Assembly (NCBI GenBank): GCA_937899835.1
Contig: CALCCE010000039.1
Coordinates: 1 to 52,118 of the forward strand
Reading direction: 5' to 3'
Length of the DNA stretch: 52,118 nucleotides
Source: an uncultured Flavobacteriales bacterium
Lineage (GTDB): Bacteria; Bacteroidota; Bacteroidia; Flavobacteriales_G; Salibacteraceae
Shown: positions 1 through 52,118 of the stretch, in pieces
Numbering within the stretch: the stretch's first letter is position 1
Layout of the letters: the number at the start of each line of letters is the position of its first letter
Translations under genes and position numbers: made by a program
The notes under the pieces: model-generated
What the model was told of the DNA's origin: nothing
The model's database searches: none
The model's input: only the letters and a program-made list of their open reading frames with translations

Positions 1-298
1 CAGCAGTGCTTTGAGTCGGCTCTTCGACGATGGTAGCAACGGCAGGTGGTGTGGTAGTGGTCTCATCTTCTCCTAAAAGGCCATATGCAACAGCAGAAGC
101 AGCAATGAGCACTACAGCAGAGATGGTAGCAATAGTGCCAAGGGAAGTACCCGAGGCAGCAGAGGAGGCCGCTGAACTACCAGCAGCTGCCGCATCTACC
201 CGGGATTGGATGTTTTGCCACGCTTCAGGACGTACATCACTCTCGAAATGTTCGAAAGTTTCCTGAAACAGGTTTTCTATGGATTGATCTTCTTTCAC
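1..298 (-). CDS. Putative anti-sigma-like membrane protein, N-terminal part (cut by window edge)
   Basis: The frame opens with GTG at 298-296, overlapping the TGA stop of the sigma factor gene (GTGA arrangement), and runs off the left edge after 99 codons. The visible protein has an acidic N-terminus (KEDQSIENLFQETFEHFE) with a PEAW segment near residue 25, an Ala/Ser-rich stretch, then one hydrophobic membrane segment at about residues 52-72, followed by a Thr/Pro-rich extracytoplasmic region. A short cytoplasmic head, one membrane helix and a periplasmic or surface tail directly after a sigma gene is the usual arrangement in Bacteroidota of ECF sigma factors with anti-sigma-like partners. 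The overlap implies translational coupling. The role is inferred from layout and the N-terminal pattern; the C-terminal domain is not visible. Confidence 0.6.
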   Translation of the reverse strand, partial: MKEDQSIENLFQETFEHFESDVRPEAWQNIQSRVDAAAAGSSAASSAASGTSLGTIATISAVVLIAASAVAYGLLGEDETTTTPPAVATIVEEPTQSTA

Positions 299-831
299 CG
301 GATTGCTTTTTCTTTTGGCAAAAACCGCTGTAAGTAGGCTTTTGCTTTCCGAAACTGGGATTTAGAAGTGTTTTCTGAAATCTCCAGTTGATCGGCAATT
401 TCTTTATGTGAGTATCCTTCGATGGCAAACAGGTTGAATACCGTTCTATAACCCGAAGGTAGTTTTTGTATGATCTTTAACAGGTCTTTGGCCGCAAGGC
501 TGCTCAAAACGTTGTCATCGGCTTCCAACAAATAATCTACCGCACCCAATTCTACTTGATGGCGGTGTTGTTTGTTTCGACGGAAATTGTCGAGTGCCGT
601 GTTTACCACCGTTCTTCTTATCCAGCCTTCAAGTGATCCTTTGTGCTGAAACGAACCCAACTTTTGATACACCTTCACAAAACCATCTTGTAAGATGTCC
701 TGAGCCTCTTCGTAATCACTGGCATATCGTAAACAAACTCCCATCATTTTGCGCGAGTAGGTATCGTAAAGCAGCTTCTGTGCAACTGCATTGCCCTCTA
801 CGCAGCCATGAATTAGTTGCTCATCCGTCAT
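295..831 (-). CDS. RNA polymerase ECF-type sigma factor (sigma-70 family)
   Basis: The protein is 178 residues from ATG at 831. The frame is open further upstream, but the extra 27 residues do not resemble the family, while MTDEQLIHGC is a typical beginning. Region 2 spans about residues 20-85, with the core-binding and -10-recognition pattern EEAQDILQDGFVKVYQ. Region 4 spans about residues 120-170, with a helix-turn-helix (YSHKEIADQLEISENTSKSQ) and then RKAKAYL. Length and two-domain layout fit ECF sigma factors, which direct RNA polymerase to a small regulon under control of a membrane anti-sigma factor. The next gene overlaps its stop codon and is the likely partner. The signal and target genes cannot be read from the sequence. 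Confidence 0.9.
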   Translation of the reverse strand: MTDEQLIHGCVEGNAVAQKLLYDTYSRKMMGVCLRYASDYEEAQDILQDGFVKVYQKLGSFQHKGSLEGWIRRTVVNTALDNFRRNKQHRHQVELGAVDYLLEADDNVLSSLAAKDLLKIIQKLPSGYRTVFNLFAIEGYSHKEIADQLEISENTSKSQFRKAKAYLQRFLPKEKAIR

Positions 832-1062
832 ACTTGTTTCAGTCGCCTTAAACACAAGATGTAATTTGTTGCTCAAAAGTTGCCCAGACCCAGCGCTTTT
901 TCCTCCTCTCACTTTTTACATCCATCGGATCAACAGAGGCCTGGGTTTGAGTCTTTCCATTAAAGTTAACGGCTTTCTTCCGGTTTGCCTATGTGGAGTT
1001 ACTTGTTAGGCCGTCTTTTTCGTCTTACTTTTCCATCCTCTGCTGCTTGATTTTCTTACGAA

Positions 1063-1755
1063 ATGGCCAATTTATACCTTGTTCCTACTCCGATAGGCAA
1101 CCTTTCAGACATTACTCTAAGGGCTTTGGAGACCCTGCGCTCGGTAGACCTCATACTGGCTGAAGATACCCGGCAAACCGCCAAATTGTTGCAGCACTAT
1201 GAAATAAAAAAGCCGGTAATTGCGCATCATCAACACAACGAGCACCGACAGGTTGAACAGTTGGTCAACCGTTTGCAAGCCGGGGAAAGCATGGCCCTGG
1301 TGAGTGATGCCGGTACTCCTGGCATATCCGACCCCGGTTTTTTATTGGTAAGGGCCTGCCTTGCTGCCGAAATAGAGGTGGAATGCCTTCCTGGAGCCAC
1401 TGCCCTTGTTCCCGCCTTGGTAGCATCTGGGTTACCGGCCGATCGCTTTGTTTTTGAGGGCTTCCTTCCGCTAAAAAAAGGACGTCAGACACGTTTGGAA
1501 CAATTGGCAGAAGAAAACCGAACCATCGTCCTGTATGAATCGCCACACCGGTTGGTAAAAACCCTCGGACAATTGGTGGATAAGTTTGGTCCTGACCGCA
1601 AAGCGGCAGTATCGCGAGAACTGACCAAGGTTTATGCTGAAACTCGTCGGGGGAGTTTACAGGAGCTGTTGACTCATTTTTCAGCGGGCAAAGTGAAAGG
1701 CGAACTGGTGATTGTTGTCGAAGGACTATCCAAAAAAACACCCAAAGCTCCATGA
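1063..1755 (+). CDS. rsmI: 16S rRNA (cytidine(1402)-2'-O)-methyltransferase
   Basis: RsmI methylates the ribose 2'-O of C1402 in the decoding centre of 16S rRNA using S-adenosylmethionine. The 230-residue protein has the tetrapyrrole-methylase fold with hallmark segments: N-terminal LYLVPTPIGNLSDITLRALE, then LILAEDTRQTAKLLQHY, then ALVSDAGTPGISDPG at about residues 78-92, and the later FEGFLPLKKG and LYESPHRL motifs. It is slightly shorter than enterobacterial RsmI, which carries an extra C-terminal extension. The start ATG begins MANLYLVPTPIGN, the expected N-terminus. Its stop overlaps the start of the next gene (ATGA), so it is probably the first gene of a coupled operon. No good promoter match was found in the 231 bases before it. 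Confidence 0.95.
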   Translation: MANLYLVPTPIGNLSDITLRALETLRSVDLILAEDTRQTAKLLQHYEIKKPVIAHHQHNEHRQVEQLVNRLQAGESMALVSDAGTPGISDPGFLLVRACLAAEIEVECLPGATALVPALVASGLPADRFVFEGFLPLKKGRQTRLEQLAEENRTIVLYESPHRLVKTLGQLVDKFGPDRKAAVSRELTKVYAETRRGSLQELLTHFSAGKVKGELVIVVEGLSKKTPKAP

Positions 1756-2774
1756 AAGCGCAAGTATTGGTTCAAAATGGCTCAGCGGATCAGGCCTTCG
1801 AATTACAAGATCGCCCCACTCCCGAACCGGGTCCAGGACAGGTTAGAATCAAGGTAGAATGTTTTGGGCTCAACTTTGCCGATGTGATGGCCCGTCAGGG
1901 TTTGTATCGGGACGCTCCTCCTCTCCCCTCGGTATTGGGCTATGAGGTAGTAGGCACTTTGGACCAATTGGGTGAGGGTGTAGTGGGTATTGCTGAAGGC
2001 CAGCGGGTGGTTGCTTTTACACGTTTCGGAGGCTATGCTGAATATGCGCTTACCGATTCGCGAGCCATCGCACCAATTTCGGAAGCCATGGATGGCGCCC
2101 AAGCTACTGCCTTAGCCACACAATATGGAACGGCTTATTTCTGCGCTTGTGAAATGACCCGGTTGTTTCCAGGGGATAAAGTATTGGTGCAAGCAGCAGC
2201 AGGCGGTGTGGGCACTGCTTTGGTACAATTAGCCAAACACGCTGGATGCGAAGTGTATGGAACTGCCGGAGGGCCTGAAAAGGTCGACTACCTGCGTAAG
2301 ATTGGCGTAGATCACCCGATTGACTATCAAAAACAGGATTTCTACGAGTTGATCGCCCAAATGCATACCCAACCTGCCCTGGATGTAGTATTTGATTCGA
2401 TCGGAGGAACCACCTATTCCAAAGGCTTGAAGTTGCTCAATGCCGGTGGCCGAATGGTGAGCTTTGGCGCGGCTAAACGCAGCGGAAACGGGGGCTTTCT
2501 ATCTACCTTGAAACTCATGTGGGGCTTCGGAATTGTACTGCCGGTGCAACTCATCATGCATTCCAGAGCGGCCATCGGAGTAAACATGTTGCGCATCGCA
2601 GACAAAAAACCGGAAGTGCTTCAACGGGTGATGCAAGCCGTGGTTGATTTGTACAATGAGGGTGTCCTTGAACCGCAGGTGGGTGGAAAATTTCCGGTTG
2701 AGGAGTTGGCCAATGCCCATCATCTGCTCGAAACGCGAAAAACTACGGGTAAGGTGGCCATCTTCTGGCAATGA
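1752..2774 (+). CDS. Quinone oxidoreductase-like zinc-free MDR alcohol dehydrogenase
   Basis: This 340-residue protein is a medium-chain dehydrogenase/reductase. The N-terminal GroES-like domain (about 1-120) contains the GLNFADVMARQGLY segment typical of NADPH:quinone oxidoreductases and VAT-1-like proteins. The Rossmann domain (about 125-300) carries the dinucleotide-binding motif VLVQAAAGGVGTALVQLA. No zinc-ligand cysteine clusters are visible, which points to the zinc-independent quinone reductase branch. It probably reduces quinones or reactive enones and aldehydes with NADPH in the cytoplasm; the real substrate is unknown. It overlaps rsmI upstream and the permease downstream by 4 bases each, so the three are probably cotranscribed and translationally coupled, although no shared pathway is obvious. 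Confidence 0.85.
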   Translation: MKAQVLVQNGSADQAFELQDRPTPEPGPGQVRIKVECFGLNFADVMARQGLYRDAPPLPSVLGYEVVGTLDQLGEGVVGIAEGQRVVAFTRFGGYAEYALTDSRAIAPISEAMDGAQATALATQYGTAYFCACEMTRLFPGDKVLVQAAAGGVGTALVQLAKHAGCEVYGTAGGPEKVDYLRKIGVDHPIDYQKQDFYELIAQMHTQPALDVVFDSIGGTTYSKGLKLLNAGGRMVSFGAAKRSGNGGFLSTLKLMWGFGIVLPVQLIMHSRAAIGVNMLRIADKKPEVLQRVMQAVVDLYNEGVLEPQVGGKFPVEELANAHHLLETRKTTGKVAIFWQ

Positions 2775-4117
2775 ACCAACTGAAACGCTCCCTCAGCCTC
2801 ACTGGGATCATCACTGTAGTAGTGGGTTCCTGTATTGGAGCGGGTATTTTTTTCACTCCTGCCGAAATCGCAGCCACGCTAAAGGAGCCTTCGCTTATTC
2901 TTTCTGTTTGGGCTTTGGGTGGCATCATGGTGCTTTCTGGTGCGCTCACTTTTGCAGAGCTTGGCGCCCTTTTCCCAAAGGTTGGTGGCATTTATCAATT
3001 CCTTAAAGCGGCTTATGGCCAATTGGTGGCCTACCTCTACGGTTGGATGTCGTTGTTGGTCATCGTTTCGGGAACCATTGCTGCATTGAGCCTTGTTGTA
3101 GCAGAGTACCTGTCGGTGGTATTCCCAATGGAGGAAGGTAGCAAAACAGTGGTTGCCCTGATGGTGATCTCCACCGTTACCCTGGTCAACGGTTTAGGAG
3201 CCAAGCAAGGAGAACGTTTTTCCCTGGTGTTCGCGGCCAGCAAACTGTTGGGTATTGGCCTCATTGTGCTGATTGGTTTTATACTGGGCTCCTGGTCCAT
3301 TAACGATTATTCGCAAATTGTTCCTCCCGAAACCGGTATGCAGCAACCAGGACTTGCAGCAGCCATTGGCTTAGCTTTAGTGGGGGTTTGTTTTTCTTTC
3401 GGAGGATTTCAACACGCCTCCTATCTTGCCGGAGAAGCCAAGAGCCCTAAAAAGGATATTCCCAAAGGCCTGGTGGGAGGAGTAGTGTTGGTGATGTTGG
3501 TCTATCTGTTGGCCAATCTTGCCTACCTGCGGCTGCTCCCAGTAGCGCAAATGGCAACTTCCAAAGCAGTCGCAGCAGATGCTTTGGCCCCGGTTTTTGG
3601 GTGGAGTGGCATCACGGTAGCCTTGCTCATTGCTTTGTCAAGCTTTGGAACAGTGGGCATTTACACCCTTACGGCACCCCGGATTTATTTCGCCATGTCC
3701 AGAGATCGAAGCTTCTTTCCTTTTATGGGTCGTTTACATTCCAAAACCAAAGCACCCGTAAACGCGATTTTGATTCAAAGTGGCTGGGCCATGCTGCTGG
3801 TGCTGTTGTGGGGCAACCTTAAAGCCTTGGTTTATTATGTTGTTTTTGCCGATTGGGTTTTCCTGATTTTGGCCGCCTTTAGCATCTTTCTATACCGAAA
3901 ACGACTTCCCGGCCAACACCGGCCCTATAAAACCTTCGGGTATCCGTTTACTCCGGCCATTTTCATCTTAGTATCGCTTTTTATCGTTGGGAATACCTTG
4001 ATTCAAGCACCCATAAGTGCAACCATTGCTGTCGCCTGTTTGATTTCAGGGCTGTTGGTCTACTACCTGCTACGGCTGCGCCAACCCACTACGGAAGGAA
4101 CAAAGCAAGACGATTAG
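2771..4117 (+). CDS. Amino-acid permease of the APC superfamily
   Basis: The protein has 448 residues and about 12 hydrophobic segments. The N-terminus holds the APC signature SLTGIITVVVGSCIGAGIFF (helix 1 with its unwound GxGIF substrate-binding motif), followed by FAELGALFPKVGGIYQFLK, which matches the conserved AELG-P-GG-Y-F pattern between helices 2 and 3. A later QHASYLAGEAKSPKKDIPKG segment resembles the E-x-KNP-R-P loop of the LAT/CAT-type branch. It should import or exchange amino acids across the inner membrane; specificity cannot be assigned. ATG at 2771 overlaps the stop of the preceding gene. A 29-base gap separates it from the aromatic biosynthesis gene. Confidence 0.88.
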   Translation: MNQLKRSLSLTGIITVVVGSCIGAGIFFTPAEIAATLKEPSLILSVWALGGIMVLSGALTFAELGALFPKVGGIYQFLKAAYGQLVAYLYGWMSLLVIVSGTIAALSLVVAEYLSVVFPMEEGSKTVVALMVISTVTLVNGLGAKQGERFSLVFAASKLLGIGLIVLIGFILGSWSINDYSQIVPPETGMQQPGLAAAIGLALVGVCFSFGGFQHASYLAGEAKSPKKDIPKGLVGGVVLVMLVYLLANLAYLRLLPVAQMATSKAVAADALAPVFGWSGITVALLIALSSFGTVGIYTLTAPRIYFAMSRDRSFFPFMGRLHSKTKAPVNAILIQSGWAMLLVLLWGNLKALVYYVVFADWVFLILAAFSIFLYRKRLPGQHRPYKTFGYPFTPAIFILVSLFIVGNTLIQAPISATIAVACLISGLLVYYLLRLRQPTTEGTKQDD

Positions 4118-4137
4118 TCGTTTTAGGTATGATGAAT

Positions 4138-4145
4138 TAATTTTG
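4138..4145 (+). promoter_or_regulatory. Candidate -7 promoter element before the DAHP synthase gene
   Basis: TAATTTTG matches the Bacteroidota -7 consensus TAnnTTTG. No convincing TTG is present about 20 bases upstream, so it rests on one box. It lies so close to the gene that transcription would start near 4151-4153, at or past the first GTG, which would favour the second GTG at 4153 and a leaderless message. Confidence 0.35.
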
Positions 4146-4146
4146 T

Positions 4147-5256
4147 GTGCACGTGAAGATTGAATTGCAGAACGACCCGTTGGAAAGTTGGATCGGGAAA
4201 AAAGGGGAGCCCGTTATCATAAGTGGCCCTTGTAGTGCGGAGAGCCCCCAACAAGTATTGGATACTGCCCAGGCCTTGGCCTCATCCGGCAAAGTACACC
4301 TCTTAAGAGCGGGCATTTGGAAACCCCGAACCCGCCCCGGTTCCTTTCAAGGTGTAGGCACCCAAGGTTTATCCTGGTTGAAGGCGGCTGGTGATGCAGT
4401 AGGCCTGCCAGTCATCACCGAAGTGGCCAATGCGCATCACGTAGAAGCGTGTCTGGAACACCGCATTGATGCTTTGTGGATCGGTGCCCGTACCACCGTA
4501 AATCCTTTTTCGGTGCAAGAAATTGCCGATGCACTGAAAGGCGTTTCCATCCCAGTCTTGGTAAAAAATCCCATCAACCCTGATCTTGCCTTGTGGATCG
4601 GAGCATTGGAACGCATGGATCAGGCTGGAATCAAACACCTTGGGGCGATCCACCGAGGATTTTCTTCTTACAACAATCGCCACTACCGCAATGCTCCCAA
4701 TTGGGAAATTCCAATTGAATTGAAAACCTTAGTTCCTGGATTGCCCATCTTTTGTGACCCAAGCCACATCAGCGGTAGACGAGACGGCATCCATGAAGTG
4801 GCTCAAAAAGCGCTCGACCTCGACATGGAAGGTTTAATGATTGAGAGTCATATCCAACCTGATGCAGCACTAAGCGATGCCCAACAGCAATTGGCACCCG
4901 ACACGCTAAGTCAGGTTTTAGAGAGTTTGCAGTTCCGATCCTCCAAACCGGTTGATCAACAATTTGACTCTCAACTGGAAATGTTTCGCAGTAGAATCGA
5001 TGAAATTGATCAACTGTTGGTGAGCAAGTTGGCGGAGCGCATGGGCATTGTTGAAGAGATTGGGGCATACAAACACGAAAACAACCTCACCATTTTGCAA
5101 CTGGAACGCTGGCGCGAAATTTTGGCCACGCGTACCGATTGGGCTTCCCGTCAGGATTTGGATACTACTTTTATAAGGAGCTTGCTCAAGGTCATTCATG
5201 AAGCATCCATCGCCCGTCAAACCCAAGTCATGAACCGCCCCCCGGTAAACGACTAA
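4147..5256 (+). CDS. Bifunctional 3-deoxy-7-phosphoheptulonate synthase / chorismate mutase
   Basis: The 369-residue protein fuses two steps of aromatic amino-acid synthesis. Residues about 1-265 form a DAHP synthase of the KDO8P-synthase-like family (PEP + erythrose 4-phosphate): GPCSAES at 27-33, RAGIWKPRTRPGSFQG, LVKNP, and the metal and substrate segment FCDPSHISGRRD. Residues about 275-365 form an AroQ-type helical chorismate mutase (FRSRIDEIDQLLVSKLAERM, then IGAYKHENN). In this synthase-mutase arrangement the mutase half often also senses prephenate for feedback control; that is family knowledge. The start is GTG (4147) or GTG two codons later (4153); no ATG is available nearby. The recJ gene follows 9 bases after the stop, probably in the same transcript. 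Confidence 0.93.
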   Translation: MHVKIELQNDPLESWIGKKGEPVIISGPCSAESPQQVLDTAQALASSGKVHLLRAGIWKPRTRPGSFQGVGTQGLSWLKAAGDAVGLPVITEVANAHHVEACLEHRIDALWIGARTTVNPFSVQEIADALKGVSIPVLVKNPINPDLALWIGALERMDQAGIKHLGAIHRGFSSYNNRHYRNAPNWEIPIELKTLVPGLPIFCDPSHISGRRDGIHEVAQKALDLDMEGLMIESHIQPDAALSDAQQQLAPDTLSQVLESLQFRSSKPVDQQFDSQLEMFRSRIDEIDQLLVSKLAERMGIVEEIGAYKHENNLTILQLERWREILATRTDWASRQDLDTTFIRSLLKVIHEASIARQTQVMNRPPVND

Positions 5257-5265
5257 AACACAAAC

Positions 5266-6972
5266 ATGGAAAAACGCTGGCGAATGGCCGAACAGGCCCA
5301 TGACCTGGTGGTAGAGCAACTGTCGCAGGCGCTCAACATCAACGCAACATTGGCCCGCCTGCTGGTACAACGCGGGATTACTACTTTCGACGAGGCGCGG
5401 GATTTTTTCCGGCCCGGCTATCATTTGCTGCACAACCCTTACCTCATGCATGGGATGAGCGAAGCCATCGATCGCTTGCTGCTGGCATTTGAACGCAAAG
5501 AAAAAATCTTGGTGTATGGCGACTATGATGTAGACGGCACTACCGCGGTTGCCCTGGTTACCAGCTATCTCAAAGAACTCGCTCCCGCAACCGAATATTA
5601 CATCCCCGACCGGTATCAGGAAGGTTATGGCGTATCGCGCAAAGGGATGGACTATGCCCACTTTCATGGTTTTCAACTCATCATCACCTTGGATTGTGGC
5701 ATCAAAGCCGTAGAGCAGTTGGGATATGCTCAAAGTTTAGGAATCGATGCTATTGTTTGTGACCACCACCTCCCCGGTGATGAACTCCCACCAGCGGTAG
5801 CCATTCTCGATCCTAAACAATCGAAATGTGATTACCCTTACACCGAACTCTGCGGGTGTGGCATTGGCTTCAAACTGTTGCAAGCCCTTCACCACCGCCT
5901 TGATCGACCTTTTGAAGAGCTGGAGTCTTACCTCGATCTGGTAGCCATCGCGGTGGCCTGCGACATTGTTCCAATTACCGGTGAAAATCGGGTTTTGGTG
6001 TCTGCGGGCCTGAAGCGAATCAACGAAAAACCTCGACCAGGAATTGAAGCGCTGCTGGATCCTACCCGAAAAAAACTGGCCTTGTCGGTTTCTGATTTGG
6101 TGTTTCGCATTGGTCCTCGAATCAATGCTGCGGGTCGGATGGACCATGGAAGCAAAGCCGTGGAGTTGCTGTTGTCGCAACCGGGCGACCGGGTTGACCT
6201 CAGCGGTCAGCACATTCACGAGCAAAATGCTTTTCGACGAGAAGTTGACCAGGAAATTACCGAGCACGCATGGGAGATGGTGGAAGCGCAAGAAAACTGG
6301 GAACAGCGCTTTAGCACGGTGTTGTTTCACCCGGAATGGCACAAGGGGGTGATTGGCATTGTAGCCTCTCGGCTAATCGAGCGCCATTATCGTCCTACGA
6401 TACTACTTACCGCCTCCAACGGTATGGCCACCGGATCGGCTCGTTCGGTACGTGGTTTCAATGTATACGATGCGCTTGAGGCTTGTTCCGATTTATTGGA
6501 TCGCTTCGGTGGGCACAAATATGCCGCAGGATTGACCCTTCCGGTAGAAAACGTTCCGGCCTTTCAGGAGCGGTTCGAAGCAGTTGTAGCTCAAACACTC
6601 CCGGAAGAATTATTGATTCCTGAATTGGCCATCGACACGGCTTTGGATTTTAGCGATATCAATCCTAAGTTTTACCGCATTTTAAAACAGTTTGCCCCCT
6701 TTGGCCCAGGAAATTTGAGCCCGGTTTTTTTAGCTAAGGGAGTGAAGGATACTGGTAGAAGCCGCAGGGTAGGCAGCGATGACAGTCATTTGAAACTGGA
6801 AGTAGAACAAAACGGAATGGTTATGCAAGGCATTGCCTTTAGCATGGGCGACCGCGAACCGGAGATTGCCCGTCGTGAGCCGTTTGATCTCGCTTTTGCC
6901 CTGGATGAAAACGAATGGATGGGAGAGGTGAGCCTGCAGCTGAAAGTGAAAGACCTTCGCTTTACGATCTAA
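5266..6972 (+). CDS. recJ: Single-stranded-DNA-specific exonuclease RecJ
   Basis: RecJ degrades single-stranded DNA 5' to 3' in recombination and mismatch repair. The 568-residue protein shows the DHH phosphoesterase motifs in order: VYGDYDVDGTTA (motif I), TLDCG (motif II), IVCDHHLPGDELP (DHH motif), then the DHHA1 domain with RINAAGRMDHG, GVIGIVASRLIERHYRP and RFGGHKYAAG. The C-terminal OB domain follows, with FAPFGPGNLSPVF. Length agrees with bacterial RecJ. ATG at 5266 lies 9 bases after the preceding gene. Its TAA stop (6970-6972) is nested with the dnaG stop on the opposite strand, so there is no room for a terminator between the genes. Confidence 0.96.
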   Translation: MEKRWRMAEQAHDLVVEQLSQALNINATLARLLVQRGITTFDEARDFFRPGYHLLHNPYLMHGMSEAIDRLLLAFERKEKILVYGDYDVDGTTAVALVTSYLKELAPATEYYIPDRYQEGYGVSRKGMDYAHFHGFQLIITLDCGIKAVEQLGYAQSLGIDAIVCDHHLPGDELPPAVAILDPKQSKCDYPYTELCGCGIGFKLLQALHHRLDRPFEELESYLDLVAIAVACDIVPITGENRVLVSAGLKRINEKPRPGIEALLDPTRKKLALSVSDLVFRIGPRINAAGRMDHGSKAVELLLSQPGDRVDLSGQHIHEQNAFRREVDQEITEHAWEMVEAQENWEQRFSTVLFHPEWHKGVIGIVASRLIERHYRPTILLTASNGMATGSARSVRGFNVYDALEACSDLLDRFGGHKYAAGLTLPVENVPAFQERFEAVVAQTLPEELLIPELAIDTALDFSDINPKFYRILKQFAPFGPGNLSPVFLAKGVKDTGRSRRVGSDDSHLKLEVEQNGMVMQGIAFSMGDREPEIARREPFDLAFALDENEWMGEVSLQLKVKDLRFTI

Positions 6973-9023
6973 CGCAAAATTACCCTCCCGCCTGGCTTGG
7001 CCAGTTCTTTCTTGATGTTGTTGAGCTGTACTTTGGTTTCCAGCAGTTTTTCGATTTCAGAGAATTCTTTCTCGTCGGTAAAAGCTGCTTTCAGTTCCCG
7101 CTCATTGGTGGCAATCATTTGTCCCACTTTTTTGGCCTTGTAGGAATACACCGAACCCATCACTGCCTTTTTTATTTTTCGGTCTTCGGGGTCTACAAAT
7201 ATGCCTTTCCGCTCCCAATCGTGCAGTTCATATTTCGAACTAAGGAGATCGACACAAGCTTTACAAACTTCTTGATCAGAATGGTTGAGAAAAGCAGCTT
7301 CGGCATTGAACTCCTTTTCTTCATCGCTGTGCTTTTTATCCAATTCGTCCAGCTCTTCCACGATGCGCTGGTAAATCGGGTTTTCCAACTGAATGTTATC
7401 GTGTTCCAGCTCCCCAAGAATAAAGTCAATGACCATTACCTCCACTTTTTCCGGTTTTCCCTTGGGATCTTCTGAAGGTTGTTCCAGCTTGAAGGTCTTG
7501 TGGCAATACTGCAAGAGCAAGCGCACCATGTCTCGCTCCTGATGCGAACAATCGTTGGGGTCTTCACCAACTGCGCGATCGGGATCGAAGAAATCCGGGG
7601 GCAACTCATCGGGTGACACGCCATCGGGCAAAGCCGGGACGGCATCTCCACTGGGGAACCCTGCATCAAAGGCTGGTGGTGGTGGTCCTTCCACCGGAGC
7701 CTTGTTTTCCCGTTTCTTCAGCAACTTTCGTCGAGCTTTGTTGAGCTCACTCAACAGTGCTTTTTCAGGTATTTGCATCAAATCGCTGCACTCCCGAATG
7801 TAGAGTGAGCGTTTGATCTCATCGGGGATCAAAGCAATGGTATCAACGATGTCGTGCACCAAAGCCGCCTTCTTGATCGGATCGCCAGCCGTTTCAGCGT
7901 AGAGCAGATCGGTTTTAAAAACGATGAAGTCTTTGGCATTGGAAGCAATGAAGTCGCTGGCCTCTTCCCTGGTGTGGCTCCTCACGAACGAATCAGGGTC
8001 TTCTCCATCGGGAAACATCACCACCCGAACATTTAGCCCTTGTTCCAAAATAAGATCAATCCCCCGAAAGGAAGCCTTTATTCCCGCTGTATCGCCATCA
8101 TAGAGGATGGTGATGTTTTGGGTATAGCGACTGATGAGGCGAATCTGATCGAGGGTCAACGAAGTTCCCGAAGAGGCAACTACGTTCTCAAATCCCGCCT
8201 GGTGCATGGAAATAACATCCGTATAGCCTTCCACCAACATGCAGGCATCCTCAGCTACGATGCTTTTCTTAGCAAAGTACAGTCCGTAGAGTACTTTTCT
8301 CTTGTTGTAGATTTCGCACTCTGGGGTATTGATGTATTTCGGAACCTTCTTGTCCGTCTTAAGTGTACGTCCGCCAAACCCAATGGGCCGACCAGAAAGG
8401 TTATGAATCGGGAAGATGACCCGCCCGCGGTAGCCGTCATAGAGGCGGTCATTTTTGTCTTTGGACAGGCCGGTTTTTACCAGAAACTCCTTCTTATAGC
8501 CATTTTCAAGGGCCGTTTTGGTAAAGGCTTCCCAAGATTCAGGAGAATATCCCAAACCAAACTTGCGAATGGTGGCTTCGTCGAACCCTCGTTCCTTGAA
8601 ATAGCTAAGGCCGATGGCTTTTCCAGCTTCACTTTCCCACAACTGCTCAACAAAGTAGCTTTCTGCGTAAGCCATCACTACGTATTGGCTTTCACGTTCG
8701 CTCACTGCCGCCTCCATTTCAGGAGTCATCTCTTCCTCTTCTACTTCAATATTGTAGCGTTTAGCGAGGTACCGTAAGGCTTCGGGATACGACATGGCTT
8801 CGTGGGCCATGATGAAGTTGACCGAGTTTCCCCCTTCTCCACAACCGAAACACTTGTAGATACCTTTGGCGGGAGCCACCGAAAAAGACGGAGTTTTCTC
8901 GTTGTGAAAAGGGCAAAGCCCCCAAAGGTTAGCTCCCTTCTTTTTAAGGTTAACAAATTCCCCAACCACCTCTTCAATTTGAGCGGTCTCAATAATTTGA
9001 TCAACGGTTTCGCGGGGGATCAT
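6969..9023 (-). CDS. dnaG: DNA primase DnaG
   Basis: DnaG synthesises RNA primers for replication. The protein is 684 residues from ATG at 9023; the frame extends 18 codons further upstream, but MIPRETVDQI is the conserved N-terminus. The CHC2 zinc finger uses C37, H40, C58 and C61 (CPFH and CFGC). The TOPRIM catalytic core shows LVEGYTD, then SSGTSLT and LYDGDTAG. A Pro/Asp-rich linker (about 450-500, with PVEGPPPPAFD and DELPPDFFDPDRA) separates the polymerase core from a C-terminal helicase-interaction region of charged helices, an arrangement common in Bacteroidota. It converges on recJ with overlapping stops. Confidence 0.97.
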   Translation of the reverse strand: MIPRETVDQIIETAQIEEVVGEFVNLKKKGANLWGLCPFHNEKTPSFSVAPAKGIYKCFGCGEGGNSVNFIMAHEAMSYPEALRYLAKRYNIEVEEEEMTPEMEAAVSERESQYVVMAYAESYFVEQLWESEAGKAIGLSYFKERGFDEATIRKFGLGYSPESWEAFTKTALENGYKKEFLVKTGLSKDKNDRLYDGYRGRVIFPIHNLSGRPIGFGGRTLKTDKKVPKYINTPECEIYNKRKVLYGLYFAKKSIVAEDACMLVEGYTDVISMHQAGFENVVASSGTSLTLDQIRLISRYTQNITILYDGDTAGIKASFRGIDLILEQGLNVRVVMFPDGEDPDSFVRSHTREEASDFIASNAKDFIVFKTDLLYAETAGDPIKKAALVHDIVDTIALIPDEIKRSLYIRECSDLMQIPEKALLSELNKARRKLLKKRENKAPVEGPPPPAFDAGFPSGDAVPALPDGVSPDELPPDFFDPDRAVGEDPNDCSHQERDMVRLLLQYCHKTFKLEQPSEDPKGKPEKVEVMVIDFILGELEHDNIQLENPIYQRIVEELDELDKKHSDEEKEFNAEAAFLNHSDQEVCKACVDLLSSKYELHDWERKGIFVDPEDRKIKKAVMGSVYSYKAKKVGQMIATNERELKAAFTDEKEFSEIEKLLETKVQLNNIKKELAKPGGRVILR

Positions 9024-9190
9024 GCAGGATGCAGAGAGAATTAAGCAGAGGAACAAAAGTCGGAAATCTACTCTCAAAACGAAACCCCTAAGGTGGAAAT
9101 CCGTTAAACAAAAGCTACATCCAAACGCTTAATGTTTGGAACCATTAGAATTTTAGGGTTTGAAGCAGGGGGTACTCTACAGTTCACAGA

Positions 9191-12115
9191 ATGCCTATGC
9201 CTGCGCCTCAGTCGAATCCCATATTTGCCTTTTGGCAGTGGTTATCTGATCAAGGAATCAGCGAACTCACGCCTCAGCACCGTGCTACGCATATTCGGGT
9301 ATCCAACCGTATCGCGTTAGTCATTGGACTGCTGACGATTCCTTTTGTTTTCTATTTCAGCTTCTCGGTTTACAACAAGTTACTGATAGGCATCACCAGC
9401 TTGTTTTTTTTCCTGGTTTTGTCGAGCCTCCTCTTCAATCGGCTGCGCTGGTATTTCATGGGAAAAGTCATCCCGCTGATCATGCTGGAGTTGTCTATTT
9501 TCTCTGTTGCCTCGGTAACGGGCGTCAATTCAGGTTTTCAGTGGCTGTATGCACCTATTCTTTATGGATCAGTATTGTATTTTGGGGCCCGCGAACGCCA
9601 GTCGCTGGCATTGGTTTCTGGTTTGGCTGTTGTGCTCTACATTACGCTTGAACTGACAGACTATAGTCTTTTTCAAAACAATGTTTTTTCAGATAGAGTT
9701 GCCCGGTTTCTCAGTAGGGCCAATATGTTTTCCTCCTGCCTGATCTCCGTTGCGGTATCGTGGCTTTCTTTAGACATTACCCGAAAGCGAAGGGTTCAGC
9801 TTATAAAAGCTAAAGAAACCATTACAGCAGTTTTTGAACATAGTAACGATGCGATCTTTTTGGTTGACCCTGAGCGGCTAACCATCCTGGAGTGCAACCG
9901 CAAAGCACAAACCATGATGGATATTCATCAAAAAGAAAACATTATAGGTCGGTCATTGATTGAGTTCTGTGAAGAAATTCCTTCGCAGGATACCATGCGA
10001 TCCATAAAGAAACAGGTTTCTTTTGGCGGTTGGGAAGGAAAAGCCAAGTACCTGGGGGCAAACAATGTTCCTTTTTGGGGCAGTACTGCGATCAACGACT
10101 TGCAACTCGACCGGCGTTCGACCTACATGGTGCGCATTGCAGATGTGACAGAACTACAAGAGAGCCGCATTTCTTTGAAAAGGCAAGAAGTACAATTGAA
10201 GGAAGCGCTTCGCATGGCCCGAATGGGGAACAGCCTGATTGATACTAAAAACAATAAAATCTATTGGTCAGAATCGTTGCATGAAATTTTTGGCTTGCCC
10301 GAAGATTTTGAAATAACCCTTGAATCCTTTCGGCCGCTCGTTCACCCGGAGGATCGTGAAGCGACCATCAAGCAGTTATCCGAATCTTTTGCCCATCGAA
10401 AACCTTTCGAATTAGAATACCGTGCTTTCCGTAAAAACGATGGTCGTATGATCTATATCCACAGTTCTGGTAAGGCCATGTACGACCGGGGAGAAAATGC
10501 CCACTTGATGGTAGGGGTATTGCAAGATGTAACAGAGCAAAAAATGGCCGAAGAAGCCATTACAAATTCCAGGGATTTATTTGCCCTTTCGGTTCAGGCG
10601 ACCAATGATGGTATTTGGGACTGGAACCTGAAGACCAATGAAGTATACTTTTCGCCACGCTGGAAAGAGATGTTGGGCTACCAGGACCACGAATTGGACA
10701 ACACCATTCAAACCTGGGAACGGGTTATTTTTGATGATGACCTGGAAAAGGCGCGCCACATGATGGACGCCTACAACCAAGGTGCCACCAACGCATTTGA
10801 GATTGTGATCCGTTGCCACCACCGAAACGGAACGACTGCACACATTCTCAGCCGGGCCGTTCATTTGAAAAACGCCCAAGGAGAAGTAGTTCGAATGATT
10901 GGGGCACACACCGACATTACGCATCAAACAGTACACGAACAAGAACTTGAAAGTGCTCGGGATGCTGCTCAAAGAGCCAATCGCTTTAAGAGTACTTTCC
11001 TGGCCAACATGAGCCATGAGATTCGCACTCCAATTAACGGTATTCTTGGCTTTACCGACCTCCTGCTTAAAACCACTCCATCGAAGGAACAACGGGAGTA
11101 CCTTCAATATATCTACAGTTCGGGAGATACCTTATTACAATTGCTCAACGATATCCTTGACCTTAACAAGATTGAACAAGGGAAACTGGAGGTGGAAAAC
11201 ATTCACTTTAATTTCAGGAGCATGTTTTCCAAAACATTGCTTCCCTACCAGTACATGGCCCGGGAGAAAGGCTTGCAGTTCAACTATGCATTAGGGGAAG
11301 GGGTGCCTAAATACATCGTTGGTGACCCGGTGAGAATTCGACAAGTGTTGATCAACCTGATCAACAATGCCATCAAGTTTACCAATCAAGGACGGATAGA
11401 GGTGATACTGGATGCGGTGAATACACCAAACGGAAAACTGCAACTGGTTGGTACCGTAACCGATAGTGGCAATGGCATTCCGACAGCGGTACAGAACCAG
11501 ATTTTCGACAGCTTTACACAAGCCGACAACTCCATCACTCGTAAATATGGTGGTAGTGGATTGGGGCTAACCATTGTAAATCAACTGGTGAGCTTAATGG
11601 ATGGAAAAGTGGAGGTGCAAAGTCCGGTAGCCGATTTCACTGAAAAAGGCGGAACCCGATTTCGATTTAGCCTTCTGGTAGAGCAAGGAATGCATTCTGA
11701 GGTAGAAGACGACCAACGACATGTGGAGAAGAACGTGCGGTTCAACCGCTCCTGGCGCATATTGGTGGCTGAAGATAACAAGGTCAATCAACTGTTGGCT
11801 AAAAAAGTGCTGACGCAGCTCGGTGCAGAGGTAGATGTAGCCAACAACGGTGAAGAAAGCCTACAGATGATTCAATCCGGAGAGTTCGATGCGGTGATCA
11901 TGGACCTCCAAATGCCAATCATGGACGGCTATGAGGCTACCCGGCAAATTCTTAAAGTCTGCCCTGACTTACCGGTAATCGCACTTTCGGCCAATGTTTA
12001 CCGGGAAGATATTCAACGTTGTTTGGATGTTGGGATGGTGGACCATATTGCCAAACCTTTTTCCGAGAAAAGCATTTTCACCACCCTCCAACGGTGGTTG
12101 CCCATCAACCAATGA
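9191..12115 (+). CDS. Membrane hybrid sensor histidine kinase with three PAS domains and a receiver
   Basis: The 974-residue protein has, in order: about six membrane segments (residues 38-195), PAS-like domains at about 210-325, 340-450 and 458-580 (each ending in a DVTE or DITH type segment), a HisKA domain with phospho-accepting H609 (MSHEIRTP), an HATPase domain (N726 in the N box, DSGNGI at 758-763, GGSGLGL at 787-793), and a receiver domain with phospho-accepting D905 (VIMDLQMP), acidic pair E861-D862 and K955. All catalytic residues are present, so it should be active. No output response regulator lies nearby, making it an orphan hybrid kinase; partner and signal are unknown. ATG at 9191 was used; a second ATG two codons later is equally possible. 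Confidence 0.93.
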   Translation: MPMPAPQSNPIFAFWQWLSDQGISELTPQHRATHIRVSNRIALVIGLLTIPFVFYFSFSVYNKLLIGITSLFFFLVLSSLLFNRLRWYFMGKVIPLIMLELSIFSVASVTGVNSGFQWLYAPILYGSVLYFGARERQSLALVSGLAVVLYITLELTDYSLFQNNVFSDRVARFLSRANMFSSCLISVAVSWLSLDITRKRRVQLIKAKETITAVFEHSNDAIFLVDPERLTILECNRKAQTMMDIHQKENIIGRSLIEFCEEIPSQDTMRSIKKQVSFGGWEGKAKYLGANNVPFWGSTAINDLQLDRRSTYMVRIADVTELQESRISLKRQEVQLKEALRMARMGNSLIDTKNNKIYWSESLHEIFGLPEDFEITLESFRPLVHPEDREATIKQLSESFAHRKPFELEYRAFRKNDGRMIYIHSSGKAMYDRGENAHLMVGVLQDVTEQKMAEEAITNSRDLFALSVQATNDGIWDWNLKTNEVYFSPRWKEMLGYQDHELDNTIQTWERVIFDDDLEKARHMMDAYNQGATNAFEIVIRCHHRNGTTAHILSRAVHLKNAQGEVVRMIGAHTDITHQTVHEQELESARDAAQRANRFKSTFLANMSHEIRTPINGILGFTDLLLKTTPSKEQREYLQYIYSSGDTLLQLLNDILDLNKIEQGKLEVENIHFNFRSMFSKTLLPYQYMAREKGLQFNYALGEGVPKYIVGDPVRIRQVLINLINNAIKFTNQGRIEVILDAVNTPNGKLQLVGTVTDSGNGIPTAVQNQIFDSFTQADNSITRKYGGSGLGLTIVNQLVSLMDGKVEVQSPVADFTEKGGTRFRFSLLVEQGMHSEVEDDQRHVEKNVRFNRSWRILVAEDNKVNQLLAKKVLTQLGAEVDVANNGEESLQMIQSGEFDAVIMDLQMPIMDGYEATRQILKVCPDLPVIALSANVYREDIQRCLDVGMVDHIAKPFSEKSIFTTLQRWLPINQ

Positions 12116-12120
12116 CCTAC

Positions 12121-12149
12121 AAAAAAAGCCATCCTTCTCAGGATGGCTT
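12121..12149 (-). terminator. Intrinsic terminator of glmS
   Basis: A perfect 9-bp stem (AAGCCATCC at 12126-12134 with GGATGGCTT at 12141-12149) with a 6-base loop is followed, on the minus strand, by seven U residues (A run at 12121-12127). It lies 21 bases after the glmS stop and 10 bases after the kinase stop. The T tract is only on the minus side, so it mainly serves glmS, though the stem may also stop the kinase transcript. Confidence 0.85.
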
Positions 12150-12170
12150 CATACAGAAATGTATTCTTTT

Positions 12171-14009
12171 TTACTCTACCGTAACTGATTTTGCCAGGTT
12201 CCTCGGTTGATCCACATTGGCGCCACGAAGCACGGCGATGTGGTACGAAAGCAACTGCAATGGAATGGTCGATACCAAGGGCATCAACACCTCCTCTGTA
12301 GCTGGAATTTCAATGGTGTAGTCGGCGATTTCCTTCACCTCTTTGTCTCCTTCTGTGACCACAGCGATCACTACGCCTTTGCGGGTTTTAACCTCCTGAA
12401 TGTTGCTTACTACCTTTTCGTAAGAAGCTCCACGGGTAGCAATCACCACTACAGGCATTTCCTCGTCAATCAAGGCGATAGGACCGTGTTTCATTTCAGC
12501 GGCCGGATAACCTTCAGCGTGGATGTAAGATATTTCCTTCAGTTTCAATGCCCCTTCTAAAGCAACTGGAAAACTATAACCACGACCGAGGTAGAGGAAG
12601 TTTCTTGCGTTCATAAAAATGCCCGACAGGTACTTGATTTGGTCGTTGGTCTCCAATGCCTGGGTCACCTTTTGGGGAATCGAGTCGAGTTCAGTAAGCA
12701 GGTTGCGGTACTTCGATTTGGAAATGGTGCCTTTCTTTTGCGCAATGGAAAGCGCCATTAAGATCAATACGGTTACCTGGGCCGTAAATGCTTTAGTAGA
12801 TGCTACACCAATTTCTGGTCCGGCGTGGGTGTAGGATCCGGCATCAGTAGCCCTTGAAATGGACGATCCAACTACATTGCAAACTCCAATGATTGTGGCT
12901 CCTTTGGACTTGGCCAATTCGATGGCAGCCAACGTATCTGCCGTTTCTCCCGACTGGGAGATCGCAATCACCACATCAGATTCATAAATAATGGGATTCC
13001 GATACCGGAATTCAGAGGCGTACTCTACCTCTACCGGAATTCGGGCCAGGTCTTCAAAAAGGTATTCCCCAACCAGGCCTGCGTGCCAGGAAGTGCCACA
13101 CGCCACGAAAATAATGCGCTTGGCATTCAGAAATTTTTGTTCGTATTCTACGATTCCTCCTAAAGAAACAAGGCCTTTGCTCAATCGCAGTCGACCGCGC
13201 ATACTGTCCATAATCGACCGCGGTTGCTCGTATATTTCCTTGAGCATAAAGTGGTCGAAGCCACCCTTTTCAAGTGCCTCAAGGTGGAGTTCTAACTCTT
13301 GGATATAAGGTGTTTTTTTCTTGTTGCGAATGTTGAACAAGCGCATCTCTTCTCCCCTTTCGAGGATGGCAATCTCTTCGTCTTCGAGGTAAACCACGTT
13401 CTTAGTATACTCCACAATCGGAGTACCATCAGAGGCAACAAAAAATTCGCCCTTGCCCAAACCGATCACCAGCGGACTGCTTTTACGTGCGGCAATCATT
13501 TTGTCGGGTTCCGACTTGGACATTACCACGATCGCATAGGCGCCAACTACCTCGCTCAGTGCTTTACGGACGGCTTCACCAACTGAAACTTTTTCTTTCA
13601 ATCGAATTTCCTCGATCAGGTTCACCAATACTTCGGTATCGGTTTCTGAACGAAACTCGTAGCCGCGCTTGACCAACTCTTTCCGTAATGGACCGTAATT
13701 TTCAATGATCCCATTGTGAATCAAAATCAAATCCCCGGACTGCGATACATGCGGGTGTGCATTGGTATCGTTGGGCTCTCCGTGGGTAGCCCAACGGGTA
13801 TGGCCGATTCCGGCAGTTCCGGTAATGTCTTGTTCACCTACGTGAGATTCAAGGTCGGCGACCTTGCCTTTGCATTTGTACAAACGGATATCTCCGTTCA
13901 TCAAGCCCACTCCTGAACTATCATAGCCCCGGTACTCCAGGCGTTTTAGTCCTTTTATCAATACCGGATAGGCTTCACGTTCGCCTAAATATGCAACAAT
14001 TCCGCACAT
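12171..14009 (-). CDS. glmS: Glutamine-fructose-6-phosphate aminotransferase (isomerizing)
   Basis: GlmS makes glucosamine 6-phosphate from fructose 6-phosphate and glutamine, the first committed step to peptidoglycan and LPS amino sugars. The 612-residue protein begins MCGIVAYLGE, where Cys2 is the N-terminal nucleophile of the glutaminase after Met removal. The glutaminase half (1-240) has RLEYRGYDSSG, GHTRWATHG and HNGIIENY. Two SIS domains (about 285-605) bind the sugar phosphate, with CGTSWHAG and SQSGETADT, and the C-terminus ends NLAKSVTVE, the family ending. It is the last gene of the glgA-like/DUF4270/glmS operon (12-base gap upstream) and is followed by a strong terminator. No ribozyme or riboswitch is visible before it. 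Confidence 0.98.
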   Translation of the reverse strand: MCGIVAYLGEREAYPVLIKGLKRLEYRGYDSSGVGLMNGDIRLYKCKGKVADLESHVGEQDITGTAGIGHTRWATHGEPNDTNAHPHVSQSGDLILIHNGIIENYGPLRKELVKRGYEFRSETDTEVLVNLIEEIRLKEKVSVGEAVRKALSEVVGAYAIVVMSKSEPDKMIAARKSSPLVIGLGKGEFFVASDGTPIVEYTKNVVYLEDEEIAILERGEEMRLFNIRNKKKTPYIQELELHLEALEKGGFDHFMLKEIYEQPRSIMDSMRGRLRLSKGLVSLGGIVEYEQKFLNAKRIIFVACGTSWHAGLVGEYLFEDLARIPVEVEYASEFRYRNPIIYESDVVIAISQSGETADTLAAIELAKSKGATIIGVCNVVGSSISRATDAGSYTHAGPEIGVASTKAFTAQVTVLILMALSIAQKKGTISKSKYRNLLTELDSIPQKVTQALETNDQIKYLSGIFMNARNFLYLGRGYSFPVALEGALKLKEISYIHAEGYPAAEMKHGPIALIDEEMPVVVIATRGASYEKVVSNIQEVKTRKGVVIAVVTEGDKEVKEIADYTIEIPATEEVLMPLVSTIPLQLLSYHIAVLRGANVDQPRNLAKSVTVE

Positions 14010-14021
14010 AGCTTTCGATCC

Positions 14022-15362
14022 TTAGATTGGTGTAAATGAGATGGTAAGGGTAACTGGTTGGTCTGGGTCTTTCAATCCTTTTAAAATGGTTCGGTTGGCA
14101 TTCACTGAGCCCCCACCGGGCACCAAAAACAAACCGTAGTTGTATTCACCGCCATCAAGGTGCGTGTTAAGCAATTCCTGAACATGGCGGGTAATGTTAA
14201 AGGTATAATTTAGACTGTCGGTATCCAATGTTCCGCCAAAATGCCCTTCAAGTTCAATGAGCTGATCCAATACAAAGTCTGTGGTGCCGTCTTCGGTGAT
14301 TCGAGCCAAAAACAACTGTTCGTGGGCTGGAAAGTCTTCAGTAGTGTTGTCTTCTACATAAAAGGAAATTTCCGCCTTGTTGACAATGATCGGACCGTTG
14401 GCTACTAAATCTTCGATATCGGGAAAATCGATGCGCGACTTTAACCCGGCCATGGAGTGAACGTAAAGGTTGTCGTCTCCCATGTCTACCGCATCGATAA
14501 ATGGCAAAACGGTTCCTACGGTATAGTCATGAATGAATTCGGAATAACGGGCACTCGAATCATTGATCAGGAAATCCAGCGATAGCGTGTCATCATCTAC
14601 TGTATTTCGATAATAGAGGGTCATTCGTGAAAATGAACTCGATGGATTGACGGACAAAATGGAGGCCGCCGGCTGGCCGTTGTCAATGGTAGTGACATAC
14701 AGCCCTTTCAAGTGGTTTTGGAAAGAAGGAATATCATCGTAAATATTACTCCCCGATTCCAGGAGTTTGGTCCGCATATAAGCAACGTCTAACGGAATAC
14801 GTAGTTGAGGCGCTTCCCGCGCTCCATTAACAGTAACACTGTCTAAAAACTGCGGCAAATGATTGTCCAAAGCACCAATTTCAACTGCGGCTACTTGCGG
14901 AGCGCGATTGAACTGATAATCGTCTTCGATGCTGAGGTTTTCGGTTACTTCAAACACCCGAAAACTTAAGGGTACCGTCACATCCCCGTAAGCATTGGCA
15001 GTATAGGCCAAAGAGAGGATGACTGAATCGACCACCAGGTCATTCACATTGGAGAGATCGATGGCATTAGAAAGTTCCAGCTGAGTGATGAGACTGGATT
15101 GGTGGTCGCCAAAAACCGGATCGGAAACACGACCGATCAAGTTGATCGACCGTCCGTCGGTCCAAAGTGAGTCTTCTTGCTCTGTGAAAGCTTCAACGGT
15201 CAAACTATCAACTACAATGCCGATTTGACCATCTACAGGCTGTACTTCCAAGCCCAATTCTTTGTCGTCTTTGCACGAAGAAAGGGCAAGGACAAAAACG
15301 AAGTAAAAGAGAACGGTCCCGATAAATCGGGACCGTGGTCTTAAAAAATGATATTTGGTCAT
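14022..15362 (-). CDS. DUF4270 family surface lipoprotein
   Basis: The 446-residue protein starts with a lipoprotein signal peptide: Arg-rich n-region, hydrophobic segment IGTVLFYFVFVLALSS, then Cys30 followed by KDDKEL. A Lys-Asp-Asp run just after the lipid Cys resembles the surface-export signal described for Bacteroidota lipoproteins. The rest is beta-rich and matches my recollection of DUF4270 proteins (LGLEVQPVDG near the N-terminus, a late TFNITRHVQELLN segment, and LKGLKDPDQPVTLTISFTPI at the end). Function is unknown. The gene sits 4 bases after the glgA-like gene and 12 before glmS, a linkage I recall from other Bacteroidota, suggesting an envelope or polysaccharide role. A perfect 11-bp inverted repeat lies inside codons 9-17. 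Confidence 0.85.
   Translation of the reverse strand: MTKYHFLRPRSRFIGTVLFYFVFVLALSSCKDDKELGLEVQPVDGQIGIVVDSLTVEAFTEQEDSLWTDGRSINLIGRVSDPVFGDHQSSLITQLELSNAIDLSNVNDLVVDSVILSLAYTANAYGDVTVPLSFRVFEVTENLSIEDDYQFNRAPQVAAVEIGALDNHLPQFLDSVTVNGAREAPQLRIPLDVAYMRTKLLESGSNIYDDIPSFQNHLKGLYVTTIDNGQPAASILSVNPSSSFSRMTLYYRNTVDDDTLSLDFLINDSSARYSEFIHDYTVGTVLPFIDAVDMGDDNLYVHSMAGLKSRIDFPDIEDLVANGPIIVNKAEISFYVEDNTTEDFPAHEQLFLARITEDGTTDFVLDQLIELEGHFGGTLDTDSLNYTFNITRHVQELLNTHLDGGEYNYGLFLVPGGGSVNANRTILKGLKDPDQPVTLTISFTPI
15313..15336 (-). other. Perfect 11-bp inverted repeat inside the DUF4270 signal-peptide codons
   Basis: ACGGTCCCGAT (15313-15323) pairs with ATCGGGACCGT (15326-15336) across two bases, giving at least a 10-bp stem with a tetraloop in RNA. 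On the minus strand it begins about 31 bases after the glgA-like stop and is followed by a T-rich stretch (TTCTCTTTTACTTCG). It could attenuate transcription between glgA-like and DUF4270 or limit DUF4270 translation. Confidence 0.6.
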
Positions 15363-15366
15363 TCTA

Positions 15367-16194
15367 TCAGTCTACCAAAATGGAATTTTCTTCCAGAACC
15401 TCATCGTAAAAGCTTGAATAAGCATCGATGTAGGTTTCCGGGTTGTGGTATCCGAGGTTTGGCTTGTTAAGGCCTTCCACGAATTTTTGCAACTCGGGAT
15501 CGATATTTTCACTGCCCTGAATAAAGGCATCCGACATGGATGCACCAAGGCGGTGAAGGTTGTTCAGGTCGGGAGTACGAATCAGGTCCACATCGTTTTC
15601 GCTGATGCCTTCGTGAATTACCTTGTTGGCAAAATTGCTGTTCAAGGTACCATCGAATCCTTTGTCGTACATCGAGTAAATGACTTTGGATTCAGAAAAC
15701 ATCGGATCGTCTTTGTAAGACCTTTTGAGGTAAAGCGGAAGCACCGCCGTCATCCAACCATGACAGTGAATGATATCGGGCGCCCAGCCTAATTTTTTAA
15801 CGGTTTCCAACACTCCGCGGCAGAAAAAGATCGACCGCTCGTCGTTGTCTTCAAAGAACGTTCCTTCTTTGTCGGTAAGAACGGCCTTCCGCTGAAAATA
15901 TTCCTCATTGTCGATAAAATATACCTGCATGCGGGCAGGCTGGATGGAAGCAACTTTAATGATCAGTGGGTGATCGGAATCATCAATGATCAGGTTCATT
16001 CCAGAGAGTCGTATCACCTCGTGCAATTGGTGCCTTCTTTCGTTGATCGTACCAAAGCGAGGCATAAACGTGCGAATTTCTTTTCCTTTTTCCTGAATAC
16101 CCTGGGGGAGATTTCTACCGATAGAAGACATTTCTGATTCCGGCAGATAGGGCATAATCTCTTGTGATACAAAAAGAACTCTGGCTTTTCTCAT
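15367..16194 (-). CDS. Short glycogen/starch-synthase-like protein (GT5 N-terminal domain only)
   Basis: The 275-residue protein matches only the N-terminal half of GT5 glycogen synthases: RKARVLFVSQEIMPYLPESE, then DNDERSIFFCRGVLETVKKL, then WAPDIIHCHGWMTAVLPLYL. Full enzymes have about 470-530 residues and a second Rossmann domain with the catalytic E-x7-E motif; that half is missing, and the stop is followed directly by the next gene. The KTGGL motif that binds ADP-glucose near the N-terminus is also replaced (LPESEMSSIG). Glucan synthesis is therefore unlikely. I recall similar short proteins next to panC in many Bacteroidota, so this is probably a conserved repurposed protein, not a decayed gene. 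It heads the operon with DUF4270 and glmS and has a clear promoter. Confidence 0.85.
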   Translation of the reverse strand: MRKARVLFVSQEIMPYLPESEMSSIGRNLPQGIQEKGKEIRTFMPRFGTINERRHQLHEVIRLSGMNLIIDDSDHPLIIKVASIQPARMQVYFIDNEEYFQRKAVLTDKEGTFFEDNDERSIFFCRGVLETVKKLGWAPDIIHCHGWMTAVLPLYLKRSYKDDPMFSESKVIYSMYDKGFDGTLNSNFANKVIHEGISENDVDLIRTPDLNNLHRLGASMSDAFIQGSENIDPELQKFVEGLNKPNLGYHNPETYIDAYSSFYDEVLEENSILVD

Positions 16195-16221
16195 ACAGCA
16201 CGATTTATATTAAAATTCGCA

Positions 16222-16252
16222 CAAAATTAGCAAAATTTATGCGGTTTTTCAA
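16222..16252 (-). promoter_or_regulatory. Bacteroidota-type promoter of the glgA-like/DUF4270/glmS operon
   Basis: On the minus strand TTG (16252-16250) is followed after 20 bases by TAATTTTG (16229-16222), matching the -33/-7 consensus TTTG-N19-21-TAnnTTTG. Transcription would begin near 16215, about 20 bases before the start codon at 16194. Confidence 0.65.
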
Positions 16253-16261
16253 CTTTTCGTA

Positions 16262-16269
16262 TAGCTTTG
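16262..16269 (+). promoter_or_regulatory. Candidate -7 element of the panC promoter
   Basis: TAGCTTTG matches TAnnTTTG and lies about 70 bases before panC in the divergent intergenic region. No clear TTG stands at the -33 position, so support is moderate. Confidence 0.45.
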
Positions 16270-16337
16270 CCGGTTTGGGTTATCCCGAATCTGACGTATT
16301 TCTTCCCTTCGTTTTAGCCTACTAAGCCATTGATTTT

Positions 16338-17192
16338 ATGCGCGTTGTTTCAACCAGAATCGAACTGCGTGAATGGAAACGAGCCCACCTCAAAAAAGGA
16401 CAGAGCATTGGCTTTGTCCCCACCATGGGAGCGCTTCACCAGGGGCATCTTTCTTTGGTGGAGCAAGCCTTGAAGGAAAATGACTTTGGCGCTTGCTCCA
16501 TTTTTGTCAACCCTACTCAATTCAACAACCCAGAGGATTTAGAAAATTATCCTCGCACCATGGAAGAAGACCTTGCCATGTTGGAATCCATAGGATGCCA
16601 TTTGGTTTTTGCACCTCCGGTGACTGAAATGTATCCCGAAGGAGAAGACCAAAGCCGCTACGAGGTGCATTACGGCCACCTCGAAACCATTATGGAGGGC
16701 CAGTTTCGCCCAGGTCACTTTCGAGGAGTGGGCCTCATCGTGGGCAAGCTCTTTGATCTGATAGAACCACAACGGGCTTATTTTGGAGAAAAAGACTACC
16801 AGCAGCTGTTGGTAGTCCGCAAGTTGGTAGACACCTTACACCAACCCGTTGAAGTAATTGGCTGCCCGATAGTGCGGGAATCTGACGGTTTGGCGATGAG
16901 TTCCCGCAACCTGAGGCTGAACACGCAGCAGCGCGATAAAGCAGACTTCATCTACCAGAGTTTGCGCAAAGCCAAAAATCACCTGGTCGGTTCCACGGTT
17001 TCCGAGACAGAAGCCCTGGTGAAGGAGCACTTTACGAGCCAGCAGGATTTTGAGTTGGAATACTTCATCATTGCCGATGCCAACAGCCTGGAAACGCCCG
17101 ATTCTGATCATCCGAAAAGTCCCTTAGTAGGTTGTATTTCAGCCTTTGCCGGGCCGGTTCGGCTCATCGACAATATGATATTATTTCCATAA
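16338..17192 (+). CDS. panC: Pantoate-beta-alanine ligase (pantothenate synthetase)
   Basis: PanC joins pantoate and beta-alanine with ATP to give pantothenate, the coenzyme A precursor. The 284-residue protein has the nucleotidyltransferase motifs [18 protein letters not shown] (about 27-44, GxLHxGH type), [35 protein letters not shown] and the KMSKS-like MSSRN. Length is normal. It is followed after 10 bases by panD, which supplies its beta-alanine substrate. It diverges from the glgA-like operon across 143 bases that contain promoter boxes in both directions. Confidence 0.97.
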
Positions 17193-17202
17193 TTTTGACG
17201 CC

Positions 17203-17556
17203 ATGCAGATAACCGTGATGAAATCGAAAATCCATCGCGTAAGGGTGACAGAGGCCGATTTAAACTACATTGGCAGCATCACTATTGACGAAGATTTAAT
17301 GGATGCCGCCGACCTCATTGAAGGAGAAAAAGTGCAGATCGTCAACATCAACAACGGGGAGCGGTTGGAAACTTACGTTATTAAAGGCCAACGCGCTTCT
17401 GGTGAAATTTGCCTCAACGGTCCGGCAGCTCGCCGGGTGGCAGTGGGAGACATCATTATCATCATCGCCTACGGCATCATGGACCAGGCGGAAGCCAAAA
17501 CCTTTCGTCCTACCATCGTGTTTCCAGATGAAACTTCCAACGCCTTAAAAGTCTGA
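17203..17556 (+). CDS. panD: Aspartate 1-decarboxylase
   Basis: PanD decarboxylates aspartate to beta-alanine for pantothenate synthesis. The 117-residue proenzyme has the self-processing site YIGSITI: cleavage between Gly24 and Ser25 would create the pyruvoyl group, at the same position as in E. coli. Other family segments are [37 protein letters not shown] and [13 protein letters not shown] at 17203 is chosen because [12 protein letters not shown] has the usual length before the cleavage site. It lies 10 bases after panC, in one operon. Confidence 0.97.
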
Positions 17557-17560
17557 TTGC

Positions 17561-18616
17561 TTGAAGAAAAAGCTGATTTCCCTGCTCAAGGTAGTGGTAC
17601 CTCTACTGTTAGGTGTGGGCCTTACCTGGTACATTTACCAAGACCTTTCGGAAGAAGACAAAGCTCAGGTTTTCGAATCGCTACGCATTGCGGATTACAG
17701 CTGGATTGCATTTTCCATATTGTTTGCCATACTGAGTCACCTCAGCCGTGGTTGGCGCTGGAAATACACCCTTGAACCGCTCGACATGCGGCCCAAGTTT
17801 CTCAACAACTTCTTTTCGGTAATGATCGGCTACATCGCCAACCTGGCTTTTCCCCGCTTGGGGGAAGCTTCGCGGTGTGCAGCCCTGGCCCGTTACGAAA
17901 ACCTCCCTTTCAACAAACTCTTTGGGACGGTGATTGCCGAACGCGTTGCCGATTTTGCGATTCTTCTCAGTTTAATTGCCGGCGTAATCTTGTTTCAACT
18001 GGACAAGATCAACGAGATCATGAGCCAACCGGTGAAAGATATATTGGGCGAAAGTGCCGACCCCGCCACTGCAGACCAAACCATGAAAGAGTTGTTGCTG
18101 GACAAAATTCCTCCAACCTGGGTATTGATTCTTCTGGCCATAGGAGGTATCGTGGGTTTGGTGGTATTGATTCGCTTTTTGCGCAGTTCACAGCAAGGTA
18201 TCGCTCTAAAGGTGCGCGACTTCATCGGCGGTCTTTTGGACGGTTTGAAGAGTATTTTGGTGATGCGGCAACGTTGGAGCTTTATTGGCCACACCTTTTT
18301 CATCTGGCTCATGTATATTCTGATGTTTTACGTGAGTTTTTTCAGCCTGCCAGGCACCAGCAACGTACCGCTGGCCGGTGTGATCACCGCTTTTGTAATG
18401 GGCGGCATTAGCATTGTGGTGGTACAAGGTGGCTTGGGAGTGTATCCGGCCATTGTGGCCGCCACCTTACAACTGTATGGAGTGGATCTGCCCATCGGAT
18501 TTGCCTTTGGCTGGATCATGTGGGCCGCCCAAACCGTGATGATCCTCGTACTCGGTGGCGCCTCTTTTCCAGGAATGGCGCTCTACAATAAAAAGCCGGC
18601 ACATGGCGGGGCTTGA
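17561..18616 (+). CDS. Flippase-like integral membrane protein (lysylphosphatidylglycerol synthase TM family)
   Basis: The 351-residue protein has about seven to eight hydrophobic segments and matches the flippase-like (UPF0104/YbhN, MprF N-terminal) family: LSRGWRWKYTLEPL, then FFSVMIGYIANLAFPRLGEASRCAALARYE, and the later VMGGISIVVVQGGLGVYPAIV. In MprF this domain flips aminoacylated lipids; stand-alone members are of uncertain function, with lipid or glycan-carrier transport a fair guess. It lacks the aminoacyl-transferase domain. The only sensible start is TTG at 17561, 4 bases after panD: no in-frame ATG precedes the hydrophobic N-terminus. Its end overlaps the rfaE2 gene by 14 bases. 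Confidence 0.82.
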   Translation: MKKKLISLLKVVVPLLLGVGLTWYIYQDLSEEDKAQVFESLRIADYSWIAFSILFAILSHLSRGWRWKYTLEPLDMRPKFLNNFFSVMIGYIANLAFPRLGEASRCAALARYENLPFNKLFGTVIAERVADFAILLSLIAGVILFQLDKINEIMSQPVKDILGESADPATADQTMKELLLDKIPPTWVLILLAIGGIVGLVVLIRFLRSSQQGIALKVRDFIGGLLDGLKSILVMRQRWSFIGHTFFIWLMYILMFYVSFFSLPGTSNVPLAGVITAFVMGGISIVVVQGGLGVYPAIVAATLQLYGVDLPIGFAFGWIMWAAQTVMILVLGGASFPGMALYNKKPAHGGA

Positions 18617-19100
18617 TCAGTTAGAAACTTTGTTATTCGACCGGAAGGGACTGGCCGTGCAAGTGCACTCCTGGCAACAGGAGGGGCTCAAAGTGGCATT
18701 TACCAACGGTGTATTTGATTTATTGCACCTGGGTCACGCCGATTATTTGGCCAACACCCGGGCGCTTGCCGATAAGTTGGTGGTAGGTGTCAACTCCGAT
18801 GCCTCTGCCCGTCGGTTGGGAAAAGGCGCAGGCCGCCCCATTCAAGATGGGCGTTCCCGCGCACTGTTGTTGGCTGCCTTGTCCAGTGTGGATGCCGTTT
18901 GCCTTTTCGACGAAGACACTCCTTACGAATTGATTGCTGCCGTTAAACCAGATGTTTTGGCCAAGGGAGGAGATTATAAGCTGAAACAAATTGCCGGACA
19001 TGATCTGGTAATGGCTCGGGGAGGCGTGGTGAAGGTCATTCCTTTCCTTCCTGGCTATTCCACTACGGCCATTGAGCGGAAAATTCGTGAAACGCAATAA
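18603..19100 (+). CDS. rfaE2: D-glycero-beta-D-manno-heptose 1-phosphate adenylyltransferase
   Basis: The 165-residue protein is a stand-alone cytidylyltransferase-fold enzyme with FTNGVFDLLHLGHADYL (GxFDxxHxGH), VVGVNSDASARRLGKG, RPIQDGRSRALLLAALSSVD and the C-terminal PGYSTTAIERKI, all typical of the C-terminal half of HldE (RfaE domain II). It would activate heptose 1-phosphate to ADP-heptose for LPS core synthesis. No kinase domain is fused or adjacent, so the HldA and GmhB partners must be elsewhere. ATG at 18603 (MAGLDQLETL) is preferred; it overlaps the flippase gene. An upstream in-frame ATG at 18555 would add 16 residues of unlikely sequence. Confidence 0.92.
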   Translation: MAGLDQLETLLFDRKGLAVQVHSWQQEGLKVAFTNGVFDLLHLGHADYLANTRALADKLVVGVNSDASARRLGKGAGRPIQDGRSRALLLAALSSVDAVCLFDEDTPYELIAAVKPDVLAKGGDYKLKQIAGHDLVMARGGVVKVIPFLPGYSTTAIERKIRETQ

Positions 19101-19109
19101 GCAGTTAGC

Positions 19110-20483
19110 GTGGCCAACAAAGTAAAAACGGTTTATTCGTGCCAAAACTGCGGAGCCAACTCCCCGAAATGGGTAGGCAAATGCCCCACTTGCGGGGAAT
19201 GGAACACCTATGTAGAAGAAGTCATTAGCAAGAGCACTACCCCGGCCAAAGATGCTCTGACCAGCATTGAAGAAAAGTCGAACCGGCCGCGCACCTTGCT
19301 GGAAATTGACGCTTCGGCGGAAAGCCGGATGCAGCTCTACGATGGAGAGCTCAACCGCATTTTAGGCGGAGGCCTGGTGCCGGGCTCTTTGGTATTGATC
19401 GGTGGTGAACCGGGCATCGGTAAATCGACCTTAATGCTCCAAGTGGCTTTGCTCCAACGCAACCTGAAGGTGCTTTACATCTCTGGGGAAGAAAGCGAAC
19501 GCCAGATCCGCATGCGTGCCGAACGCATTGGTGTGGCACACGAACACTGCTACATCCTTACCGAAACGGCCACTCAGAGCTTGTTTAAGCACGCCAAACA
19601 GCTGGAACCAGATTTGGTCATTGTGGATAGTATTCAAACCTTACACACGCCCTTTATTGAATCTACCGCGGGCAGTGTGTCTCAAATTCGGGAATGTGCC
19701 GGAGAACTGCTGCGCTACGCCAAAGCCTCTAACGTTCCGGTATTGCTAATCGGACACATTACTAAGGATGGCAACCTCGCGGGGCCCAAAGTGCTGGAAC
19801 ACATGGTAGATACGGTGTTGCAGTTTGAAGGCGACCGGCACCACATTTATCGACTACTACGGGCCACGAAAAACCGCTTTGGCTCTACCAACGAATTGGG
19901 CATTTACGAAATGCAGGGAGACGGGCTTCGGGAGGTGACCAATCCTTCGGAGGTATTGATTTCTCATCGGGACAAATCCTTGAGTGGTATTGCTATTTCA
20001 GCTACCATGGAGGGCATGCGCCCTTTGTTGATCGAAACCCAGGCTTTGGTGAGTACTGCGGCCTACGGTACGCCTCAACGCTCCTCTACTGGTTTTGACC
20101 TCCGCCGGCTCAACATGTTGTTGGCGGTATTGGAAAAACGCTGCGGGTTCCGACTCGGAGCCAAAGATGTTTTTCTAAATATTGCTGGAGGCATCCGGGT
20201 AGACGATCCAGCCATTGATTTGGCGGTGGTGTGCGCAGTACTATCATCCAGCGAAGACCTGCCCATTGGTTCGGGAAGCTGCTTTGCGGCCGAAGTGGGT
20301 TTAAGTGGAGAGATTCGCGCAGTGAGCCGACTGGAACAACGCATTGGAGAAGCCGATAAATTGGGTTTCGAACGCATTTTTGTCTCAGCCTACAACCTCA
20401 AGGGGGTGGATACCGCCCGTTTCAAACTGGACGTAATTCCGGTGAAAAAGATCGAAGAAGTATTTCGCCACCTCTTCGGCTAA
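19110..20483 (+). CDS. radA: DNA repair protein RadA
   Basis: RadA is a RecA-like ATPase that promotes branch migration during recombination. The 457-residue protein starts with a C4 zinc finger (C11, C14, C25, C28) in the family context TVYSCQNCGANSPKWVGKCP. The RecA-like core has Walker A GGEPGIGKST at 98-107, LYISGEES, the Walker B segment LVIVDSIQTL, and the RadA-specific KNRFGSTNELGIYEM. The C-terminal third is the Lon-protease-like domain without a catalytic dyad. The start codon is GTG at 19110, 9 bases after rfaE2; it is the only start giving the conserved N-terminus. The gene converges on the OmpA-like gene with a 2-base gap. Confidence 0.97.
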   Translation: MANKVKTVYSCQNCGANSPKWVGKCPTCGEWNTYVEEVISKSTTPAKDALTSIEEKSNRPRTLLEIDASAESRMQLYDGELNRILGGGLVPGSLVLIGGEPGIGKSTLMLQVALLQRNLKVLYISGEESERQIRMRAERIGVAHEHCYILTETATQSLFKHAKQLEPDLVIVDSIQTLHTPFIESTAGSVSQIRECAGELLRYAKASNVPVLLIGHITKDGNLAGPKVLEHMVDTVLQFEGDRHHIYRLLRATKNRFGSTNELGIYEMQGDGLREVTNPSEVLISHRDKSLSGIAISATMEGMRPLLIETQALVSTAAYGTPQRSSTGFDLRRLNMLLAVLEKRCGFRLGAKDVFLNIAGGIRVDDPAIDLAVVCAVLSSSEDLPIGSGSCFAAEVGLSGEIRAVSRLEQRIGEADKLGFERIFVSAYNLKGVDTARFKLDVIPVKKIEEVFRHLFG

Positions 20484-20485
20484 AA

Positions 20486-21490
20486 TTAATCCTCTAAGAT
20501 TTCGAACAAGTCGTTTAGATCGGGAGTCAGGATGATTTCGATACGGCGGTTCTTGGCTTTGGCGTCTTCGGTTTCGCCTTGGTCTACCGGAATGTATTCT
20601 CCCCTACCGGCAGCCGTTAATTTGGTGGGATCAATTTCCCCATTTTCTACCATCAATCGCACCACAGCAGTGGCCCGGAGTACGCTCAAATCCCAATTGT
20701 CCTTCATCGTTCCACCTTTCATCGGGTCGGAATCGGTGTGCCCTTCTACCAAGATGCTGATGTCTTTTTGCTCGGCAATGGCTTTGCAAAGGTCGAGGAT
20801 GGCTTTTTTTCCTTCCGGATCGATGTTGGTGCTTCCTTTGGGAAACAGGAGTTTCGCTTCGAGCGACACATAGATCTTTCCGTTGCGTTGTTCCACCGTC
20901 AAGCCTTTGTCGCGAAAGGAGTAGAGTGCCGCAGCTACTTTGTCTTTCAATGCCTGAGTGGCCGAATCTTTTCTTGAAACGAGGGCTTCCAGTTCTTTTA
21001 CCCGAGCTTCCCGGCTGATGAGTTCTGAATTGAGTCGATCGAGGTTGGCACTTCTCGCCTTCAGTTCCTTATCAAGATCGTTGAGCTCGTCTTCTTTTTG
21101 TTGCAGCTCAAACTGCGTTTTCTGCAGTTCTAAGGCCAATTTTCGATTTTCGGCAGCGCTTCCGTCCCTAAGTTCGGCCTGTTTGCGCAGCAGCTCGTCA
21201 TTCAGTTCGTTGATCTTGTCGTATTGGCGGTTCATTTTGCGCAGTGAAATGCCCAACCGGGTAGTATCTCCCTCCAGGTATTCCACGGTTTTGCGCATGG
21301 ATTCGGTACTGACCAACAATTCGTTGCGCTCCGTTTCCAGGTCTTTTTTCTCCTGGCTGAGTTGGGCACGTTCGTCGGCACAGGTCTCCTGCTTGTTCTT
21401 CATTTCCTCGAACTGGCGGGCAGGAACACAAGCTTGGAGCGCCATACCAAAGGCGGCAACGATCAAAAACGGACGCAGATAGCTCTTCAT
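20486..21490 (-). CDS. OmpA-family lipoprotein with coiled-coil region
   Basis: The protein has 334 residues from ATG at 21490 (MKSYLRPFLIVAAFGMALQAC); the frame continues seven codons upstream, but the signal peptide fits this start. Cys at the end of the hydrophobic segment (LQAC) is the likely lipid site. Residues about 30-185 form a long charged coiled coil rich in Glu, Leu and Lys. Residues about 205-325 are an OmpA C-terminal peptidoglycan-binding domain (FPKGSTNIDPEGKKAI, VEGHTDSDPM, LRATAVVRLMVENGEID, AKNRRIEIIL). It probably tethers the outer membrane to peptidoglycan across the periplasm, in the manner of Pal with a spacer. Confidence 0.9.
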   Translation of the reverse strand: MKSYLRPFLIVAAFGMALQACVPARQFEEMKNKQETCADERAQLSQEKKDLETERNELLVSTESMRKTVEYLEGDTTRLGISLRKMNRQYDKINELNDELLRKQAELRDGSAAENRKLALELQKTQFELQQKEDELNDLDKELKARSANLDRLNSELISREARVKELEALVSRKDSATQALKDKVAAALYSFRDKGLTVEQRNGKIYVSLEAKLLFPKGSTNIDPEGKKAILDLCKAIAEQKDISILVEGHTDSDPMKGGTMKDNWDLSVLRATAVVRLMVENGEIDPTKLTAAGRGEYIPVDQGETEDAKAKNRRIEIILTPDLNDLFEILED

Positions 21491-21519
21491 GGTACGTTGG
21501 TTTAAATACACTTAATGTG

Positions 21520-21527
21520 CAAAACTA
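21520..21527 (-). promoter_or_regulatory. Candidate -7 element of the OmpA-like gene
   Basis: TAGTTTTG on the minus strand matches TAnnTTTG and lies 29 bases before the start codon at 21490. No TTG was found at the expected upstream spacing, so this is a one-box match. Confidence 0.4.
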
Positions 21528-21608
21528 ACGTGCCCAAGGTGGGATTGGGACCGTGTGGTCCCCGACTTATAAACAGGATAGCTGTGAATAGCGCTTAAAA
21601 CAAGCTAT

Positions 21609-23378
21609 TTAGCGCAACTCACTCACTTGCTTTTTCGCGGCTTGCTCTTCGGCAGATGCCTTGAAATATACCTCGGAAAGGTCGCGGTATTCCATCGCGT
21701 TTTGAGGAAAGTTGCGCACGTTGGGCGCCAACAAGCGCGTGAACTCTTCGTAATAGATGGGCAAAATGGCCGCATCGTCCAAAGCAATTTGATCCGCCAA
21801 TCGGTACAAACGAAAACGGTCTTCTTGATCAGAAGCCATCATCGCTTCTTTGAAAACAGAATCGTATTCAGCGTTTTGGTAGCGAACCGAGTTCACATAG
21901 GCTTTTTCGTCACCGTCCAGGGGCACATGTTCGCCCAACAAAAGGTTGAGAAATGTCTCAGGATCCGGGTAGTCGGCAATCCAGGCTTCCCGCCAAAAGA
22001 GCGATCTCCCAGATTCGGTATTGTCGAGGTATTGCGCCATCGACATTTCGTTGAGTTCTACCTCAATGCCCAGGTTTTCCTGAAGCATTTTTTGCACCAC
22101 CTCAGCAATCAACACATTGTTTTGCCCTCCTCGGTTGAGCTCCATGGTCAATTTTGGAAAACCTTCTCCGTTGGGAAAACCGGCATCGCTCAGCAATTCC
22201 TGAGCCCGCTCGGGACTGTAGGTATATCCTTTCAACCGACTGCTCTGGTATTTCTGAAATACAGGCGGAACGATGCCATAAATGGCGGGTTCTGCATCGC
22301 CTTGCAGTGCGTACTCTACGATTTCATCACGGTTGATGGCGTAGTTAAAAGCTTGCCGCACCCGAACGTCTTTAAAAGGCTCCAGTTGGTGTTGAAATCC
22401 GTAGTACTGGCTGCCCATGGCCGTGGTGGTCTGAATATCATAATCGGGGTGTTTTCCGCTGCGGGCATCTTCCAATTCTCCTGCAATTTCGTCGAGCATT
22501 TCGAGGGGCAAGGTAAACACCATGTCGAGGTTGCCTTTGCGGAAATTGAGCAGCTCAATTTTTTTCTCTTTTTCGAAGGTAAAGCGCACCCGATCCAGGT
22601 AAGGCAAGGCGTTGCCAAATTCGTCTTTACGCCAATAATTGGCGTTTCGAGCTAAAATAACCGCTTCGTTTTCTTTCACGGTTTTCATCACGAAGGGACC
22701 GGTACCAATGGTTTTGGTTCGAACTTCGTCTCCGTATTTTTCTACAGCTTCTTTTGGAAACACCCAGCATCCTGGTTGGCCCAAAATGTTGAGAAATCCG
22801 CCAAAGGGAGTGATCAGGTCGAGTTGAAGGGTGTAGTCGTCAATTACTTTCACGCCACTCACCCCCTCTTCTAAAGGTTGACCGGTTTTCGTGGAGGCAA
22901 AATATTCGTTGGCTCCTTTTACCCGGTCTTTAAAGAGAAAGAAGACCTGATTGTTGGCGTGGTAAGTGCAAAGTTGTTCGAAACAATATTGAAAGTCGCG
23001 TGCGGTCACTTCCCGGCCTTTTCCCTCAGCAAAACAAGCGTCATCGTGAAAGAGAACGCCTTTGCGAAGGTGAAAGGTAATGGAGTTGGCATCTTGGTTT
23101 AACTCCCAACGTTCAGCGAGGCTGGGTTCAACCATCAACGTTTTTTGGTTGAATTTCACCAAGCCTTCAAACACCTGATTGGCGATGCGATGGGCAGTAG
23201 CTTCGGTTATATTTAAGGGAAAGAGGCTTCGGAAACCTTCTACTTCGTTGATTCGAAATACACCTCCATAAGTCACGCCTCCACGGGCTTCACGGACTTT
23301 TTTGGGTTCTTTGGCAGTATCTCCACAAGCAGTAATTGTGAAAACCAAGACCAAAAATCCGAGTGCTATCGGCTTCAT
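21609..23378 (-). CDS. Peptide/oligopeptide ABC transporter substrate-binding lipoprotein (SBP family 5)
   Basis: The 589-residue protein begins with a lipoprotein signal peptide ending TITAC (Cys18). The mature part matches SBP_bac_5 proteins: GGVFRINEVEGFRSLFPL, then VEPSLAERWELNQDANSITFHLRKGVLFHDD, then ARDFQYCFEQL, FKDVRVRQAFNYAINRDEIV and PERAQELLSDAGFP. It would bind oligopeptides or similar ligands for an ABC importer. No permease or ATPase genes are adjacent, so it is an orphan binding protein, as happens with such lipoproteins in Bacteroidota. It precedes the OmpA-like gene by 118 bases and diverges from the large outer-membrane protein across 305 bases. Confidence 0.92.
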   Translation of the reverse strand: MKPIALGFLVLVFTITACGDTAKEPKKVREARGGVTYGGVFRINEVEGFRSLFPLNITEATAHRIANQVFEGLVKFNQKTLMVEPSLAERWELNQDANSITFHLRKGVLFHDDACFAEGKGREVTARDFQYCFEQLCTYHANNQVFFLFKDRVKGANEYFASTKTGQPLEEGVSGVKVIDDYTLQLDLITPFGGFLNILGQPGCWVFPKEAVEKYGDEVRTKTIGTGPFVMKTVKENEAVILARNANYWRKDEFGNALPYLDRVRFTFEKEKKIELLNFRKGNLDMVFTLPLEMLDEIAGELEDARSGKHPDYDIQTTTAMGSQYYGFQHQLEPFKDVRVRQAFNYAINRDEIVEYALQGDAEPAIYGIVPPVFQKYQSSRLKGYTYSPERAQELLSDAGFPNGEGFPKLTMELNRGGQNNVLIAEVVQKMLQENLGIEVELNEMSMAQYLDNTESGRSLFWREAWIADYPDPETFLNLLLGEHVPLDGDEKAYVNSVRYQNAEYDSVFKEAMMASDQEDRFRLYRLADQIALDDAAILPIYYEEFTRLLAPNVRNFPQNAMEYRDLSEVYFKASAEEQAAKKQVSELR

Positions 23379-23683
23379 GCTGTTGTGTTTCAGTTCGGTT
23401 GATAGACAAGGGCCAGGAGGCCTTATACTTTATTTACAAGCAAATGGTTTCAAGTAGGGATGGAAAGATACAAGAATTCGATTGTGGAGAACCCTCGTAT
23501 GGTATTAACAAACGAACCGTCAAAAAGATTTGACCAAACGGCTTCCCTCTATTCGCTTGATTTAGTGCAGGTTTTTGTATAATGATGTTCTCGCTTCTGC
23601 GTTTTAGCACCGAAGCGGGTGTATGGTTCTGATTCCTTTATTTTGTAATTCGGGAATAGCATTTCGACTTCAAATTCAAGCGC
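23379..23683 (+). other. Divergent intergenic region without a convincing gene
   Basis: These 305 bases separate the peptide-binding lipoprotein (minus) from the large outer-membrane protein (plus) and must hold both promoters. I see only an imperfect -7-like TTATTTTG at 23638-23645 before the plus gene. Open frames here are short or run antisense into the neighbouring gene and do not look coding. Confidence 0.5.
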
Positions 23684-26600
23684 TTGATATCCTTTTACCG
23701 TGCTTTGCTGTTGATTGCTGTGCTCCTTTGGGGTTCTCAGGGACTTTCCCAACGGCTCACCAACCTGCGGCAAACAACCATTCCCTTGAGTACCGATACG
23801 GTAACTCTCGACTCCCTGAGCCTCGTTCCGGGTTCGGTGGTGGTGCGCTTGCAGTCGGATACGATCAATACTGACCGCTATTGGCTTGATGAGGCCAACG
23901 GAAAATTGATCTGGAAACCCGATCAACGTCCAGAAGGCGCCACGGCTTGGGTGGTTTACCGGGTATTTCCGGTTCGTCTTACGGCTCCATATCAACACAA
24001 AGACTCTAAACTAATTGAGCCAGATGCTACCGGGGCGGTCAACCCTTTTTCTTACACTTCAGTTCCGCAAACCAACGGAACTTTTACCCTTCGGGGCCTC
24101 GACAAGCGGGGAAGCATCTCACGGGGAGTAAACTTTGGCAACAACCAAGACCTGTCAGTAAATTCTAACCTCAACCTCGAACTGTCGGGCAGGCTCAACG
24201 AGCGGGTAAGTGTGGCTGCGGCCATTTCTGACAACAACATCCCCATTCAACCGGAGGGTAACACCCAACAATTGCAAGAGTTTGATCGGGTGTACATCAC
24301 TTTGTTTGATCAGAAATCGAGCCTTACTGCCGGTGATTTTCAATTGGACCGGCCGGAGAGTTATTTTCTCACCTACCTCAAAAGAGCACAAGGGGCCACT
24401 TTTCAGAGTCGTTTTTCGCTTTCGCGCACGGATACCTTAAAACACCGGATGCGGGTGCAGGCCAGTGGAGCCATCTCCCGGGGAAAGTTTGCCCGCAACA
24501 TTATTCAAGGGGTGGAAGGCAATCAGGGGCCTTATCGCCTTCGTGGCAATCAAAACGAAACGTTTATTGTGGTGCTTTCCGGTACTGAACGGGTTTTCAT
24601 CGATGGCCGCTTGCTCACCCGTGGCCAGGAACAAGATTATGTGATCAACTACAATACCGCTGAGCTCACGTTTACTGCCAAGCAGTTGATTACTAAAGAC
24701 AAGCGCATCATTGTGGAATTCCAATATTCGGATCAAAATTATGCGCGATCGCTCATCCATTTTTCGGACGAGTACCAAACGGATAAGCTGCAATTGCGCT
24801 TTCACCTGTATTCGGAGCAAGATGGCCGTAACCAACCTCTACAGCAATCTTTGGACGATAATCGAAGGGAGGTGCTGCGCAATGCTGGTGACAGCACCAA
24901 TCTGGCATTGGCTCCCGGCATCGACTCGGCCGATTTTGATCCTTCGGAAATCTTGTACGAGCGCATCGACACTACGGTGAATGGGGTGACCTATGCCAAT
25001 GTCTACGAATTTTCAACCGACTCTACGGTGCAGTTGTACCGGCTTACCTTTTCGGAAGTGGGACAAGGCAACGGCAATTACCTGCTGGACCAGAGCCTGG
25101 CCAACGGTAGGGTGTACCAATGGGTGCCGCCCGATTCGACGGGGCGGCCTACGGGCAATTTTGCTCCGGTAGTGCAACTCATTCCTCCCAGCCAAAACCA
25201 AATGGTGACGCTGGGCGGGGTTTATCAGTTTTCGAAAAACACCCGCTTGAGTTTTGAAGGTGCCTTGAGCAACAACGACCTCAATACGTTTTCCAGCCGC
25301 GATGCTTCGGACGATCAGGGCTTTGCATTGAAGATGAATTTTCAAAACGCAAAACGCCTCGGAAAATCCGATTCGGCTGGATGGCAGTTGGTCTCCAATG
25401 TGGGCTATGAATACCTGAGCGATAATTTTTCGGCCATTGAGCGTTTCCGGTCGGTGGAGTTTGATCGGGATTGGAATGTGCGTAACCTGAATTTGGTATC
25501 GGAACAATTGGTAACCGATGCCAGCCTGGAAATTCAAAAGGTGGGCCTGGGAAGGCTTAGCTATGGGCTACAATCGTTCAACAGTGCGGCCGAGTACCAG
25601 GCTTTGCGTAATCATCTGCGGTTGATCGTCAACCGACCTGCTACGAAGATCAACTACCGCGTTAGCCGCATGACTTCGGATGGCAAACGGAGCAATACAG
25701 CCTTTTTTCGGCACAACACCCTGGCACAAAAAAAACTGCTGGACTGGCTGGTGATTGGATATCGGGACGACCTTGAGGACAACAAAATTCGCAACCCGAC
25801 AACCGACAGCTTGCTGGCTTCGAGTTACTCTTTTTGGGAATGGGAGTTGTTTGCCACCAAGGCAGACACGACGGGCAACAACTACCGGGTGAACTACACC
25901 CAACGCTATGACGAGGCACGCAACAACAACCAGGTGAGCCTGGCTACTTTTGGGGAAAGCGTGGGCTTGAGTTTTGACCTGGTGAAAAACCCCAAGAGTG
26001 TGCTCCGGGGGAAAACGTCTTACCGGTCGCTGACCATCAAAAACGAAGAGATCACCAATCAAACGCCCGACAACACTTTTCTCAACCGCCTGGAGTACAA
26101 TGTTAAGCTGTTCAAAGGTTCCATTTCGTCCAATTCCTTCTTCGAAATTGGTTCGGGCCTGGAAGCCCGGCGGGAGTTTACCTACATCGAAGTTACTTCT
26201 GGTCAAGGGGCGTTCACCTGGACGGACTACAATGGCAACAACCAGCAGGAATTGGACGAATTTGAGGTGGCGGTATTTCAGGATCAGGCCAATTTCATCA
26301 AGGTGTTCACTCCGACCGACGATTACGTGAAAACGTTTACCAATCAATTCAATCAGGTATTCTTTTTTCAGCCGGCCGCCGTATGGAACAACAAAAAAGG
26401 GTGGCGCAAAGTGGTATCGAAGTTTTCGGATCAGGTGGCCTACCGCATTGACCGAAAAACCAACCAGGAGGAGTTTTCGTCTCGCTTGAACCCGTTTGAA
26501 ACAGCCATTGCCGACACGAATCTGCTGGCCCTGAATTCATCGTTTCGCAACACATTTTATTTCAACCGGTCGCATCCCATTTTCGGAGCCGAACTCAATT

Positions 26601-27178
26601 CGCAGGATATCCGAGGGAAAACCTTGCTCACCAACGGTTTCGAATCGCGGAGCAATCGGTTTCAGGAACTCCGTAGCCGTTGGAACCTGAGCCGGATTTT
26701 TACCATGCAACTGGACCTGCTGCTGGGCAAGAAGGTGAATGAATCGGATTTCTTCTCCAGTCGGAACTACGAGATCGACTTTTCCGCCATTGAACCCAAA
26801 TTCACCTGGCAACCCGGTACTACTTTTCGCGGCTCGGTGCGCTACCGCTATGAGGTGAAGGACAATGCCGAAAGCTTGGGTGGAGAGAGCACGCTCAATC
26901 AAACTTTTGGCGCGGATATCAAATACAACTCAGTAGGAAAAGGCAGCCTGACTTCTGAGGTAAATTTTGTTCAAATTCGCTACGATGGAGCGGTAAACAA
27001 TGCTGTTGCTTTTGAAATGCTGGATGCGCTGCAACCGGGTCAAAACATCACCTGGACCATCAATTACCAACGCACCTTGGCCGAATACCTGCAACTGAGC
27101 CTCAACTACAACGGAAGAAGTTCGGAAGGAACACCGGTCGTACACGCCGGTGGTGTTCAGGTGCGGGCCTTTTTCTAA
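23684..27178 (+). CDS. Large conserved outer-membrane beta-barrel protein of unknown function
   Basis: The 1164-residue protein starts with a signal peptide (ISFYRALLLIAVLLWGSQG, predicted cleavage before Gln23). The rest is dominated by alternating polar and hydrophobic beta strands with many Asn, Arg and aromatic residues, ending in Phe-Phe as outer-membrane barrels commonly do. Segments such as GSISRGVNFGNNQDLSVNS, AAISDNNIPIQPEGNTQQLQ and GDFQLDRPESYF recall a widespread uncharacterised Bacteroidota family. A short acidic segment (TWTDYNGNNQQELDEFEV) may bind calcium. The start is TTG at 23684: the frame is closed at 23657 and contains no ATG before the signal peptide. Transport or assembly roles are both possible; I assign none. 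Confidence 0.75.
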   Translation: MISFYRALLLIAVLLWGSQGLSQRLTNLRQTTIPLSTDTVTLDSLSLVPGSVVVRLQSDTINTDRYWLDEANGKLIWKPDQRPEGATAWVVYRVFPVRLTAPYQHKDSKLIEPDATGAVNPFSYTSVPQTNGTFTLRGLDKRGSISRGVNFGNNQDLSVNSNLNLELSGRLNERVSVAAAISDNNIPIQPEGNTQQLQEFDRVYITLFDQKSSLTAGDFQLDRPESYFLTYLKRAQGATFQSRFSLSRTDTLKHRMRVQASGAISRGKFARNIIQGVEGNQGPYRLRGNQNETFIVVLSGTERVFIDGRLLTRGQEQDYVINYNTAELTFTAKQLITKDKRIIVEFQYSDQNYARSLIHFSDEYQTDKLQLRFHLYSEQDGRNQPLQQSLDDNRREVLRNAGDSTNLALAPGIDSADFDPSEILYERIDTTVNGVTYANVYEFSTDSTVQLYRLTFSEVGQGNGNYLLDQSLANGRVYQWVPPDSTGRPTGNFAPVVQLIPPSQNQMVTLGGVYQFSKNTRLSFEGALSNNDLNTFSSRDASDDQGFALKMNFQNAKRLGKSDSAGWQLVSNVGYEYLSDNFSAIERFRSVEFDRDWNVRNLNLVSEQLVTDASLEIQKVGLGRLSYGLQSFNSAAEYQALRNHLRLIVNRPATKINYRVSRMTSDGKRSNTAFFRHNTLAQKKLLDWLVIGYRDDLEDNKIRNPTTDSLLASSYSFWEWELFATKADTTGNNYRVNYTQRYDEARNNNQVSLATFGESVGLSFDLVKNPKSVLRGKTSYRSLTIKNEEITNQTPDNTFLNRLEYNVKLFKGSISSNSFFEIGSGLEARREFTYIEVTSGQGAFTWTDYNGNNQQELDEFEVAVFQDQANFIKVFTPTDDYVKTFTNQFNQVFFFQPAAVWNNKKGWRKVVSKFSDQVAYRIDRKTNQEEFSSRLNPFETAIADTNLLALNSSFRNTFYFNRSHPIFGAELNSQDIRGKTLLTNGFESRSNRFQELRSRWNLSRIFTMQLDLLLGKKVNESDFFSSRNYEIDFSAIEPKFTWQPGTTFRGSVRYRYEVKDNAESLGGESTLNQTFGADIKYNSVGKGSLTSEVNFVQIRYDGAVNNAVAFEMLDALQPGQNITWTINYQRTLAEYLQLSLNYNGRSSEGTPVVHAGGVQVRAFF

Positions 27179-27191
27179 AGCTGGCTTCGGA

Positions 27192-28118
27192 TTATTTCAA
27201 CGAAAATTTAGTGGTACCAATCAGCATCTCGTCTACGTAGGCAGCTACTTCATATTCGCCGGCCGGCAATGCAGATTTTACTTCCCAATACATGCAAAGG
27301 GGCAGTTCCTGATTTTGATAATCTACCACCTTTTTAACGCTGTACAGACCGCGCACGCCTTCGTAATCGAACAGGTTTTTTTCGTCCTCGCCCAGGGAGA
27401 GAATCTTCCCGTCGGGCGTTTGTATCCGGAGGTAAACGATTTTTTTACCCGGCTCGAGCACTTCGTTGCGGCTCAGCGAAAGGCAGGTTTTGATCTTTTC
27501 GGCTTTGATGGCTTTGGTGGTGGGTCGGTGTACTCCATTGCTTTTCACCCGCTGGGCGATGCTCACCATTTCCATGGCCTCTAGCTTAGAGCCGATTTTC
27601 ACTTTCTCTGCCAGGCTTTCTTTTTCCGATTCCAGGTTGGAAGTGCGTTGCTTTTCGCTGGAAAGCGCCCTTTCTACCTGACTTTTTTCTTCCCGGAGGG
27701 TGATGTTCAAGGTGTTGAGTGAGTCGATGGTATGGAGGTAGCCTTTCATGATCTCGCGCAATGTAGCAGCCTCTTTCTTTAACTTGTAGATGATGTAAGC
27801 ATCGTCTTTGTGCTTCTCTGCTTCTTTTAAAAGCTCGGCAATGTGTACCCGCTGAGAATCGATTTCGGCTTGCAAGGCTTCGTTATCGGTTTGGAGGGTT
27901 CCAAATTCCTCTTGGAGGTCCGTCAATTGATCCACTACCAAGGCTTTTTCCTGCTCGGTGTTGGCACAATCTTCCAAAATGGTGACTTTCTCCTTTTCCA
28001 GTTCCTGGTTTTTAAAGGTCATGAAAATGGCAAACCCGGCCAGCAGCACAAGTGCTACCGGGTAAATGATGTCTAAGGGCCTGCGGCCTTTGGGTGCGTT
28101 TCCTGGCTTATTTTCCAT
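27192..28118 (-). CDS. Membrane-anchored coiled-coil protein of unknown function
   Basis: The protein has 308 residues from ATG at 28118 (MENKPGNAPKGRRPL). A short basic cytoplasmic start is followed by one membrane helix (about residues 16-35, IIYPVALVLLAGFAIFMTF), a long coiled coil (about 36-195, rich in Glu, Leu, Lys) and a beta-rich C-terminal domain (about 200-308, with VYLRIQTPDGKILSLGE and LPAGEYEVAAYVDEMLIG). The layout is that of an inner-membrane protein with a periplasmic spacer and a terminal Ig-like domain. It diverges from the ComF-type gene with a 56-base gap and converges on the barrel protein with a 13-base gap. A recognisable family name escapes me. Confidence 0.7.
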   Translation of the reverse strand: MENKPGNAPKGRRPLDIIYPVALVLLAGFAIFMTFKNQELEKEKVTILEDCANTEQEKALVVDQLTDLQEEFGTLQTDNEALQAEIDSQRVHIAELLKEAEKHKDDAYIIYKLKKEAATLREIMKGYLHTIDSLNTLNITLREEKSQVERALSSEKQRTSNLESEKESLAEKVKIGSKLEAMEMVSIAQRVKSNGVHRPTTKAIKAEKIKTCLSLSRNEVLEPGKKIVYLRIQTPDGKILSLGEDEKNLFDYEGVRGLYSVKKVVDYQNQELPLCMYWEVKSALPAGEYEVAAYVDEMLIGTTKFSLK

Positions 28119-28174
28119 ATATTTAAGATTCCCCGGTTGCGTACAAATTAACTCAGACCAAGCTTTATTCACAA

Positions 28175-28855
28175 ATGCTTGCGGACTTTATTTCGCTTAT
28201 TTACCCACGTCTCTGTGTGGGTTGTGGTCAGGCCTTGTTGCGGCACGAACCATCAGTTTGCACCATTTGTCGGTATAGCCTTCCCCGAACCCGCTTTCAC
28301 GGTGATCCGGAAAATCCGGTCAACAAATTGTTTTGGGGAAAAGTGGCCATAGAAAGGGCCACAGCTGGCTATCATTTCCGAAAAGGAAGTAAAGTACAAC
28401 GGTTGATTCACCAATTGAAGTATAAGGACCGGCCAGAAGTAGGCCGTACGTTGGGACTTTTTTTGGGGGAGGATTTGAAGAAAGATGCCCATTTTTCAAC
28501 CGTTGACCTGGTGATTCCTGTACCCTTGCATCCACGAAAAAAACGCAAACGGGGCTACAATCAGAGTGACTTCATCGCCGAAGGAATGGCGGACGGTTTG
28601 GGCATTGTCTCTGAGAACCAACTGCTATATCGGGCCATTGCCAATACTTCTCAAACACGCAAAGGCCACTACGAACGGTGGCAAAATGTTGCTTCTATTT
28701 TTAAGATCAACGAAAAGAAAGCGGTGGATCATAAGCATTTTTTGTTGGTAGATGATGTGGTGACCACCGGTTCTACCCTCGAATCGTGTGCCGCCACTTT
28801 GCTGAGCCTGCCGGATTGTAAGGTGAGCATTGCTACCCTGGCGGTAACCGATTAA
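28175..28855 (+). CDS. ComF-type phosphoribosyltransferase-like protein
   Basis: The 226-residue protein has an N-terminal double CxxC zinc motif (CVGC, CTIC within the first 35 residues), then KVQRLIHQLKYKDRPEVG, VDLVIPVPLHPRKKRKRGYNQS, and the PRPP-binding loop LLVDDVVTTGSTLESCA near residue 190. These are all ComF/GntX family marks. ComF acts in uptake or processing of transforming DNA in competent bacteria; many members are present without proven competence. It is cytoplasmic. The methionine sulfoxide reductase gene follows after 47 bases that contain a promoter-like box. Confidence 0.92.
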   Translation: MLADFISLIYPRLCVGCGQALLRHEPSVCTICRYSLPRTRFHGDPENPVNKLFWGKVAIERATAGYHFRKGSKVQRLIHQLKYKDRPEVGRTLGLFLGEDLKKDAHFSTVDLVIPVPLHPRKKRKRGYNQSDFIAEGMADGLGIVSENQLLYRAIANTSQTRKGHYERWQNVASIFKINEKKAVDHKHFLLVDDVVTTGSTLESCAATLLSLPDCKVSIATLAVTD

Positions 28856-28872
28856 GAGCGGTTGGCTTTTAC

Positions 28873-28880
28873 TATCTTTG
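28873..28880 (+). promoter_or_regulatory. Candidate -7 element before the methionine sulfoxide reductase gene
   Basis: TATCTTTG is an exact match to TAnnTTTG, 22 bases before the GTG start at 28903. No TTG stands about 20 bases upstream; transcription would start near 28887. Confidence 0.45.
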
Positions 28881-28902
28881 GCGCTCCCCAAAAACGGGTA
28901 CT

Positions 28903-29394
28903 GTGGCCGAATCTTTATTTGTAGACCAACACGCCAGCAAGGCAGAAAAATACCACGCTTTGCTTCCCCAATTACAAGCTCTTGTGGCGGGTGAAACCGA
29001 TTTGATTGCCGGTATTGCCAACCTCATGGCCGGACTTAAAACCGGAATGGGGTTTTTCTGGGTAGGCGTGTATTTTGTGAAGAACGATCAACTGGTATTG
29101 GGTCCCTTCCAAGGCCCGGTGGCGTGCACCCGAATTGGTTTTGGGCAAGGTGTTTGCGGAAGCGCGTGGCAACAAGCTCAAACGATCGTGGTAAAAGACG
29201 TAGAACAATTCCCCGGGCACATTGCCTGTAGCTCCGATTCCAAGTCGGAAATCGTGTTGCCTGCTCAGGGACCGGACGGAAGGGTAGCGCTGGTGCTGGA
29301 TGTGGACAGCGATCGCTTGGCAGATTTTGACGAAACCGATCAGCAAGCCCTGGAACAGGTGATTGCGCTGATTGAAGATTTGCTGAAAGCGTGA
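28903..29394 (+). CDS. msrC: Free methionine-(R)-sulfoxide reductase (GAF domain)
   Basis: The 163-residue protein is a single GAF domain with the three cysteines of fRMsr: C75, C85 and C109. Their spacing (10 and 24) equals that of Cys84, Cys94 and Cys118 in the E. coli enzyme, in matching context (VACTRIGFGQGVCGSAW and FPGHIACSSDSKSEIVLP). It reduces free methionine-R-sulfoxide in the cytoplasm with thioredoxin. The start is GTG at 28903, the only start giving the normal length. Its TGA overlaps the GTG start of the next gene, indicating translational coupling to an envelope lipoprotein with no obvious functional link. Confidence 0.93.
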   Translation: MAESLFVDQHASKAEKYHALLPQLQALVAGETDLIAGIANLMAGLKTGMGFFWVGVYFVKNDQLVLGPFQGPVACTRIGFGQGVCGSAWQQAQTIVVKDVEQFPGHIACSSDSKSEIVLPAQGPDGRVALVLDVDSDRLADFDETDQQALEQVIALIEDLLKA

Positions 29395-31025
29395 AAAACC
29401 TTTTTAAGTACACCTTGGGGTTCTTTCTGTTGCTCTTACTCGGTGCATGCGCCAAGCAAGTAGCACCCACTGGTGGGCCCAAAGACACCGATCCTCCAAA
29501 AATTGAAAGTAGCGAACCGCTCAATTACTCCACCAATTTTGTGGGAGTGACCATCAAGTTGCAATTTGACGAATTTGTGGTGGCGCGCAACTTCAAGGAG
29601 CAATTGGTGGCCTCGCCTCCATTTCGGGAGACTCCGGAGTTGAAAATCAAAGGAAAAACCGCGACCCTTCTCATCAAAGACACCTTGCGGGAAAACACGA
29701 CCTACACCATCAACTTTGGAAGTGGGATCGTAGACCTGACTGAGGGCAACCCATTGGACAGTAATATTTTTGTGTTCAGTACGGGCGATTACCTCGATTC
29801 GCTTTCCTTTTCAGGGAATGTGCGGCAGGCGTTTGACCTGAAACCCGCCGAAGAGGTGTATGTGATGATGTACGACGACCCATCAGACAGCATTCCCTGC
29901 AAGGAGCGCCCCACGTATTTTACCAAAGCAGACAAACAGGGGAATTTTACTTTCAACAACCTTGCGAGTGGCGATTATCAATTGTTTGCCTTGCAAGATG
30001 CCAACAACAACTATTTGTTTGACCAACCTAACGAAGCCATTGCTTTTCCAGGTCCATCAATTGATCCTGCTCAGCCCGATACCGTCCCAATCCAACTCAA
30101 CATGTTTCAGGAAGATTCGGAAAAACAATACGTGAAGCGGGCCAAAGCAGAGCATTTTGGCAAGTTGATGTTTGTGTTCAACCGGCCTTCTGACGAATTG
30201 CGCATTCAACCGACCAATTACAGCGGCAAAAAGGCATGGTACATCGAGGAGCGCCTCACCAACGGAGATTCAATCGTGTTGTGGTTGACGGATGTGGTGC
30301 CCGACACCTTGAACTTTGTGCTCTACGACGGTAACACTGCATTGGACACCGTTAAAATCTCCATTCCTGAGCGGAAAACGCAAGTGAAAGGAAAGTTGAA
30401 AAAGAACCAGGTTTCTCTCAGCCTGAAAAGCAATCATAAGGGCGGGGGCTATCCTTTCTTCAAAACCTTGCGGTTCATCGCTTCCAATCCGGTAAAGTCT
30501 TATCCTGAAGAAATCACACTTATGGAAGACAGCGTGGCCATTCAGGTTCCTTTTCGACAAATTGATCCGGCACTTCGCAAGTTTGAAGTGGACTATGCCT
30601 TTAAACAAGAGGTGAAGTATGAGGTTAAATTCCCTCCGAACAGTTTCACCGATATCTTTAACCTGAACAACGACTCTTCCAAGGTGAAGTTCACCACCAA
30701 GACGGAGCGCGACTATGGACAGTTTGTTTTAGAGTTTCAGGGCCCTGATAAGGATCATCCCTACATTTTGCAACTCTTAACCGAAAGGGGCGACCTGGTG
30801 CAAGAACGCGTCATTGGATCCAATACCAAATTGGATTTCCTCAACCTGGATCCGGGAAAATACCGCCTAAAGCTCATCTACGATGTGAATGGAAACGGAG
30901 AGTGGGACACGGGAAGCTACGGAGAGAAACGACAGCCGGAGAAAATCATTTTCTACCAAGAGCCGCTTGAAGTACGTGCCGGTTGGGACCTTGACATCAG
31001 CTGGACCGTTACCACCGAAGGCTAA
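29391..31025 (+). CDS. Lipoprotein with N-terminal bacterial Ig-like (BIG_5) domain
   Basis: The 544-residue protein starts with GTG at 29391, overlapping the preceding stop. The signal peptide ends LLLGAC (Cys20), followed by AKQVAPTGGPKDTDPPKI, a typical lead-in of a conserved Bacteroidota lipoprotein family. Residues about 35-130 form a BIG_5 domain (SSEPLNYSTNF, IKLQFDEFVV, NTTYTINFGSGIVDLTEGN). Residues about 135-220 look like a carboxypeptidase-regulatory or prealbumin-like fold (FTFNNLASGDYQLFALQDAN). A second copy of the same pattern near the end reads FLNLDPGKYRLKLIYDVNGN. The family is widespread and uncharacterised; envelope structure is the only inference I make. Confidence 0.82.
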   Translation: MKNLFKYTLGFFLLLLLGACAKQVAPTGGPKDTDPPKIESSEPLNYSTNFVGVTIKLQFDEFVVARNFKEQLVASPPFRETPELKIKGKTATLLIKDTLRENTTYTINFGSGIVDLTEGNPLDSNIFVFSTGDYLDSLSFSGNVRQAFDLKPAEEVYVMMYDDPSDSIPCKERPTYFTKADKQGNFTFNNLASGDYQLFALQDANNNYLFDQPNEAIAFPGPSIDPAQPDTVPIQLNMFQEDSEKQYVKRAKAEHFGKLMFVFNRPSDELRIQPTNYSGKKAWYIEERLTNGDSIVLWLTDVVPDTLNFVLYDGNTALDTVKISIPERKTQVKGKLKKNQVSLSLKSNHKGGGYPFFKTLRFIASNPVKSYPEEITLMEDSVAIQVPFRQIDPALRKFEVDYAFKQEVKYEVKFPPNSFTDIFNLNNDSSKVKFTTKTERDYGQFVLEFQGPDKDHPYILQLLTERGDLVQERVIGSNTKLDFLNLDPGKYRLKLIYDVNGNGEWDTGSYGEKRQPEKIIFYQEPLEVRAGWDLDISWTVTTEG

Positions 31026-31054
31026 CCTCCTCTTGATAGAAAATAAACTGCGGA

Positions 31055-31750
31055 TTAATGGCGGATTACTTTTCGGACCGTTTTTCCGCTGTCAGATGTT
31101 AGACTCAAAAAATAAATCCCCGGATCGTTTAGTTCCACAAAGTATTGTTGCCTGTTAACAATGCGCTCGCTGTAAACCACTTGCCCATTCATGTTTAGAA
31201 GTTCTACTAAAACGTCTTGTGGATTGTCTTGGAACTGAACTTCAACCATCCCGTTTACGGATGGATTTGGGAATATTTTTATGTCGTTTGCCTCAGTCTT
31301 TGTTCCCTCACTGACATTGGTTGGAATTATTTCATTGAACACGCCGTCTCCCCAATGTAGTTGACCGAACTGCATGCAAATCAAGACAATGTGGCCGTAA
31401 TCGTTGATGCCCACTCCCGAGGGTAGATTAAAGGTCATAGCACCTGACGAGTAGTTGAGCCCACTTATTGTCCCAATATTTTCTACGAGCAGCATTCCAG
31501 TAGTGTCAATAGGAGTTGTGTAGTCGTTGTTATTGGTCAAAAACACATGAACGTCAAAAACATTGGTTTGAGTCAGATAATTGGTGTCAAACCGTAGGTT
31601 GAGAGAATTGTCGTCGTACAATTCCAGGTACACATCTCCTTGGAGGGCATAATCACCATCCATTAGCGATGCTTTTCTGACATCTACCAAATTTTGACTC
31701 ATCGCAAAATGAGCAGAAAATAACAAGAGAAGTATCAATGCATTTTTCAT
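31055..31750 (-). CDS. Secreted DM13-like domain protein with T9SS C-terminal sorting domain
   Basis: The protein has 231 residues from ATG at 31750 (MKNALILLLLFSAHFAMSQ, signal peptide). The frame runs 44 codons further upstream, but nothing there looks coding. Residues about 22-138 resemble a DM13 domain: LNLRFDTNYLT, FDVHVFLTNN, GAMTFNLPSGVGINDYGHIV, then ICMQFGQLHWGDGVF, where Cys125 sits at the single conserved cysteine position proposed to be redox-active. Residues about 156-231 are a type A sorting domain (IKIFPNPSVNG, LLNMNGQVV, PGIYFLSLTSDSGKTVRKVI) for secretion through the type IX system. The DM13 call is by eye and moderate; the sorting domain is clear. Confidence 0.75.
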   Translation of the reverse strand: MKNALILLLLFSAHFAMSQNLVDVRKASLMDGDYALQGDVYLELYDDNSLNLRFDTNYLTQTNVFDVHVFLTNNNDYTTPIDTTGMLLVENIGTISGLNYSSGAMTFNLPSGVGINDYGHIVLICMQFGQLHWGDGVFNEIIPTNVSEGTKTEANDIKIFPNPSVNGMVEVQFQDNPQDVLVELLNMNGQVVYSERIVNRQQYFVELNDPGIYFLSLTSDSGKTVRKVIRH

Positions 31751-32363
31751 GATTACTATCCGGAATTTTTTACGGTTAAAAACAACGCTAAACCAAACGC
31801 TTTTCCTTATTCGATTGCTTTTGTTAACACCAGGTATTGAACGCATTGCTTGCAAAAGGGGGAAAACAACAGGTTTTACCAATACTGCCTGTATACTCCA
31901 ACTTATAGATAAAGGGTTACAGTAATAAGGGGCATTCCATTAGTCGGAAGGAAACCTTTCGAGTGAATGTTGGAGTTCAATCAAGGTTTAGATGTGTTCA
32001 TCTGAATGGGATTCAACCTAGTAAAAAATGCACCTCTCACAAAAACTATCCATAAAAAAGCCCTAAACAAAGCAAAGGATGTCTTCACACTGCATTTCTA
32101 GCTGAATTTAAAAGTTAGCGCACCGCAGAATTCCTTCACATAAAATGAACCTTGTTCTTCTTAAAAGCTTCACTCCCACCGGCTCTAATTACCCGGTGCC
32201 GGATACCTGCCAAATGGGCAAGTGTCGCACTATTGAAAACAGGAGGTAATTGCTGATCCAAAGTCAATGAGGCGTTTTAACAGCGTTAGCATTGTAGACT
32301 ACACAAGTTTACAATTGAGGGTTTTTTACTCGAATTTTATGATTTACTGCGGCTTTTGATTCA

Positions 32364-32522
32364 GTGGTTCACTATTTGAGCCCTCGTGATTTCACGGTCC
32401 ACGAGGGCGATTGGGATTATCCGTATGCGGCTATGGTTGACGTTTGGTTTCCACCTGACGGTCGCCCAACTGAAAGAAAGATCACAGAAATGTTTTATCA
32501 GGTTGAAGGATGGATGCATTGA
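32364..32522 (+). other. Unassigned 52-codon ORF, possible small gene or gene fragment
   Basis: Reading from GTG at 32364 gives 52 residues with a protein-like composition (segments GDWDYPYAAMVDVWFPPDG and ITEMFYQVEGWMH), ending at TGA 32520-32522. The frame is open back to 32343. Nothing similar continues upstream in any frame, so it could be a small gene with an alternative start or the tail of a lost gene. I do not recognise it. Confidence 0.25.
32380..32408. repeat. 9-bp perfect inverted repeat
   Basis: GCCCTCGTG (32380-32388) and CACGAGGGC (32400-32408) are separated by 11 bases. It has no T run on either side, so it is not a standard terminator. It lies inside the small unassigned ORF, about 215 bases before the YHYH gene, and could be an operator or RNA structure in that operon's leader. 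Confidence 0.5.
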
Positions 32523-32622
32523 TTTCAACCGCAAATGCACTTTTTTAAAACAGCAAGCGCTTTTTGGCGCAGGAATTTCAAGGCATTGTCTCCTAAGAAG
32601 CACCACTAACAACCGTGAAAAG

Positions 32623-33426
32623 ATGAATCGACTCAAAATTCTACCCCTGGCCCTTGTGGCCTTCGCTGCCCTTTTTGTGGCTTGCAACAACGACGACGAC
32701 AATGGCACTGCCTCCACTTCCACTCCAACCAATGGCACTCTGCATCAGGCTTTCTCTGAATTTTCCAGTGACAACGTAACCGTTTATCTCGACGGGGATG
32801 AGGTTGTGATCGAAACCAATGGGCAACCCAACCACACTTCTCCTTATTGGTCGAGTACCAATTCACGCATGGGCACCCCGGCAGCATCGGCGGATCATCC
32901 TTTGTTTGTGGCCCCTACCGTCACCAGTTATGACGATATGGCCCCTGGAAACATTGATGATTTTAATGGGAGCTATACTCTGCGCGTACCCGTTTCCGCA
33001 GAGAAAGCCAGCTCTACAAGTTCCACGGGATTGGGCGCTATCGGAATTGCAGTAAGCGGTGGTGTGATCTACAACGATGAAGAAGGGCCTAATGTGCCTT
33101 TGGACAATGCGGCTCCATCCCTGGATTATTCGGGCGCACACACGGGCCCACAATCCTACCATTACCACTTGGAACCCAAAGCCTGGTCTAACGACGACGA
33201 TGCCCTCATTGGAATTATCTCCGACGGTTTTTTTCTTTACGGCCGAAGAGACTATCCATCGGGCGCCTACCCTACCGATTTAGATGCTTCTGGTGGGCAC
33301 TTTGGTCCTACGCCACACAATGCTGATGGTGAGTATCACTACCACGTTCAAAACGATTTGTACCTGAACCTGTATTACATCCTATTTCCGGGCGACTATC
33401 AAGGCACTCCCAATGCGATTCGATAA
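32623..33426 (+). CDS. YHYH domain lipoprotein
   Basis: The protein has 267 residues from ATG at 32623; the frame extends 79 codons upstream, but the signal peptide (MNRLKILPLALVAFAALFVAC) fixes the start. Cys21 is the likely lipid site and is followed by NNDDD. The central and C-terminal parts carry two copies of the motif that names the family, Y179-H-Y-H and Y238-H-Y-H, with IGIISDGFFLYGRRDY and LDASGGHFGPTPHNADGEYHYH between and around them. The function of the YHYH domain is not established; paired His-Tyr motifs suggest metal binding. Its end overlaps the MORN-repeat gene by 14 bases, and an SCO1-like gene follows, which favours a copper-related role (inference). Confidence 0.88.
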   Translation: MNRLKILPLALVAFAALFVACNNDDDNGTASTSTPTNGTLHQAFSEFSSDNVTVYLDGDEVVIETNGQPNHTSPYWSSTNSRMGTPAASADHPLFVAPTVTSYDDMAPGNIDDFNGSYTLRVPVSAEKASSTSSTGLGAIGIAVSGGVIYNDEEGPNVPLDNAAPSLDYSGAHTGPQSYHYHLEPKAWSNDDDALIGIISDGFFLYGRRDYPSGAYPTDLDASGGHFGPTPHNADGEYHYHVQNDLYLNLYYILFPGDYQGTPNAIR

Positions 33427-34000
33427 GCTGATTGGTATCCTTCTTGTTTTATGGAGTGGCGGCTGTCACTCTCCAGAACCAGATGCATCAAATGTGGCGG
33501 TTCCAGACCGAAAGGTGGCCGTTGCTTCCCTGGTGCTGCAACCTGAGCAAGGGCTCTTTTTCTATGAAGGAGTACCCTTTTCCGGTACCGCCTCCGCTCA
33601 ATACGCCAACGGATCACCTTCTGCGTCTACGCAATACCTTTTTGGGAAAAAACACGGTGTGCACCAACAGTGGTTTCCCAATGGGCAATTGAGTTTCCAA
33701 AGCGAATACCAGCACGGCAAAAAGCACGGCACCACTACTTCTTGGTGGCAAAATGGCCAAAAGCGGAGTACAACCCCTTTCAAAAGTGGTGTAGTCCACG
33801 GCCAGGTGTTGCAATGGTACAAAAGCGGCACCTTGTTCAAGCGCTTGCATTTGGAAGAAGGGAAAGAAAATGGCTTGCAACAATCTTTCCGTGAAAACGG
33901 CAAACTGTTCAGCAATTACGAAGCAAAAAACGGCCGCGTGTTTGGTTTAAAAAGGGCGGGCCTCTGCTATCAATTGGACGATGAAGAGATTCAGCTTTAG
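33413..34000 (+). CDS. MORN-variant repeat lipoprotein
   Basis: The 195-residue protein has a short lipoprotein-like signal (GILLVLWSGGC, Cys18; the residue at -3 is Ser, so the lipobox is imperfect). From about residue 45 it carries five or more roughly 22-residue MORN-variant repeats: HGVHQQWFPNGQLSFQSEY, HGTTTSWWQNGQKRST, HGQVLQWYKSGTLFKRL, NGLQQSFRENGKLFSNY. Proteins with these repeats are often auto-labelled YwqK antitoxins, but nothing here supports a toxin-antitoxin function. ATG at 33413 overlaps the YHYH gene, and the end overlaps the SCO1 gene by 20 bases, so the three are translationally coupled. Confidence 0.85.
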   Translation: MRFDKLIGILLVLWSGGCHSPEPDASNVAVPDRKVAVASLVLQPEQGLFFYEGVPFSGTASAQYANGSPSASTQYLFGKKHGVHQQWFPNGQLSFQSEYQHGKKHGTTTSWWQNGQKRSTTPFKSGVVHGQVLQWYKSGTLFKRLHLEEGKENGLQQSFRENGKLFSNYEAKNGRVFGLKRAGLCYQLDDEEIQL

Positions 34001-34640
34001 ACTTGGCTTGGGTTTGCTGCTGCTCGGAGCGTGTTCTACACCTCAGAAAGAAGTAGACAGTCGGGTAGAAACCCTTCCTTTCTACAACGAAGCCAGTTTT
34101 ACTCCCCATTGGATCTCGCCCGAAGCCGCCCGAAAGGCTTCGTTTCACCAGGTTGCTCCTTTCCAATTGGTCAACCAGGATGGGGATACGCTCACTGAGG
34201 CCACGTTTGCCGGAAAGATTTACGTCACCGATTTCTTTTTTACTTCCTGCCCGGGCATTTGCCCTAAGATGACCCGCAACATGAAAGTGTTGCAAGAAGA
34301 ATTTAGGGAAGACAAGGAAGTGTTGCTCTTGTCCCACTCCGTTACCCCCAAGCGCGATTCGGTTTCAGTGTTGAAAGCGTATGCCGACAACCACGCCATC
34401 GTATCTGGAAAGTGGCATCTGGCAACCGGCAGTCAGGACGAAATTTACCATTTGGGTCGACAAGAATATTTTGTGGAGGAAGACCTGGGCTTACTAAAGG
34501 AAGCAGATGCGTTTTTGCACACCGAAAATTTTGTACTCATCGACCGGAACCGCTACATCCGTGGGATATACAACGGACTGAACCGCACCTCGGTACAGCA
34601 ACTGATCGCTGACATTCGCACCTTGAAAGGCGAACACTGA
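33981..34640 (+). CDS. SCO1/SenC family copper-binding lipoprotein
   Basis: The 219-residue protein has a good lipobox (LLLLGAC, Cys18) and a thioredoxin-like domain from about residue 55. The copper ligands are present: C90 and C94 in TSCPGICPKM, and H180 in DAFLHTENFVLIDRN. SCO proteins deliver copper to, or reduce the CuA site of, cytochrome c oxidase, and some defend against oxidants; a stand-alone lipoprotein form faces the periplasm. Here no oxidase genes are near; the partners are the YHYH and MORN lipoproteins upstream, with the start overlapping the latter by 20 bases. Confidence 0.93.
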   Translation: MKRFSFRLGLGLLLLGACSTPQKEVDSRVETLPFYNEASFTPHWISPEAARKASFHQVAPFQLVNQDGDTLTEATFAGKIYVTDFFFTSCPGICPKMTRNMKVLQEEFREDKEVLLLSHSVTPKRDSVSVLKAYADNHAIVSGKWHLATGSQDEIYHLGRQEYFVEEDLGLLKEADAFLHTENFVLIDRNRYIRGIYNGLNRTSVQQLIADIRTLKGEH

Positions 34641-34699
34641 GCAAAGTAAACACCCTTCTGCTTGGGCCTTTTTCGGCGAATTCGTTTCTTCCTAAAAAT

Positions 34700-35293
34700 A
34701 TGCTATCCAAAGTTTCCGCTGAGGTACTGAAACTACTTTCAAAACCGCCCCAATTTGCGATCCCTGAACTGGTAGACGTACCATTTGATAAGTCGCACCC
34801 CCAAAAACGACCCGTAAAATACACGGGCCAACTCCCAGAGGTGGGTGGCATTTATGCTTTCTGGCTGGATAATCAAGATCAAATAGCCGCCAGCTTGAGG
34901 CGAAAATTGCACCTAAAGGGACCCGCTGGCCAAAAGAAGGTTTGGATTGAAACATGCTGGCACTTGCCTGAAAAACAGCCTCCATACATCCTGCTCTACG
35001 TGGGCAAATCCACCAACTTAAAAAATCGATTTGGCTTGCACCTGAAACTGCAAACCGAAAAATGGCAATACCCTACAAATGGAAGCCTATATAAGCCTAC
35101 TACTTCTTGTCAGCTTCGATCTGGTATTGAACACCTGATCAGCCAACAGCCCAACCTCCACTTTTTCCCATTCATCAAAGAACGGCTACGGTACTCCTAC
35201 GTTAGAGTGGACCGGTTTGAAGATCGGTTCTACGCAGAAGATGCAGCCATTGGGCTGGGCAGGCCTTGGTTCAACCTTGATTCGGAGCGCTAA
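34700..35293 (+). CDS. GIY-YIG nuclease-like protein
   Basis: The 197-residue protein carries the GIY-YIG signature: G50-I-Y (GGIYAF), Y100-V-G (ILLYVGKSTNLKNRFGLH, with R110 and H114), E180 in the final helix (DRFYAEDAAIGLGRPWFN) and N192. All catalytic positions are thus filled. The spacing between the GIY and YVG strands (48 residues) is unusually long because of an inserted basic segment (LRRKLHLKGPAGQKK). Stand-alone proteins of this type include repair, restriction-like and homing nucleases; nothing adjacent tells which. It sits 59 bases after the SCO1 gene and may be cotranscribed or independent. Confidence 0.78.
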   Translation: MLSKVSAEVLKLLSKPPQFAIPELVDVPFDKSHPQKRPVKYTGQLPEVGGIYAFWLDNQDQIAASLRRKLHLKGPAGQKKVWIETCWHLPEKQPPYILLYVGKSTNLKNRFGLHLKLQTEKWQYPTNGSLYKPTTSCQLRSGIEHLISQQPNLHFFPFIKERLRYSYVRVDRFEDRFYAEDAAIGLGRPWFNLDSER

Positions 35294-35362
35294 ACGCCGG
35301 AAGCGTGGCATTGCATTTATTGATTCGTACCTTGTCACGGTTGTTTTTCTATTCTTCTAACC

Positions 35363-35887
35363 ATGTCCTTCTACCAAAAAGTAGCCGAAGTAGGTTCCAA
35401 ATTCATTCCGCGTCATAAGCTATTTCAACACGGGTTCAACCTTTCTCCGATGTACCGCCGAAGTACCGGTCGCATCATTTATGTAGAAGAAAACCTCATG
35501 CGCATTCGCGTGAAGCTACCCATCAGCTGGAAAAACCGGAATTATGCCAACACCATTTTTGGAGGCAGCATGTTTTCGGCGGTGGATCCCATTCCCATGG
35601 TGCAGTTGATTCAACTGTTAGGCAAAGGGTATGTGGTGTGGGACAAAGCGGCCCAGATTCAATTCAAACGACCGGCTCGGGAGCATTTATACGCCGAGTT
35701 TGTGTATTCCGAATCGGAGGTAGAAGACATACGAAAACAGGTGGAAAGAGACCGGGAGGTAGTTTTTGACAAATTGACTCAACTCACGGATAAGGATGGG
35801 AAAACTGTTTTTTGCGAGGTGACCAAAACCATCTATGTTGCCGATAAGGAATATTACAAGCGGAAACGGGCGGCCAAAAAGCAGTAA
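35363..35887 (+). CDS. DUF4442 hotdog-fold protein
   Basis: The 174-residue protein matches the DUF4442 group of hotdog-fold, thioesterase-like proteins: LFQHGFNLSPMYRRSTGRI, MRIRVKLPISWKNRNYANTIFGGSMFSAVDPIPMVQL, then VWDKAAQIQFKRPA. The N-x-x-G-T/S-IFGG-S-x-F segment is where hotdog thioesterases place the acyl-CoA pocket. Substrate is unknown, probably an acyl thioester. It converges on the omega-amidase gene with a 12-base gap. Confidence 0.85.
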   Translation: MSFYQKVAEVGSKFIPRHKLFQHGFNLSPMYRRSTGRIIYVEENLMRIRVKLPISWKNRNYANTIFGGSMFSAVDPIPMVQLIQLLGKGYVVWDKAAQIQFKRPAREHLYAEFVYSESEVEDIRKQVERDREVVFDKLTQLTDKDGKTVFCEVTKTIYVADKEYYKRKRAAKKQ

Positions 35888-35899
35888 AGCGATGGGTGT

Positions 35900-36700
35900 T
35901 TACCCAAGGGTAAAATCATCGGCATCCAGCCCTACTGGAAACTTTACCCGAAAATCGTTGAGGGCTTCCGCGCTTAACACTGCGGTCTTAACACCGGTTT
36001 CGTTGGTTTCAAATTCCATCAAGTCGGCTCCTTTCGGAGAAATCACGGCCGAGTCACCTGCGTAGGCAATGCCTTTCCCGTCTTCTCCTACCCGATTGAC
36101 ACCTAATACATAAACCTGGTTTTCGTGCGCACGCGCCCGCAACAAGGTTTGCCAGGCGGTTCGGCGAGCGGCTGGCCAGTTGGCCACGTAAATCAGCACA
36201 TCGTAGGCTGCGGCTCCGTTTTCATAACGGTTGCGGCTCCAAACAGGGAACCGAAGGTCGTAGCAGATCAACGGACAAATGCGCCATCCGCGCCACTCTA
36301 CAACCAGTTGGGCGGTGCCTCCTTCAAAATGTGCATCTTCTTCGGCCATGCGAAACAAGTGGCGCTTGTCGTAGGTTTGAAAATGCCCGTCGGGCTGCAT
36401 CCAGATCAAACGGTTGAAGTAGTTGCCTCCCTCTTCCACAATGATGCTCCCGGTTACTACGGCATCCAGGTCTTGGGCCGTTTGAACCATCCAACCCAAA
36501 GTGGGGCCGTTCAACGGTTCAGCCAGGCGAGCTGAGTCCATAGAAAATCCTGTGGTAAACATTTCGGGCAGCACCACCAGATCTGTTTTTCCGGCTAACG
36601 GACGAATCAGGTCGCTTAGGTGACGGTAGTTTTCTTCCGGGTTTTCCCAATGCAAGGGCGTTTGCACCAGACTTACCTTCAGATCACTGCTGAGGGACAT
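35900..36700 (-). CDS. Nitrilase-family omega-amidase
   Basis: The 266-residue protein (ATG at 36700; the frame extends 22 codons upstream into the preceding gene) has the nitrilase catalytic triad E46 (LPEMFTTGF), K112 (YDKRHLF) and C146 (PLICYDLRFP). The TTGFSM and YDLRFPVWSRN contexts are those of YafV-type omega-amidases, which hydrolyse 2-oxoglutaramate and 2-oxosuccinamate. It lies 5 bases after a methionine/glutamine-type aminotransferase gene. Together they would form the glutamine transaminase/omega-amidase pathway, making transamination irreversible and salvaging 4-methylthio-2-oxobutyrate to methionine. Confidence 0.9.
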   Translation of the reverse strand: MSLSSDLKVSLVQTPLHWENPEENYRHLSDLIRPLAGKTDLVVLPEMFTTGFSMDSARLAEPLNGPTLGWMVQTAQDLDAVVTGSIIVEEGGNYFNRLIWMQPDGHFQTYDKRHLFRMAEEDAHFEGGTAQLVVEWRGWRICPLICYDLRFPVWSRNRYENGAAAYDVLIYVANWPAARRTAWQTLLRARAHENQVYVLGVNRVGEDGKGIAYAGDSAVISPKGADLMEFETNETGVKTAVLSAEALNDFRVKFPVGLDADDFTLG

Positions 36701-36705
36701 TGGAA

Positions 36706-37863
36706 CTAAATTTTGTTCAGAATCTCGGCGGCTTGGGCCAAGGTTTCTTCCTGCTTGGCGAAGCAAAAACGCAAGACTTTGTGGTCGACCCGGCTGTGGT
36801 AGAAGACCGAAACCGGAATGGAAGCGACTTTCATTTCTTTGGTAAGGCGCACGGCATAATCCGTATCGGATTCCTCTGAAATGGCACTGTAATCCAGCAA
36901 TTGAAAATAAGTTCCCTTGCTGGCAAGGGCTTTAAACCGGGAGGGCGCCACGGCATCCAAGAAGAAATTGCGCTTTTCCTGATAGTTGGCTGCCAATTCG
37001 AGGTAGTGGCTTTCGTCTTTCAGAAATTCGGCCAGCGCCAGTTGCATCGGGGTGTTGCAAGTAAACACATTGAACTGATGTACTTTTCGAAATTCAGCCA
37101 TCAGGTTGGCCGGAGCCAGGCAGTAGCCCATTTTCCAGCCCGTGCAGTGAAAGGTTTTCCCGAAAGAGGCCACTACAAAACTGCGGTCTGCCAGTTTGGG
37201 GAAGCGTGCTACACTTTGGTGCTTAGCTCCGTCGAAAACAATGTGTTCATATACTTCATCACTCAATACCGTGATGTCGTTGCCGTTGGTGAGCCGCTCC
37301 AATTGCGACAGGTCCTCTTCCCGCAACACACTTCCTGTGGGGTTGTGCGGAGAGTTGATGAGGATCATCCGGGTTCGGCGGGTCACTACTTTTTTAACTT
37401 CATTCCAATCGATGGTGTAGTCGGGTGCCTTAAGCTGCACGTAAATCGGTTTGCCGCCGTTGAGCTCCACAACCGGTGCATAAGAATCATACGCCGGTGT
37501 AAAAAGGATCACCTCATCGCCTTCTTTCACAATGGCGGTGATGGCGGTAAACAAGGCTTGGGTCGCTCCGGCAGTAACCGTCACTTCGGTATCCGGATCG
37601 TATTGTGTTCCGTGAAGCTTGTGGGTTTTTTCTACAATTTGTTCCCGCAAGGAGGGCACACCTGCCATAGGAGCATATTGGTTATAACCCTTGCGCATGA
37701 AGTACTCGACAAGGTCGAGCAACTTGGGATGAACGGGAAAATCGGGATAACCTTGAGAAAGGTTAATCGCTTGTTCTTCAAAGGCTAACTGAGACATCAC
37801 CGTAAAAATGGTGGTGCCTACTTTTGGCAGCTTCGAACCAATGGTGTTGGGATACTTAGGCAT
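36706..37863 (-). CDS. Methionine/glutamine aminotransferase (class I, PLP-dependent)
   Basis: The 385-residue protein is a fold-type I aminotransferase resembling YbdL and kynurenine/glutamine transaminase: INLSQGYPDFPVHPKLLD, TAGATQALFTAI, INSPHNPTGSVL, SDEVYEHIVF, and the PLP Schiff-base lysine K236 in SFGKTFHCTGWKMGY. The C-terminal arginine segment (VLRFCFAKQEETL) binds the substrate carboxylate. YbdL prefers methionine and aromatic amino acids; the adjacent omega-amidase gene supports glutamine as amino donor. ATG at 37863 gives the canonical N-terminus. Confidence 0.92.
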   Translation of the reverse strand: MPKYPNTIGSKLPKVGTTIFTVMSQLAFEEQAINLSQGYPDFPVHPKLLDLVEYFMRKGYNQYAPMAGVPSLREQIVEKTHKLHGTQYDPDTEVTVTAGATQALFTAITAIVKEGDEVILFTPAYDSYAPVVELNGGKPIYVQLKAPDYTIDWNEVKKVVTRRTRMILINSPHNPTGSVLREEDLSQLERLTNGNDITVLSDEVYEHIVFDGAKHQSVARFPKLADRSFVVASFGKTFHCTGWKMGYCLAPANLMAEFRKVHQFNVFTCNTPMQLALAEFLKDESHYLELAANYQEKRNFFLDAVAPSRFKALASKGTYFQLLDYSAISEESDTDYAVRLTKEMKVASIPVSVFYHSRVDHKVLRFCFAKQEETLAQAAEILNKI

Positions 37864-37960
37864 TGTATTGGTGGGGAGCCAAATTTTTGGGAGTTAAAAG
37901 TAACCATAATATTTGCGGTATGCCGAACAAAAGTGGCTTTTGCGGGTATCTTTCTTTGAA

Positions 37961-38467
37961 ATGGAAGTAGACGAAAAACGCGTAATCGAACTGCGCTACA
38001 TCTTGCACGAGAACGATGCCAATGGTGAGGTATTGGAAATAATGGATGCTCAGTATCCTCTAAGGGTGCTTTTTGGCTCGGGAGCCTTGCTTCCGGCTTT
38101 TGAAGAAAACATTCAATTTCTGGAAGAAGGTCGCCGGTTTCAGTTTCGGCTGCCAGCGGTAGACGCTTACGGCCTGGCAGAACCCAGTCAATTTGTTCAG
38201 GTATTTCGAGATGATGTGGAGGAGGACCCTAATTTTCCCCTTGATGTGTTTCAAGAAGGAGACTCGCTGTTACTCAACACGAATGACGGCCGGCAATTGG
38301 CCGGGCGCTTGTCGCAAATTACCCCGGTTTACCTCGTAGTGGATTGCAACCACACCATGGCTGGAAAAGACCTTTATTTTGACGGTCAGGTGCTCCACGT
38401 GCGGCCGGCCCGCCATGAGGAATTGATTGCCAACCGCTACATCGAGCCCAACGGATTCCGGTTTTAG
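37961..38467 (+). CDS. SlyD-like FKBP-type peptidyl-prolyl isomerase
   Basis: The protein has 168 residues from ATG at 37961 (MEVDEKRVIELRYIL); 16 upstream in-frame codons have no support. It follows the SlyD layout: FKBP segments VLFGSGALLPAFEENI and PAVDAYG surround an inserted chaperone flap, which contains VDCNHTMAGKDLYF, the equivalent of the DGNHPLAGKTL motif of SlyD. The C-terminal His/Cys-rich metal-binding tail of E. coli SlyD is absent, as in most Bacteroidota. It probably assists folding in the cytoplasm. Confidence 0.9.
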   Translation: MEVDEKRVIELRYILHENDANGEVLEIMDAQYPLRVLFGSGALLPAFEENIQFLEEGRRFQFRLPAVDAYGLAEPSQFVQVFRDDVEEDPNFPLDVFQEGDSLLLNTNDGRQLAGRLSQITPVYLVVDCNHTMAGKDLYFDGQVLHVRPARHEELIANRYIEPNGFRF

Positions 38468-38510
38468 GCAGAGCAGAATACCTGGGAACTCATTTCCGCG
38501 TTGTTCTCCC

Positions 38511-39086
38511 ATGTCCCTTCATTTTTGTCAGGGTAGACCATTAGGAGTGTTTGGCCTCCTTTTATGGTTGCTCTCATATCCTGCCTTTTCGCAAGACACT
38601 CTGTCGCAAAACCAAATAGACGAATATGGGTCTGCGGTATTGAAATTTCTTTCCCATCATTATGTCCCCACTCCCAAACTTAGGCGACAATGTGGAGCAA
38701 AGATAGAGCGATGGATGTCTGCCTTTTCCGATTCTTTGCAACTCCCAACGGACTTGTCTTTCCCAATGGTTCAACTCAACTGGTATGAAGGGCAAGCAGC
38801 ATTCATTGGAAAACGAATCTTAGAAGACGGACAACCTCCTCCAAACAGCAGAAAAGATCGAAAATGGATGGCTCCGTTTCTTGCCACGGAAAGTCTGCTA
38901 ACAACTTATACCCGGTTTCACCATGCTGTCCTTGACCTAGAAATGCGAATTAAATTTGAATTCAACGTTGAAGGAAAACTGTTGCATGTCAATCTGAGGG
39001 AAATGCCTGGAAAAGACAAATGGAATGTGCCTCATTCCAAATTGTATTTTCTTTCCCTTCAACCCGGGCGCGATTTCTCGTGGTGA
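38511..39086 (+). CDS. Hypothetical secreted protein
   Basis: Starting at ATG 38511 gives 191 residues with a signal peptide (about 1-27, PLGVFGLLLWLLSYPAFSQ, cleavage before Gln or Asp). The mature part has no motif I recognise; it has alternating charged and aromatic segments (IDEYGSAVLKFLSHHYVPTP, MRIKFEFNVEGKLLHVNLR) and ends in DFSW. The frame is open 28 codons upstream over the end of the SlyD-like gene, but the signal peptide favours this start. It lies 43 bases after the SlyD-like gene. Confidence 0.65.
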   Translation: MSLHFCQGRPLGVFGLLLWLLSYPAFSQDTLSQNQIDEYGSAVLKFLSHHYVPTPKLRRQCGAKIERWMSAFSDSLQLPTDLSFPMVQLNWYEGQAAFIGKRILEDGQPPPNSRKDRKWMAPFLATESLLTTYTRFHHAVLDLEMRIKFEFNVEGKLLHVNLREMPGKDKWNVPHSKLYFLSLQPGRDFSW

Positions 39087-39113
39087 TAGAGGTCTTCACC
39101 TAACTTTTAAGCC

Positions 39114-39146
39114 AAAAAAAGGGCTAACTCTTTCGAATCAGCCCTT
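39114..39146 (-). terminator. Intrinsic terminator of the sdhCAB operon
   Basis: Read on the minus strand, a 12-bp stem (AAGGGCTGATTC with GAGTTAGCCCTT, two G-U pairs) closed by a GAAA tetraloop is followed by seven U residues (A run at 39114-39120). It starts 22 bases after the sdhB stop. The GNRA loop and long U tract make it a strong terminator. Confidence 0.9.
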
Positions 39147-39167
39147 AAAGAAAACGTTTTGGTAGGC

Positions 39168-39917
39168 TTAGCTTTTGGTGGTACTGGCCAGCAAGAACTC
39201 GCGGTTCATTCGGGCCACATTCTCCAAAGAGATTCCTTTCGGACACTCTACAGCACAGGCGCCTGTGTTGGTGCAGTTTCCAAAGCCTTCCAGGTCCATT
39301 TGTTTCACCATGTTGACTACCCGTTCTTTGGCCTCGGGCTTACCTTGCGGTAAGAGCGAAAGCTGGGAAATCTTGGCACTGGTGAAGAGCATGGCCGAAG
39401 AGTTTTTACAAGTAGCTACGCAAGCTCCACAACCGATACAGGTGGCCGCATCAAAGGCAGCATCTGCATCTGATTTGGGAATAGGAATCGCGTTGGCATC
39501 CAGGGTATTTCCTGAAGTATTGACCGAAATGAAACCTCCGGATTGAATGATTCGGTCGAAGGCTGAGCGGTTGACCACCAAATCTTTGATGATCGGGAAA
39601 GCTGCCGCCCTCCATGGTTCGATATAGATGGTATCGCCGTCGTTGAAGGAGCGCATGTGCAATTGGCAGGTGGTAATTCCACGTCCTGGCCCGTGCGCTT
39701 CTCCATTGATGAACATGCTACAAGCTCCGCAAATACCTTCTCTACAGTCGTGGTCAAAGGCAACAGGATCTTCTCCCTTCTCAATCAGCTCATTGTTCAA
39801 CACATCCATCATTTCCAAAAACGACATGTCTTCAGAAATGTCGTCTACCTGGTAAGTGGCAATCTTACCCTTCTCTTTCGGTCCGTTTTGCCGCCACACT
39901 TTCAAAGTCAGTTTCAT
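39168..39917 (-). CDS. sdhB: Succinate dehydrogenase/fumarate reductase iron-sulfur subunit
   Basis: The 249-residue protein passes electrons from the flavoprotein to the quinone. The N-terminal ferredoxin domain has the 2Fe-2S motif [11 protein letters not shown] with a later Cys in ITTCQLH. The C-terminal domain holds the 4Fe-4S and 3Fe-4S ligands ([13 protein letters not shown] and the later [15 protein letters not shown]). This fits the type-B complexes of Bacteroidota. It is the last gene of sdhCAB, 37 bases after sdhA, and is followed by a strong terminator. Confidence 0.97.
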
Positions 39918-39954
39918 ACGGAGTGCTTTATCAGTTCTACATTCTACCCGGAGC

Positions 39955-41955
39955 TTACTTGTAGCTCCGAGTCTTCAATTCTACGTTGTCGAAAGTCAAT
40001 TCAATAGCATGAAGCTTCGCATCGGTGGGATTCTCAAACCACTCCCAGGCAGATACGTAGCGGTAGTTTTTATCGTCTCTTAAGGCTTCGCCTTCTTCTG
40101 TTTGCATTTCTTCGCGAAAGTGACCACCGCAAGATTCGTTGCGGTCGAGGGCATCTTTACACATGAGTTCTCCTAATTCCAGGAAGTCAGCGACACGGCT
40201 GGCTTTTTCCAACTCAGGATTGAACTCATCTTCCTTACCTGGAACCCGCACATTCTTGTAGAAATCCTCGCGAAGTTCCTGAATCATGACAATGGCTTTT
40301 TTCAAACCTTCTCCTTCCCGGGCCATGCCGCAGTATTCCCACATGATTTTGCCCAATTGGCGGTGATAGTGGTCTACTGGTTTGGTCCCCGGATTGTTGA
40401 CGAAGGCGCTCAAGCGTTCTTTCACCTCTTTTTCAGCAGCTTCAAACTCAGGAGAATCGGTCGAAATTGGACCGGTGCGAATATCGGAGGCCAGGAAGTC
40501 ACCAACGGTGTAGGGTAATACAAAGTATCCATCGGCCAATCCTTGCATCAAAGCCGAAGCTCCGAGGCGGTTGGCTCCGTGATCGGAGAAATTAGCTTCA
40601 CCACAAGCAAAACAACCGGGAACGGTAGTCATCAAATTGTAATCTACCCACAAACCGCCCATTGTATAGTGCACTGCCGGGAAAATCTTCATCGGCGTTT
40701 CGTACGGGTTGTCATCGGTGATTTTCTCGTACATCTGAAAGAGGTTACCGTATTTTGCGGCTACCACATCTTTTCCCAGCTTTTGCACCAATGCTTCATC
40801 ATTGGAATCCAGGCCTTTGGTATTGGCTTCTACCTTACCGTAACGAACGATAGCAGAGCTAAAGTCGAGGAAGACAGCGTTTCCGGTTTTATTTACACCG
40901 TAACCTGCATCGCAGCGCTCTTTGGCTGCACGCGAGGCAACGTCACGTGGTACGAGGTTACCAAACGAAGGATATCGGCGTTCGAGGTAATAGTCGCGAT
41001 CTTCTTCTTTGATCGCAGTGGGTTTGAGTTCGCCAGCTTGCACTGCTTTCGCATGCTCTTTGGTCTTAGGCACCCAAATACGACCATCGTTCCGAAGTGA
41101 CTCAGACATCAGAGTAAGCTTACTCTGGTAGTCGCCTGAAACCGGAATACAGGTGGGGTGAATTTGAGTATAGCATGGGTTGGCCATGTAAGCACCTCTT
41201 TTGTGTGCTTTCCAGGCAGCGGTTGCATTGGAACCCATCGCATTGGTAGAAAGGTAGAATACGTTTCCGTAACCTCCGCTACACAACACTACCGCATGGG
41301 CGGAGTGGCGATCGATTTCACCAGTTACCAAATTGCGGGTAATGATTCCCCGTGCTTTTCCATCTACAATCACCATGTCCAGCATCTCATGACGGCTGAA
41401 CATTTCAATTTTCCCTTTGGAAATTTGGCGCGACATGGCTGAATAGGCTCCCAACAACAATTGTTGGCCGGTTTGTCCTTTGGCGTAAAACGTACGTGAT
41501 ACCTGTACTCCACCAAAAGAACGGTTGTCCAGAAGGCCACCATAGTCACGCGCAAAAGGAACTCCTTGCGCTACACATTGGTCAATGATGTTGGTAGAAA
41601 CTTCGGCTAAGCGGTAGACGTTAGCTTCACGCGAACGGTAATCACCACCTTTAATGGTATCATAAAACAAGCGATAGACGCTATCGCCATCGTTTTGGTA
41701 ATTCTTTGCAGCGTTTATTCCCCCTTGAGCAGCAATGGAGTGAGCCCGGCGTGGGCTGTCTTGAAAACAAAATGCTTTGACATTGTACCCCATTTCGGCA
41801 AGCGAAGCAGAGGCAGAGCCTCCCGCCAAACCGGTACCAATCACAATGACGTCAATCAAGCGCTTGTTAGCCGGGTTAACCAACCGAATGTTGTTCTTAT
41901 GCTTCGTCCACTTTTGCTCCAGTGGACCCTCCGGGATTTTTTCGTCTAATGCCAT
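39955..41955 (-). CDS. sdhA: Succinate dehydrogenase/fumarate reductase flavoprotein subunit
   Basis: The 666-residue protein oxidises succinate to fumarate at a covalently bound FAD. It shows the FAD-binding [21 protein letters not shown] near residue 38, the flavinylation-region context [19 protein letters not shown], the substrate-binding HPTCIP, and [20 protein letters not shown]. The length and N-terminus are typical of the type-B enzymes of Bacteroidota and of Wolinella-like fumarate reductases, which can work in either direction. It lies 23 bases after sdhC. Confidence 0.98.
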
Positions 41956-41978
41956 ATCAACTCGTTTTCAATCTTCAA

Positions 41979-42656
41979 TCAAAGGTTCATCACATAAACC
42001 GCAATGGGAATGATGGCAAATCCCAATGGAATTAGGATCGAAAAGCCAAAACCCAACTTCTTAATGGCGGGGGTGTATTTAGGATGGTTCACCCCGAGCG
42101 TTTGGAATGCACTCCAAAAACCATGGTAGAGGTGAAATGCAAGTGCGGCCATACATAAAACGTATAATCCGACGTACCATTCCATCTTAAATGACTCGAC
42201 CACTACGCCATACATATCAAAGTTACCATCTACATCGGTAGGAAGCGTAGTGAATTTGTATCTAAACCAAAAATTCCCCATGTGCAATACGATGAATACG
42301 AAGATTGCGGTTCCTAAAACGCCCATATTTCGAGACGACCAAATGGAATTTACCTGAGGTTTTTCGTAAGCGTATTTAACTGGACGCGCTTTTCGGTTCT
42401 TTAGCGTGAGTAACAATCCGTCTACAGCATGAAATAAGATTCCCAGGTAGGTGATATAAGAAGCAACTTTGATCGGTACAAAGGAAGTCATGAATTTTGT
42501 GTAGGCATTAAATCCCGCTCTGGCGGAATCTCCGGCCAATAGCGTAAGGTTTCCTGCAAGGTGTACTATCAGAAAAAAACACAAAAATAAACCAGTAAGG
42601 GCCATCCAATACTTTTTGGCAAGGGATGACTTGATCAGCGCAGATGCTCCGCTCAT
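41979..42656 (-). CDS. sdhC: Succinate dehydrogenase cytochrome b subunit
   Basis: The protein has 225 residues from ATG at 42656 (MSGASALIKSSLAKKYWMAL); 25 upstream in-frame codons overlap the promoter and are rejected. It has five membrane helices with conserved histidines (IVHLAGNLTLL, GILFHAVDGLL, VLHMGNFWFRYKF, AFHLYHGFWSAFQTLG) that would ligate two haems b, the pattern of the single-subunit anchor of type-B complexes. No sdhD is expected or found. It is the first gene of the operon, with a well-placed promoter. Confidence 0.95.
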   Translation of the reverse strand: MSGASALIKSSLAKKYWMALTGLFLCFFLIVHLAGNLTLLAGDSARAGFNAYTKFMTSFVPIKVASYITYLGILFHAVDGLLLTLKNRKARPVKYAYEKPQVNSIWSSRNMGVLGTAIFVFIVLHMGNFWFRYKFTTLPTDVDGNFDMYGVVVESFKMEWYVGLYVLCMAALAFHLYHGFWSAFQTLGVNHPKYTPAIKKLGFGFSILIPLGFAIIPIAVYVMNL

Positions 42657-42688
42657 TTTGAAATAATTAGGGATGATTTCAAGCGTTA

Positions 42689-42719
42689 CAAATTTAGGGT
42701 CGAAAAAATTGTGTACCAA
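42689..42719 (-). promoter_or_regulatory. Promoter of the sdhCAB operon
   Basis: On the minus strand TTG (42719-42717) is followed after exactly 20 bases by TAAATTTG (42696-42689), matching the -33/-7 consensus and the same spacing as the glgA-like promoter. Transcription would start near 42682, about 26 bases before the sdhC ATG. Confidence 0.75.
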
Positions 42720-42912
42720 GGTATTGGCCAAAAAACGACGGTTTTAAGTGCATATACTCTGTTTCTAATACCTATAAACAATTGAAATCCAATTTTGATT
42801 GTATCAATGACATTTTTGTTGGTAGGATTTGATTAGAATCGAGGTTTCAGAAGGCGGTTTTACTTGGAATTAGTAGATTCGGCTACCAAGAATCTTGACA
42901 GAAAAGACACCT

Positions 42913-44202
42913 ATGCGCTACCTCCCAATTGACGCCTCATTATACGTTGCTAACCGGAAACAGTTCGTCCAACACTTGAAACCTCAATCACTGGCTGTTT
43001 TCAATTCGAACGATATCATGCCCTCCAATGCCGATGGCACCATGCCTTTTCGGCAAAACAGTGATTTGCTCCACCTTTCGGGAGTAGACCAGGAAGAATC
43101 TATTTTGGTATTGTTTCCCGATGCCAAAGACGCCAAACACCGTGAAGTACTATTTCTGAAGGAAACCAGCGAACTGATTGCCATTTGGGAGGGTGCTAAA
43201 TTGACCAAAACCCAAGCCACTGAAGTTTCCGGTATCGAATCGGTGCATTGGCTGAAAGACTTTGATTCCGTTTTCAAAGCCATGATGGCAGAAGCTGAAA
43301 ACGTTTACATCAACTCCAACGAGCACCTTCGGGCAAAAATTGTCGTTGAAACCCGAGACGCTCGGTTCATCAAAAAACTGAAAGCGGATTATCCTGGTCA
43401 CAGCTACCAGCGTTCTGCACCCATCATGCACCAAATTCGCGCCATCAAATCTCCCATCGAGATCGATTTGATGCAAACCGCCTGCAACATCACCGAGAAA
43501 GGGTTTCGAAGGGTACTTGAGTTCGTAAAACCAGGAGTGATGGAATTCGAGATTCAGGCCGAATTCATGCACGAGTTTTTACGCAACCGCTCCCGTGGCT
43601 TTTCCTATGAGCCGATTGTGGCCTCTGGTTTCAACGCCTGTGTGTTGCATTACGTAGAAAACAACGCCGAGTGCAAAGACGGTGACTTACTGTTAATGGA
43701 TGTTGGAGCTGAATACGCCAACTATGCATCGGACATGACCCGAGCCATTCCGGTGAATGGACGCTATACCGATCGTCAAAAATCGGTGTACAACGCCGTA
43801 TTGCAGGTTATGCGCGAAGCTTCCCAGTTGTTGCGCCCAGGCACCATGCTCGGCGAATATCACCAGGAGGTGGGCAAAATGATGGAGTCGGAGCTGAAAG
43901 GACTGGGCCTCATCACGCAACACGACATCGACAATCAAGACCCATCCTGGCCTGCCTACAAAAAATACTTCATGCATGGTACCAGCCACTATCTTGGCCT
44001 GGATGTGCACGATGTAGGCTTGTGGAACACCCCGATGGAAGCTGGAATGGTGTTCACCTGTGAACCAGGCATCTACATTCGGGAAGAAAGCTTGGGCATT
44101 CGTATCGAAAACGATTTTGTGGTGACCGATGGGGCTCCCAATGATTTGATGGGAAACATTCCGATCGAAGTCGAAGAGATCGAAGACCTCATGAATCAAT
44201 AG
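42913..44202 (+). CDS. Xaa-Pro aminopeptidase family protein (M24B)
   Basis: The protein has 429 residues from ATG at 42913 (MRYLPIDASLYVANRKQF); a TTG six codons upstream is a weaker choice. An N-terminal creatinase-like domain (about 1-165) is followed by the pita-bread catalytic domain with all five metal ligands in context: DVGAEYANYASDMTRAIP (two Asp), HGTSHYLGLDVHDVG (His), TCEPGIYI (Glu) and GIRIENDFVV (Glu). It would remove N-terminal residues before proline with two Mn or similar ions. No signal peptide, so cytoplasmic. It diverges from the sdh operon. Confidence 0.93.
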   Translation: MRYLPIDASLYVANRKQFVQHLKPQSLAVFNSNDIMPSNADGTMPFRQNSDLLHLSGVDQEESILVLFPDAKDAKHREVLFLKETSELIAIWEGAKLTKTQATEVSGIESVHWLKDFDSVFKAMMAEAENVYINSNEHLRAKIVVETRDARFIKKLKADYPGHSYQRSAPIMHQIRAIKSPIEIDLMQTACNITEKGFRRVLEFVKPGVMEFEIQAEFMHEFLRNRSRGFSYEPIVASGFNACVLHYVENNAECKDGDLLLMDVGAEYANYASDMTRAIPVNGRYTDRQKSVYNAVLQVMREASQLLRPGTMLGEYHQEVGKMMESELKGLGLITQHDIDNQDPSWPAYKKYFMHGTSHYLGLDVHDVGLWNTPMEAGMVFTCEPGIYIREESLGIRIENDFVVTDGAPNDLMGNIPIEVEEIEDLMNQ

Positions 44203-44248
44203 ACCATTGGGGACGTTCCCCTGAATTTCATGGGGCAACATTTGGCTC

Positions 44249-45040
44249 ATGGATCAATTTCTATCGTATAAGCAAGGGCAAATTCGTTTCCGGGATCAGG
44301 GTTCTGGCCCCGCAGTAATCTTTTTGCACGGTTTTCTTGAATCCCTGGACATGTGGGAGGAGTACACCGGTCGCCTGTCCAAAGCCTTTCGGGTCATTTC
44401 CATCGACCTTCCTGGCCATGGGCAGAGCGATTGTTTGGGCTACGTTCATCCCATGGAGGTGATGGCCGAAGCCGTGAAGTTTGTGCTCGATTCGTTGCAT
44501 TTGAGGCGGTATATTTTTATTGGGCACTCCATGGGTGGCTATGTGGCCCTGGCGTTCGCCGACCGCTACCCCGATCAGATGAAAGGATTGTGCCTGTTTT
44601 TCTCTACGGCACGTGCAGATACTGACCAGAAAAAAAGAGATCGCGCCCGGGCCATTGAGCTGGTGAAAGAAAACCATCGCAGCTTCATCCGAAAAGCCAT
44701 TCCGCTGCTCTTTCGCCCCAAAAACCGCAAGCTCTTTCACGCCGAACTAAAGGCACTTAAAGCCAAGGCCTTGCAAACCTCAAAACAAGGCGTAATTGCC
44801 AGCTTGGAAGGAATGAAAATTCGCCCCAACCGAGAAGTCATTTTACGGTTTGCTCCCTGCCCTATTTTCATTTTGGCGGGTAAGCACGATTCGGTGATTC
44901 CTCTGGAAACCTTAGAACCGCAAATGCTCCTGTCGGAAAATGGTACCGGAATGGTCATTGAAGATTGTGGGCACATGGGTTTTATCGAAGCCAAAGAAGA
45001 TTGTTTTATGGCGCTTTCCCGATTCCTACGCTCCTGCTAA
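44249..45040 (+). CDS. Alpha/beta hydrolase
   Basis: The 263-residue protein shows an oxyanion segment FLHGFLES, the nucleophile elbow GHSMGG with S94, D214 (AGKHDSVIP) and H242 (EDCGHMGF), giving a complete catalytic triad. A basic, Lys-rich cap region (about 125-185) lies between. No signal peptide. The substrate is unknown; esterase or lipase-like activity on small molecules is a fair guess. It follows the M24B gene by 46 bases and is converged on by the T9SS protein gene across a hairpin. Confidence 0.88.
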   Translation: MDQFLSYKQGQIRFRDQGSGPAVIFLHGFLESLDMWEEYTGRLSKAFRVISIDLPGHGQSDCLGYVHPMEVMAEAVKFVLDSLHLRRYIFIGHSMGGYVALAFADRYPDQMKGLCLFFSTARADTDQKKRDRARAIELVKENHRSFIRKAIPLLFRPKNRKLFHAELKALKAKALQTSKQGVIASLEGMKIRPNREVILRFAPCPIFILAGKHDSVIPLETLEPQMLLSENGTGMVIEDCGHMGFIEAKEDCFMALSRFLRSC

Positions 45041-45047
45041 AAAGCAA

Positions 45048-45076
45048 CTGCCGGAGCGCTTTTACACGTCCGGCAG
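45048..45076 (-). terminator. Hairpin terminator between convergent genes
   Basis: CTGCCGGA (45048-45055) pairs with TCCGGCAG (45069-45076) around a 13-base loop. On the minus strand it is followed by TTGCTTTTT, so it probably ends the T9SS gene transcript (stop at 45108) and may also act for the hydrolase gene. The T tract is interrupted, so confidence is moderate. Confidence 0.55.
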
Positions 45077-45107
45077 CTGAGTGGTTGGGTAAATGCAGTT
45101 GCTCCGC

Positions 45108-46835
45108 TCAATTGAGGATTACGGGAACTGCAGGAGCACTCAGACCCTCAACCTGAAGGTGATACACACCCCGGTCGAGTGAGGAGAGGTCGAGCGACTC
45201 GTTGGGGTTGGTCAAACGGCCTTGCATTACGATTCTTCCGGTAACATCCCTCAACAGGTAGGGTACCGGAACTTGAAAAGAGGAGATGGAAACGGTGAGG
45301 TAGTTTTGAGTAGGATTGGGAAACACTTGTAAGGTAGTGGGCAATGGTTTCTCTGTGGCCAATCCAACCGGACCTCTACAACTCAGGTTCCCTTGATTAA
45401 ACTTCGTTTTTACATGATACACGGCATCTTCCATACGGGTGATCGCATCCCAGGGTGAAGCTTGGTTTGAAACCCGGGAATAAACAAAAGCAAAATCCAG
45501 TTCCACGGCCTCACCTGGCGCAAAACTTACCGGGCCAAAAGTCCCTACACCTCTGCGATCACCATTGGCATTGGCCCCATCTATTTCACTCCACTGGCCT
45601 TGCGGAACTCCAAATGTTCCAAAACCCAGGGGATCGCTTGCTCCGGGGTAAGCAAACACGGAGTTGATGCTTCCAAGATGGCCGTTACCCCCGAAAGAAA
45701 GTTGGGAACCGTCTTTCCAATACCCCGACATGAGATTGAAATAATCAACCGCAGCACTGGGGTTTCCCAAAGGGCTAGTAGTGTTATTGAAATACATGAA
45801 ATGGCTCATCCCTGAACGTTCGTTGTCCACAATGCCGTCGTTCATTCCAAAAGCGCTGGAAGTACTGGGTATAGCTACATCTTTGACGTTGTCCATCCCG
45901 TCGATATAGTCTTTTGGCCCAGCCAGAAAAACCACCGCCTGAACGGGAGGATCACCTCCGTACACTAGATTTCCCGGACCATCGATAGCATCGCCATTGT
46001 AAAAATAAAACGCCCCGCGCTCTACATCCGAACCAATATAATCATCACTTCCGTCTCCAATATCTCCATCGGTAAACAAGCCAAAATAGACGGTTGGATA
46101 ATTGGTCGTGGTTCCGTTGATGATCTTGTAGTTGACAAAAACGGTGTTGGGCAACTCAGGATCATCCGGGCAATCGTAAGCGTAAGCCATTTGGTGCACT
46201 TCAATGCCGACCGCCTGCCCGCCTGAGGAAAGGTGGAGGCCGCCAACATCATTGAAGATGGAATAAATCGCCATGTCTCCCTTGATGTCAGGTATGTCTC
46301 CTTTGGTCGGTTCGTAAATGCCATTTTGGTCCATGTCGAAAAATGGAGCCAGGTAATAGTTTTCACCTCTGGCAGGATCGCCGTGCGCTGGCCAATCCAA
46401 TAAAGCAGCCGGGGTTTGATATCCGGGTTGCATCCAGTTGTCCAGATGATCTTCAATTGCCTGGCGAGTGATTTTCCACACTCGATTGTACGCTTGCTGA
46501 TTGTCCGCATAGTAAACCGGATCGGAAATTGGCCCGGAGTAATAATCGGGTCCGCCTTGGCGGTATAACTCTCCGGCAAAATGAAGGTTTTGGTTCATGT
46601 CCAATCCGCCCACCCAAAGGCCGGTTGCAAAGAGCGTATGCAAACCGGTTCCCTGGGGGGCCTCAAAACCGGGAAACCCGGTAGGGTCGTACCAAAGCGG
46701 GCCTACGGAATTGATACGAGCTGAAATGGAATTGATGTCCAATTGTGAAAAAGCCGATTGTGCTATGCCAGCGGTGTACGGAAGCGTGAAGGCCACCGAA
46801 AGACACATACCGGTGAAAACAGAGCTTAACTTCAT
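45108..46835 (-). CDS. T9SS-exported surface protein, paralogue 3 of the array
   Basis: The 575-residue protein has a signal peptide (MKLSSVFTGMCLSVAFTLPY, cleavage near AGIAQ), a long beta-rich body and a type A C-terminal sorting domain (about 500-575: LQVFPNPTQNYLTVSIS, LLRDVTGRIVMQG, LDRGVYHLQVEG). The body shares ordered motifs with the next two genes: INSISARINS, TLFATGLWVGGLD, PGYQTPAALLDWPAHGD, EVHQMAYAYDC, DDYIGSDVERGAFYFYNGD, and NERSGMSHFMYFNN. Asp/Gly/Asn runs such as DMDQNGIYEPTKGD look like calcium-binding or dockerin-type turns. Function is unknown; cell-surface attachment or secretion through the outer membrane is inferred from the sorting domain. It lies 37 bases after its paralogue. 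Confidence 0.85.
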   Translation of the reverse strand: MKLSSVFTGMCLSVAFTLPYTAGIAQSAFSQLDINSISARINSVGPLWYDPTGFPGFEAPQGTGLHTLFATGLWVGGLDMNQNLHFAGELYRQGGPDYYSGPISDPVYYADNQQAYNRVWKITRQAIEDHLDNWMQPGYQTPAALLDWPAHGDPARGENYYLAPFFDMDQNGIYEPTKGDIPDIKGDMAIYSIFNDVGGLHLSSGGQAVGIEVHQMAYAYDCPDDPELPNTVFVNYKIINGTTTNYPTVYFGLFTDGDIGDGSDDYIGSDVERGAFYFYNGDAIDGPGNLVYGGDPPVQAVVFLAGPKDYIDGMDNVKDVAIPSTSSAFGMNDGIVDNERSGMSHFMYFNNTTSPLGNPSAAVDYFNLMSGYWKDGSQLSFGGNGHLGSINSVFAYPGASDPLGFGTFGVPQGQWSEIDGANANGDRRGVGTFGPVSFAPGEAVELDFAFVYSRVSNQASPWDAITRMEDAVYHVKTKFNQGNLSCRGPVGLATEKPLPTTLQVFPNPTQNYLTVSISSFQVPVPYLLRDVTGRIVMQGRLTNPNESLDLSSLDRGVYHLQVEGLSAPAVPVILN

Positions 46836-46872
46836 GTTTAGTTGGTTTTTAGAGTGGTTGGTGAAACAGTTT

Positions 46873-48612
46873 TTAAGGCTGCAACAAAAGGGGCATGCTT
46901 TGGAAACTTTCTTCTGTTTGGAAGCGGATCAAGTACCATCCGGCAGAAAATTGAGAAAAATCCAACTGCTGAGAAGTGCCTGAAACGGTACCCTGTTTTA
47001 CCGTTCGACCTGTGGCATCTACTAACTCGTACTGTAGTGGAGAAGGGCTTTCTGATCGATCGACGGTTACCCATCCTCGGCTGGGGTTAGGAAACACTTC
47101 TACGCCGGCCAACGTTGGTTCCACCGCAATGATGGAAGTAGCCAAAGCAGTGCCGCAAGCACTTTGGCGCATTGCGTAATTGGCTTTAACGTCATCCAAA
47201 TAGCTCTCGAAAAGCGGTAGAGCCGCTAAGGCACCCGTTTGTTGCGGATCGCGGGCATAAACAAAGGCAAGATCAAACTCTTCCTCACTGCCCGCCTCAA
47301 ACGTAAACGGACCACAAGAGCCCAAGCCCCGTACATCGTTTCCAAGAAGACCTTCCCCACCCATGGTCCAGGCGGGTTGTACGATTCCAAAGTGCCCATG
47401 GCCATCGGGATTGCTGTTGCCAGGAAAGGCATATTGGGTAGGAAGATTGGAGCCAAGGGAGCCGTTATCCCCATGAGTAAGGAGTTGGCCATTGGGCCAA
47501 ATACTCCGCAAATAGTTGTAAAAATCAGCCGCAGTGGAAGGGTCAAAAAGAGGAGCATTCGTGTAATACATGAAATTGGACATTCCCAGCCGCTCGTTAT
47601 CCGTAATTCCATCGCCATAACCGATTCCATTGACTGAACCAGGCTCCGAAGTAGCCACCGAATTATCAGTGCCATCCATATCGCGCATAGGTCCACCCAA
47701 TACCATGACTCCTTGCACCGGTGGGTAATCCAAATAGCCCAAACTTCCTGTAGAGTTTTCGTCAAAATCATCTCCGTTGTAAGCAAAGTAAGCACCTCGG
47801 CCAACATCACAACCTACATAGTCGTCTTGCGGACCACCCACATCAAAATCAGTCCACATGCCCAGATAGGTGTCGGTGTAGTTTGTAGCAGACCGGTTGA
47901 TCAATCGGTAATTGAGATAAATGGTATTCGCCTCCGCGGGATCGTTGCAATCGAAAGCATAGGCCATTTGATGTACTTCCACGCTCAAAGGCTGGCCACC
48001 AGTTCCGGGGTTGGCAACTGCCGCATCGTTGAAAATGGAGTAAATGGCTAAATCGCCTCTAATAATGGGATAATCCCCACTCATGGGTTGATAAATGCCA
48101 TCGCCATTGACATCTCTAAAAGGCGCTAAAATAGCGGCTTCTCCTTTGGATACATCTCCGTTCCCTGGCCAGGAAAGCAGGTCGGCTGGCGCAACATATC
48201 CGGGTTGACCGTAGTTGGCCCGGTGGAGATCAATTTCATTTCTTGTAATCCGCCACACACGGTCCCAGAGGACTGCATTGCTTTGGTAATGCGCAGGATC
48301 GCATATTGGTCCAGCCATAAAATCTGGACCAGACACTCCGTAGGTTTCTCCAGACAAGGTCAATTGGCCCGAAGGGTCAAACCCTCCGATCCATAGCGTT
48401 GAGGCGTAGATACTATGTCGTCCACTTCCAGCTGGAACTTCAAAACCTTTGTTTCCGGTAAGGTCCCAAAAGAGACCACCATGAGAATTGATCCGGGCAT
48501 CGATGTTATTGATGTTTAATTGCGAAGCGTTTGGCTGAGCTGAAAGATGAAGGGCACAGGCAAATAAAAGTCCTGCAAACCCACTGATAATGAGGGAATT
48601 ATATTTTTTCAT
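46873..48612 (-). CDS. T9SS-exported surface protein, paralogue 2 of the array
   Basis: The 579-residue protein has a signal peptide (SLIISGFAGLLFACALHLSA), followed by QPNASQLNINNIDARINSHGG, the same start of the mature protein as in paralogue 3. Shared motifs follow in the same order (SIYASTLWIGGFD, APADLLSWPGNGDVSKGE, DVNGDGIYQPMSGDYPIIRGD, EVHQMAYAFDC, DDYVGCDVGRGAYFAYNGD, DNERLGMSNFMYYTN). The C-terminus is a type A sorting domain (VEVFPNPSRGWVTVD, LVDATGRTVKQG, FSAGWYLIRFQTEE). Gene order and a 78-base upstream gap containing a hairpin suggest transcription with the partial gene upstream. Confidence 0.87.
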   Translation of the reverse strand: MKKYNSLIISGFAGLLFACALHLSAQPNASQLNINNIDARINSHGGLFWDLTGNKGFEVPAGSGRHSIYASTLWIGGFDPSGQLTLSGETYGVSGPDFMAGPICDPAHYQSNAVLWDRVWRITRNEIDLHRANYGQPGYVAPADLLSWPGNGDVSKGEAAILAPFRDVNGDGIYQPMSGDYPIIRGDLAIYSIFNDAAVANPGTGGQPLSVEVHQMAYAFDCNDPAEANTIYLNYRLINRSATNYTDTYLGMWTDFDVGGPQDDYVGCDVGRGAYFAYNGDDFDENSTGSLGYLDYPPVQGVMVLGGPMRDMDGTDNSVATSEPGSVNGIGYGDGITDNERLGMSNFMYYTNAPLFDPSTAADFYNYLRSIWPNGQLLTHGDNGSLGSNLPTQYAFPGNSNPDGHGHFGIVQPAWTMGGEGLLGNDVRGLGSCGPFTFEAGSEEEFDLAFVYARDPQQTGALAALPLFESYLDDVKANYAMRQSACGTALATSIIAVEPTLAGVEVFPNPSRGWVTVDRSESPSPLQYELVDATGRTVKQGTVSGTSQQLDFSQFSAGWYLIRFQTEESFQSMPLLLQP

Positions 48613-48631
48613 TTTCGTTGAAGTTTTTAAG

Positions 48632-48667
48632 ATGGCCGGCCCGGTTGGGTTTCCCGGAACCGGCCAT
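48632..48667. other. GC-rich inverted repeat between T9SS paralogues
   Basis: ATGGCCGG (48632-48639) pairs with CCGGCCAT (48660-48667); an alternative pairing uses CCGGTT and AACCGG inside it. No T run follows in either direction, so it is not a typical terminator. It may be an RNA-processing or stability hairpin that lets the downstream genes be expressed differently from the large upstream gene. Confidence 0.4.
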
Positions 48668-48690
48668 AGTCGGGAGGGTGATTGATTGGT

Positions 48691-51600
48691 TTAAAATGAA
48701 TCTAAGTTCAGTGGCCGGGTGGCTCCGAACCACTTCAGCACGCGCTCGCCCACTCCGGGCACATCCACATGTACCACATAAGTGCCGCCCGCAATGGGCA
48801 CTGAAGATTGGTTTTTGAGGTCCCAATCCACCGAGGCAATCGTAGGATCATCTTTTTCTAAAGTGCGCACCAGCGTACCGTTGAGGGTGTAGATGCTCAC
48901 CGTACAGGTTTGGGGCAAGTTGATGATGCGTACCCGGTTATCATTTTTTCCTCGCTCGTAGGTGGAATACGCATAATAAGGATTGGGCACAATGTTGATC
49001 TCTCCAAGCATTTCCTTGGATACCGCCAATTGATTCTTAACCGGCGTTAAAGCATCCAGGTTGAAGTTATAGAGCGGCAGGCTACTGTTTTGAGTAGGCA
49101 CCACGTTGTCGGTGACGTCTAAATTGCTGAGGGTAGACCCACCCACGGTGACGGTTCCCGGCACTGAAAATTCAGTTCCGGCAGCCGTAAAATATTCCCC
49201 ATGCTCATAGCTTATCCCGTCATGAATCACCGGGCCCTTATCTACAAAATAGGTTGTGCCGACAGTGAGCGCGTCTCCAGGAGACAAGTACTCTTTACAG
49301 GCGAACGTACTGTAGGGATTGTTTACGCGCAGGCGGATAGTAGCGGTGTTGCTTAGGAGGGTTTCCCCATCAGCCAGGAGCGGCAAGCCAACCCACATTG
49401 CTGCATTGTAAATGGGCCGCAAGCCAGGAGCTGTGGTAGCGTTGGAAAATACGTTACTCATGAAAGCTCCAGCATCGTACATGGGCATTCTTTGATCAGG
49501 GTTCACCGCTTCATCGGTGCCAGCCGCATCTTCTACTACATTGTTTCGGAAAACAAACACGTAGTGCTTGCCGCCGAAGCGTACGTTGTTGAAAATACCT
49601 TCTGCAATGTTACTCGTTGGGTTCCAACGCATGTCTTGACCATTTTCGGCCTTGAGCCAGGTGTCTTCACCAAAGGCCATGTTGAGCCGTTCACCCGTTT
49701 CTACATTGATGGCATATCCTGGAAACCAGCTCATGCCATAAGCTGAAATGTAATTGGGGCTGTTGGGGTCGTCACTTGGGCTATCATCCCCGTCGGGTCC
49801 TGCCACTCCATCCTGATCTACCGATCTGACAGTGCGCATAAAGCCTTTTTCAATACCATCTGCAGACCGGGCGGGCTCTTCCGCCATCTCCAACACCGGG
49901 CACCGGGTCCACTTGCTGCGGTCGTCGGTCAACACAATGTCTACCGATTGCAGGTACTTCAATTCGTTTCCACCGTACATGATCTCATTTCCAATGGGAC
50001 CGTGCGCAAAGAAGGTGGCCATACGAGCCGGAGCCCAGGTGCCATCTATCAATTCTTCAAAATTGCCCTCAGGATCAAAAAAGTAGTCTACCTGATTGTC
50101 GGTAAGGAAAATATCTGCGAAGGTGGTTTCATCAATCGGTGTTTCGGGATTGTCTTCTGGTTGCGAAACGCCCGAACGAATCCAGTTTTGAAAGTTGATT
50201 CCTTCTTCATCTTGCACACCCGATAACCACGCGCGATTGGGGTCTTCAAACTCAATGGTAGCGGCTAATAAACCATTTTGCTCCGGCACCGAATAATCCG
50301 CACGCATGCCGGTTCCTTCTACATTCCCAACCGTAATCGAAATGCCAAGTTGAGGTATCAGTTGCTCGTTTTCGATGGCAATGGTTTGATCGGACTCGAC
50401 CGGATTTGCCAGGCCATCGCCAGTCAATTGCCAGTAACCGTTTTGAAGTCCGCCATTGGCATCGTCTTCTTTGAAGGCCAAGGTGTAATCTCCGCCCTTC
50501 ACATTGAGTGGATCAATCACTTTCACTTCCACCGGGCCTTGCCCTTTCTGATAAGTAGGTGTTTCAACCTTCCAAGGCGCACCTTGCATAATGGCGTCCA
50601 CACTCTCGGTTTTGAGCTGCAAGAAATTGCCCCCATTGCCACGGCCTTCCACGCGGGTGATCTCCACGCCATCGCCATAAGCAGCATTGAGCGTCAGTCC
50701 ACCAGACTCTACTTCTGTGCGATGTGGGATGCCAGAATAAACCCTAATGGCTCCAATAGCCGCTTTTCGACTGCCCAAATAAGGTGTTCTCTGCCCAAAC
50801 AGTTTTGCCGGATCGTTGGGATCGTACTCTTCCTCAATATATTGAAGACTTCCAAAATCATCACCGAAAAAATTGCTGGCGTAGGAGATGGCCATGAAGT
50901 AATAGGACTTATGGTTGACCAGTCGCTTGTCTCCTTCGGCAAATTGATCTTCCAACACCCGAAACGAATGCCGAATTCCTTCATCGGCCCCGTTGACCAT
51001 TTCGGTCGGAACGTTACCGTTCAAGTCCGGGTCGAAGACAAAATTGACCAGCTGGCCTACACCATCTTTCAAATCGCATTGGTAAATGAGCCGTGCTTTA
51101 TCTACCTGATCGAGCTCAGAAACACCCACGGATGGATCTTTCACCTGATAGATCTGGTACCCTTGAAATTTATAGGTGCGGTAACGGCTTATTTCCTCTT
51201 CGGTGAGTCGTAGATCAACCCGACCGTCGAGGTTGGTATCTACCGAATCGGGAGGGGTTAAAAAAGGATCTTCTTCAGCGTAGTCTTCGTTGGCGTTGTT
51301 GGAAATAGCCGGATTGCTGATGTACAGCAAGAGCTCTTTGTCCAACTCCTGAACGGCCATTTCGGGCGCATCGGGACCATTGATGAGTTTAAAGCAAACA
51401 TCAAACAAGGCCTGAGCCTTGTCGTCAGCCCTGCGCAGGGCAGCAACCGAAGCCCAAGGCCCACCAGAAGTGGCACGTTCCCAAGCAATACCAACCGTGA
51501 TATTATTTACTGAACCAGGAGCCAAAATGAATGGACCTGCTGATTGAATAAAACGCCTATCGTCACCATTGCCACTGGGTATGGTCCAATCTGCCTGTGG

Positions 51601-52118
51601 CTCACCACGAGTTCCCCAGTGTAAAGGATCGGTATTTCCAGGAAACATAAAATCGGCTTGAACAGCACTTGGATCGGTAGGGTTGTATCCGGTACCACCG
51701 TAAGTCATGGGCACCCCATCTCTCCAAAATCCACGCAGGTAGTTGTAGTACTCGGCTCCATTCATCGGATCGCCCAAAGGACCGGCACCGTTGTTGTAGT
51801 ACATGAACCTGCGCATGCCAAAACGCTCGTTGTCTACGATTTTATCGCCATAGCCAACACCGTTCATGGCTTCGTTTTCGCCAATTCCAACCGGGTTATC
51901 AATCCCATCGTTGTCCTGAAAGGGGCCTTGGAAAAAGTCAACTCCAACCGCTGGAGGGTTCACGCCATAACCTCTCGCTCCTGAGGCATCTAAGTCGTTA
52001 TTGTTGGCATTGTAGTAATACCCTAACCCACGCATCACATCGCAACCTACCTGATCATCCCATGGGTTACCAAGGTCGCCATCTACCCACTGGCCAAAGT
52101 AGGTTTCAGTAAGGGTAA
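48691..52118 (-). CDS. Large T9SS-exported surface protein, paralogue 1 of the array (N-terminus cut)
   Basis: The frame is open to the right edge; about 1142 residues are visible and the N-terminus lies outside. The first visible codons (TETYFGQWVDGDLGNPWDDQ, then VGCDVMRGLGYYYN) align with the middle of paralogues 2 and 3, so about 250 residues should be missing. After the shared block (NERFGMRRFMYYNN, FPGNTDPLHWGTRGEPQADW) this protein has an extra region of about 800 residues that the others lack. It ends with INIVPNPYYAYSTYERGKND, VSIYTLNGTLVRTLEKDD and GGTYVVHVDVPGVGERVLKW, a sorting-like beta domain of the other subtype, with NPYYA instead of FPNP. No catalytic motif was recognised. 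Confidence 0.85.
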   Translation of the reverse strand, partial: TLTETYFGQWVDGDLGNPWDDQVGCDVMRGLGYYYNANNNDLDASGARGYGVNPPAVGVDFFQGPFQDNDGIDNPVGIGENEAMNGVGYGDKIVDNERFGMRRFMYYNNGAGPLGDPMNGAEYYNYLRGFWRDGVPMTYGGTGYNPTDPSAVQADFMFPGNTDPLHWGTRGEPQADWTIPSGNGDDRRFIQSAGPFILAPGSVNNITVGIAWERATSGGPWASVAALRRADDKAQALFDVCFKLINGPDAPEMAVQELDKELLLYISNPAISNNANEDYAEEDPFLTPPDSVDTNLDGRVDLRLTEEEISRYRTYKFQGYQIYQVKDPSVGVSELDQVDKARLIYQCDLKDGVGQLVNFVFDPDLNGNVPTEMVNGADEGIRHSFRVLEDQFAEGDKRLVNHKSYYFMAISYASNFFGDDFGSLQYIEEEYDPNDPAKLFGQRTPYLGSRKAAIGAIRVYSGIPHRTEVESGGLTLNAAYGDGVEITRVEGRGNGGNFLQLKTESVDAIMQGAPWKVETPTYQKGQGPVEVKVIDPLNVKGGDYTLAFKEDDANGGLQNGYWQLTGDGLANPVESDQTIAIENEQLIPQLGISITVGNVEGTGMRADYSVPEQNGLLAATIEFEDPNRAWLSGVQDEEGINFQNWIRSGVSQPEDNPETPIDETTFADIFLTDNQVDYFFDPEGNFEELIDGTWAPARMATFFAHGPIGNEIMYGGNELKYLQSVDIVLTDDRSKWTRCPVLEMAEEPARSADGIEKGFMRTVRSVDQDGVAGPDGDDSPSDDPNSPNYISAYGMSWFPGYAINVETGERLNMAFGEDTWLKAENGQDMRWNPTSNIAEGIFNNVRFGGKHYVFVFRNNVVEDAAGTDEAVNPDQRMPMYDAGAFMSNVFSNATTAPGLRPIYNAAMWVGLPLLADGETLLSNTATIRLRVNNPYSTFACKEYLSPGDALTVGTTYFVDKGPVIHDGISYEHGEYFTAAGTEFSVPGTVTVGGSTLSNLDVTDNVVPTQNSSLPLYNFNLDALTPVKNQLAVSKEMLGEINIVPNPYYAYSTYERGKNDNRVRIINLPQTCTVSIYTLNGTLVRTLEKDDPTIASVDWDLKNQSSVPIAGGTYVVHVDVPGVGERVLKWFGATRPLNLDSF

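Follow-up and report, generated by a model that had tools for sequence, protein, structure and literature searches.

A conserved YHYH-MORN-SCO lipoprotein unit of Bacteroidota with a probable role in loading copper into envelope proteins

In a 52,118-nucleotide stretch of DNA from an uncultured Flavobacteriales bacterium (hereafter the window), consecutive genes encode a YHYH-domain protein, a MORN-repeat protein and an SCO1/SenC protein. The same three genes form a conserved, overlapping unit in related genomes, with products that are predicted to be extracytoplasmic. We consider it probable that in this unit a specialised SCO protein, together with the MORN protein, loads copper into clients, and that the usual client is the YHYH protein, itself a copper protein. 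More tentatively, YHYH proteins of the window's type (the short type, see below) may represent a new copper-enzyme family of the envelope in which both YHYH motifs contribute to a multi-His site, and SCO-MORN may be a general loading system for secreted oxidative enzymes, including LPMOs, outside respiration and denitrification.

Organization of the Locus

The three genes of the window and the positions referred to in the text are listed below.

32623..33426, plus strand: YHYH lipoprotein ORF, short double-motif type of PF14240, 267 aa, lipobox C21 (ORF and Pfam profile; kept in trio loci)
32833..32835, plus strand: His71 of the YHYH protein (invariant in 21 diverse short types; near-invariant with long and phage types)
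33139..33141, plus strand: His173 of the YHYH protein (invariant in 21 diverse short types; near-invariant with long and phage types)
33157..33168, plus strand: first YHYH motif, residues 179-182 (common to short and long types)
33334..33345, plus strand: second YHYH motif, residues 238-241 (its His missing from seven aligned long-type proteins)
33413..33426, plus strand: YHYH/MORN ORF overlap, 14 nt (ORF coordinates; 14 nt is the commonest value among relatives)
33413..34000, plus strand: MORN_2-repeat lipoprotein ORF, 195 aa, lipobox C18 (ORF and Pfam profile)
33965..33967, plus strand: Cys185 of the MORN protein (kept in all 100 sequences compared)
33981..34000, plus strand: MORN/SCO ORF overlap, 20 nt (ORF coordinates; a MORN/SCO overlap recurs in relatives)
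33981..34640, plus strand: SCO1/SenC lipoprotein ORF, 219 aa, belonging to the trio SCO clade (ORF, Pfam profile, tree and alignment to 1xzo)
34074..34112, plus strand: LPFYNEASFTPHW, N-terminal signature of trio SCOs (motif comparison of trio and other SCOs)
34248..34262, plus strand: CPGIC, residues 90-94, with the SCO copper ligands C90 and C94 (conservation and alignment to 1xzo)
34518..34520, plus strand: His180, third SCO copper ligand (conservation and alignment to 1xzo)

The original prediction had described three consecutive genes with lipoprotein signals that overlap by 14 and 20 bases, and the coordinates agree with it to the base. Lipobox-like ends were read by eye in all three proteins (FVAC with C21 in the YHYH protein, SGGC with C18 in the MORN protein and LGAC with C18 in the SCO protein); a simple lipobox pattern matches FVAC of the YHYH protein and does not match SGGC of the MORN protein, and membrane tethering of the trio proteins is predicted from lipoboxes only. 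Profile searches bore out the assigned families. The 267-aa YHYH protein contains both of the motifs ascribed to it and matches PF14240 in two stretches with 41.3 bits (cut-off 25), the second protein, said to contain MORN-variant repeats, matches MORN_2 (PF07661) with 46.5 bits (cut-off 29.6), and the third matches SCO1-SenC (PF02630) with 92.3 bits (cut-off 22.8). The overlaps recur in relatives, at 83 of 87 MORN/SCO and 46 of 63 YHYH/MORN junctions, where start codons were picked heuristically and cases without a scorable start were left out.

An oxidase gene had been reported as absent from the vicinity, and none of the 37 other window ORFs that were scanned (part of the scans at E ≤ 1e-5, and some window ORFs lying outside the scan) matched any oxidase or known copper family over cut-off. 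Neither the divergent neighbouring gene (31055-31882) nor a GIY-YIG-like gene (34700-35293) has relatives in the compared loci except the window's own copies. The window's genome (6.9 Mb in 307 contigs) holds three matches each to PF14240 and PF02630, and only the pair in the window is adjacent.

Linkage of YHYH, MORN and SCO across Genomes

A search with an alignment of YHYH alone yielded 526 relatives, from which 80 loci were kept. YHYH, MORN and SCO occur in that order and on one strand at 72 of the 80; among the other eight, three run off the contig, SCO is missing from four that do have YHYH and MORN, and one has YHYH alone. The set is mostly from Bacteroidota, although two loci lie on MAG contigs labelled Gemmatimonadota (L149) and proteobacterium (L136), which may be mis-binned.

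PF14240 is matched in 39 of 395 Bacteroidota genomes. Two types of YHYH protein can be told apart: the long type spans the full profile, while the short type, of about 260 aa, covers approximately profile positions 1-110 and 150-188. Within this sample, considering short-type places that resemble that of the window (phmmer E < 1e-20) and counting the window itself, the trio is present at 20 of 21 intact loci, from 19 genomes. The sole exception, L049, is without SCO. A further locus, L075, has a YHYH gene broken by stops, with MORN present and no SCO; when it is counted, 20 of 22 loci are trios.

The same association is seen in a set of 220 distinct YHYH ORFs, which excludes ORFs with identical last 120 residues and 14 loci overlapping refetched ones (window fragments among them). 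Taking over 180 bits as the line for the short type, which was drawn after the scores had been seen, both MORN and SCO lie within 1.5 kb for 99 of 116 short-type ORFs, and MORN does for 111, so that the linkage of MORN to short-type YHYH is stronger than that of SCO. Among the remaining 104 ORFs (≤ 180 bits), MORN or SCO is near in 10. Many YHYH proteins in this set have no SCO nearby, 26 of which are weak short-type proteins with two motifs; on this neighbourhood count, the second YHYH motif was rejected as a marker of SCO linkage.

Trios are also found elsewhere. PF14240 is matched in 28 of 398 Pseudomonadota genomes, with one trio (L205) among 20 places fetched, and another trio (L156) is present in a Psychrosphaera genome, in the 80-locus set. 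Six plasmid records matched, five of which were examined: one from Persicobacter carries a trio (L178), two from Loktanella have YHYH beside PEBP, and in the two others no SCO was seen. In phage records, the window YHYH protein had no tblastn match.

The survey of neighbourhoods in relatives had been set beforehand as a test that could refute the proposed copper-handling unit, and the linkage is clear. Likewise, the view that tight coupling reflects one unit agrees with the conservation of the trio in the 80-locus and 21-locus sets.

The Trio SCO Proteins form a Separate Clade

The predicted copper ligands C90, C94 and H180 are present in the window SCO and are kept in every one of 94 SCO sequences; residues 56-214 align to BsSco/YpmQ (1xzo), with the CxxxC motif and the distal His in register. 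Since SCO is common in the sampled genomes (PF02630 is matched in 340 of 395 at E ≤ 0.001, and in 309 over cut-off), proximity within the trio could on its own mislead. In a tree of 62 of the 98 trio rows and 30 distinct non-trio rows, whose bootstrap had not settled, trio SCOs are monophyletic (100/94), with one change between the two states and none of 500 shuffles giving as low a number. The alignment for this tree ran from 35 residues before CxxxC onward and hence largely lacks an N-terminal motif, LPYY..F.P, which is found in 102 of 108 trio SCO rows vs. 0 of 32 other SCO rows, some genes having been fetched twice.

With the window SCO as query, 76 of the 395 genomes gave matches at E ≤ 1e-36. 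Among 29 newly fetched loci out of the listed matches, all 14 bearing the motif are trios, and none of the 15 motif-less ones is, their flanks showing neither MORN nor YHYH. Chance adjacency of YHYH, MORN and SCO was rejected by the 72 trio loci out of 80, the 220-ORF count and these reciprocal searches.

Eight genomes were probed on account of a locus without SCO. In seven, an SCO of 57-64% identity is encoded elsewhere, either alone and with the motif (L243, L244 and L247) or inside a further trio (L242, L245 and L246); L248/L302 is a lone SCO with the variant motif LPFYNGPDFTA. The assembly of L114, where the YHYH locus runs off the contig, has no such SCO. All four lone SCOs without MORN or YHYH (L298, L299, L300 and L302) fall within the trio clade, and at L293 a MORN-SCO pair without YHYH lies beside a gene for a secreted protein of no assigned family. 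The trio SCO clade is thus not bound to YHYH alone, as MORN-SCO pairs and lone SCOs exist, and a one-to-one pairing of YHYH with SCO was dropped.

The window's genome has another SCO (L067), with COX3, UbiA and DUF420 genes alongside. Because this COX3-linked SCO is separate and the trio SCO belongs to a distinct clade, the latter is likely to serve a purpose different from CuA assembly, as had been suggested from the window alone, and CuA assembly by the trio SCO is not favoured. The same observations bear on a reading in which YHYH and MORN are structural surface or adhesion proteins and SCO is an operon passenger with a respiratory client. Some YHYH ORFs do carry fn3, TSP3 or T9SS sorting domains, CotH genes occur in 13 of the 80 loci (near and on the same strand in 10), and the YHYH domains of phages lie within very long structural frames. 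But the trio SCO forms a clade of its own and tracks YHYH in both search directions, while the oxidase-cluster SCO is found elsewhere in the same genome, and we regard this reading as highly improbable.

MORN-SCO Pairs beside LPMO Genes

LPMOs are copper enzymes and require copper. In the genus of Aquimarina litoralis, where LPMO_10 is present in 20 of 31 genomes, MORN-SCO without YHYH adjoins an LPMO_10 gene in 5 of the 31. At L292, in the same A. litoralis genome as trio-search locus L093, a 760-aa LPMO_10 protein (L292:7201-9483) starts 56 bp after SCO. It matches LPMO_10 (AA10) with 153.2 bits (cut-off 23; profile 1-183 at residues 42-217), has a His at the domain start after the leader (HGTVTSPPSR at 42), and also carries PKD and T9SS domains. 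The gaps between SCO and LPMO genes range from about 56 to 600 bp, and in one genome the MORN-SCO pair has an LPMO gene on either side (L311, L324). Six of the 30 LPMO_10 loci fetched in the genus, from five genomes, have SCO and/or MORN within 1.5 kb; the other 24 have neither in these flanks. LPMO_10 is rare in a phylum sample, being present in 1 of 326 Bacteroidota genomes, and no SCO or MORN is seen in the approximately 8 kb viewed on each side in that genome. The arrangement was seen in one genus and may reflect a single event.

The five LPMO-linked SCOs were placed in a tree of 52 rows (42 of the 98 trio rows, the five LPMO-linked and five others), for which the bootstrap had not settled and a long-branch warning was given. 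Within the trio clade (100/96) they group together as a subclade (100/100), adjacent to YHYH-linked SCOs. In addition, Cys185 is kept in all four LPMO-linked MORN proteins with an available C-terminus. As the LPMO-linked SCOs fall within the trio clade and the MORN Cys is kept, the same MORN-SCO module has a known copper enzyme in the place of YHYH. This link favours both the copper-loading reading and that of an envelope copper enzyme, and makes their rivals less probable. The original idea of a copper-handling unit gains support from it, while the copper step at the YHYH protein itself would follow by analogy. SCOs of this clade could load the LPMOs, which are probably another client of SCO-MORN.

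Properties of the YHYH and MORN Proteins

In 21 diverse short-type YHYH proteins, His71, 173, 180, 182, 226, 239 and 241 and Asp168, 201 and 221 are invariant, which gives the mature protein seven invariant His, with no conserved Cys. When short, long and viral proteins are aligned (47 rows), every row has Asp168 and Asp201, and nearly all have His71, His173, Asp221 and most of the first motif. The seven long-type rows are without the second-motif His, which points to a core site common to all types and possible extra ligands in the short type. The YHYH domain of phage tails was predicted to be a Zn-binding, metal-dependent hydrolase with a His triad and Asp site (PMC7824862). Under the assumption that the residues are equivalent to those of that paper, His71, His173, His180/182 and Asp168/201 of the 47 rows match the His triad and Asp pattern; the core residues thus fit the published prediction, which named Zn and a hydrolase (PMC7824862). 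We suggest that YHYH may instead hold copper and may have enzymatic activity.

Two structure models of the YHYH protein were obtained. The first has a mean pLDDT of 77, with parts of 154-188 (the region of the first motif) under 50, and the second a mean of 73.3, with 154-188 partly better. In fold searches of the PDB, neither model found a match: the Foldseek E was 0.98 and 2.2 at best, and the VIA Z reached no more than 2.6, within residues 46-126. Such a missing match does not prove a new fold. Viral YHYH proteins are recovered with the second model, at a best E of 2.7e-9. Searches of PDB sequence profiles gave either lectins only, with weak matches (E 0.56 at best), or, in the best 60 of 190 matches, EF-hand proteins, nearly all outside the YHYH domain. 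No solved YHYH structure was found for the family, whose members are present in bacteria and phages as well as in giant viruses and diatoms.

The MORN protein could have a docking or relay role. A different role would follow if SCO were a thiol-disulphide reductase acting on MORN Cys185, with YHYH as a Zn-dependent hydrolase. Consistent with this are the complete conservation of Cys185, the closer linkage of YHYH to MORN than to SCO, the Zn site predicted for YHYH (PMC7824862) and the proposal of an oxidoreductase role for Sco1 in Thermus (PMC7558416). Set against it, the copper ligand His180 of SCO is 100% conserved, the MORN protein has no second conserved Cys besides that of the lipobox (100 sequences), and the LPMO neighbours point to copper; we think thiol chemistry of this kind unlikely as the function of the trio.

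Genes Neighbouring the Trio

The unit frequently extends beyond three genes. In 25 loci of the 80-locus set, the trio is accompanied nearby on its strand by genes for an ECF sigma factor and a CnrX/Spy-like protein, and 21 of these loci also have a gene for a short membrane protein. CnrX-like genes occur in 29 loci; 16 of the 29 proteins match Metal_resist (PF13801) at E ≤ 0.01 (best 2e-7), and two of the scores, at 23.9 and 20.0, fall short of the 29.2 cut-off. CnrX-type sensors are known for Ni/Co. Such a sensor cassette accompanies 3 of the 20 trios in the 395-genome sample (L036, L059 and L064), as well as two loci from other samples (L185 and L191). The window trio has none, the nearest candidate being an ECF sigma gene alone, 32 kb away. 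EF-hand genes are near in 21 of the 80 loci, and a second YHYH gene is present in eight, the scanned member being fused to EF-hands.

The sensor genes raise the possibility of metal defence, in which the trio would be a sequestration or repair unit of the envelope for copper or another metal, with YHYH and SCO binding the excess, would be switched on by the ECF/CnrX-like system, and would load no enzyme. Besides the 25 loci with these genes, a T9SS-type YHYH without SCO (L054) also lies beside CnrX-ECF genes, as such a role would lead one to expect. However, no metal exporter or multicopper oxidase was found among the examined families that recur beside the trio, and MORN-SCO next to an LPMO gene suits the loading of an enzyme better. 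We consider metal defence rather unlikely.

Discussion

In the copper-loading model that we prefer, the specialised SCO paralogue would bind copper at its CxxxC/His site and, with the MORN lipoprotein and its one invariant Cys, would load it into an envelope-bound or extracellular client. For the most part, this client would be the His-rich YHYH lipoprotein, in which the invariant His and Asp residues would form a metal site, and in one genus the neighbouring LPMO would be an alternative client. YHYH would then be a copper protein, probably an enzyme, encoded in many genomes beside an ECF sigma/CnrX-like envelope sensor. Transfer from SCO to client and its direction, the part played by MORN, and regulation by the sensor are all putative steps that we infer from gene order and conservation.

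The component families are known; what appears new is their combination as a chaperone and client, with YHYH as the main proposed client family. In the titles and abstract openings of the papers listed by literature searches, no description of a YHYH-MORN-SCO unit was found. A survey of copper genes in the Bizionia argentinensis genome lists its SCO proteins, and the word YHYH does not occur in its main text (PMC11213822).

The trio SCO resembles the SCO1/SenC/PrrC chaperones (PF02630; BsSco YpmQ, 1xzo/1on4) in family profile, CxxxC motif with distal His, and lipobox. It differs from them in its separate clade, its LPYY..F.P N-terminus, and its YHYH-MORN or LPMO neighbours, with no oxidase genes in the loci seen. 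Other members of the family are described as serving different targets: SenC2 serves NosZ (PMC7558416), and the Sco of Streptomyces acts on a target in addition to cytochrome oxidase (PMC3603459), provides GlxA with copper and is suggested as a possible donor for the LPMO LpmP (PMC9040799). The latter case is the closest in that an SCO supplies copper to a non-respiratory enzyme at the cell surface or secreted (PMC9040799, PMC3603459). Unlike the Streptomyces protein as described there, the trio SCO belongs to its own clade and is putatively co-transcribed with MORN, and its usual proposed client is the YHYH family.

Similarly, the YHYH domains of jumbo phages and cyanophages belong to the same Pfam family, PF14240, and the model of the window protein matches viral YHYH, whereas the window type is short, carries the YHYH motif twice along with additional His (226, 239 and 241), and is a lipoprotein with a putative chaperone partner. 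The sensor genes recall the metal-responsive ECF system CnrYXH, with ECF sigma, a short membrane protein and a Metal_resist/LTXXQ-like protein in a row; in contrast to a fixed component, the cassette stands beside only a subset of trios, and not beside that of the window.

No assigned function was found for PF14240, and a linked chaperone module that elsewhere lies beside LPMOs gives a biochemical handle on the family. The module also bears on how secreted copper enzymes such as LPMOs obtain their copper, which is stated to be unknown for LpmP (PMC9040799). If the model is true, YHYH-linked and LPMO-linked SCO-MORN could amount to a system by which secreted oxidative enzymes in general are loaded with copper, beyond respiration and denitrification.

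Neighbours of the trio and of other YHYH genes

The trio in the window has a divergently oriented neighbour whose product carries a type 9 secretion (T9SS) sorting signal.

Window 31055-31882, minus strand: divergent T9SS-sorted neighbour of the trio

Its protein matches the electron-transfer domain DM13 weakly, at 16.9 bits and under the cut-off of 25, and no relatives of it were found among the loci compared.

Elsewhere, other YHYH proteins are adjoined by DUF6702-like proteins at five loci (L050, L057, L060, L184 and L186); a DUF6702-like protein in the window's own genome (L068:6113-6649) is next to a cytochrome c and an SCO that does not belong to a trio. In the sample of Pseudomonadota genomes, short YHYH genes at L202, L204, L206 and L208 are followed by small, secreted-looking proteins of about 110-120 aa, with a His-containing start and several Cys; a Pfam scan of one of these gave no match. 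YHYH genes on Loktanella plasmids (L174 and L176) are adjoined by PEBP genes, and the Pseudomonadota sample also holds a single-chain fusion of the two domains. One YHYH gene that lacks an SCO partner has a CnrX-like gene and a gene for an ECF sigma factor as neighbours.

L195:5323-7509, minus strand: PEBP domain fused to YHYH in one protein
L054:6655-9237, minus strand: T9SS-sorted YHYH protein without SCO

Long-type YHYH proteins

A second, long-type YHYH protein lies upstream of the trio at L125:8785-9927 and the cluster c14 loci (8 of the 80 loci retrieved with the YHYH protein alone). Some c14 members have a His-rich N-terminus, and in the one member scanned the long-type YHYH is fused to EF-hands. 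One long-type match in the window's genome (G000:C250:14242-14811) contains an in-frame TGA.

L090:2287-5208: protein of 973 aa that contains a long-type YHYH domain

The L090 protein also strongly matches the short window protein, which suggests that short and long types are probably combined in one chain.

MORN-SCO pairs without YHYH

Five genomes, all from a single genus, carry LPMO_10 genes, T9SS-type or other, next to MORN-SCO pairs that belong to the trio clade; in one of these genomes (L311/L324) an LPMO gene sits on either side of the pair.

L292:5891-9483: MORN-SCO pair with LPMO_10 (further loci L311, L314, L319, L324, L330 and L332)
L293:3-395, minus strand: secreted protein adjoining another YHYH-less MORN-SCO pair

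The L293 protein, which has no Pfam match, is possibly another copper client; it carries the sequences SHGTQTSYC and EHWHG close to the point where its mature form is predicted to begin.
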